A program made the translations under genes and the position numbers. Positions 1 through 36,281 of a stretch of DNA of 36,281 nt are shown here, one piece after another. The stretch is taken from positions 1-36,281 of the forward strand of contig JAJRWA010000257.1 of assembly GCA_024277025.1 (NCBI GenBank), written 5' to 3'. Source of the DNA: Candidatus Krumholzibacteriota bacterium (lineage in GTDB: Bacteria; Krumholzibacteriota; Krumholzibacteriia; LZORAL124-64-63). Position 1 is the first letter of the stretch; each line of letters starts with the position of its first letter. The notes below the pieces were generated by a model, which was not told where the DNA came from, made no database searches, and saw nothing but the letters and a program-made list of their open reading frames with translations.

Positions 1-165
1 GATCTGCTGGATGGTGGCCTCGGCGTCACCGGTCCTGGTGGTCGTCATGCTCTGCACGCGCACAGGCGCGTCGCCGCCCATGGTGACACCGCCGACGGAG
101 ATCTGGCGGGTCTGGCGACGCGGGGCGCAGACGGGGTGTTGAGAGTCGGGTTTCGACTGGGTCAT
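1..165 (-). CDS. ispG: 4-hydroxy-3-methylbut-2-enyl diphosphate synthase (flavodoxin/ferredoxin), N-terminal part only
   Basis: The first 55 codons of a minus-strand gene that runs off the left edge. From an ATG at 163-165 it reads [16 protein letters not shown] followed by [20 protein letters not shown] and then [20 protein letters not shown]. This matches the IspG/GcpE N-terminus (family pattern RRKTR.V.VG.V.IGG.API.VQSMT.T.T.D..AT..QI). IspG is the iron-sulfur enzyme of the methylerythritol phosphate pathway that converts MEcPP to HMBPP in the cytosol. The catalytic barrel and the C-terminal 4Fe-4S cysteines lie outside the window, so function cannot be judged. It is probably the last visible member of the minus-strand run yeiH-like, murA, selB, ispG, with a 108-base gap from the selB stop. 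That gap is long enough to hold its own promoter, but I see no clear one. Confidence 0.85.
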
Positions 166-273
166 CGGGGTTCCGCTTCGGAATCGGGTTGGCTGTGGAT
201 CGGACTCGGGCCTCAATATAGCAGAGTTCACCGGAATGGGAAAACTCGGACGGTCTTGTGACTGCGGCCGCAA

Positions 274-2190
274 TCAATCGGGCGGGTTCAGGGCCGCCCC
301 GACCCGCCGCACATCCCCGTCCCGGACCGTGTAACCGCTCTGATCCAGATACTCGAGCAGGGGAATGCCCAGCTTGCGGGTCAGGCCGCTCAGCGCCCTG
401 AACTCGGCAAACGCCATCTCCTGGGCCCCGGCGAAGTGGTCACGCAGCTTGGCCAGAAGCTGATCCAGTGCCTCGGCCCCCACGTAGTACTCGTTGTTGA
501 TGGCCACGGCCTGCCCGTGATCAGCCAGATGCCGGATCACCTCAGCCGGCTTGAACTCGCGCAAAGCGCTGTCGCCGGCCGCGGCCCGAAACACCGCCGA
601 GTCCTCGGCCCACGCCTCGAGCCCCGGCCAGTCCAGCCCAAAAGCCCGCAGCTCGTCCGCCGCCCGCGTTACCGCCGCGGTCATGGCCGCGCTCAGGGCC
701 GGTCCCGAGGGCGTCGGCCCGATCCGGTCCCCGGCCACGACCCAATCGGCCGTCTCGGCCAACCGCAGACAGATGGCGCTCCACTCGTTGGCACCGGCCT
801 TGAATTTGCACTTGCGGCGGCACTCTTCCTTGGGCAGTCCCAGGCGCAGAGGAAAACGCTCAGCGTAGGCAGCCACCTGGGTGCTGATCCGGGCCGACAA
901 TCCCTCCATCAGCTCGCGATGGTACAGGCGCTTGCCCACCAGCACCGCCTGCGGATCATCCTGCTGCCCGAGCGCTTCACTCAGAGCCAGGCCCGCCGTA
1001 CCCGCCTGCTTCAGGTTCTGCCGGAACAGCTCAGCCGGATCCCCGCTCTCCATGATCGCCAGATTGGCCGCCACCTGCGCGTCGAAGCGCTTGTGCCGCT
1101 GGGGTGCCGGATCCAGCACCACACCGCCGGCAATACTGGTGACCGGGGAATAGAAACGCAGCACCAGACGGTCTGCGCGCGCGGCCACCAGTTCGTCCTC
1201 CAGGTGCAGCTGCGCCAGACCGGTCCGCGGGCCATCGCCGCCGAGTTCGGCCTCGTCCAGCAGCACGATGCGCGCCAGCACCTCGCGGCCGGCGTGGTGC
1301 ACGTGCAGCCGCTGCCGATTCTTTATCACGCCCTGATAATGGGGCATCACGTTGACCCGCAGATCCAGGCGCCGGCTGACCACGGCGCCGTCGCTGCCCA
1401 CCAGTTGGAACCCGCGGGCGATCTCGTCCTTTTTGACGCCGTGCAGCGCCAGGGCCAGACGCTGTCCCGAGGCCCCGCGCTCAGCCTTCGCGCCATGCAC
1501 CTGCACTTCGCGCACGCGTACGATCTGGCCGCCCGGTTCCAGGGACAGCTTGTCGCCCACCTTAACCGCGCCGCCCCAGCAGGTGCCCGTGACCACGACG
1601 CCGGCGCCCGGCAGGGTGAACACGCGATCGACCGGCAGCCGGAAAGCGCCCTCCTCCCGGCGCACCGGCAGGGCCAGCGCCGCCTCGCGCAGGGCCGTCT
1701 TCAGCTCGTCCAGTCCCGTGCCCGCGTGGGCGCTGACCGCGACGATCGGCTTGTCCTCCAGGAACGTGCCCTCGACCAGTTCCATGGCCTCTTCGCTGGC
1801 CACGGCCAGGATTTCCTCGTCCACCAGGTCGGCCTTGCTCATGACCACCACGCCGCTGCGCACACCGAGCGAGTCGAGGATCTCCAAATGCTCCACCGTC
1901 TGGGGCATGACCCCTTCGTCGGCCGCCACCAGCAGGAAAGCCAGGTCCACCCCGCCAGCGCCGCTGACCATCTGCTTGACGAATTTCTCGTGCCCCGGCA
2001 TGTCCACCACGCCGAGAACCACGCCCCCGCCCAGGTCCAGTTCCGCAAAACCCAGTTCGATGCTGATGCCCCGCTCCTGTTCCTCCTTCAGACGGTCGGT
2101 GTGGGTCCCGGTCAGGGCGGTGATCAAGGCCGTCTTGCCGTGATCCACATGACCGGCCGCGCCCAGAATGAAATGCCGTATGTCGCTCAT
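274..2190 (-). CDS. selB: Selenocysteine-specific translation elongation factor SelB
   Basis: SelB is the EF-Tu-like GTPase that carries Sec-tRNA(Sec) to UGA codons marked by a SECIS hairpin. The 638-residue product starts MSDIRHFILGAAGHVDHGKT, with the P-loop GHVDHGKT at residues 13-20. A switch region RGISIELGFA follows, then DMPGHEKF (G3) and SKAD (G4, with S in place of the usual N). Translation-factor beta-barrel domains come next. The last ~250 residues look like the winged-helix repeats that bind SECIS RNA, ending in LTRKLGIPLLEYLDQSGYTVRDGD. Length is close to E. coli SelB (614). The reading frame is open for 77 more codons upstream, but those overlap murA and are unlike any SelB; the ATG at 2190 is the family start and lies 16 bases after the murA stop. 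Its presence implies that this organism makes selenoproteins. selA, selC and selD are not in this window. Confidence 0.95.
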   Translation of the reverse strand: MSDIRHFILGAAGHVDHGKTALITALTGTHTDRLKEEQERGISIELGFAELDLGGGVVLGVVDMPGHEKFVKQMVSGAGGVDLAFLLVAADEGVMPQTVEHLEILDSLGVRSGVVVMSKADLVDEEILAVASEEAMELVEGTFLEDKPIVAVSAHAGTGLDELKTALREAALALPVRREEGAFRLPVDRVFTLPGAGVVVTGTCWGGAVKVGDKLSLEPGGQIVRVREVQVHGAKAERGASGQRLALALHGVKKDEIARGFQLVGSDGAVVSRRLDLRVNVMPHYQGVIKNRQRLHVHHAGREVLARIVLLDEAELGGDGPRTGLAQLHLEDELVAARADRLVLRFYSPVTSIAGGVVLDPAPQRHKRFDAQVAANLAIMESGDPAELFRQNLKQAGTAGLALSEALGQQDDPQAVLVGKRLYHRELMEGLSARISTQVAAYAERFPLRLGLPKEECRRKCKFKAGANEWSAICLRLAETADWVVAGDRIGPTPSGPALSAAMTAAVTRAADELRAFGLDWPGLEAWAEDSAVFRAAAGDSALREFKPAEVIRHLADHGQAVAINNEYYVGAEALDQLLAKLRDHFAGAQEMAFAEFRALSGLTRKLGIPLLEYLDQSGYTVRDGDVRRVGAALNPPD

Positions 2191-2206
2191 GCGGTGCGCT
2201 GTCCCA

Positions 2207-3463
2207 TCATGATTCTTCGCGCCGGATGCGCGCGCCCAGGCCGGCCAGTCGGGTTTCGATACGTTCGTAGCCACGGTCAATATGATAGACACGATTGACC
2301 GTCGTCGTGCCCTCGGCCGCCACGCCGGCCAAGACCAGCGCCGCGCTGGCCCGCAGATCCGTGGCCATGACCTGGGCGCCCGACAAATGGTCAACGCCCT
2401 TGATCGTCGCCCGCGCGCCATCGACCCGGATGTCGGCCCCCAGGCGCTGCAGCTCGGCCACGTGGGTGAAACGGTCCGTATAGATGGTCTCGGTCATGTG
2501 GCTGGTGCCGCCGGCGACGGTGCAGGCGGCCATGATCTGGGCCTGCATGTCGGTGGGAAAGCCCGGATAGGGCCGCGTCACCACTTCGACCGGTTCTGGC
2601 CGCCCCGACGCCTTGATCGTCAGGCAGAATTCCTCTTCGCTGATTTCGCAGCCCATTTCCTGCAGCACGATCGTCACCGGCCGCAGATGGCCCGGGTTCA
2701 CGCCGGTCAGGCGCACTTCCCCGCCGGCCATAGCCACTCCGGCCATGATCGTGCCGGCCTCGATGCGGTCGGCGATCACGCGGTGGGAAACCGGCTCCAG
2801 CTTGTCGACGCCCTGGATTTTCAGGCTCGTCGTGCCCACGCCTTCGATCTGCGCGCCCGAGGCGACCAGCGCCTCGACCAGCTGGGTTACTTCCGGTTCG
2901 ACCGCGCAGTTTTCCAACTCGGTTTCGCCGCTGGCCAGCACCGCGGCCATCAGCACGTTGCAGGTGCCGCCCACCGACGAAGGTTCAAAACGGAAACGCC
3001 CGCCCTGCAGGCGCCCTTCGGTGGAAGCATTGATGTAGCCGCCATCCAGTTCGATCTGCGCCCCGAGCGCGGCCATGCCTTCCAGATGCAGATTCACCGG
3101 GCGCGGCCCCCAGGCGCAGCCGCCGGGCAGCGAAACCCGCGCTGAGCCGAACGAGGCCAGCAACGGGCCCAGCACGTAGATACTCGCCCGCATCTTGCGC
3201 ACCAGATCGTACGGTGCCTCGGCCCGGTCCACGCCCACGGTGTCGATGACCATGAAGTTCCGGTCGAACTCAACCCGCGCGCCGAGGCCCTCCAGAATCG
3301 TGGCGAAGAAGCGCACATCCTGCAGGTCGGGCACATTGTCGATCATCGAGCGGCCGCGGGTGAGCAGGGCCGCGGCCATCAACGGCAGCACGGCGTTCTT
3401 GGCCCCGCTGACGGCGATCTCGCCGTTGAGAGGAGTCGGTCCTTCGATCACAAATCTGTCCAT
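2207..3463 (-). CDS. murA: UDP-N-acetylglucosamine 1-carboxyvinyltransferase MurA
   Basis: First committed step of peptidoglycan synthesis: enolpyruvyl transfer from PEP to UDP-GlcNAc in the cytosol. The protein is 418 residues, the standard length (E. coli 419). It starts MDRFVIEGPTPLNGEIAVSG, with the substrate-binding lysine in GAKNAVLP (K22). The fosfomycin-target cysteine is in LPGGCAWGPRPV (C116, matching E. coli C115), so the enzyme should be fosfomycin-sensitive in principle. PYPGFPTDMQAQ and the terminal RIETRLAGLGARI are also typical. The ATG at 3461-3463 is preceded by a good ribosome-binding site (GAGGAA). In-frame sequence extends another 27 codons upstream but overlaps the preceding gene. 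It lies 26 bases downstream of the YeiH-like gene and 16 bases upstream of selB, so the three are probably co-transcribed. Confidence 0.96.
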   Translation of the reverse strand: MDRFVIEGPTPLNGEIAVSGAKNAVLPLMAAALLTRGRSMIDNVPDLQDVRFFATILEGLGARVEFDRNFMVIDTVGVDRAEAPYDLVRKMRASIYVLGPLLASFGSARVSLPGGCAWGPRPVNLHLEGMAALGAQIELDGGYINASTEGRLQGGRFRFEPSSVGGTCNVLMAAVLASGETELENCAVEPEVTQLVEALVASGAQIEGVGTTSLKIQGVDKLEPVSHRVIADRIEAGTIMAGVAMAGGEVRLTGVNPGHLRPVTIVLQEMGCEISEEEFCLTIKASGRPEPVEVVTRPYPGFPTDMQAQIMAACTVAGGTSHMTETIYTDRFTHVAELQRLGADIRVDGARATIKGVDHLSGAQVMATDLRASAALVLAGVAAEGTTTVNRVYHIDRGYERIETRLAGLGARIRREES

Positions 3464-3489
3464 GATTCCTCGCTGGTTTCGGCGCTCGC

Positions 3490-4536
3490 TCAGCCGGCAT
3501 AGAGTCTGACGGCGACCAGTCCCAGTGTACTGACCACCAGCCACAACAGCACGCCCAGAATCATCGGCCGCAGACCGGCCGAGCGCAAGGCTTCCCGCGA
3601 CAGCCCCGCACCGATCAGGAACAGGGTCAGGGTCAGGCCCAGTTTGGCGCCGGCCTGGATCCGGTCAAAGACCGCGGCCCCTGCCGGCACCAGGGTGCGC
3701 AGAGCCGCGGCCGCCACAAAGAACAGGATGAACCAGGGCCACTGGATGCGGGTGCCGTGCGTGCGCCGGCGCCAGGCCACCGCCAGGGAGACCGGCACGA
3801 TCCACAGGGCGCGTGTCAGCTTGACCGTGGTCGCCACTGCCAGGGCCTGGTCACCATACTTGGCGGCAGCGCCCACGACACTGCTTGTATCATGAATCGC
3901 AATGGCCGACCAGAGGCCGAACGCGGCCTGGTCCAGGCCCAGCAGGTGGCCCAGCGGCGGAAAGATGAACAGGGCCACGGAATTGAGAATGAATACCGTG
4001 GCCAGCGCCACGGACATGGCCCTCGCGTCGGCCTCCAGGACGCTGCCGACCGCGGCAATCGCGCTGCCGCCGCAGATCGCCGTGCCGCTGGAAATCAGTT
4101 GACTGATCGTCGGCTCCACCTTCAACAGGTGTCCCAGCCACCAGCCCAGCAAGAGGGTGCCGGCAATCGTCCCCACGGTGAAACCGAAACCTGTGCGGCC
4201 CGCGACCCACACCGCCTGCAGGTTCATCCCAAAACCCAAACCCACGACCGACCACTGCAGCAAGCGCCGGGAGAACGCCGCCGTCTGGCCGGGATACGGG
4301 TTGCCCCAGCCCAGCGCCAGGACCAGTCCCAGGGCCAGGGCCACTGGCGGTGCGATCCGGCCCGTGAGCGTGGCCGAGCCCAGCACCAGGAAGGCGATTT
4401 GCTTGAGACGCACAACGGACACGAGATGAAGCCTTGGCTGCAGAATCGGACCCGCGGGCCCAAGTGGTGGTGAGAGCGGAATATAAGGCACGATCCGATC
4501 ACTACCGAACAAAAATTCGGCCGGTTTGGTGGCCAT
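3490..4536 (-). CDS. YeiH/UPF0324-family membrane protein (putative sulfate exporter family)
   Basis: A 348-residue integral membrane protein with about ten hydrophobic segments. It has family hallmarks of YeiH/YadS (Cons_hypoth698): LGLVLALGWGNPYP near the N-terminus, then LLQWSVVGLGFGMNL, SSGTAICGGSAIAAVG, AIAIHDTSSVVGAAAKYGD and KLTRALWIVP. Family members are annotated as putative sulfate exporters, but the substrate is not firmly established. The first ~40 residues before VVRLKQIAFLVLG are unlike the family and have no strong ribosome-binding site, so the true start may be further in. It is the first gene of the minus-strand group with murA and selB and diverges from the lipoprotein gene at 4610 across a 73-base gap that must hold both promoters. 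Confidence 0.82.
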   Translation of the reverse strand: MATKPAEFLFGSDRIVPYIPLSPPLGPAGPILQPRLHLVSVVRLKQIAFLVLGSATLTGRIAPPVALALGLVLALGWGNPYPGQTAAFSRRLLQWSVVGLGFGMNLQAVWVAGRTGFGFTVGTIAGTLLLGWWLGHLLKVEPTISQLISSGTAICGGSAIAAVGSVLEADARAMSVALATVFILNSVALFIFPPLGHLLGLDQAAFGLWSAIAIHDTSSVVGAAAKYGDQALAVATTVKLTRALWIVPVSLAVAWRRRTHGTRIQWPWFILFFVAAAALRTLVPAGAAVFDRIQAGAKLGLTLTLFLIGAGLSREALRSAGLRPMILGVLLWLVVSTLGLVAVRLYAG

Positions 4537-4609
4537 TTGGCGAAACCAGTCCTAGACTGTCCTCAATCTATCACCCCGACTGCCACCAACTACAGCGAGG
4601 CACTGGCCG

Positions 4610-5653
4610 ATGAGCTTTGGTATACACATCACGCGATCCCGGCGCCGGAGCCTGCTGGCTTCACTCATGCTCCTGCTGCCGATCCTGCTGAACGGCTGCA
4701 CGAGTGGTGACAGCGCCGTGGCCGACGAACACCCCACGGCCCCGGGCCGCACCTTCGAATTCACCTACGAAGCCACGGTCAACGAGGTGCCGGATACGGC
4801 CGAGACCGCCTACCTGTGGGTGCCGTTCCCGCCAACGACCGTCGATCAGAAAATCATGCTGGACCGGATCGTCACCGATCTGCCCTACGAGCAGGTCACG
4901 GGCGGCCGGTACTGCAACCAGGCCCTGCGCTTCACCCTGGTGCCAGGCACCGCCCGCCAGCCGGTCACGATCACCTATCGCGTCTCTCGTCAGGAACGGG
5001 CCCGCAACACCGGTGAGCCCTTACCGGGGGACAACGCGATCCCCGCACCGGATCCGGACCGTTGGCTGCAGGCGGACCGGATGGTCCCCATCGACGGCCA
5101 GATCAAGCAATGGGCAACCGAGGTCGTGGCCGGCCGGGCCGCCACCAGCGACCGGGCCCGGGCGATCTACGACTATGCCGTGGACAACCTCAAGTATGAC
5201 AAGTCGGGTACCGGCTGGGGTCAGGGTGACATATTCTACGCCTGCGACGCCCGCCACGGCAACTGCACCGATTTTCATGCCGTGTTTACGGGCTTTGCCC
5301 GCGCCGTGGGTATCCCGGCCCGCTTCGAGATCGGTTTCCCCATACCGGCGGACCGCCCCGAGGGGCGGATCGGCGGCTACCACTGCTGGGCCCAGTTCCA
5401 CACCGACGAGGCGGGCTGGGTGCCGGTTGATGCCTCCGAGGCGAGCAAGCATCCGGCCAGGAAAGACTACTTTTTCGGCACCCTGGACCGCGACCGGGTA
5501 CTCTTCACCGTCGGCCGCGATGTCGTTTTTCCGGCCATGAAGGGTGGCCCCCTCAACTATTTCATCTATCCCTATGTAGAAGTCGATGGCAAGCCGTGGG
5601 ACCAGGTGGAGCGCGAGTTCTCCTACCGGGACCAGTCAATCAACCCATCCTGA
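4610..5653 (+). CDS. Transglutaminase-like domain lipoprotein
   Basis: A 347-residue predicted lipoprotein. An arginine-rich N-region and hydrophobic core end in a lipobox LLNG-C at C30. The middle of the protein carries a transglutaminase-like (papain-fold) core. The catalytic cysteine is in GNCTDFHAVF (C219), the histidine in GGYHCWAQF (H258) and the aspartate in WVPVDASEA (D274), so the triad is complete. Residues ~48-128 form a beta-rich N-terminal domain common to bacterial transglutaminase-like proteins. Such proteins act as proteases, amidases or cross-linkers; no substrate can be read from sequence. The mature protein should sit in the periplasm attached to a membrane. The His-rich secreted protein follows after 37 bases and is probably co-transcribed. 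Confidence 0.85.
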   Translation: MSFGIHITRSRRRSLLASLMLLLPILLNGCTSGDSAVADEHPTAPGRTFEFTYEATVNEVPDTAETAYLWVPFPPTTVDQKIMLDRIVTDLPYEQVTGGRYCNQALRFTLVPGTARQPVTITYRVSRQERARNTGEPLPGDNAIPAPDPDRWLQADRMVPIDGQIKQWATEVVAGRAATSDRARAIYDYAVDNLKYDKSGTGWGQGDIFYACDARHGNCTDFHAVFTGFARAVGIPARFEIGFPIPADRPEGRIGGYHCWAQFHTDEAGWVPVDASEASKHPARKDYFFGTLDRDRVLFTVGRDVVFPAMKGGPLNYFIYPYVEVDGKPWDQVEREFSYRDQSINPS

Positions 5654-5690
5654 CTAGCAGGATGAACAACCTGATCCGGGAGGATTACCG

Positions 5691-6224
5691 ATGAACAGGA
5701 AAACGATTTTGACGGTGTTCTTGACCGTGGTGCTGGCGATCGGGCTGCAGGTCTCGCTGGCCGCCGCCCAGGAACACCCCGAGCATCCGGCCAGCGCCGA
5801 GCATCCGGAGCATCCGGAAGAAGGCAAGAAGGCCGAACACCCCGCAACCGGCGAACACCCCATGAAGAACATGCCCGCGCCCTCCATCGACGACGTGGCC
5901 GCCTTCATCACCACCCACGTCAACGAGACGGTGGCCGACAAGAAGGGGTACATGAAGGTCGAGGACAAGAAGGCCCACAAGACACGCGAGGTGAAGCTGG
6001 TCAAGGTGCACCGCGAGCGTCTGGCCAAGACCGACGACAACACCTACTTCGTCTGTGCCGATTTCAAGGACAAGAAGGGCAAGCTGTTCGACCTGGACTT
6101 CTGGGTCGAGCAGACATCCGATGGTCTGGTCGTCACCGAGACCATGATCCACAAGGAAGAGGGCAAGCCCCGCTACACGTGGATGGAAAAAGACGGTGTC
6201 TGGATGCAGATGAAGATGAAGTAG
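5691..6224 (+). CDS. Secreted protein with His-rich EHP repeats, function unknown
   Basis: A 177-residue protein with a clear signal peptide (MNRKTILTVFLTVVLAIGLQ..., likely cleaved after SLAAA). The mature N-terminus is low complexity, with six EHP motifs in about 30 residues (QEHPEHP, AEHPEHPEE, AEHP, GEHP). The rest is a Lys-rich beta-type domain with TYFVCADFKDKKGKLFDLDF and WVEQTSDGLVVTETMIHKEEGKPRYTW. I do not recognise a named family. The evenly spaced histidines suggest divalent metal binding, but that is inference. It has a good ribosome-binding site (GGGAGG) and lies 37 bases after the transglutaminase-like lipoprotein. It ends in TAG and is followed by a strong intrinsic terminator. 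Confidence 0.8.
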   Translation: MNRKTILTVFLTVVLAIGLQVSLAAAQEHPEHPASAEHPEHPEEGKKAEHPATGEHPMKNMPAPSIDDVAAFITTHVNETVADKKGYMKVEDKKAHKTREVKLVKVHRERLAKTDDNTYFVCADFKDKKGKLFDLDFWVEQTSDGLVVTETMIHKEEGKPRYTWMEKDGVWMQMKMK

Positions 6225-6252
6225 TCCGGGGCGACTAACCCCGTATTTGTGG

Positions 6253-6283
6253 CCGGGGCGGGACTTACTCCTGCCCCGGTTTT
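6253..6283 (+). terminator. Rho-independent terminator of the plus-strand pair
   Basis: An 11-base-pair stem, CCGGGGCGGGA (6253-6263) with TCCTGCCCCGG (6269-6279) and one G-U pair, a 5-base loop, then TTTT. It lies 29 bases after the secreted-protein stop. The stop codon of the convergent acyltransferase gene lies in the loop, so the two transcripts meet here. Confidence 0.85.
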
Positions 6284-7182
6284 CCTGTTTCGGACAGTGG
6301 CTGCGTCTTCCACCGCCGATGCACCCAGTAGTACATGGCCGGCTGTTCCCGGACGGCCGCCGCCAGGCGCGCGGTGTGCATTTCGGTCAGGCGCCGGATG
6401 GCCGTCTCCTGGTCCCAGGCCGGATCCACCTCGAGCGGTGCCTCGATCCGCAGCACATGGCTGCCGTCCGGCTGCCGGAAGACAAATGCCATGATGATGG
6501 GCACACCGGCCTTGACTGCCAGGGTCGCCGGTCCCCGGTTCACCGAGGCGGGTCGGCCCAGGAACTCGACGAACTGCCCCTTGCGACCGGCATCCTGATC
6601 CCCCAGCAGGCCCACGAACTCTCCCCGCTTCAGTGCCTCGAGCACCCGGGGAAAGGAACCGCCGGTGGCGATGATCCCCACTCCCTCCTTGGCTCGCAAC
6701 CCGTTGTGAAATCTATCAATAAGTTTGTTGGACTGAGGTTTGACTATGCCGCTGACCCGATACCCGGCCACAGCCGCCCGCGGCAGCATCAACTCGAAGT
6801 TGCCCAAATGCCCGCTCATGTAGACCGCACCGCGCCCCGCCGCCACGAGCGCCTCGATGTGTTCACGACCTTCGAACTTCACGTGGCGCTCCAGGTCGGC
6901 GCCGCGGCGGTGGCCCGCAGCCAGAAACTCCACGAGAGTCATGCCCAGATTGCGGTAGAAATCCAGGGCCGTGGCCTGGATCCAGGCCTCGTCGTGTTCA
7001 GCGCCAAAGGCGTGCCTGAGATTGTCCAGGATGATCCGGCGGCGGAAGCGCACCACGCGCCAGACGAACGTGCCCAGGCCGCGACCGACCGCCAGCAGCG
7101 CCCGGCGCGGCAGCAGCCGGGTCAGTTGGAAGACAGACCAGAAAACGCTGAACTCGAGACGGTGTTTGATGGTCGGGGCCAT
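6265..7182 (-). CDS. LpxL/HtrB-family lysophospholipid (lipid A) acyltransferase
   Basis: A 305-residue member of the lipid A late-acyltransferase family, which transfers an acyl chain to a lipid acceptor at the inner-membrane face. The HX4E catalytic motif is in YMSGHLGNFEL (H125, E130). A second block, GLLGDQDAGRKGQFVEFLGR followed by PASVNRGPATLA, is also typical, as is the N-terminal membrane segment FWSVFQLTRLLP. The start was set at the ATG at 7180-7182 (MAPTIKHRLEFSVFW). The open frame reaches further upstream, but that part runs into the neighbouring gene. It ends in TAA inside the terminator shared with the convergent transcript. It lies 74 bases downstream of the DUF4105 fusion gene and is probably the last gene of that group. 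Whether the acceptor is lipid A or another glycolipid cannot be decided. Confidence 0.9.
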   Translation of the reverse strand: MAPTIKHRLEFSVFWSVFQLTRLLPRRALLAVGRGLGTFVWRVVRFRRRIILDNLRHAFGAEHDEAWIQATALDFYRNLGMTLVEFLAAGHRRGADLERHVKFEGREHIEALVAAGRGAVYMSGHLGNFELMLPRAAVAGYRVSGIVKPQSNKLIDRFHNGLRAKEGVGIIATGGSFPRVLEALKRGEFVGLLGDQDAGRKGQFVEFLGRPASVNRGPATLAVKAGVPIIMAFVFRQPDGSHVLRIEAPLEVDPAWDQETAIRRLTEMHTARLAAAVREQPAMYYWVHRRWKTQPLSETGKPGQE

Positions 7183-7256
7183 GATCGCCTTTGGCGGCTG
7201 AGGAGTCGGGGAATTCGCGTCGGCGCATTGTAGAACAGGGTTGTGGTGGCCGCCCA

Positions 7257-9086
7257 CTACTTTCCGGGCTCCTTGAGCCAGGCGGGCACCTGCAGGTCGG
7301 TCCACAGGAAACCAGCGCGATGGGCCACCAGGGTGGCGCTCAGCCACTGGCTGTCGGCCGGCTCGTCGCCCAGGCGCCGCACGGCCGCCCGCAGCTGCCA
7401 ACGATCTCCTTCGTGACTGACCACGGTGACCGGGCCACAGAACGGCCGTTCCGGCAGTGGCCGCCGCTGAGCCCGCAGGCCACTGACGCCCAGCAGGAAG
7501 GCGTCCACCACCGCCTCCCGTTCAGATGGCGGACGAGTCGCCGCACCCGGCAGCCAGACCCGCACATCCTGCACCGTCACGTGATGCATGCGGCGCAATT
7601 GTTCCAGGAACCGGTACTTGTGGCCGGCCCCGAAAGTGACCAGGATCCGCTGGCCCGGATGTTCGGCGATGGCCTGCCGAATCAGGTCGAAGTGTTCTTC
7701 GTTGATCCAGGTCCAACCGCCGGGCGGGCCGATCACGTCGTTCAAATGATACTCGTAGGGCCCCAGCTCGGCCTTGGTGCGCAGGTCATACGCGGGCGAG
7801 TGGATGTAGAAGGGATCATCATCAGCGGCTGGCGCCGGGTTGGCCGCCAACCAGTCGGTCACCCACTCTTCGTCCCGCCGGTAGGCTGCGCGCGCGGCCG
7901 AATCCGCCGCCGACGTCTCGAACAAGGCGAGGCGTTCCCGGCGCGCCTGGGCCATCGCCTCGGTCCAGCCGGCACTCGGTGCAACGACAAAATCCAGCTC
8001 GTCGGTCAGGGGCAACAGCACCTCCACGTACTCGGGAAACACCTTTATGCGGCTGTCCTCGACAAGGTGGTGCTCGCGCCAGGTGGCCAGGGCCGCGGGC
8101 CAGTTGGCCGGCGGAATCTCAGGACAAACCACATCCGGGTCGATGTTGCGGATCGTCTCGCGCACCTGGTCCAGACCCCAGGTTTCGCTCGTGCGGTGGC
8201 CACCGTGGATCATGCCCAGCACGAAGACTTCGGTCTGGGGGATGGGCGCGCCGCCCGTGTCGCGGATGGCCCGCGAGAAATCCGGCGTGTCGCCGACCCG
8301 CCGCGCCCGCTCATTGATCAGGTAGCGCCGGCGGGCCGTCGCCAGATCCTCGCCCCCGCGCAGGCGCCCCAGATTGATCAGCAGCTCGTCGGTGTAGCCG
8401 GGCAGGATCACCCGCCAGGTCGGCGGCACCAGACCCGGCGCCACCGCGTTGACATGGTCGCGCAGGCGCGAAGTGCAGTTGTCGGTCAGCGTGTTGTACC
8501 AGGCCGGATCACGTCCCAGACGATCCGCTTCCCGGAGCAGGCTGACAAAGAGGTCCCGGATGCCCTGCCGGGGCGCCGCCACCGGAAACAGATAGACATC
8601 GTCGGGGCGGTGGGCCGCCCGATCCAGCAGCAGATCCCGCTCATCCCCCACGATGTAGATCAATTCGAACGTGCGCAGCAGGCCGCGATACACCCCGTAG
8701 GATTCGCCGCGCTCCTTGCGCGCCTCGACGCTGATCGCCACGTATGTGCCATCATCAAAGCCGAAGCTGAACAGGCCGTGGGCGGGTCCGCGCCAGCCGT
8801 CGGGGTGGAAGACCGACAGGCCGTACCAGAGGGTTTCCAGGCGGCCCAGATCATACACACGGGTCTCGAACGTACCGACCGGCGGGACGTCGACGGCGAA
8901 ACGGAAATTACGAACGCCTTCGACCACGACCTGGTCACCATTGATGGTGACGGTGGGCGTTATTGCGTGCGGCGGGATCCAATCACGGTCGGCGCGGGCG
9001 GGCCAGAGGGCAAACACGATTACAGCGGCCAGCAGAGCACCGGCCGCGCCCCACAACACCCGGCGTTTTCTGCCGCGTTCAGCCAA
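7257..9086 (-). CDS. DUF4105 (Lnb-type periplasmic) domain fused to a TraB/DUF5694-like domain
   Basis: A 609-residue protein with one N-terminal membrane anchor (residues ~10-28). Residues ~100-215 match DUF4105, also called the Lnb N-terminal periplasmic domain: FSFGFDDGTYVAISVEARKE, ELIYIVGDERDLL, DDVYLFPV, and YNTLTDNCTSRLRDHV with the conserved cysteine C204. The C-terminal half, from ~285, resembles the TraB/Tiki/DUF5694 group. It has EVFVLGMIHGGHRTSETWGL, then PDVVCPEIPP, and near the end ILVTFGAGHKYRFLEQLRR, giving the GxxH and glutamate signatures of that fold. Proteins of the Lnb group modify lipoproteins, and TraB-like domains are putative metallohydrolases; the joint role here is unknown. 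The likely start is TTG at 9084-9086, which overlaps the zinc-ribbon gene by 8 bases. The start is uncertain. Confidence 0.75.
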   Translation of the reverse strand: MAERGRKRRVLWGAAGALLAAVIVFALWPARADRDWIPPHAITPTVTINGDQVVVEGVRNFRFAVDVPPVGTFETRVYDLGRLETLWYGLSVFHPDGWRGPAHGLFSFGFDDGTYVAISVEARKERGESYGVYRGLLRTFELIYIVGDERDLLLDRAAHRPDDVYLFPVAAPRQGIRDLFVSLLREADRLGRDPAWYNTLTDNCTSRLRDHVNAVAPGLVPPTWRVILPGYTDELLINLGRLRGGEDLATARRRYLINERARRVGDTPDFSRAIRDTGGAPIPQTEVFVLGMIHGGHRTSETWGLDQVRETIRNIDPDVVCPEIPPANWPAALATWREHHLVEDSRIKVFPEYVEVLLPLTDELDFVVAPSAGWTEAMAQARRERLALFETSAADSAARAAYRRDEEWVTDWLAANPAPAADDDPFYIHSPAYDLRTKAELGPYEYHLNDVIGPPGGWTWINEEHFDLIRQAIAEHPGQRILVTFGAGHKYRFLEQLRRMHHVTVQDVRVWLPGAATRPPSEREAVVDAFLLGVSGLRAQRRPLPERPFCGPVTVVSHEGDRWQLRAAVRRLGDEPADSQWLSATLVAHRAGFLWTDLQVPAWLKEPGK

Positions 9087-9636
9087 GACTCAACCCGCAA
9101 TCCGGGCACTCGTCCGCAGCTTCGGCCACAGCGGCCCCACAGGCGGGGCACTCACCCAGCTCGAACTCGCGGCTGAAACCCTCTTCCTGGCCCGGATGCA
9201 GCTCGGCAAACAGGTCGTCGACGATCTCCTGCGCTCGCGAAAAATCCACCTGTCGCACGAACAAGATGTACTGGAACCCGGTCAGCACATCGCCGACGGG
9301 AATCTGTCCAGCCTTGCCGCCGCTGACCACGCGGCCGAAGATCACCGAGTCGTCGAACCGCAACTCGCGCGACTGGTACCGGGTCAAAGGCAGGACCGCG
9401 CCCTGGATGCCGGCCTGCTTCAGGTGCCCAAGATAGATCCGGATCACCTTCTCATTGTCCGTCGCCACCGTGCCCAGAATCTCGCCGGGCGGTACTTCAT
9501 CCCAGCCGCCTTCATCAAACCCAGTCGGCTCAACGGCCGGGCCGGACCACACCAGCGGCACGCCGCAATCGGCACAAATCTGGGCTGAAGACCGGTACTC
9601 GCATTGGCATTGGGGACAGGTCTTGGTGGCTTCCAC
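9079..9636 (-). CDS. Double zinc-ribbon protein with a DUF2007-like centre
   Basis: A 185-residue cytosolic protein. An N-terminal ribbon TCPQCQCEYRSSAQICADCG and a C-terminal ribbon ECPACGAAVAEAADECPDCG each provide two CxxC knuckles. Between them lies a domain with EILGTVATDNEKVIRIYLGH followed by LKQAGIQGAVL, which resembles the DUF2007 (putative signal-transducing) fold. The start was placed at GTG 9634-9636 because GAGGAA stands just upstream and the longer version adds only 24 residues without any similarity. The stop overlaps the next gene by 8 bases, so translation of the two is probably coupled. No specific function can be assigned. Confidence 0.7.
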   Translation of the reverse strand: MEATKTCPQCQCEYRSSAQICADCGVPLVWSGPAVEPTGFDEGGWDEVPPGEILGTVATDNEKVIRIYLGHLKQAGIQGAVLPLTRYQSRELRFDDSVIFGRVVSGGKAGQIPVGDVLTGFQYILFVRQVDFSRAQEIVDDLFAELHPGQEEGFSREFELGECPACGAAVAEAADECPDCGLSLG

Positions 9637-9840
9637 AGTTTCCTCACAGACAGACGAGAGAGGCCAACTTACCCACTGAGGGAAGAGTTCAGGCAATCGC
9701 TCGCACATAGTAGGTGCGCGGCGGTAAAGTCGTCAATAAAACCTCCAGCGGATAGTGCTTACGGCAAAATGCCAATTTCGATAGTCTTATTCATTATACT
9801 TGCCCAACCATTGGCACATCCAGTTTCGCCGAAGGCCATC

Positions 9841-10584
9841 ATGAAATGCTTTCCGCCCAGTCACTCTTTTTCGGTTAAAGTAGCCATTGTCGTGATCTGC
9901 GCCCTATTCGCTCTCTCTGGCTGCAGCGACGAGGAAACCGTCCTCCAGGCGGGTATCAGCGGCACGGTGACCAATGCCGCCGGCGACCCGGTCAGCGACG
10001 TGGCCATCGGCCTGGTCTATCGGTTTGACGGTTTGGATCTGCCGGGTGACTGGGAGAAGGGCGTCATCCGTGGGGCCGACAAACCGAGGACCCAAATTAG
10101 CTTCGACTTACCGGACAGCGGCGAGGTCACGGTGGAAATCGTGGACTACGCGGGCCAGTTCGTAGCGACCCTGATCGACTCGACGGTCGCGGGTGGTTCC
10201 TACTCGGTGGTGTGGGACGCAACTGACGCCGACGGCGACTACGTACCCAGCGGCATGTACTACGCCCGGATCACGCTGGCCGACCAGGAAACCACCGTGC
10301 ACGACCTCTTCCTCTACCTGTTCGAGAACGGCGAGATTCTGCGTGCACCTCACGCCAGGACCGGCGCCGACGGCAAGTTTTCGATCCCGGGCATTCTGAT
10401 CCCCGTCGGAGCCGAGATCATAGCCACCGATGAGACGGGTCAGGTAACCGGCAACGCCAAAGTGAGTTCAGCCATCCTGATCAAAGCGGTCATTGAAGAG
10501 GGCGGCCTGCCGGAGGGCGTATCGACGGTGGTGGATTGGCTGCCTGGTGAACGTCTGGCCAACGTGGGACTGGTCCTCAACTAG
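9841..10584 (+). CDS. Lipoprotein with carboxypeptidase-regulatory-like and FlgD-like Ig domains
   Basis: A 247-residue predicted lipoprotein with a signal peptide ending in lipobox ALSG-C (C28). Residues ~38-60 (AGISGTVTNAAGDPVSDVAI) look like the start of a carboxypeptidase-regulatory-like beta-sandwich. Residues ~85-150 form a FlgD-like Ig repeat (GEVTVEIVDYAGQFVATLID, then SYSVVWDATDADGDYVPSGM and YYARITL). The two are intertwined, as if the FlgD-like unit had been inserted, because GADGKFSIPGILIPVGAEI resumes the first fold afterwards. The open frame extends upstream, but MKCFPPSHSF is the only start that gives a signal peptide. A TATACT hexamer at 9795-9800 is -10-like within the 204-base divergent gap. 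It ends in TAG. Confidence 0.8.
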   Translation: MKCFPPSHSFSVKVAIVVICALFALSGCSDEETVLQAGISGTVTNAAGDPVSDVAIGLVYRFDGLDLPGDWEKGVIRGADKPRTQISFDLPDSGEVTVEIVDYAGQFVATLIDSTVAGGSYSVVWDATDADGDYVPSGMYYARITLADQETTVHDLFLYLFENGEILRAPHARTGADGKFSIPGILIPVGAEIIATDETGQVTGNAKVSSAILIKAVIEEGGLPEGVSTVVDWLPGERLANVGLVLN

Positions 10585-10630
10585 GCAGCAAGACCCAAGC
10601 CGTCAGCTCCGGTCACAGGCAGGCGCTCCC

Positions 10631-11518
10631 CTACCCCACCCGCGCCACCACCACCCGGTCCCGCTCCGCATAGTCCTGGCTCACGCGCACCTCGGTGCCG
10701 CCGGACGCAGCCAGTATCCCGCTCACCGCCTCACCCTGATCAGCCCCGATCTCGACCGCGATATGCCCGCCCGGACGCAGCCACGCACCCATGCCCGCGG
10801 CCAGCGCCCGGTAGAACACCAGCCCGTCCGGCCCGCCGTCCAGCGCCGTGTGCGGGTCGTGCCCCTTGACGTCCTCGGGCAACCCCGCGATATCGTCGTG
10901 CCTGATATAGGGCGGATTGCTCACCAGCAGGTCCACCTGTCCCTGCAGATGTCCGGGCAAAGGATCAAAGCGGCTGCCCTGATGGATGTGCACCCGGGCC
11001 TCGGCCCCCAGCAGATGGGCGTTGCGCCGGGCCAGTGCCACCGCCCGGGGGTTCACATCGGTGGCGTGCACCGTCAGCCGCGGCAGCTCCAGCGCCAGGC
11101 TGATGCCGATGATGCCGGTGCCACAGCCCACCTCCACCGCCAGCGGCGCCACCAATCCGTGGCCATCCGGTGTCAACAGGTTCGCCGCTTCTGCCACCAG
11201 GCGTTCGGTCTCGGGCCGGGGTACAAAAACACCGGGGGCGACTTTGAACACACGGGAATAGAATTCCGTCTCACCGAGAATCTGCTGCAGGGGTTCGCCG
11301 CCCGCGCGACGCTTGACGACAGTGCGGAAGCGGTCCAGCTCGCTGCCCAGCACCGGGCGGTCGAACTGCATGAAGAGCTCGATGCGCGAGACCCCCAGCA
11401 CGTCGGCCAGCAGGCGCTCGGTGTTGAGCTTGGCCGACTCGATATCCTTGCCCGCGAAGTATTCGCTGGTCACCCGGATCAGCTCGCGCACCGTCATGTT
11501 TGCCGGGGCGGCACCCAT
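10631..11518 (-). CDS. prmC: Peptide chain release factor N5-glutamine methyltransferase PrmC (HemK)
   Basis: Methylates the glutamine of the GGQ loop in class I release factors, which raises their activity. The 295-residue product has the N-terminal PrmC helical domain and GEPLQQILGETEFY. The SAM-binding VEVGCGTGIIGISLAL is at ~128-143 and the catalytic NPPY at 201-204. The proposed ATG (11516-11518) overlaps the prfA TAA stop as TAATG. A second ATG seven codons in (MTVRELI) is an alternative. prfA directly upstream encodes its substrate, RF1, a common pairing. It ends in TAG just where the family normally ends (DRVVVARVG). Confidence 0.95.
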   Translation of the reverse strand: MGAAPANMTVRELIRVTSEYFAGKDIESAKLNTERLLADVLGVSRIELFMQFDRPVLGSELDRFRTVVKRRAGGEPLQQILGETEFYSRVFKVAPGVFVPRPETERLVAEAANLLTPDGHGLVAPLAVEVGCGTGIIGISLALELPRLTVHATDVNPRAVALARRNAHLLGAEARVHIHQGSRFDPLPGHLQGQVDLLVSNPPYIRHDDIAGLPEDVKGHDPHTALDGGPDGLVFYRALAAGMGAWLRPGGHIAVEIGADQGEAVSGILAASGGTEVRVSQDYAERDRVVVARVG

Positions 11519-12588
11519 TACTGCCGCGTCGCGGCCAACGCCTCTTCCCGCCGGTAGGCCAGGATGGCGTCCACGACTTCGCCCAGTTCACCGGCCATGA
11601 TCGCGTCCAGGCTGTGCACCGTCAGGCCGATGCGGTGGTCGGTGACCCGGCTCTGGGGAAAATTGTAGGTCCGGATCTTGGCGCTGCGGTCCCCGGTGCC
11701 CACCTGGCTCTTGCGCTCGGCCGCGATCTCGGCCTCCTGCTCCATGATGGCCGCCTCCAGGATGCGCGAGCGCAGCACGCCCATGGCCTTGGCCTTGTTC
11801 TTGTGCTGGGATTTCTCGTCCTGGCACTGGACCACGATCCCGGTCGGTTCGTGGGTGATGCGCACAGCACTGTCGGTCGTGTTGACCGACTGGCCGCCCG
11901 GCCCCTGGGCGCGGTACACGTCGATGCGCAGGTCCTCGGGTTTGATCTCGATATCCACTTCCTCGGCCTCCGGCAGCACCGCCACGGTGATCGCCGAAGT
12001 GTGGATGCGGCCCTGGCTCTCGGTCGCCGGCACGCGCTGCACGCGGTGCACGCCGCTTTCCCAGCGCAGCATGCCGAAAGCGCCCTCGCCGCGCACGGCG
12101 TAGATGACCTCCTTGACGCCGCCGGCGGTGCCCTCGGTCATGTCGATCAGTTCGGTCTGCCAGCCCTGCTTCTCGGCGTAGCGGATGTACATGCGCGCGA
12201 TCTCTTCGGCAAACAGGGCGGCTTCATCACCGCCGGTGCCGGCCCGGATCTCCAGAATGGCGTCACGGTCGTCATTGGGGTCGTGGGGCAGCAGGGCCGT
12301 TTCCAGGGCCTCGGCCGCCTCGGCCAGCGCCGGTTCCAGCTCCGTCAGCTCATCCTTGATCATCTCCAGCATGTCCGGGTCCTTCTCGGACTTCAGCAGC
12401 GCGTGGTTCTCGTCCACCTGCGTCTGCAGATCCAGCCACTTCTCGCCGATCTCCAGCTGCTTGCGGATACGCGAGTGCTCTCGGGTGAGCTTGCGGTAGG
12501 CGGTCTGGTCGTTCAGCACATCCGGCTGGGACAGGGCCTCGCCCAACTCGGCGTACTTGTCGCGCAGCGTCAGGACATTGGCTTTCAC
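11518..12588 (-). CDS. prfA: Peptide chain release factor 1 (RF1)
   Basis: RF1 ends translation at UAA and UAG. The 356-residue protein is full length and has every key element. The codon-reading PAT tripeptide is in [14 protein letters not shown] (187-189); this is the RF1 version, not the SPF of RF2. The catalytic GGQ is in [15 protein letters not shown] (231-233), and QHKNKAKAM and [14 protein letters not shown] are conserved. It starts with GTG (12586-12588), which overlaps the TGA of the DUF1385 gene. It ends in TAA, overlapping prmC. That RF1 looks intact matters for reading the internal TAG codons in rho and in the phosphorylase gene, since such a factor should stop translation there. 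Confidence 0.96.
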
Positions 12589-13643
12589 GCGGTTTCCCCC
12601 AGCCCGGCATCGGCGGCCGGCTCAGCTTCGGTTTCCGGTTCATCGGTCTGCGGCAGATCGTAGTAGATCCGCTCCCTGAAGTCATCACTCTCGGGCGTGA
12701 GCACCGAGCGCAGGGCGGCCATGCCCACGGAGAGCTGCTCGTCATCGGGCTCGCTGGTCGTGATCTTCTGCAGCATCAGACCGGGAAAGATCACCGGCTG
12801 CAGGAACCAGGCCTTGGCGTGCTTGCCCGACAGCTTGATCGCCTCGTAGGCCAAGCCGCCGATCACCGGCACGAACGCCAGCCGCTGCAGGCGGTCCGGG
12901 ATGTCTTCGGGGCGCCCCAGAAACGAGAAGACGACGATCGAGATCAGCATCACGAAGAACAGGAAGCTGGTGCCGCAGCGCGGGTGCAGGGTCGTGAAGG
13001 GCCGGGCGCCGGCGGCATCCAGGCTCTTGCCGTTCTCGAAGGCGTGGATGCTCTTGTGCTCGGCCCCGTGGTACTCGAAGACGCGGGCCATATCCGGCAG
13101 TTTGGACACCAGCAGCAGGTAGACCACGAACATCGTCACCCGAAACAGGCCATCGACGACATTCCAGACCAGGCTGCCGTGGCTCTCGGCCACCACCAGG
13201 TCCGTCAGCAGGATCGGCACGTAGAAGAACAGTCCCATGCTCAGGGCGAACGAAAACACGATCGTGCCCCACATCATGACCGTGTCCCAGAACGAGCTCT
13301 TTTTCTGGTCGACGCGGTCTTCGCTGATCGCCTGGTAGGCCGAGAACATCAGGGCGTCGATGCCCAGGGCCATGCTTTCGATCAGATGGATGCCTCCGCG
13401 CAGAACCGGGATATTCAGGAAGGGCAGCTTGCGCATTACGCTCTTGAAAACCTTCTTGCGCACGACAATGCGGCCGTCGGGCGTGCGCACGGCCATGGCC
13501 ATGTAGGCCGGGCTGCGCATCATCACCCCTTCGATCAGGGCCTGACCGCCGACGGCCAGATCCATCTGGCGCGCTTCGGTGGCTTCGATGTGTTGCGGAT
13601 CAGCGGCGGCAGGGCCCACCGGCTGCGGTTCGGATGCTGACAT
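12585..13643 (-). CDS. DUF1385 membrane protein
   Basis: A 352-residue member of the DUF1385 family, often found beside rpmE, prfA and prmC as it is here. Conserved blocks are [15 protein letters not shown] (~31-45), [46 protein letters not shown] and the C-terminal [20 protein letters not shown]. About four to five membrane segments lie between ~118 and ~280. The His/Glu pair in YHGAEHK and the HPRCGTSF block suggest a metal or catalytic site, but the family's function is not established to my knowledge. The first ~25 and last ~25 residues are acidic or Pro-rich and poorly conserved. The stop overlaps the GTG start of prfA. Confidence 0.9.
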
Positions 13644-13695
13644 GTGCGCGCCTTTTCTTTGGTGTGCTGCCGGATTTCAATCCCACGCAATATAC

Positions 13696-13728
13696 AAAAA
13701 GGGTGCCGGGAAAGCGACCCTGGCACCC
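13696..13728 (-). terminator. Rho-independent terminator after rpmE
   Basis: Read on the minus strand: GGGTGCCAGGG, a 7-base loop, CCCGGCACCC, then TTTTTG. The stem is about 10 base pairs with one bulged A. It lies ~55 bases after the rpmE stop and ~50 bases before the DUF1385 start, so it should separate rpmE from the DUF1385-prfA-prmC group, at least partly. Confidence 0.85.
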
Positions 13729-13780
13729 TTCGGAATTTTTCAGCCGAAAAACCACTGCCCGGGGGCAATAGCCGGCCACG

Positions 13781-13996
13781 CTACTTCTTGCCGTAGCTGC
13801 CCTCGGCATAGCGGCGGCGGAAACGCTCCACCCGGCCCGCGGTATCGACGATCTTCTGCTGGCCCGTGTAGAACGGGTGGCAGTTGGAGCAGATCTCGAC
13901 GCTGAGCTTTTCCTTGGTCGAGCGGGTCTCGATCACATTCCCGCACAGACAGGTGATCGTGCAGTCGACGTACTTCGGGTGGATGTTCTTCTTCAT
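13781..13996 (-). CDS. rpmE: 50S ribosomal protein bL31, zinc-binding (C+) form
   Basis: A 71-residue protein: [20 protein letters not shown], ...[15 protein letters not shown], ...[17 protein letters not shown]. The cysteines in [10 protein letters not shown] and CSNCHP give the zinc-binding C+ form. The length is normal. The start is the ATG at 13994-13996; the open frame continues upstream but is not L31-like. It ends in TAG at the normal end of the family and is followed by an intrinsic terminator. This shows that TAG works as a true stop in this genome. rho lies 169 bases upstream on the same strand. Confidence 0.95.
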
Positions 13997-14165
13997 TTTC
14001 CTCACTGCCTCATTTTGCGGACCGCTGCTGAATCCATGAACCAAACACGGATCGGAGTCCTGAATTCCTGTCGTTGGCCGGGCTCGCCGGTGAGGGCAAA
14101 AAGAAATACTCAATTTACCCTTTGGCAAGGTATTTTTCGCCCCTGACTTGGCCTGGCAACCCCTG

Positions 14166-15413
14166 TCAGGCGTTCATGGCGGCCAGGAACTGGTCGTTAT
14201 CCTTGGTTTTGCCCAGTTTGTCGATCAGGAATTCCATGGCCTCGGTCGGGTTGTAGTCATTCAGATACTTGCGCAGCACCCAGATCTTGGCCAGATCCTT
14301 CGGATCGATCAGCAGGTCTTCCTTGCGCGTGCCGGACTTGAAGATATCCATGGCCGGATACACGCGGCGATCGGCGATCTTGCGGTCCAGGACCATCTCC
14401 ATATTGCCGGTGCCCTTGAACTACTCGAAGATGACCTCGTCCATGCGGCTGCCCGTCTCGATCAGCGCCGTGGCGATGATGGTCAGCGATCCGCCGTCCT
14501 CGATGTTGCGCGCCGCGCCGAAGAAGCGCTTGGGCTTCTGCAGGGCATTCGAGTCCACACCACCGGAGAGGATCTTGCCCGAGTGGGGCACGACCGCATT
14601 GTGGGCCCGGGCCAGGCGCGTGATCGAGTCCAGCAGGATGACCACATCCATGCCGTTTTCGACCAGCCGGCGGCTCTTGGCCAGCACCATGTTGGCCACC
14701 TGCACATGCCGTTCGGCCGGCTCGTCGAAAGTCGAACTGACCACTTCGCCGTCGACCGACCGGGCCATGTCCGTCACTTCCTCGGGCCGCTCATCGATCA
14801 GCAGCACGATCAGGTGGACTTCCGGATGGTTGGTCGAGATGGCGTTGGCGATCTGCTGCAGAATGATCGTCTTGCCGGCGCGCGGCGGCGACACGATCAG
14901 ACCGCGCTGCCCCTTGCCGATCGGACTCATCAGGTTGATCAACCGGGTCGTCATGTTCTTGGACTTGTGCTCGAGGTTGAGCATCTCCTCGGGATACAGC
15001 GGCGTCAGGTTGTCAAACAGGGTCACCTTCTTGGCCGTGTCGGGATCCTTGTAGTTGACCGACTCGACCTTCAACAGGGCGAAGTAACGCTCGTTGTCCT
15101 TGGGCGGCCGCACCTGGCCGGCAATCGTATCGCCGGTCTTGAGATCGAATTTCTTGATCTGGGACGGCGACAGGTAGATGTCATCGGGTCCGGGCAGGTA
15201 GTTGTACTTGGCGGCCCGCAGGAAGCCGTACCCCTCGGCCAGCACCTGCAGCACACCCTCGGCATAGATCAGACCGTTCTTCTCGGTCTGCCCCTCCAGG
15301 ATCTTGAATATGAGTTCGGATTTGCGCAGGGTGCTGAGAGCCTCGATGTTCATGCCCCGGGCGACCTCCACCAATTCGTGGATGTCCATCTCCTGCAGTT
15401 CCTTGATATCCAT
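14166..15413 (-). CDS. rho: Transcription termination factor Rho, interrupted by an in-frame TAG at codon 331
   Basis: Rho is the hexameric RNA helicase that ends untranslated transcripts. The start ATG at 15411-15413 has a GAGGAG site. Residues 1-330 hold the N-terminal helical domain ([20 protein letters not shown]), the RNA-binding fold ([20 protein letters not shown]), Walker A PPRAGKT (176-182), Walker [11 protein letters not shown] and the Q-loop region. Translation then meets TAG at 14421-14423. The same frame continues as [19 protein letters not shown], then SGTRKEDLL and so on for 84 residues to a TGA at 14166. Family members read [17 protein letters not shown], so the TAG replaces the second conserved glutamate. 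Length with the TAG read through is 415, which is normal. Without it the product lacks the arginine finger (SGTRKE) and the C-terminal helicase part and should be inactive. The first part is 14421-15413 and the second is 14166-14420. Confidence 0.92.
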
Positions 15414-15779
15414 TGTTCTCCTCGTAACCAATCGGTCATACATGGGTTTGGGGAAACGTTACGCCCCCTGGTGGCTGACCATCGGACGCTGCTGTCTTCT
15501 CCTGGAATTCGATCCTGTGCCTTGGGAGAAGTGGCAACCGGCAGATGCGGCCTGCAGGGTGGGTGGCCGGACTGGCCACCGCCGTGTGCTATTTGGAAGT
15601 TTCCCTGGGTGAATCGGTTCGGGCCTCCGGGCCCGGCTCGGCAGAAACCTTATTGGATGAGATCAGTCTAGCACAATACAGGCCAGAATGCCCCATCTCT
15701 TTTTATTTTTCCCGGCGCGGTGGCTCCGGGCGATCGGCTCCGGCCGGCAACAGGGCAGGCCGGAGCAGAATTCACTGTC
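15414..15779 (-). other. 366-base gap: presumed rho promoter and structured leader
   Basis: No gene is visible. Read toward rho, it contains hairpins with arms 15737-15745/15758-15766 (GGCCGGAGC stem, 9 perfect pairs, no U-run, close after the TPR lipoprotein stop), about 15625-15640 (CGGGCC/GGCCCG), and 15562-15568/15574-15580 (GGTGGCC/GGCCACC, 7 perfect pairs). An AT-rich stretch at 15655-15710 is the most likely promoter area, but I cannot name a clear -35/-10 pair. A long leader fits the known autoregulation of rho by premature termination; that link is inference. Confidence 0.4.
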
Positions 15780-16994
15780 CTAGGGTGCGTCGTTGAGCTG
15801 CTCGTAGGTCTTGAAATTGGCTTCGGACGCCGTGAAATCCCCGAGCTCCATTTGCGAAAGGCTAAGGTAGAAGAAGCCATCCGCGTTATCCACGAAATTA
15901 TTGGTCATGGCGACGCCGATCTCGACGGCCCGGTTCAGCATGGCTTTGCTCTTGGCGTCGAGGTCGGCCTTGAGCACGGGATCGGTCTCAGCCGCCGCTT
16001 CGGCTTTCAGGGCCTTGCCGTAGTTGTAGAACGTGCGCACACGCATGACCATGGTGTTGGCCGTGGGGATGATTTCCAGGTTCGCCGCCCGGTCCAGCAC
16101 CGCGATGGCGTCCTCGTAGCGCGCCACATTCGGCGCCGCATACCACGTACCCGCACTGACGAGCATGTCCTTGTTGTCGGCGTCGTTGCTGGCGTCGGTG
16201 TCGGCCTCGTGCAGATCAACGATGCGCACGTAGAAATCGGCGGCGCGGGCGTAGTCACCATCTTCAATGGCCAGATTGGCAATATCCGTCAGCAGGCCCG
16301 TGTCGTCGCCATGGGCGGCCAGCAGATCATCGAAGATCTGCTTGGCTTCCACATTGCGGCCCAGCGCGGCCAAGACGTTGGCCTTGTTCAACTGCAGGTC
16401 ATAGGCTTCAGGGTTCTGGTCCAGGACCTGGTCCAGCAGGGTCAACGCTTCCTTCAGCAGATCTTCCTTCTGGTCCTCGTAGCCCTCTTCCTGGGACATC
16501 TGCATCTTCATGCGGGCGATGCTCTTGATCGGCGTCAGCGAATCGGGCAGCGCGGCGTAGGCCAGGCGCATATGCCCCTCGGCCTGTTCGAAGTACTTCT
16601 CGTCACAATCCAGCTTCGCCTGGCGAATACGATTGGAGTAGTTGTACTCCAGGGAATTCTGGACTTCCTCGCCGAAATCCTTGGCGTTCAGTTCCAGGGT
16701 CCGCATATACGCTTCGTAGGCCAGTTCGTAGTTCTTGATGGCCTCGGCGAAATCGTCGGACTCCACCGCTTCCTCGGCCAGATGACTGTAGGCTTCACCC
16801 AGGTAGTAGAAGGCATCCGGCTCGTCGTCGCGATACTCGAAGCCTTCGTGGATCACCTTCACGGCCTTGTCGTAGTTCTGCTCGTTGATGTAGAGGATGG
16901 CGCTGGTGGTGTGGGCGGAACGGCATCCGGCAAACACGGTGACACCCGCGAGAACGAGCAGACCGGCCAACAGAAGAAATCGCACCTTGGACAT
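15780..16994 (-). CDS. TPR-repeat lipoprotein
   Basis: A 404-residue protein with a lipoprotein signal (MSKVRFLLLAGLLVLAGVTV, lipobox VFAG-C, C24). The rest is helical and rich in TPR-like repeats: SAILYINEQNYDKAVKVIHE, PDAFYYLGEAYSHLAEEAVE, then EAYDLQLNKANVLAALGRNV, TGLLTDIANLAIEDGDYARA and ADGFFYLSLSQMELGDFTAS. TPR proteins act as protein-protein scaffolds, and no partner can be named. It is acidic overall. The ATG at 16992-16994 has a strong GAGGGGG site; a longer open frame upstream lacks a signal peptide. It ends in TAG. Confidence 0.88.
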   Translation of the reverse strand: MSKVRFLLLAGLLVLAGVTVFAGCRSAHTTSAILYINEQNYDKAVKVIHEGFEYRDDEPDAFYYLGEAYSHLAEEAVESDDFAEAIKNYELAYEAYMRTLELNAKDFGEEVQNSLEYNYSNRIRQAKLDCDEKYFEQAEGHMRLAYAALPDSLTPIKSIARMKMQMSQEEGYEDQKEDLLKEALTLLDQVLDQNPEAYDLQLNKANVLAALGRNVEAKQIFDDLLAAHGDDTGLLTDIANLAIEDGDYARAADFYVRIVDLHEADTDASNDADNKDMLVSAGTWYAAPNVARYEDAIAVLDRAANLEIIPTANTMVMRVRTFYNYGKALKAEAAAETDPVLKADLDAKSKAMLNRAVEIGVAMTNNFVDNADGFFYLSLSQMELGDFTASEANFKTYEQLNDAP

Positions 16995-17253
16995 GAAGTA
17001 TCCCCCTCGGGAGTATTTGGGACATTTCGGAGCTACCGGCTGATCGGGCCGCAACCCGCTGAAACCGCGTGGAACCCGGACTGGGGTGGGGAAAACCGAC
17101 ACCGATGGTCAGGCAACAACCGGCGGTGTCGCAGGCAAATCAAATTCGCGGGGAAGGTTTTGCCTTCCAGCACTCGTAATAAGTAAGAAATCCGGCCCGA
17201 GGCTGTCAACCTGGATTATTGAGCGAAAACAGGCCGGACCGGCTCCCGGCGGG

Positions 17254-17820
17254 TCAGCGACCTCCGCCTCGGCGGCCACCACCGGCGCGTCCCGGCCCAC
17301 GCCCCGGGCCATGTCCGGCCGCAATGGGCAGAAAATCCAGGTAGCGGAGTCGCTGATCCGGGTCCAAAACCTGCAGTTCGCCCACTACCGTCTCGGCGAC
17401 CAGCGAGTCGACAACTGCTTGCCGGCGCCCCAGCTCGGCCATGGCCCGCCGGACGGCCACACGGTCGACCTTTTCGGCCGCCATCAGATCGCGCAACTGG
17501 GTGCGCGCCCGCAAGAGAGCCCGCCGGGGCGCCTGCAAACGCCGAAACGTGACGCCCTGCGCCTCCCGAAAATGGTCCAACTGCTCCGGACTCAGGTCCA
17601 GTTGCCGGGCCAGATGGTCCATGCGGCGGCCCATCACGCGCCGCCAGGCCGTGCTGTCACCGGGCGCCGGCCGTTCCCAGCGTGGCTTGCCGTCCGGCCC
17701 ACCCCACCGTGCGTTGCCGATGGGCGGCGGGTTGCCCGGTCCCGAACGAACCAGACGCATACCGAGGCCCAGGTTCAACCCGAGAGAGATCAACAGCAGC
17801 AGCAGCCAGCCCTTCTTCAT
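17254..17820 (-). CDS. Small membrane-anchored CpxP/Spy-like protein (putative periplasmic sensor)
   Basis: A 188-residue protein with an N-terminal membrane anchor or signal (MKKGWLLLLLISLGLNLGLG). The periplasmic helical part resembles the Spy/CpxP/CnrX ('heavy-metal sensor') group: MDHLARQLDLSPEQLDHFRE with an LSPEQ motif, then a long Arg-rich helical hairpin. The tail is Gly/Arg-rich. Its ATG overlaps the anti-sigma stop (ATGA), so the two are translationally coupled. Position and fold suggest that it senses an envelope signal and acts on the anti-sigma factor, as CnrX does in CnrYXH systems. The ligand is unknown. The open frame extends 11 codons further, without a better start. Confidence 0.72.
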   Translation of the reverse strand: MKKGWLLLLLISLGLNLGLGMRLVRSGPGNPPPIGNARWGGPDGKPRWERPAPGDSTAWRRVMGRRMDHLARQLDLSPEQLDHFREAQGVTFRRLQAPRRALLRARTQLRDLMAAEKVDRVAVRRAMAELGRRQAVVDSLVAETVVGELQVLDPDQRLRYLDFLPIAAGHGPGRGPGRAGGGRRGGGR

Positions 17821-18269
17821 GATCCACTCTCCCCGTCGGCCGCCGCCAACCACATTTCGCTCAAGGAAGAGTCACTCTGCTCACTGAGCCAGAACGAGCT
17901 GCCCCAGGCCGGGTCATCGTCGGTCGCGACCATGATCTTGTCCGGGCCCGCGGACGGCAGCAAAACGGCCAGGGCCAGGCCTGCCGCCAAAGCCACGGTC
18001 GCCAGAGCCGCTTGTCCCCAGCGGTTGCGGACCGGTTCGATGTTGCCGGCGACGCCGAATGTCCGGGCCTGGATATCCGGCCAGGCGCTGCGAGAAGGCA
18101 ACTCCGGCGGCACGGCCAAGCCGGCCAGTTGCTGCCACAAATCGCGGGCCCGCGCCTCCTCACGTGCGCACTGCGGACAGCCGGCCACATGCTCGGCGAC
18201 AACTTGCGCCTCGGCCTGATCCAGTTCACCAGCCACCAGGGCGTCGATACGGTCACTCACGTGTTTCAT
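17817..18269 (-). CDS. Anti-sigma factor with zinc-finger (HC2-type) domain
   Basis: A 150-residue protein. The N-terminal HxxxCxxC anti-sigma zinc finger is in AEHVAGCPQCAREE (H27, C31, C34). A linker follows, then one membrane segment at ~87-107 (ALATVALAAGLALAVLLPSA) and a short acidic periplasmic tail (DDDPAWGSSFWLSEQSDSSL). This layout is standard for membrane anti-sigma factors that hold an ECF sigma at the membrane. Its ATG overlaps the stop of the sigma gene (ATGA), and its own stop overlaps the start of the CpxP-like gene. Confidence 0.88.
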   Translation of the reverse strand: MKHVSDRIDALVAGELDQAEAQVVAEHVAGCPQCAREEARARDLWQQLAGLAVPPELPSRSAWPDIQARTFGVAGNIEPVRNRWGQAALATVALAAGLALAVLLPSAGPDKIMVATDDDPAWGSSFWLSEQSDSSLSEMWLAAADGESGS

Positions 18270-18829
18270 TTCCGTTCACCTCTTCCACTGGCAGCCGCCG
18301 GCCCGAGCCGGGCCTTCAGCGTGGCCATCGCCCTTTGTATCAACGATTCCACACCCGGTACCGTCGTCTCCATCGCCGTCGCCACTTCCCGGTATTTCAT
18401 GCCCTGAAACCGGTGCAGGACCAGAGCTTCCCGCTGCCTGGGCGGCAACTGCGCCACGGCTGACCGCAAGCCGGCCGCCGCCTGCGCCTGCTCCAGATGA
18501 GCCAAAGGGCCCGGATCGGCTGCAGGCACCTCGTGAGTCGTGCGATCCCAGGGCACCCAGCGCAGAATCTTGCGCCGGCGCAGCACGCTGCGCGCCTGGT
18601 TGCCGGCGATGCGAAAAAGCCAGCTCTTGAACAGGCCCTCCCGGCGATAGCGGCCCGCCTGGCGATAGACCTGCACGAAAGTGTCCTGCACCAGGTCCTC
18701 GGCCTCCTCGACCGAACCGAGCATGTGGATCAGGAAGGCCAGCACGTCCTTTTCCCAACGCAGGACAAGGAGGCGGAAAGCCTCCTCCTCGCCCTGCGCG
18801 GTCCGAGTCATCAGTGTGTCGTCGTCCAT
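18266..18829 (-). CDS. ECF-family RNA polymerase sigma factor
   Basis: A 187-residue sigma-70-type ECF factor. Region 2 is at ~18-85 (AFRLLVLRWEKDVLAFLIHM, ...AEDLVQDTFVQVYRQAGRYR, LFKSWLFRIAGNQARS). Region 4 is at ~125-180 (LRSAVAQLPPRQREALVLHR then FQGMKYREVATAMETTVPGV). The start is uncertain: ATG 18827-18829 was chosen, while TTG at 18839-18841 would add four residues. It is the second gene of a tightly overlapping four-gene set with two Spy/CpxP-like proteins and an anti-sigma factor, so it probably answers to an envelope or metal signal. Such factors usually activate their own operon. Confidence 0.92.
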   Translation of the reverse strand: MDDDTLMTRTAQGEEEAFRLLVLRWEKDVLAFLIHMLGSVEEAEDLVQDTFVQVYRQAGRYRREGLFKSWLFRIAGNQARSVLRRRKILRWVPWDRTTHEVPAADPGPLAHLEQAQAAAGLRSAVAQLPPRQREALVLHRFQGMKYREVATAMETTVPGVESLIQRAMATLKARLGPAAASGRGERK

Positions 18830-18867
18830 GCCGGATTTCAATCTTCATCCTGCCAGGCCTGAAACCG

Positions 18868-19458
18868 CTACCAACTGCCGTGGCCACCGGGGCCGCGCTG
18901 CCCGCGGGGACCTTGCGGACCGCCATGGGCACAATCGCCACGACGGTGTCCGCCCTGGCGACAGCCCGCGCCCTTGCCGTGCCATCCACCGCGGCCCTCG
19001 CCGAACATGAGCATCTTGTCGCGCTGCGCGGGCGTCAACAGTTTCCGCACCGCGAGGCGGTTCTCCATGCGGTTGGCCTGCATCTCGGTGCGCAGGTCAC
19101 CCATCTTCCTGGTCAGTGCCAGAACCGTCTTCGTCGAGGGCTCATCCTTCAGCATCTCGCCCTGCTTCTCGTTGCGCAGGCGCATCATTTCCTTGCGCAG
19201 TTGCAGGTTCTCGGCGCGGCCGGCGTCGCGGATCTTTTCGATCGCCGCCACCTGATCTGCCGTCAGTTCCAGCCGTTCCGCCATCCGTTCAAGGCGCAGC
19301 TGAGGCCCGCCTTCGAAGTCACCGAAACGGCCGTTGCCCTGGCCGCCGAAGCCCTGTCCCGGGCCCTGGGCCAACGCGACCGTGGCCAGTCCGGCAATCA
19401 GCAGCACGACCAGCGTGCCGGTGATGGTCCTGGTGCGGGGAGTCTTGCGCGTGTTCAT
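18868..19458 (-). CDS. Spy/CpxP-like periplasmic protein with His/Cys/Gly-rich tail
   Basis: A 196-residue secreted protein with a signal peptide (TITGTLVVLLIAGLATVALA). The helical domain has two LTxxQ motifs (ELTADQVAAIEKIRDAG and LLTPAQRDKMLMF) typical of Spy/CpxP chaperone-like proteins. The last ~45 residues are low complexity, with Gly, His, Arg and two Cys (GGWHGKGAGCRQGGHRRGDC...), and could bind metal. GGAGGTTGACGA precedes the ATG, a very strong ribosome-binding site, which fits high expression as in other Spy-like proteins. It ends in TAG, 38 bases before the sigma-factor gene. Confidence 0.8.
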   Translation of the reverse strand: MNTRKTPRTRTITGTLVVLLIAGLATVALAQGPGQGFGGQGNGRFGDFEGGPQLRLERMAERLELTADQVAAIEKIRDAGRAENLQLRKEMMRLRNEKQGEMLKDEPSTKTVLALTRKMGDLRTEMQANRMENRLAVRKLLTPAQRDKMLMFGEGRGGWHGKGAGCRQGGHRRGDCAHGGPQGPRGQRGPGGHGSW

Positions 19459-19528
19459 TCGTCAACCTCCAGTGTGGCGGCCGGGCCGCCGGTGTTTGGC
19501 GCAGCCATCATGCGGGCTGTTTGATCAC

Positions 19529-21550
19529 CTAACGCAGGGGAGTGGCGGAACCAGCGGAGTTTTTTCGGGGAACGCGGTCATCATGCTGCTGGTCCGAGAC
19601 CAGAGCCAGATTTCGCTGCAGGTCAAAACTGTCGGGACAGCGCTGCAGGCCCGCCGCGAAGACCGCGCGGGCTTCGGCCCGACGACCCGAGCGGGCCAGC
19701 AGCACGCCCACATCCACGTAGCCGTGCGGGTCATCCGGGTGGGCGTCCAGTAGGCGGCGGGCCAGCCTCAGCGCCTCGTCGGCCTGTCCCGAGCCGGCCA
19801 GCAATACCGAGACGTTGTGCAGAGTCGCCGCGTCCTCGGGACGGTCCCGGAGGATTTCCTGGCCGAGGCGCAACGCCTCCGTTGAGGGTCCGCGCTCCAG
19901 CTCACAGGCAAAGATGGCCTTCTTCAGCGGGATCTGATCCGGCACACTGGCCAGTCCCTCGCGCAAGACAGCCATCGCCGAGTCCGGACGATCCAACGCA
20001 CCCAGCACGGCGCCCAGTCCCAGCCAACTCGCCACCGGCGTCGATTCCACGGCGAGTGACCTCCGGTAAAGGTCTTCAGCCCGCCGCAACGCGGCCGGCG
20101 AGCCGTCCGCCCGGCCGATATCCGACCAGCGCAGGGCCTCGTTGGCTTCCGCCAGGGCCGCCCAGCTCGTTCTCACCTCGTTCAGTCCCCACGGCACCAC
20201 CAACACCATGGCGAGGATGGCCAGCAACCAGGCTCCCCGCCGACGGGCAAACAGCCGGACCGCCCCCACTCCGGCCAACACCGCCCAGAGCGGAGCCAGA
20301 ACCAGACGATAGCGGGAAACGACGAAGAACAGGCTCTGCCCCAGCAGCAGCACCGCCAGCGCCGTCAGCAGCAGGACGACCACACGGCTGTCACGCCACG
20401 CCGATATTCCCGCCAGACCGAGCACCACCAGCAGAGCGTACGGTGTGATCAAACCGCGCAGCAAGGGCACGGCCCGGGTCCAACCGCCCAGGGGCATGAG
20501 CTGGTCGATCTCCCAGCCCTGCAGTTGCAGCCAGATCTTGCGCCCGACAAGTCTGATGGCCCGCAGGGGGTCGTGCCGGATCCCGGACCAGGCTTCTGCC
20601 GCCCACATCCGATCCGCCGCGGCCAATGACACTTCGGGCAAACCAAAGCGCCCGGCCAGGAACGAGCGGCCGGCCGGATCCTCACGCCAGTCTCCCGGGA
20701 CGGCCGCGACATAGAAGCCGTTGGCCTCGGGACCATTGCCGATATACAGATTCACCCCGCCGTTGAGCGTCGGGCCCGTGATCCGCCCGGCCAGGCGGCT
20801 GTTGTGGAGCACGGGCCCAGCCAGAACCACCAGGACCCCGGCCAGCATCAGGCCTGAATTCCGCAGCCGGTCCGCAGCCCGGACGCGCCACAGGAAGCCC
20901 AGCATGACCGGCAGCAGCAACAGAGTCGTGCCGCGCAGCAAACCCGCCAGGCCCAGCACGACACCCAGTGCCGGTGGCCACCACCAGGCAGTCCCGCGGC
21001 TCCCGATGCGGATGGTCAGGTACAACGAGAAAACCAGGAAAAACACCAGAGAGGATTCCAACAGCACCGCCATGGCGTAGACGAGCGCCGGTCGGTACAA
21101 CGCGAACAGAACAACCGGCAGCCACCTGGCCCACGCCTGCCGCCGACCGTGCCAATGGTCCGGCACCGCCTGCCCGGCCAGCAGGCGAATCAAGACCAGG
21201 GTGCCCAACCAGAACCCCAGCTGCAGCAGACGCAGTCCGCGCAATTCCGGACCTTCGAAGACGCGGTCGACAGGCACGCCACCGCCGGCCCCGGCCACGG
21301 CAACCAGCAGCGGATACAGGGGAGACATGAAGAATGGCTCGGCGGGCAGAAGGGACCCGCCGGAGATCTCGGCGGCGCGATCCAGGTAATACACTTCATC
21401 CAGAATCGGGACGCGGCCGAAGACCGACTTCTCGACCTGGCTCAGCAGCAGGGAGCCCAGTCCAATCGCGGCGAGTACCAGACCAAGCGCGAGCCAGCGA
21501 GACCCGGGAACCGAGAGGCGTCCCCGTCCACTGCCCCGGTCCGGACTCAC
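19529..21550 (-). CDS. GT-C-type membrane glycosyltransferase with C-terminal TPR repeats
   Basis: A 673-residue protein. Residues ~18-460 form about ten to twelve membrane segments of the PMT/ArnT-like GT-C fold. The acidic pair expected in the first periplasmic loop is present (VPILDEVYYL, D51 E52), followed by MSPLYPLLVAVAG. Such enzymes use a polyprenyl-phosphate sugar donor. Residues ~490-650 hold TPR repeats (PVASWLGLGAVLGALDRPDS, EDAATLHNVSVLLAGSGQAD, PHGYVDVGVLLARSGRRAEA). The combination resembles bacterial protein or glycan glycosyltransferases, but the acceptor is unknown. It starts with GTG overlapping the stop of the ychF-type gene (GTGA) and ends in TAG. Confidence 0.78.
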   Translation of the reverse strand: MSPDRGSGRGRLSVPGSRWLALGLVLAAIGLGSLLLSQVEKSVFGRVPILDEVYYLDRAAEISGGSLLPAEPFFMSPLYPLLVAVAGAGGGVPVDRVFEGPELRGLRLLQLGFWLGTLVLIRLLAGQAVPDHWHGRRQAWARWLPVVLFALYRPALVYAMAVLLESSLVFFLVFSLYLTIRIGSRGTAWWWPPALGVVLGLAGLLRGTTLLLLPVMLGFLWRVRAADRLRNSGLMLAGVLVVLAGPVLHNSRLAGRITGPTLNGGVNLYIGNGPEANGFYVAAVPGDWREDPAGRSFLAGRFGLPEVSLAAADRMWAAEAWSGIRHDPLRAIRLVGRKIWLQLQGWEIDQLMPLGGWTRAVPLLRGLITPYALLVVLGLAGISAWRDSRVVVLLLTALAVLLLGQSLFFVVSRYRLVLAPLWAVLAGVGAVRLFARRRGAWLLAILAMVLVVPWGLNEVRTSWAALAEANEALRWSDIGRADGSPAALRRAEDLYRRSLAVESTPVASWLGLGAVLGALDRPDSAMAVLREGLASVPDQIPLKKAIFACELERGPSTEALRLGQEILRDRPEDAATLHNVSVLLAGSGQADEALRLARRLLDAHPDDPHGYVDVGVLLARSGRRAEARAVFAAGLQRCPDSFDLQRNLALVSDQQHDDRVPRKNSAGSATPLR

Positions 21551-22602
21551 ACGCTGAACCGGATCTCCAGAATGTCACCATCCTGGACTTCGTACGCCTT
21601 GCCTTCCAGGCACACCAGGTTGGCCGCCTTGGCCGCGGCCATGTCGCCCGCGGAAATCAGGTCGTCATAGGCGGTAACCTCGGCCCGGATGAAACCCCGC
21701 TGCAAGTCCGAGTGGATGGCACCGGCGGCCACCGGCGCGGTCGCACCCTTGCGCACCGCCCAGGCCCGGCACTCGTCCGGTCCCACAGTGAAGAAGCTTT
21801 GCAGGTTCAACGCGCCGTATGAGGCGGTGATCATCCGGTTCAGCGCCCGTTCCGCGATGCCCAGGTCAGCCAGAAACTCGGCGGCGTCTTCCTCGTCCAG
21901 CTCGGCGATCTCCTCTTCGACGCTGGCACAGAGCGCCACCACTTCGGCGCCCATGGCCTGGGCGGCGGCGATCGCGTCACTGGGCCCCTCTTCACCTTCG
22001 GCGTGGTTCAGGACGGCGATCATGGGTTTGAGGGTCAGGAACGTGAAACCCGAAGCCATCTTGATCTCGTCCGGGTTCAACTCCAAGTCGCGCAGAGGCT
22101 TGTCGTTTTCCAGCTGTTCCCGAAAGCGCTGCATCATCGGCGGTTCCAGCGGGTTGGCTACCTTGCCCATGCGGGTCTTTTCCTTGGCCAGTTTCTCGAG
22201 TCGGTTTTCGACTATCTGCAGGTCGGCCAGGGCCAGTTCCAAAGCCATGGACTCCAACTCACCGACCGGATCAGGATCGCCGTAGCCACCGCCGAAGCAG
22301 CGCACGACCTGGGCCAGGGCATCGACCTTGCGCCCGTGGTCCAGGAAACGCGTGCCTTCGCGACCACCATCGGCCGCCATACCGCCCTGGAAACCGGGAA
22401 TATCCACCCACTCGACGCTGGCATTGACCTGCCGCTTGGGCTTGAACATGGCCGTCAACCGGTCCAGCCGGGGATCCGGCACCTTGCCCACGGCCCGGTG
22501 GGGATCCACGCCGCCCACACCCGTTGGTTGTCCGGCGCCGGTGATAACGTTAAACAGAGTTGTCTTGCCGGTGAATTTGAAGCCGATGATGCCGATCTGC
22601 AC
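21547..22602 (-). CDS. YchF/Obg-type GTPase with C-terminal TGS domain (divergent)
   Basis: A 351-residue P-loop NTPase. The N-terminus is MQIGIIGFKFTGKTTLFNVI, with the P-loop GFKFTGKT. Classic YchF has G(L/V)PNVGKS there, so this is a divergent branch. G3 is in VEWVDIPGFQGG, and a helical coiled-coil insert runs ~125-200 (ADLQIVENRLEKLAKEKTRM). After KPMIAVLNHAE comes the TGS/DUF933 part: SFFTVGPDECRAWAVRKGAT, AAGAIHSDLQRGFIRAEV, LEGKAYEVQDGDILEIRFSV. YchF proteins bind ATP/GTP and ribosomes and have been tied to stress responses. It starts with GTG (22600-22602) after GGAGGAAACA. It is translationally coupled to the GT-C protein, with no obvious functional link. Confidence 0.85.
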   Translation of the reverse strand: MQIGIIGFKFTGKTTLFNVITGAGQPTGVGGVDPHRAVGKVPDPRLDRLTAMFKPKRQVNASVEWVDIPGFQGGMAADGGREGTRFLDHGRKVDALAQVVRCFGGGYGDPDPVGELESMALELALADLQIVENRLEKLAKEKTRMGKVANPLEPPMMQRFREQLENDKPLRDLELNPDEIKMASGFTFLTLKPMIAVLNHAEGEEGPSDAIAAAQAMGAEVVALCASVEEEIAELDEEDAAEFLADLGIAERALNRMITASYGALNLQSFFTVGPDECRAWAVRKGATAPVAAGAIHSDLQRGFIRAEVTAYDDLISAGDMAAAKAANLVCLEGKAYEVQDGDILEIRFSV

Positions 22603-22700
22603 TGTTTCCTCCCGGACCCGCGTTGCCGGCCCGTACGGCCGCCTGAGCTTGCGAGGGGCAATAGTCGCTCCGCCGGTGCCGCTTGTCCAGCGCAGCGTCG

Positions 22701-23075
22701 CTAGAATTGCGCGTCCGGCAGCCCCCGATCGTATTCCAGGGACCAGTCCGACCAGGGCCCACGTCGGCCTTCGGCATCCACACCGCGGACCCGTACCTCG
22801 TGTTTAACCAGCCACTCGCTGACGGCAACCACATACCGATTCGTCTCAGTTGTCGCCTGCGTGATCTCGTCACTCTCGGCGCCGTGTTTGCGGATTTCCA
22901 CTTCGTAGAAAACGACTGGAGTACCGACCGTGGGCGCATCCCAGGTGAAGATCAAATCCTCCGGATCGGTGAGCTGACTCTTGTCATTGCGGACCACCTG
23001 AGTCAACACGACCCCTACGAGCGCCACGCTGACAACCGCCGCCGTCAAGAATCCTACTTTTTTCGCACCCATCAT
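22701..23075 (-). CDS. Membrane-anchored fibronectin type III-like protein, function unknown
   Basis: A 124-residue protein with an N-terminal hydrophobic anchor (MMGAKKVGFLTAAVVSVALV). The single beta-sandwich resembles fibronectin type III: DLIFTWDAPTVGTPVVFYEV, then TNRYVVAVSEWLVKHEVRVR and GVDAEGRRGPWSDWS, which is a classic FN3 ending. Such modules bind proteins or glycans; no partner can be named. The start could be either of two adjacent ATGs (23073-23075 or 23070-23072). It ends in TAG 98 bases before the YchF-type gene. Confidence 0.65.
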   Translation of the reverse strand: MMGAKKVGFLTAAVVSVALVGVVLTQVVRNDKSQLTDPEDLIFTWDAPTVGTPVVFYEVEIRKHGAESDEITQATTETNRYVVAVSEWLVKHEVRVRGVDAEGRRGPWSDWSLEYDRGLPDAQF

Positions 23076-23220
23076 GGCCTGCACACCTTCGCTTCCGGGC
23101 ACCTTAATGTCATGTCTAGGGTTCAGGGAATACACCGTTTGCACATATGCACCTAACGGGTCTTCCGCACCACCAAACCGGGCTTGTTGAAATCAAAAAT
23201 CGGCTCCAAATAGCCAGATA

Positions 23221-23303
23221 CCGTCAAAATAACAGATTTTACGGTTTGCCACAACCCCGATCGGGACTGCATATTGCTTTGGCGGGACAGGGCTGTCCCT
23301 TTT
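23221..23303 (+). promoter_or_regulatory. Leader with three hairpins, the last terminator-like, ahead of the beta-helix gene
   Basis: Three inverted repeats stand in line in the 287-base divergent gap. The arms are 23221-23230/23236-23244 (CCGTCAAAAT with ATTTTACGG, one bulge), the palindrome CCCGATCGGG at 23256-23265, and GGGACA/TGTCCC at 23284-23299 followed by TTTT. The last has the form of an intrinsic terminator, yet no plus-strand gene lies upstream. It may be a leader attenuator of the beta-helix gene, 60 bases before its start. I recognise no known riboswitch class. Confidence 0.45.
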
Positions 23304-23362
23304 AGCGAGTGGAGTCCCTCATTACCGCTCCCCTCGCTGGTTTCCAAGGAGGAACGCGAAAG

Positions 23363-25120
23363 ATGACCGGCAAGAACCTGACCGCAAGCGTCCTACTTCT
23401 GGCCGTTGCGGTTGTTCTGGTATCACCGACCAGTCTTCAGGCTGCTACCCTCGCCGTCCCTGCGAATTACCCGACCATCGCCGCGGCCTTTGACGCCGCA
23501 CGCAGTGGTGACCGCATAGAACTGGCCCCGGGAGTCTACCGCGAGAACCATCTGGTTCTGCCCAATGGCGTGACCCTGGCCGGCGTCATCGGTGATCCGG
23601 CCGCCGTGACCATCGACGGCCAGGGACAGGGCCGGATCCTGCTGGCCGAAGGCCTCGACCAGACGACCCTGATCACCAACATCCGCTTCATCAACGGCCG
23701 CGCGGCCGGCCACACGAGCTACGATCGCAGTGGCGGCGCCATTTTCTGCAGCAACAGCAACCTGCGCATTAGCATCTGTATTTTCGAGAACAACGCCAGC
23801 GACGGACAGGGCGGCGCCATTCGCTGCAACAAGTCCTCACCCCTGATCACCGGCTGTCTCTTCGTCGGCAACGACGCCGGCAGTGGCGGCGGCGGCGCCA
23901 TTGACTGCAGCTTCTTTTCGTCACCACTGATCAAGGGCTGTGAGTTCCGCGACAACACCGCCGCCTGGGGCGGCGCCCTGAGCTGCCGCGGCTATTCCTC
24001 TCCTTCGGTCTCCACCAGCTTGTTCAAGGGCAACTCCGCCGTGGGCGCCAAGGGATACGGCGGCGGCGTCTTTGCTGATTTCGGTTCCACTCCGGTGTTC
24101 AGGCTCTCCACATTCGTGGAAAATGCGGCACGGTACGGTGGTGCTTTCGCCTGCCTGAGCGGATCGGAAACCAATCTTGAAAACTGTACAGTAGTGGCTA
24201 ATTCAGCCCAGATTCTGGGCGGCGGCCTGTTCAGCTATGAAGCGGCGCCCCGGGTCACCAGCTCGATCTTCACCATGCAGGACGGCACCGGCATCAGCGC
24301 CGAGGGCGGACTCGTGCCGCAGATAAGCTGCAGTGATATCTTCGGCAACTCTCGCGGCGACTGGGTTGGCGACATTGCCTACCAGTTGGCGGCCGGCGAC
24401 AACCTTTCGGTCGACCCGCTCTTCTGCACCTCCGACGATGGCAGCAACGAAAGCTTCGCCCTGGAAGACAACAGCCCCTGCGGCAGCCCTGAGCTGACCT
24501 GCGGCTACATGGGCGCCTGGCCCGTGGGCTGCAACGTGGTCGGCACTTCGATCCTGACCTTCGACGCGCAGTGGCGGGACCAGGACGCCGAGTTGACCTG
24601 GCAGACGCAGACCCAGGGAGGTGCCATTCCGCACTTTCGTCTGGTCGGCAGCAGCAGTACCGCGCCTGACGAGGAATGGGATGTGCCGATCGAGGATCTC
24701 GGCGGCGGCTACTACATCGCCCAGGATGATGCCAGCAGCGTCAGCGACGGCGCCACCTACACCTACCGGCTCTTCATGGCCCTCGCCGATGATTCCTGGG
24801 TACTGGTCAAGGAACTCACCCTCTCCTCGGTACCGGAGTTCCCCGGCATCCATGACCTGAGTGCCTGGCCCAACCCCTTCAACCCCATGACAACCATCAG
24901 CTTCCGGTTGGGCAAGGCGCAACGCACGCGCATTTCGATCTTCAGCCCCGATGGCCGCCGAGTGGCTGTTCTGGCCGACCGCGAACTCAACGCGGGACCG
25001 CATACCCAGACCTGGGACGGGCGCAACAGCAACGGCGGCGCCGTCAGCTCAGGTACCTATATCGTCCTGGTCGAGGGCGCCATCGAGCGCCGGTCCCAGA
25101 AAATCACCTTGCTCAAGTAG
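23363..25120 (+). CDS. Secreted right-handed beta-helix protein with C-terminal sorting/FlgD-like domain
   Basis: A 585-residue protein with a signal peptide (LTASVLLLAVAVVLVSPTSLQA). The beta-helix starts as in pectate-lyase-like proteins (VPANYPTIAAAFDAARSGDR, IELAPGVYREN). It continues with coils marked by GGAI/GGAL and CxF steps (SGGAIFCSNSNLRISICIFE, GGGAIDCSFFSSPLIKGCEF, WGGALSCRGYSSPSVSTSLF). A linker domain (~400-500) leads to an ~85-residue C-terminal module: LSAWPNPFNPMTTISFRLGK, SIFSPDGRRVAVL, WDGRNSNGGAVSSGTYIVLV, KITLLK. This module resembles type-A (T9SS-like) sorting and FlgD-like domains of FCB bacteria. It is probably exported to the cell surface, with a possible polysaccharide-binding or -cleaving role. 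The ATG at 23363 has AAGGAGG upstream. It ends in TAG right at the domain end, another clear case of TAG as a normal stop. Confidence 0.9.
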   Translation: MTGKNLTASVLLLAVAVVLVSPTSLQAATLAVPANYPTIAAAFDAARSGDRIELAPGVYRENHLVLPNGVTLAGVIGDPAAVTIDGQGQGRILLAEGLDQTTLITNIRFINGRAAGHTSYDRSGGAIFCSNSNLRISICIFENNASDGQGGAIRCNKSSPLITGCLFVGNDAGSGGGGAIDCSFFSSPLIKGCEFRDNTAAWGGALSCRGYSSPSVSTSLFKGNSAVGAKGYGGGVFADFGSTPVFRLSTFVENAARYGGAFACLSGSETNLENCTVVANSAQILGGGLFSYEAAPRVTSSIFTMQDGTGISAEGGLVPQISCSDIFGNSRGDWVGDIAYQLAAGDNLSVDPLFCTSDDGSNESFALEDNSPCGSPELTCGYMGAWPVGCNVVGTSILTFDAQWRDQDAELTWQTQTQGGAIPHFRLVGSSSTAPDEEWDVPIEDLGGGYYIAQDDASSVSDGATYTYRLFMALADDSWVLVKELTLSSVPEFPGIHDLSAWPNPFNPMTTISFRLGKAQRTRISIFSPDGRRVAVLADRELNAGPHTQTWDGRNSNGGAVSSGTYIVLVEGAIERRSQKITLLK

Positions 25121-25979
25121 TTTGACGCCGGGCCACGATCCCGGCCGCCGGTCGGCGGTCCGGATCGTGGCCGGTCTCGTGAGCGAGGGTCTGCCAAGGC
25201 CCCCTGGGAAAACTCCGCAGCAATTCTCCCGGCAGCAAGCGATACCGGGCTCGCGGGTGCCCGTCATAACCGGGTGCGGCCCGGAAGGTCCGGACCAGGG
25301 CCACGCCGCCCGGCTGCACCAGGTTCTTCAGCCGGGCGATCAGGTCGCGCTGCAGATAGCGAAAGTTGAGCACGATGGACCAGGGGCCGGACGGCACGGC
25401 GGCGGCGTCACGCAGGTCCGCCCGCAGGAAGGAGACCTGAATCCGGCGTTGGGCGGCCAGCCGCCGGCCCAGCACCAGCGCCTCTGCCTGCCAATCGACG
25501 CCTGTGACCTGGTACCCCCGCTCAGCCAACCACACGGCCGCCCGGCCGCTGCCGCAGGCCAGATCCAGCACAGGTCCGGCGACCGGTGGCGGCAGCAGCT
25601 CCTCGTGCCGGACCAGCCAGGGTGGCGGCTGCCACAGGTGAGCCCGCGAGTCGCCGCGGACCGACAGGTCTGCGCCGTGTATCTGCCGGGCCGTCACGGG
25701 CGCCCGCCCGCGCCGCTGCAGGTGGTCCGCCAGAGCCCGGGCCAGATCGGTGTCAGCACCGAGAATCAACAGGGGCACTTCGCGCGGCGGCAGGAAGATA
25801 GACGGCACGCAGTCCGCAAAATGCTGATCAGGGTCCACCCCGGGCGGTGGTGCCCCGACCGGCAGCGAGACGGCTCCCGGCCGATGCCCCGCCACAAAAT
25901 CTGCGGCTGGACGAATGTCCAGAACCGCCGGGCCGCCGTTTCCCCGCGACGGGCAAGCCAAATTCTTCGGTGAATCCAC
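25113..25979 (-). CDS. Rhodanese-like domain (no active-site Cys) fused to a class I SAM methyltransferase
   Basis: A 288-residue protein. Residues ~16-95 look like a rhodanese fold (AVLDIRPAADFVAGHRPGAV, SLPVG), but the active-site loop reads PLLILGADTDLARALADHLQ instead of the usual VYCRSGxR, so no catalytic cysteine is present. Residues ~135-260 form a class I methyltransferase: VLDLACGSGRAAVWLAERGY (SAM motif I), VTGVDWQAEAL, SFLRADLRDA, WSIVLNFRYLQRDL. The second half resembles TehB/UbiE-like methyltransferases, and the substrate is unknown. It starts with GTG (25977-25979) after GAGG. Its last 8 bases overlap the end of the convergent beta-helix gene. Confidence 0.8.
   Translation of the reverse strand: MDSPKNLACPSRGNGGPAVLDIRPAADFVAGHRPGAVSLPVGAPPPGVDPDQHFADCVPSIFLPPREVPLLILGADTDLARALADHLQRRGRAPVTARQIHGADLSVRGDSRAHLWQPPPWLVRHEELLPPPVAGPVLDLACGSGRAAVWLAERGYQVTGVDWQAEALVLGRRLAAQRRIQVSFLRADLRDAAAVPSGPWSIVLNFRYLQRDLIARLKNLVQPGGVALVRTFRAAPGYDGHPRARYRLLPGELLRSFPRGPWQTLAHETGHDPDRRPAAGIVARRQTT
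25131..25172. terminator. Long hairpin at the convergent ends of two genes
   Basis: A perfect 11-base-pair stem, GGCCACGATCC (25131-25141) with GGATCGTGGCC (25162-25172), enclosing GC-rich bases that can pair further. It starts 11 bases after the beta-helix stop and lies inside the last codons of the methyltransferase gene. It has no T-run on either side, so it may stop or protect the plus-strand transcript without being a classic intrinsic terminator. Confidence 0.5.
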
Positions 25980-26151
25980 TGGCCCTCTTTTCCTGGTGCC
26001 TTATTATGTCTTCCAGCTTTATGATGCACTTCGGTGGCCGAAGTAATTCGGCAATGAAAGCCCGCGCATCATCCCATCGGCTGCCTGCGGTGCCAAGCGC
26101 ATTCGCGCACCACCTGCAGACATCCGGCCCGTCGCCAACGTGGAGAGTCTC

Positions 26152-28788
26152 ATGCCAGCGATCCAGAAATTTGTGGTCACCCCGAACCTGCCCGAACCCC
26201 TCCAGCCCCTGCTCGACATTGCGCGCAACGTCTGGTGGTCCTGGAATGTGGAGGCCATCAACCTGTTGCGGCGCGTCGATCCGGACCTCTGGGATCAGCA
26301 CGAGGGCAACCCCGTGGCCGTGCTGGGCTCCCTTTCCACCGAGCGGGTGGCCGTCCTGCTGAAAGACACGGCCTTTCTGGCTCACCTGGAACGTGTGCGG
26401 GGTGACCTGGACCGCTACCTGAGCCGGCCGACCTGGTTCCAGAACGAACACGACAATATCAGTGGGGGCCGGGTGGGCTATTTCTCCCTGGAATTCGGGC
26501 TGCATGAATCCCTGCCGTTGTATTCCGGCGGCCTGGGTATCCTGGCCGGCGACCACCTGAAGTCGGCCACCGACCTGGGCCTGCCGCTGGTCGGCGTGGG
26601 CCTGGCCTACCAGGAAGGCTACTTCCGCCAGTACCTGAACCACGACGGCTGGCAAATGGAAGGGTACACGGCCAACGATTTCTACAACATGTCCATGAAC
26701 CTGGAACTCGATGCGGAAGGCAACCCGCTGACGATCGAAGTCCACTACCCGGGCCGGACGGTCGCAGCGCGCATCTGGCGGGTGCAGGTCGGGCGCAACC
26801 CCCTGCTGCTGCTGGACACCAACCTGCCGGTCAACCTGCCGGAGGACCGCGAGCTGACCGCGCGACTCTACGGCGGCTCCGAGGACATGCGGATCCGGCA
26901 GGAGATCCTGCTGGGCATCGGCGGCCTGCGCGCCCTGATCACCCTGGGCCTCGAGCCGACGGTCTGCCACCTGAACGAAGGACACTCGGCCTTCCTGGGG
27001 CTGGAGCGCATCAACCTGCTGATGAAGAACCAGGGGCTGGATTTCGACACGGCCTTCGAGGTCGTGCGGGCCAGCAACGTATTCACCACCCACACCCCGG
27101 TGCCGGCGGGCAACGACCAGTTCCAACCGGATCTGGTGCGCCGTTACCTGACCAGAAAAGCCGACGAATTGGGTATCGGCATCGAGCGTCTGCTGGCCTT
27201 CGGCCGCCAGAACCCCGGCGACGACCGGGAGCTGTTCAACATGACGGTGCTGGCGCTGCGCCTCAGCCGCTCGGTCAATGGGGTCAGCGAGCTGCACGGG
27301 CACGTGTCCCGGGGCATGTGGCAGGCCGTGTGGCCGGGCGCGCCCCTGGAAGAGGTGCCCATCAGCTACGTCACCAATGGCATCCACACCCGCAGCTGGC
27401 TGTGCACCGAGATCGCCCGTCTTTACGACCGTTACCTGGGCCCCCGCTGGTTCGAGGATCCGACCAACAAGACGATCTGGGATCGCGTCGACACGATTCC
27501 TGACGCTGAACTGTGGCGTGGGCACGAGCGGATGCGCGAGCGGCTGGTCGGCTTCGTGCGCGGGCGCCTGCGGCGGCAGTTGCGCAAGCGGGGCGCCAAC
27601 CGGACCTGGATCAAGCAGGCCGGCGAAGTGCTCGACCCCGAGGCGTTGACGATCGGTTTCGCGCGCCGTTTCGCGACCTACAAGCGGGCGGCCCTGATCC
27701 TGAGCGATCCGGACCGGCTGGACCGGATCCTGAACGATCCCGAACGCCCGGTGCAGCTGATCTTCGCCGGCAAGGCGCACCCCAAGGACCATCACGGCAA
27801 GGAGCTCATCCGGCAACTGGTCAATCTGGCCCAGGAAGACCGCTTCAGCAACCGGATCGTCTTCATCGAGGACTACAACATCGAGGTCGGACGCTACCTG
27901 GTGCAGGGCGTGGACGTGTGGCTGAACAACCCGCGCCGGCCCCTGGAAGCCAGTGGCACCAGCGGCATGAAGGTGCCACCCAACGGCGGCGTGAATCTGA
28001 GCATCCTGGACGGCTGGTGGTGTGAGGGCTACCAGCAGGACAACGGCTGGGCCATCGGCGCCGGCGAGGACTACGAAGACCACGCCGAAAGCCAGGCCTA
28101 TCAGGACGATGTCGAGTCCACGGCCCTGTACGACCTGCTGGAGAACTAGATCGTGCCGACGTTCTACGAGCGCGGCGTCGACGACGTGCCGCGCGAATGG
28201 ACCCGCATCATGAAGCGGTCCATGCGCACGGTGAACGCCGAGTTCAACACCAACCGCATGGTCGAGGAATACACCGAGCGGTTCTACATTCCAGCCGTGG
28301 AAAACGCGGCCCGGCTTGGCGCCGAAGGCTACGCGAAGGCCCGGGAGCTGGCCGACTGGCGGCGGCGCGTGCACGAGGGCTGGCGTGGATTGGCCATCAC
28401 CCAGGTGGTCGCGCCGCCGGTGACGGCCCACCCCATGGGCACGAGTTTGCCCGTGTCCGCGACCGTGGCCCTGGGTACGATTCCCGTGGACGAGGTCCTG
28501 GTCGAGGTCTACCACTGCCTGCTGGATTCCGATGGGCAGATCACCGACGGCGAGGCGGCGACCCTGTTTGCCGGCCAGGACAATGGCGACGGCACGGTGA
28601 CCTTCACCGGCGAGATCGCCTGCCGGCGCGCCGGTCAGCGCGGTTTCACCGTCCGGGTCGTGCCCCGCAAGAACGGCTACCCGCTGGATCGTTTCGAGAC
28701 CGGCCTGATCACCTGGTGGGAAGACCCGCGCGCGGGGACAACCGCCAGTGGCCCCCAGACCGGCGATCCGGCCCTGAACCGGGCCTGA
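26152..28788 (+). CDS. glgP: Alpha-glucan (glycogen/maltodextrin) phosphorylase, interrupted by an in-frame TAG at codon 666
   Basis: GT35-family enzyme that releases glucose 1-phosphate from alpha-1,4-glucans, in the ~850-residue 'alpha-glucan family phosphorylase' branch. The ATG at 26152 has GGAG upstream; a GTG at 26140 is less likely. Motifs: VWWSWNVEAINLLRRVDP, FSLEFGLHESLPLYSGGLGI, NEGHSAFLGLERI, THTPVPAGNDQF, VTNGIHTRSW, GFARRFATYKRA, FAGKAHP, and the PLP lysine in EASGTSGMKVPPNGG (K607). TAG at 28147-28149 follows ALYDLLEN. The frame continues as IVPTFYERG..VPREWTRIM, then MRTVNAEFNTNRMVEEYTER and FYIPAVENAARL for 212 residues to TGA. The family has LLENEIVPLFY here, so TAG replaces a conserved glutamate. 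The two parts are 26152-28149 and 28150-28788. Without read-through, the C-terminal glucan-binding lobe is lost. Confidence 0.92.
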
Positions 28789-28814
28789 GCGCCTCGACCA
28801 GAACCCTTGCCGGC

Positions 28815-28844
28815 AGTGCCCGGGCTCACGCGAGTCCGGGCACT
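28815..28844 (+). terminator. Likely terminator hairpin after the phosphorylase gene
   Basis: AGTGCCCGG (28815-28823) pairs perfectly with CCGGGCACT (28836-28844), 9 base pairs with a 12-base loop, followed by ATTCCTTTC, a weak T-rich tail. It lies 26 bases after the phosphorylase stop and overlaps the end of the convergent regulator gene. Confidence 0.6.
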
Positions 28845-29170
28845 ATTCCTTTCAATTCAGACACATAGCGGTTGAACTCGCGTTTCCCGCGGGCCGAGAT
28901 CCGCACCATTGTGCGCGGTTTGCGGCCGACGAACGCCCGATTGAGCTGCACCAGTCCCGCCGCCTCCAGCTTGGCCAGATTGACTGACAACGAGCCGTCG
29001 CTGAAGCCGAGTTCATCGCGCAATACGGTGAAGGGATAAGAGCGGGGCCGGCGCAGCAGGAAGGACAGGATCAGCAGTCTGGCCCGGCCGTGGATCAGTG
29101 GTGAAAGCGGGACCTGTCCGCCACCGCCGGCGGCGGACGCGTCGGAGCCCGCGAAGTTCTTCGGTGCCAC
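28826..29170 (-). CDS. Winged-helix transcriptional regulator (HTH_34/MarR-like)
   Basis: A 114-residue DNA-binding protein. A short Gly/Ala-rich N-terminus is followed by a winged helix-turn-helix: IHGRARLLILSFLLRRPRSY, PFTVLRDELGFSDGSLSVNL (recognition helix), AKLEAAGLVQLNRAFVGRKP (wing), RTMVRISARGKREFNRYVSE. This pattern matches small ArsR/MarR-type 'winged helix DNA-binding' regulators. It starts with GTG (29168-29170) after AAGGAGG. It faces the phosphorylase gene tail-to-tail, and its promoter must lie in the unusual structured gap to its right, so its target may be there. No metal-binding cysteines are visible. Confidence 0.85.
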   Translation of the reverse strand: MAPKNFAGSDASAAGGGGQVPLSPLIHGRARLLILSFLLRRPRSYPFTVLRDELGFSDGSLSVNLAKLEAAGLVQLNRAFVGRKPRTMVRISARGKREFNRYVSELKGIVPGLA

Positions 29171-29910
29171 GCCGGTCGGCCTCCTTGCCGGGCGTCATCA
29201 CCTGCGCCGGGCGGGGCCATCGCATCCGTGCGATTCCAGCCCGCCGCGGCACTTTCGCAAGTTGTCATAACAGGGGCCGGCGCTGTGTCACTTGGTGTCG
29301 TCGCACTGCCGGCCCCTGGGTCTCAGGAATGGCCGCCCTGCCAATTCCTGAAGCGGGTCCATCCGGATGGTTTCGGCGTGTGCCCGCCAGACCCGCTTCC
29401 TCAAATCCATTTGAGTGAAGCTGTCTGACGAGGGGGCGGCTGGCACCCAGGACCAGTTCGTCCGCCCCCCACTGCCGCTGGAGATCCTTCTCCTGTCCCT
29501 CGCGGGAATCCCTGACCAGTGGTCAATGCTCCGTCGGGATCCGGCAAACCATCTCGTTGGACCAAACCCGGATTCATTTGTCGCCCTCGGGCCCAGTCCC
29601 CTCGTGCGAGCATGCCGTTCCGGATCAATTTGGCGCTGATCCCCCGCTCCGGAGATCCTTATCCCAAGCGGGCTGATTCGACCAGGCGCTATACTTTAAT
29701 ATCCAAAGTTCTTTGGTTTGTAAAGCTAAAAAACGCAGAACCGTGGATTATTTTCGCGGCCGTCCGTAAAAACCCCCGGAATGGCGAAAATCGGCGGCCA
29801 ATAGCCGATTCTATGCTGGACTTGGTTGGCGGTCAGGTTATCTTGGTCGGGCTTTTCACACGTCAAAGCGGGTCGCCGCGGCGCTCGCAGATCCACTGGA
29901 GGAGGTTGCC
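29171..29910. other. 740-base gap with a cluster of strong hairpins; divergent promoter region
   Basis: No convincing gene. Between 29271 and 29525 six inverted repeats follow each other almost without spacing. Arms: 29271-29281/29308-29318 (11 perfect pairs), 29323-29333/29340-29351 (11 pairs, one bulge), 29350-29359/29390-29399 (10 perfect), 29395-29406/29409-29421 (up to 12, one bulge), 29432-29439/29462-29469 (8 perfect), 29513-29525 (6). None has a U-run. From ~29690 the DNA turns AT-rich, with TATACT at 29690-29695, a CCAAAG/CTTTGG hairpin at 29703-29716 and AATCGGC/GCCGATT at 29789-29810; this part is probably the promoter and leader of the aminotransferase gene. It could encode a structured RNA. 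I found no match to tRNA, tmRNA or RNase P signatures. Confidence 0.5.
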
Positions 29911-31107
29911 ATGAAGGCCGAAAAACTCATCAGCATCGAGGACCAGTACGGGGCCAACAATTATCACCCCCTGGACATCGTGATCAAGAAGGCCGAAGGC
30001 GTCTGGGTCGAGGACGTCGCCGGCAACAAATTCATGGATTTCCTGGCCGCGTACAGCGCCGTCAACCAGGGCCACTGCCACCCCCGGCTGCTCAAGGCGC
30101 TGCGGCGCCAGGCCGCCAAGGTCACCCTGACCAGCCGCGCCTTCCGCAACGACCAACTGCCCTTCTTCTGCCAGGAGATCTGCGAGCTGACCGGCTACGA
30201 CCGGGTGCTGCCCATGAACTCGGGCGCCGAAGCGGTCGAGACGGCGATCAAGGCCGCCCGCAAGTGGGGCGAGAAAATCAAGGGTATCAAGAAGAACAAG
30301 GCGGAGATCATCGTCTGCGCCGACAATTTCCACGGCCGCACGACGACCATCGTCGGCTTCTCGACCGAGGAGCAGTACAAGGACGGCTTCGGCCCGTTCA
30401 CGCCCGGCTTCAAGATCATCCCCTTCGGCGACGCCAAGGCGCTCGAAGCTGCGATCACAAAGAACACGGCTGCCTTCATGGTCGAGCCGGTGCAGGGCGA
30501 GGCCGGCATCAACGTGCCGCCCAAGAGTTTCCTGAAGAAGGCCGCCGCTCTCTGCAAGAAGCACAACGTCCTGTTCATCGCCGACGAGATCCAGAGCGGC
30601 CTGGGCCGTACAGGCAAGCTGTTCGCCTTCGAGCACGCGGGCGTCAAGCCGGACGGCGTGATTGTCGGCAAGGCCCTCAGCGGCGGCTTCTACCCGGTAT
30701 CGGCTTTCCTGGCCAACGACGAAGTCATGGACGTGTTCAAGCCCGGCGACCACGGCTCCACCTTCGGCGGCAACCCGCTGGGCATGGCCGTGGCCCGCGA
30801 AGCGATGAAGGTCCTGGTCGAGGAGAAACTGATCGAGAACAGCGCCAAGCTGGGCCCGTGGTTCATGGGTGAGCTGCAGAAGATGAAGTACAAGAGCATC
30901 AAGAAGGTGCGCGGCCAGGGGCTGTTCATCGGCCTGGTGCTGAATCGTCCGGCCCGGCCCTATTGTGAGGCCCTGATGGCTGAAGGCATGCTGTGCAAGG
31001 AGACGCACGAAAACGTGATTCGCTTCGCGCCGCCGCTGGTGATCAGCAGGAAAGAGCTGAACCTGGCGCTGCGCAAAGTGAACAAGGTGTTCACGCAGCT
31101 GGGCTGA
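29911..31107 (+). CDS. rocD: Ornithine--oxo-acid aminotransferase
   Basis: PLP-dependent class III aminotransferase, 398 residues, the usual length for ornithine delta-aminotransferase (ornithine + 2-oxoglutarate to glutamate semialdehyde + glutamate). Features: NNYHPLDIVIKKAEGVWVED at the N-terminus, LAAYSAVNQGHCHPR, PMNSGAEAVETAIKAARKWG, ADNFHGRTTTIVGFST, MVEPVQGEAGINVPPKSFLK, FIADEIQSGLGRTGKLFAFE, and the PLP lysine in VGKALSGGFYPVSAFL. The STFGGNPLGMAVA block is also typical. The AYSAVNQGHCHP stretch favours RocD over acetylornithine aminotransferase. GGAGGAGG stands 7 bases before the ATG. It is a single-gene unit, with an intrinsic terminator 25 bases after its stop. It is a route between arginine/ornithine and proline. 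Confidence 0.93.
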   Translation: MKAEKLISIEDQYGANNYHPLDIVIKKAEGVWVEDVAGNKFMDFLAAYSAVNQGHCHPRLLKALRRQAAKVTLTSRAFRNDQLPFFCQEICELTGYDRVLPMNSGAEAVETAIKAARKWGEKIKGIKKNKAEIIVCADNFHGRTTTIVGFSTEEQYKDGFGPFTPGFKIIPFGDAKALEAAITKNTAAFMVEPVQGEAGINVPPKSFLKKAAALCKKHNVLFIADEIQSGLGRTGKLFAFEHAGVKPDGVIVGKALSGGFYPVSAFLANDEVMDVFKPGDHGSTFGGNPLGMAVAREAMKVLVEEKLIENSAKLGPWFMGELQKMKYKSIKKVRGQGLFIGLVLNRPARPYCEALMAEGMLCKETHENVIRFAPPLVISRKELNLALRKVNKVFTQLG

Positions 31108-31131
31108 TCAGACGAAAACGTGCGACCGACC

Positions 31132-31162
31132 AGGCCCGATGCCGGCTGGTGTCGGGCCTTTC
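31132..31162 (+). terminator. Rho-independent terminator of rocD
   Basis: AGGCCCGA (31132-31139) pairs perfectly with TCGGGCCT (31152-31159), 8 base pairs with a 12-base loop, followed by TTTCTGT. It lies 25 bases after the rocD TGA. Confidence 0.78.
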
Positions 31163-31225
31163 TGTGCGGCAAGCGGCTGAACCAGGGACAAACACCAGCG
31201 CCGGTACAAACCCGGCGGCTACTCG

Positions 31226-32239
31226 CTACTTCCCACGCAGCACCAAGGCCGGCAGACCAACGATGGTGTAGGCGGCATACTGAATGGTCCGCCCCAGAAT
31301 CCCGGTTGCCGCACCCAGGCTGCAACCAGCGGCTCCGTAGAGATAACTGAAAGCACCTTCCGCCAGACCGAGCCCTCCCGGCGTGACCGGTATGGCGTTA
31401 GCCACCATGGCCAGCGGATTCAACAGAAGCTGCTGAAGCAGAGAAAGGTCGAGTCCACCGAGCAGTTCACCACCGATCAGAAATGTGGCGCACACCAGGA
31501 AATGGTTGGCCAGGGCAAGGCCGACACACCCCAGAATCAGCCGCGGACGCCGGGCGAACAGATCACCAACAGCGATCAATTGTCGTAGACGACGGGGCAG
31601 TGACCGGCCCTGTAGAACCGGGATGGCCCGGGCAACCACACCCCTGCCGACCAATAAGCCCACGGCACCAATTGTTGCCAGAACACCAGTTGGAGCCAAC
31701 CAGAGAACCGGCGACCAGAAAGGCAGACTATCGGTAAGCCAGGCTAGAACCGTGACTAGCGCGCCGAACAGAAGCAGTGAGAACAGTCCGATGGTCCGGT
31801 CGCACACAATCGCAAGGGTGGCAAAAACGCGTTGGGAAGCCGCCTCCCCCCGGCAAAGATATATGATCTTCACCAGATCGCCGCCAACCGCACCGGGCAG
31901 AATGGCTGCCGAAAACAGTCCAATCGAAGTCAGCGAATACGCTCGCCCGAGTGGCAGATCAATTCCACCGCAGCCCACAAGCAGCCGCAGGCGCCAGGCC
32001 AAGAGCAGTATCCCGGACAGAACCGCGCCTACACCAAGCACGACCAACCCCACCGCGCGCTGAGACCACTGGATATTCAACAAATATGTCTGATCCAGCC
32101 TGCCCGAAGAAATGAGCCAATACATCAGAGCCGGAGCCAGTGTGATCTTGACCAGCAAAAGCAAGATATCCCGCCCAGAACGATTGGGTCGGGATTCAGT
32201 TATCCCGGCAGGGTCAGTCTGATTTGCCGATTGTTGCAT
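31226..32239 (-). CDS. Flippase-like integral membrane protein (UPF0104, LPG synthase TM region)
   Basis: A 337-residue protein with about eight membrane segments and UPF0104/PF03706 hallmarks: a loop ILPGAVGGDLVKIIYLCRGE (family GGxGDxxR), RVFATLAIVCDRTIGL, and near the end ANAIPVTPGGLGLAEGAFSY. Homologues are the membrane half of lysyl-phosphatidylglycerol synthases and stand-alone proteins in glycolipid clusters. The stand-alone role is not firmly known, perhaps lipid flipping. The start is uncertain: ATG 32237-32239 (MQQSANQTDPAG) was chosen; a TTG at 32333-32335 would overlap the upstream gene's stop and add 32 residues. It ends in TAG. It lies in less GC-rich DNA, together with the next gene. 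Confidence 0.8.
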   Translation of the reverse strand: MQQSANQTDPAGITESRPNRSGRDILLLLVKITLAPALMYWLISSGRLDQTYLLNIQWSQRAVGLVVLGVGAVLSGILLLAWRLRLLVGCGGIDLPLGRAYSLTSIGLFSAAILPGAVGGDLVKIIYLCRGEAASQRVFATLAIVCDRTIGLFSLLLFGALVTVLAWLTDSLPFWSPVLWLAPTGVLATIGAVGLLVGRGVVARAIPVLQGRSLPRRLRQLIAVGDLFARRPRLILGCVGLALANHFLVCATFLIGGELLGGLDLSLLQQLLLNPLAMVANAIPVTPGGLGLAEGAFSYLYGAAGCSLGAATGILGRTIQYAAYTIVGLPALVLRGK

Positions 32240-32331
32240 CGTTGGATCCCATTCATGGCGGGCTGCGAAAAGAAACTCGGCCACCACATTTACACTTTGT
32301 TTTCCGCCCAGGACAAACCCACCACTTAAGG

Positions 32332-33765
32332 TCAATCAGACTCTTGCAAGGTCACCAACCTGTCCCGCAGAAAGTCGAAGACCCAAATCAGCGACGGGAT
32401 GAGAATAAACGGCATCATCGCCTGGTGGTATCGCCCCTGAACCTCGGTGAATAGGTATATCGTCGCGAATCCGGCCAGCGGAACCGCCCACCAAAGAATG
32501 GCGATTCGCGGGACAAACACCCGGTAAGCCATCAGCACAACAAAGACACCAATCAGAAGGACATACGTCCCGTCCAGACACGAGTGGATCACCGACTGGG
32601 CCATTGCCTCAATCCGGGCCCTGGCCGGCGATTCCTTGATCGTCCAACCAAAGGAATAGTAGTTGTCACGCCAAAGGTTGGAGACCTTATCAGTCAGAGC
32701 GAATTTCATGAAACCCGCCACGTCCTGACGAATTCGCCCCAGAGCCACGGTCCGGGCCACACGCGAAGCTTCGTCGTCGGAACGTTTGTTTGGGCAGACA
32801 AACCCCGCCAACGCCAAGTCGTCCTGATTAAATTTTCCCCCGCTGGCTCGATTCGTGCCGGACATGAAGACATATGAACTGAACTCGTTGGGCGAAACCC
32901 GAAACCCTCGACCACTGACCTGGGAAATCCCGCCGTAGAGTCCAACCACCATGGCGCAGGACACGACAACCAGCCCCAACTCCCTGAAGCCCAATCGCCC
33001 TGGCAGCGACCCGGGCTGTCGCGACAGACCCGCCCCGCGGGAAGACAGGCCTAAAGCGGCGAAGATCACAAGGCTGGCCAGGTAGACAATCGCCTGACCT
33101 CGGGTGAGAAAGAGCGCACCGACCAGTCCACCAAGCAGAAGCATGCCTCGACGGTGTCCAGTCCGGATCAGCTGAACCAGCGACAGGACCATGCAGGATG
33201 AGAGTAAGAAAAAGACAGCATCAGAACTGATCACCGGCGAAAACAGGATGGTAGCCGGATAGAAAACCAGCCCGGCCAAGATAAACCTGGCCTTGAGCCT
33301 CGAACTCAAAAAGAGCAACGATGCCCGGTAGAAAACAGCGGCCCCCGCAGTCCAGGCCAACGACGAAGCCAGATAATTTGTCAGATAGGACGAACCGAAA
33401 AGGAAATGGAAAAACCCGTAGTAGATTACCGACGGCGGCGACTTTGTGTTCATGAGACAGGAATAATCGCCAAGTCGAAACTGTTCGGCGTAAGCTTGAA
33501 AAGCCGCGAAGTCACTGATTGGCACACTCTCGCTGAATACGCCCCAGGACAGCGAAACACCAAAGCCCAGCATGAGGATCATCACCGCGCTCACCCGCAG
33601 ACTCAGCATCAAACACGCAACGACCCACAACGAACCAATGATGATTTCCCTGACTGTAATGAAACCGGTCTGCGCCATCACATTGGCGAAGTAGGCGAAC
33701 CCAAGAAAGGCAAGCAGCCTGGCCAACGGTGTGACGACGCGAGAATGTCTTAAATCGTCTTGCAT
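32332..33765 (-). CDS. GT-C-like multi-pass membrane protein (putative glycosyltransferase)
   Basis: A 477-residue protein with about eleven membrane segments. An acidic residue in the first extracellular loop (SESVPISDFAAFQAYAEQFR, D85), followed by NTKSPPSVIYYGFFHFLFGS and later SPVISSDAVFFLLSS, fits the GT39/ArnT-like polyprenyl-phosphate-sugar transferase layout. A large loop (SGRGFRVSPNEFSSYVFMSG to WRDNYYSFGW) lies on the outer side. I cannot name the sugar or acceptor. Base composition is clearly less GC-rich than in flanking genes. The pairing with a flippase-like protein suggests a small glycan- or glycolipid-related unit, perhaps acquired. ATG at 33763-33765. Confidence 0.68.
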   Translation of the reverse strand: MQDDLRHSRVVTPLARLLAFLGFAYFANVMAQTGFITVREIIIGSLWVVACLMLSLRVSAVMILMLGFGVSLSWGVFSESVPISDFAAFQAYAEQFRLGDYSCLMNTKSPPSVIYYGFFHFLFGSSYLTNYLASSLAWTAGAAVFYRASLLFLSSRLKARFILAGLVFYPATILFSPVISSDAVFFLLSSCMVLSLVQLIRTGHRRGMLLLGGLVGALFLTRGQAIVYLASLVIFAALGLSSRGAGLSRQPGSLPGRLGFRELGLVVVSCAMVVGLYGGISQVSGRGFRVSPNEFSSYVFMSGTNRASGGKFNQDDLALAGFVCPNKRSDDEASRVARTVALGRIRQDVAGFMKFALTDKVSNLWRDNYYSFGWTIKESPARARIEAMAQSVIHSCLDGTYVLLIGVFVVLMAYRVFVPRIAILWWAVPLAGFATIYLFTEVQGRYHQAMMPFILIPSLIWVFDFLRDRLVTLQESD

Positions 33766-33919
33766 AGACTACTGTTCTCCGTTGCTGATTGCGCCGTGAT
33801 TGCATGTACACTATCTCTCTACCCGCAATGCGTCCAACCTCAATATTGCCTTGGCGCGGGTCAGCCGGGCTGCCAATAGATCAGGCCCCGTTTTCAGACG
33901 GCCCGAATGGGGCAGACAC

Positions 33920-34537
33920 CTAGAATCGGAGGTTCCGCCCCGATTCCGGGTGAGCAAAGGCCAACACGCCCGCGTGCAGTTGCATCTGCCCTGGTTCGGT
34001 CCCGGTGCCGTACAGACGGTCGCCGACAATAGGACAACCGAGCCCCAGTTCGTGAGCCGCGTGAAGACGCAGTTGGTGGGTACGACCAGTCAGTGGCCTG
34101 AATTCAACCAACGTGCGGCCATCCCGGACACTCAGTTTCCGCCATCGTGTCCGACCGATCTTGCCCCGCAGTGGGTCATGGATCTGGTGCGGCCGGTTGT
34201 CGGGATCCAGTCGGAAAGCCAGCTCGATTTCACCCGCATCACCATCAACAAGGCCAGCCAGAACCGCAAAATAGATCTTCTCGACCTGGCGCTCCGCGAA
34301 CTGACGGGAGAGATGGCGCTGACTGTGTTCGGTCAGCCCCAAGACAAGCAGCCCCGAGGTGTCCATGTCCAACCGATGGACGGTGGGGTGGGCGATACAA
34401 TCGGGATGAACGGCCTTGAGCCGGCTGACGACACAGTCCTGATTGTCCGGACCGCGCCCCGGCACAGACAACAGGCCGCTCGGCTTGTTGACGACCGCAA
34501 TGGACTGGTCACGATAGACAAATTCCAAGTGGTTCAT
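33920..34537 (-). CDS. RluA-family RNA pseudouridine synthase, catalytic domain only
   Basis: A 205-residue enzyme that makes pseudouridine in rRNA or tRNA. The N-terminus is MNHLEFVYRDQSIAVVNKPS followed by GLLSVPGRG. The catalytic aspartate is in VHRLDMDTSGLLVLG (D57). EKIYFAVLAG, EFRPLTGRTHQLRLHAAHEL and GCPIVGDRLYG are RluA blocks. No S4 domain is present. The ATG (34535-34537) overlaps the stop of the SGNH fusion gene (ATGA), so the two are translationally coupled. In many relatives, the C-terminal part of that neighbour and this catalytic domain are one polypeptide. It ends in TAG (33920-33922); see the findings for a possible short extension. Confidence 0.9.
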   Translation of the reverse strand: MNHLEFVYRDQSIAVVNKPSGLLSVPGRGPDNQDCVVSRLKAVHPDCIAHPTVHRLDMDTSGLLVLGLTEHSQRHLSRQFAERQVEKIYFAVLAGLVDGDAGEIELAFRLDPDNRPHQIHDPLRGKIGRTRWRKLSVRDGRTLVEFRPLTGRTHQLRLHAAHELGLGCPIVGDRLYGTGTEPGQMQLHAGVLAFAHPESGRNLRF

Positions 34538-35967
34538 TTCCCGACTCCGCAAAGCATGAAACCGAGCAGCGGGCCGCATTTATCCGCGCAACTGCCATAA
34601 AAACGACCATGCTCACGGGAACCGGACCGATTGGGCCGCCCCCAGTAGAATTCGGCAAGACCGAGTGGACGCAAGCCGAGGCGCAACGCCTCATTCAACA
34701 ACTTCGGTGCGCAGCAATCCCCCGCACCGGCCGGAATGCCGCGGGCATGGGCAAAAAAGGCGGACAGTGGCCTCGTTTCACCGTTGAAGCTGCGCACTTC
34801 GTACAGGGCATGAAGATCCTTCATCAACAATTGCGAGAGTCGCTTCCGTTCCTGCCGGAGTTGCCGCGTGGTCTCGGCATCCGGTGTCCGGTCCGATATC
34901 CGACGATCGAGCAGCTTCAACCGGTGGTCGCCCGGGATCATGATTCGATCGTGCGCAGCCACCGAAAACAGCGGTGGCACCCAGCCAGGCACTTCCCACA
35001 CGCCGTTGTACTGACCCGAAAACGCGCGCAGCACCACCCGGCCGCCGGCGGCATCCTCGCCCACCAGCACCCCAAACATCTGGCCACGGGCCTCGCCGAA
35101 AAGGTAGTCCGTGCTGAAGCGGGGGTCTGCAGCTTCGGCCCCGACATCGATGCGTCCCCGGTCGTCCAGTTCCCGCATCAGAAGAAGCGCCTGCTCACGG
35201 GCCACACCCGCGGCCAATCGATGTTCCGCGCGGCAGCGCTCGCACCTGCCGCCCACGATTGGGTCAGTCTGGTGGCGCTTGATCTGACTGGCCACAGCCT
35301 GACCCCAAAGGCGGTACAAACCAGGGCCCGGGTGAAAGCCGTCGCGGGCCATCAGGGCCGGATCGTGGCTGAAATCAGTCGCCAGACGGACGCAGTCGGC
35401 ATGGCTGTCCGCCCAGGCCGCGAGGGCCGCGTCGAAATCCCGGGCCCGGGCGCCAAGGTACCAGCGCAGCGGCTGGGGCAAGGCCGGAAACAGATGCATC
35501 GGCGGCAGGCCGGAAAACAGGATGCGGGGCTGCTGAAACTTCTCACGCAGCAGGTCCCGCAGCCCGGACAACCCCTGGCGCCAGACATCCAGCGTGGTTC
35601 GCGCCACGACGTCGTTGACCCCCAGCGAGACGACCACCCAATCCCAGGGTTCGGCATCCAGGCGCCGCAGACGCCGCACCGTCTGGGCCAGGGTGGCCCC
35701 CGAGCGGGCCATCAACTGCCAGTGGACCTTGTATTGGCCGGCCAGCTCGGCGACCATCCGGCCGGACAAGGCTTCCGTCTGGGTGGCGGCCCCGACGCCG
35801 GCTCCGGCCGAGTCACCGATGATCAGGACACGCAGGGGCGGCCCCTCGCCGGCCACGCCCTGCCGTTCCCCGTCGGGTTCAGGCAGCAGGGCAACCCGTT
35901 GGCGGACCTGCCGTCCCTGGCGGAGCAGGAGCGGACCAAGCAGTATGGTCGATAGTTCATGTCGCAT
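34534..35967 (-). CDS. SGNH/GDSL hydrolase fused to the N-terminal accessory domain of RluA-type pseudouridine synthases
   Basis: About 477 residues. The first ~230 are an SGNH hydrolase: VLIIGDSAGAGVGAATQTEA (block I serine), GATLAQTVRRL (block II glycine), WVVVSLGVNDVVARTTLDVW (block III, GxND) and RDGFHPGPGLYRLW (block V, DxxH). A short Cys-containing linker (GGRCERCRAEHRLAAG) follows. The second half is DYLFGEARGQMFGVLVGEDA, then VVLRAFSGQYNGVWEVPGWV, a helical stretch, IPAGAGDCCAPKLLNEALRL, GLRPLGLAEFYWG, and HGRFYGSCADKCGPLLGFML. This is the accessory region that precedes the catalytic domain in long RluA-type synthases. Its cysteines may bind zinc. The ATG at 35965-35967 follows AGGGG; an ATG at 35995-35997 has no such site. 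Its TGA overlaps the pseudouridine synthase ATG. Confidence 0.85.
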   Translation of the reverse strand: MRHELSTILLGPLLLRQGRQVRQRVALLPEPDGERQGVAGEGPPLRVLIIGDSAGAGVGAATQTEALSGRMVAELAGQYKVHWQLMARSGATLAQTVRRLRRLDAEPWDWVVVSLGVNDVVARTTLDVWRQGLSGLRDLLREKFQQPRILFSGLPPMHLFPALPQPLRWYLGARARDFDAALAAWADSHADCVRLATDFSHDPALMARDGFHPGPGLYRLWGQAVASQIKRHQTDPIVGGRCERCRAEHRLAAGVAREQALLLMRELDDRGRIDVGAEAADPRFSTDYLFGEARGQMFGVLVGEDAAGGRVVLRAFSGQYNGVWEVPGWVPPLFSVAAHDRIMIPGDHRLKLLDRRISDRTPDAETTRQLRQERKRLSQLLMKDLHALYEVRSFNGETRPLSAFFAHARGIPAGAGDCCAPKLLNEALRLGLRPLGLAEFYWGRPNRSGSREHGRFYGSCADKCGPLLGFMLCGVGK

Positions 35968-36099
35968 GGATCGGGCCCCTGGATAGCTGATGTTCATCGT
36001 AAGTGGGGAAATCTAGGGGAAAGGTCCTTCTTTGTCCCGCCCAATTGTGCTACTGTCGCTGACTCGACATCCCCCCGCTCTTCCCAACAAGGAGCCTAC

Positions 36100-36281
36100 A
36101 TGCAAAAGCGTGCCCCCTGGGCCGTGCCGGGACTGCTCGTCCTGCTCTGCCTGATGTCCTGCGCCCCGGCAGCCACAACGTCTTCTGTCATGACGGCGGC
36201 CTCCGCCCCGGCGGTCAAGTCAGATGCGCCGCAGACCGAGGCCATCGCGCCCGGCCCGCCGGTACTGCCGCCCCAGACACC
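36100..36281 (+). CDS. Lipoprotein, N-terminal part only
   Basis: The first 60 codons of a plus-strand gene cut by the right edge. ATG at 36100-36102 after AAGGAG. The N-terminus MQKRAPWAVPGLLVLLCLMS followed by Cys gives a lipobox LMS-C (C21). The next ~40 residues are Ala/Pro/Thr-rich, typical of a flexible linker after lipidation. The family cannot be told from this part. It diverges from the SGNH fusion gene, with about 130 bases between the two starts. Confidence 0.7.
   Translation, partial: MQKRAPWAVPGLLVLLCLMSCAPAATTSSVMTAASAPAVKSDAPQTEAIAPGPPVLPPQT

Follow-up and report, generated by a model that had tools for sequence, protein, structure and literature searches.

A conserved multi-hairpin RNA with CsrA-type sites, predicted to be the leader of a winged-helix regulator gene in Krumholzibacteriia

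The biology of CsrA is thinly known outside the Gammaproteobacteria, Bacillus and Campylobacter. The SELEX consensus of CsrA is RUACARGGAUGU, and a hairpin with an ANGGAN hexaloop is contacted by RsmE (PMC7652899). The CsrA-repressed leaders of Escherichia coli pgaA and glgC carry multiple GGA sites, one of which lies over the Shine-Dalgarno (SD) sequence, together with an upstream bridging hairpin; in glgC the bridging involves the SD-overlapping site, and the pgaA leader has six sites (PMC7652899). Likewise, hag of Bacillus subtilis and flaA of Campylobacter jejuni have ANGGA stem-loops, the second of them over the SD, along with FliW and CsrA genes and compensatory changes in the stems (PMC4894983). 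Repeated hairpins with GGA-containing loops are also found in the small RNAs CsrB, CsrC and RsmX/Y/Z and in the TwoAYGGAY motif of Rfam.

The locus described here lies in a 36,281-nt stretch of DNA from a Candidatus Krumholzibacteriota bacterium (contig JAJRWA010000257.1, hereafter the window), between rocD and a minus-strand gene with a GTG start (28826 to 29170) that encodes an HTH_34 winged-helix regulator (Pfam PF13601, E = 5.6e-19), a relative of PDB 1ub9. Judged from its sequence features, the region is very probably the 5' untranslated leader of the HTH_34 gene, bearing CsrA sites through which CsrA would repress translation of the regulator. It differs from the E. coli leaders in the gene and phylum concerned and in its array, which forms part of a conserved fold of several domains that includes a junction domain and additional hairpins lacking GGA. 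The leader of flaA measures 45 nt and has two stem-loops, whereas this one has about 500 nt in the window, more than the HTH_34 ORF itself, and precedes a DNA-binding regulator; the flagellin genes of the same genome carry separate, short CsrA-type leaders. The class of mechanism is known; relative to the databases and papers searched, what is new is the RNA family together with its architecture and host group. In the literature search, no paper linking Krumholzibacteriota with CsrA or with riboswitches was found. The locus offers a testable CsrA target in this poorly studied phylum and, in its strongly covarying RNA, a family not described before.

The initial annotation had reported a dense hairpin cluster at 29271-29525 as a possible novel structured RNA. 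Exact Watson-Crick stems of 11 bp (29271-29281/29308-29318), 10 bp (29350-29359/29390-29399) and 8 bp (29432-29439/29462-29469 and 29323-29330/29344-29351) are indeed present at the positions that it gave. When 29265-29530 was folded against 200 dinucleotide shuffles, z was -5.3 for the plus strand and -4.6 for the minus strand, and none of the 200 equalled it; with good folding on both strands, the sense strand cannot be read from fold energy. The cluster had also been described as unexplained by any reading frame and as distinct from simple terminators. Both descriptions agree with our results: the lengths of indels in relatives are not divisible by three, and a coding origin of the hairpin region was therefore rejected, and a terminator scan found no terminator-like site in 29180-29690. 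Searches of the window and ten relatives against Rfam 15, at gathering and permissive thresholds, matched no riboswitch or leader family. The proposed unit itself had to be revised. Its hairpins form the middle of a conserved minus-strand element about twice as long, approximately 29177-29724, whose full extent, promoter-like element and CsrA-type loops had gone unseen.

Read 5' to 3' on the minus strand, the element begins with a promoter-like sequence, TTTACA-N17-TATTAA (29696-29724), followed by hairpin H1 (29643-29672), which presents, 486 nt before the start codon, an AAGGA loop (29656-29660) and is imperfect in the window, where the loop-adjacent pair is mismatched. Hairpin H1b (GAUCCGGA / UCCGGGUU, 29565-29626) has conserved flanks and a variable interior loop in the alignment. 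Domain D (29474-29545) occurs in all aligned leaders and is closed by a GCCG/CGGC stem around P2, P3 and P4; P2 has ACGGA in its loop (29530-29534), and P4 reads GGAG-AAGGAU-CUCC (29480-29493). Next comes hairpin C (29432-29469; GGGGGCGG ... CUGG-UCCUGGGUG-CCAG ... CCGCCCCC), with an invariant GGA-less loop and a one-sided bulge, and then the compound hairpin H4 (29385-29430), capped by CUCAA-AUGGAU-UUGAG (loop 29406-29410). A GCGGG/CCCGC stem at 29353-29387 carries a further AUGGA (29358-29362), which has no conserved hexaloop in relatives; the 10-bp stem of the initial annotation is an alternative pairing on this stretch. Hairpins E (UCAGGAAU..GGCAGGGCGGCC..AUUCCUGA, 29323-29351) and F (29271-29318), the latter a perfect 11-bp stem, CAGGGGCCGGC/GCCGGCCCCUG, with a variable loop, lack a hexaloop site; E and the stem of F are kept in most long leaders. 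Hairpin H5 (29210-29245) reads AUCGC-ACGGAU-GCGAU (loop 29225-29229), and its counterpart in relatives, ACAAGGAUGU, is close to the CsrA SELEX consensus. The leader ends in the SD hairpin GGC-AAGGAG-GCC (29177-29191), with the SD AAGGAGG at 29180-29186.

To count CsrA-type sites, a perfect hexaloop hairpin was defined as an ANGGAN loop with four or more perfect closing pairs, G-U included; the resulting count is independent of any alignment. In 28 leaders, which are mutually related, 87 such hairpins were found on the sense strand and 0 on the antisense strand, while dinucleotide shuffles of these leaders gave a mean total of 1.5 and a maximum of 6. Individual leaders had 1-6 perfect hexaloop hairpins and 4-10 ANGGA motifs, and the short leaders of some genera had fewer perfect hairpins. 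The window leader has four perfect hexaloops (29485-29489, 29406-29410, 29225-29229 and 29182-29186) and nine ANGGA motifs, about six of them at conserved stem-loop or junction positions. On 17 contigs from a separate pattern scan, drawn largely from the same genomes, the leaders held 62 sites per 10.0 kb, vs 13 per 236 kb elsewhere. The last ANGGA loop is the SD of the gene, and the motif GGCA[AG]GGAGGCC terminates 28/28 leaders. The mRNA strand thus has, as in known CsrA-regulated leaders, at least two ANGGA/GGA sites in hairpin loops, one of which overlaps the SD.

A DNA search recovered the region in 20 of 58 relatives, all of the same family and all with the winged-helix gene adjoining; rocD lay on the other side wherever the recovered locus extended that far. 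With a covariance model built on a single domain (R1), the element was recovered from 31 of 80 genomes of the phylum, one copy apiece. These 31 genomes all belong to one Krumholzibacteriia family (31/38 members), and in every case the winged-helix gene, an orthologue of the HTH_34 gene, adjoins the leader. Among the 35 family members searched for both, the RNA occurred together with a close winged-helix orthologue in 28, and 7 lacked both, although the two are adjacent and assembly gaps can yield joint absences. Hosts in a pattern scan of public genomes were Candidatus Krumholzibacteriia or unclassified MAGs, one being labelled Gemmatimonadales.

Homologues and covariation, the check that had been suggested for the cluster, gave strong compensatory changes in the stems. 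In domain D, 11 of 17 pairs showed two-sided compensatory changes and 96% of cells were paired, compared with 30-54% when the partners were slid; on four of five measures no shuffle reached the observed value, and A3 was fitted to its own structure. For H4 and H1, whose windows were chosen because they contained a short stem, pairing was 91.6% with 29 two-sided changes (10.0 in shuffles) among 18 distinct H4 sequences around one loop, and 86.7% with 39 two-sided changes (12.5 in shuffles) among the orthologous H1 hexaloop hairpins of relatives. In all three, the loops stay constant while the stems change compensatorily. Being conserved, covarying and absent from Rfam, the element bears out the suggestion of a novel structured RNA.

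The promoter-like block was present in 31/31 leaders examined, some 290-590 nt upstream of the coding match, with the minus-strand family consensus CTTGAaaAA..AAAGTACTTgg.tTATTAAAGTA (TTGAAA-like, 17 nt, TATTAA). A generic sigma-70 scan of the window did not list the element at 29696-29724, so the promoter call rests on its conservation. The same block (29692-29724, minus strand) contains repeated TACTT/AAGTA half-sites with conserved spacing. These half-sites are a possible operator for autoregulation by the HTH_34 protein. Their exact pattern occurs a single time in each of 7 of 38 genomes, solely at the leader promoter; no regulon was found, and the half-sites were rejected as a regulon signature.

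Nearly all genomes with the element have csrA, and both csrA and fliW are found in most family members and in several other families. In the genome of the window, csrA directly follows fliW. The encoded CsrA shares 45% identity with its E. coli counterpart in a gapless match that keeps the RNA-binding residues L4 and R44. In this genome two flagellin genes (TTTCAAGGAGGAAA, TTCAAGGAGGAA) and csrA (GGACAGGGAGGTCC) have their SDs within the same type of hairpin as the HTH_34 gene, with a further hairpin upstream of both flagellin SD hairpins. The csrA hairpin is identical in genomes G001, G006 and G019 and is compensated to ACGACAAGGAGGTCGT in another family. ANGGAN SD hairpins on csrA and at least two flagellin genes were located on contig C26 of genome G000 (L051:1405-1418, L100-L102). 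The flagellin and csrA hairpins serve as an internal positive control for the CsrA code and are internal evidence that it is used in Krumholzibacteriota. Their pattern suggests autoregulation of CsrA and control of flagellin in Krumholzibacteriia, and the HTH_34 regulator gene is likely tied to this flagellar CsrA-FliW circuit.

In the proposed mechanism, a minus-strand leader would be transcribed from the conserved promoter-like element, with a start predicted near 29688, and would display the array of ANGGA loops, the last of which is the SD. CsrA dimers would bind the high-affinity upstream hairpins and bridge to the SD hairpin; bridged CsrA would then block ribosome entry and repress the regulator, as for glgC, hag or flaA. 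Removal of CsrA by FliW or by titrating RNAs would allow the regulator to be made. A possible second function is that the array may itself titrate CsrA, as reported for flaA (PMC4894983). The binding of CsrA, repression as the direction of control and the signal that would relieve it are predictions made from the RNA and the genes around it. As CsrA can also activate, the sign of control may instead be positive.

Several perfect palindromes in a gene-free gap might also represent a dispersed palindromic repeat or a decayed mobile element, an outcome that the initial annotation had named as one that would undo its proposal. That origin is vanishingly improbable and was rejected: REP-like elements occur in many copies per genome, whereas this element has one copy in its own genome and one per genome in relatives, at an orthologous position and with compensatory evolution, and the sole second match, an extra R1 hit in genome G005, was judged spurious as it lies inside a coding gene, a sigma-54 activator-type ORF. 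It is also very improbable that the hairpins form a leader or attenuator of rocD, even though rocD lies downstream on the plus strand and the gap is syntenic in relatives. The ANGGA hairpins occur on the minus strand only, the promoter-like element at 29696-29724 faces away from rocD, and 3' of the array rocD has its own promoter-like element on the plus strand, TGGACTT-N14-GTTATCTT (29817-29844), which is similarly spaced in about a dozen relatives. Because of this separate element, the array most likely lies before the start of rocD transcription and within the transcript of the winged-helix gene. Among the roles that had been offered, namely a noncoding RNA, a leader of either gene or a regulator-binding region, that of winged-helix leader is retained; strand and promoter evidence led us to reject the rocD leader.

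Two further readings concern what else the RNA may do. The leader, alone or after processing, could mainly sequester CsrA as CsrB and RsmZ do, with control of the gene being secondary. Its many GGA hairpins (4-10 ANGGA motifs per leader), its multi-hairpin architecture and its length relative to the ORF would fit such a sponge, and the CsrA-titrating flaA mRNA of C. jejuni is a precedent for a dual-function mRNA (PMC4894983). We consider this reading rather unlikely, since no terminator or second RNA end was found between array and ORF, conservation is highest at the SD hairpin, all copies of the element adjoin the gene, and fewer perfect hairpins occur in the short leaders of some genera. Moreover, unlike CsrB, CsrC, RsmX/Y/Z and TwoAYGGAY, the leader runs into a translated gene and gave no Rfam Csr/Rsm or TwoAYGGAY match at the thresholds used. 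Somewhat less likely still, the leader may also bind something else (a ligand, or a ribosomal or regulatory protein) through domain D and hairpin C, CsrA being only one of its inputs. The loop of hairpin C, CUGGUCCUGGGUGCCAG, is near-invariant in 22 of 31 leaders, and stem changes are compensated in three of them; CsrA recognition needs neither feature, and the loop contains no GGA or other CsrA-type motif on the sense strand. Against this, hairpin C is absent from several genera in which the promoter-like element, the SD hairpin and domain D are all present, and no Rfam riboswitch was matched. The UCCU in the loop could pair with the AGGA of the SD or of other loops. Since the array exceeds the needs of repression, and hairpins C, E and F have no well-placed GGA loop, the leader of the HTH_34 gene probably does something more than simple SD occlusion. 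A bolder reading, judged rather unlikely, is a dual-function RNA: an mRNA repressed by CsrA that also serves as a CsrA sponge fixed in the chromosome. In these bacteria, which also carry FliW, a protein and an RNA antagonist of CsrA would then act together, and hairpin C would be a further sensing or binding module. A review counts concerted action by FliW and Csr sRNAs among the points undetermined in any species (PMC7652899), and the locus offers a candidate case for asking whether CsrA is antagonised by RNA alongside FliW.

Elsewhere in the window, isolated minus-strand ANGGAN hairpins were seen at 36029 (AAAGAAGGACCTTT), about 30 nt before the ORF at 34534-35997, and at 13565 (GCCAGATGGATCTGGC), within the start of the ORF at 12585-13643; they could be further CsrA sites or chance occurrences. 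Finally, an in-frame TAG at 28147-28149 (plus strand) splits an alpha-glucan phosphorylase gene (26140-28149, continuing in frame at 28153-28788). Relatives keep the frame open at this position, and the TAG is therefore read as either a nonsense mutation or a misassembly of the MAG.
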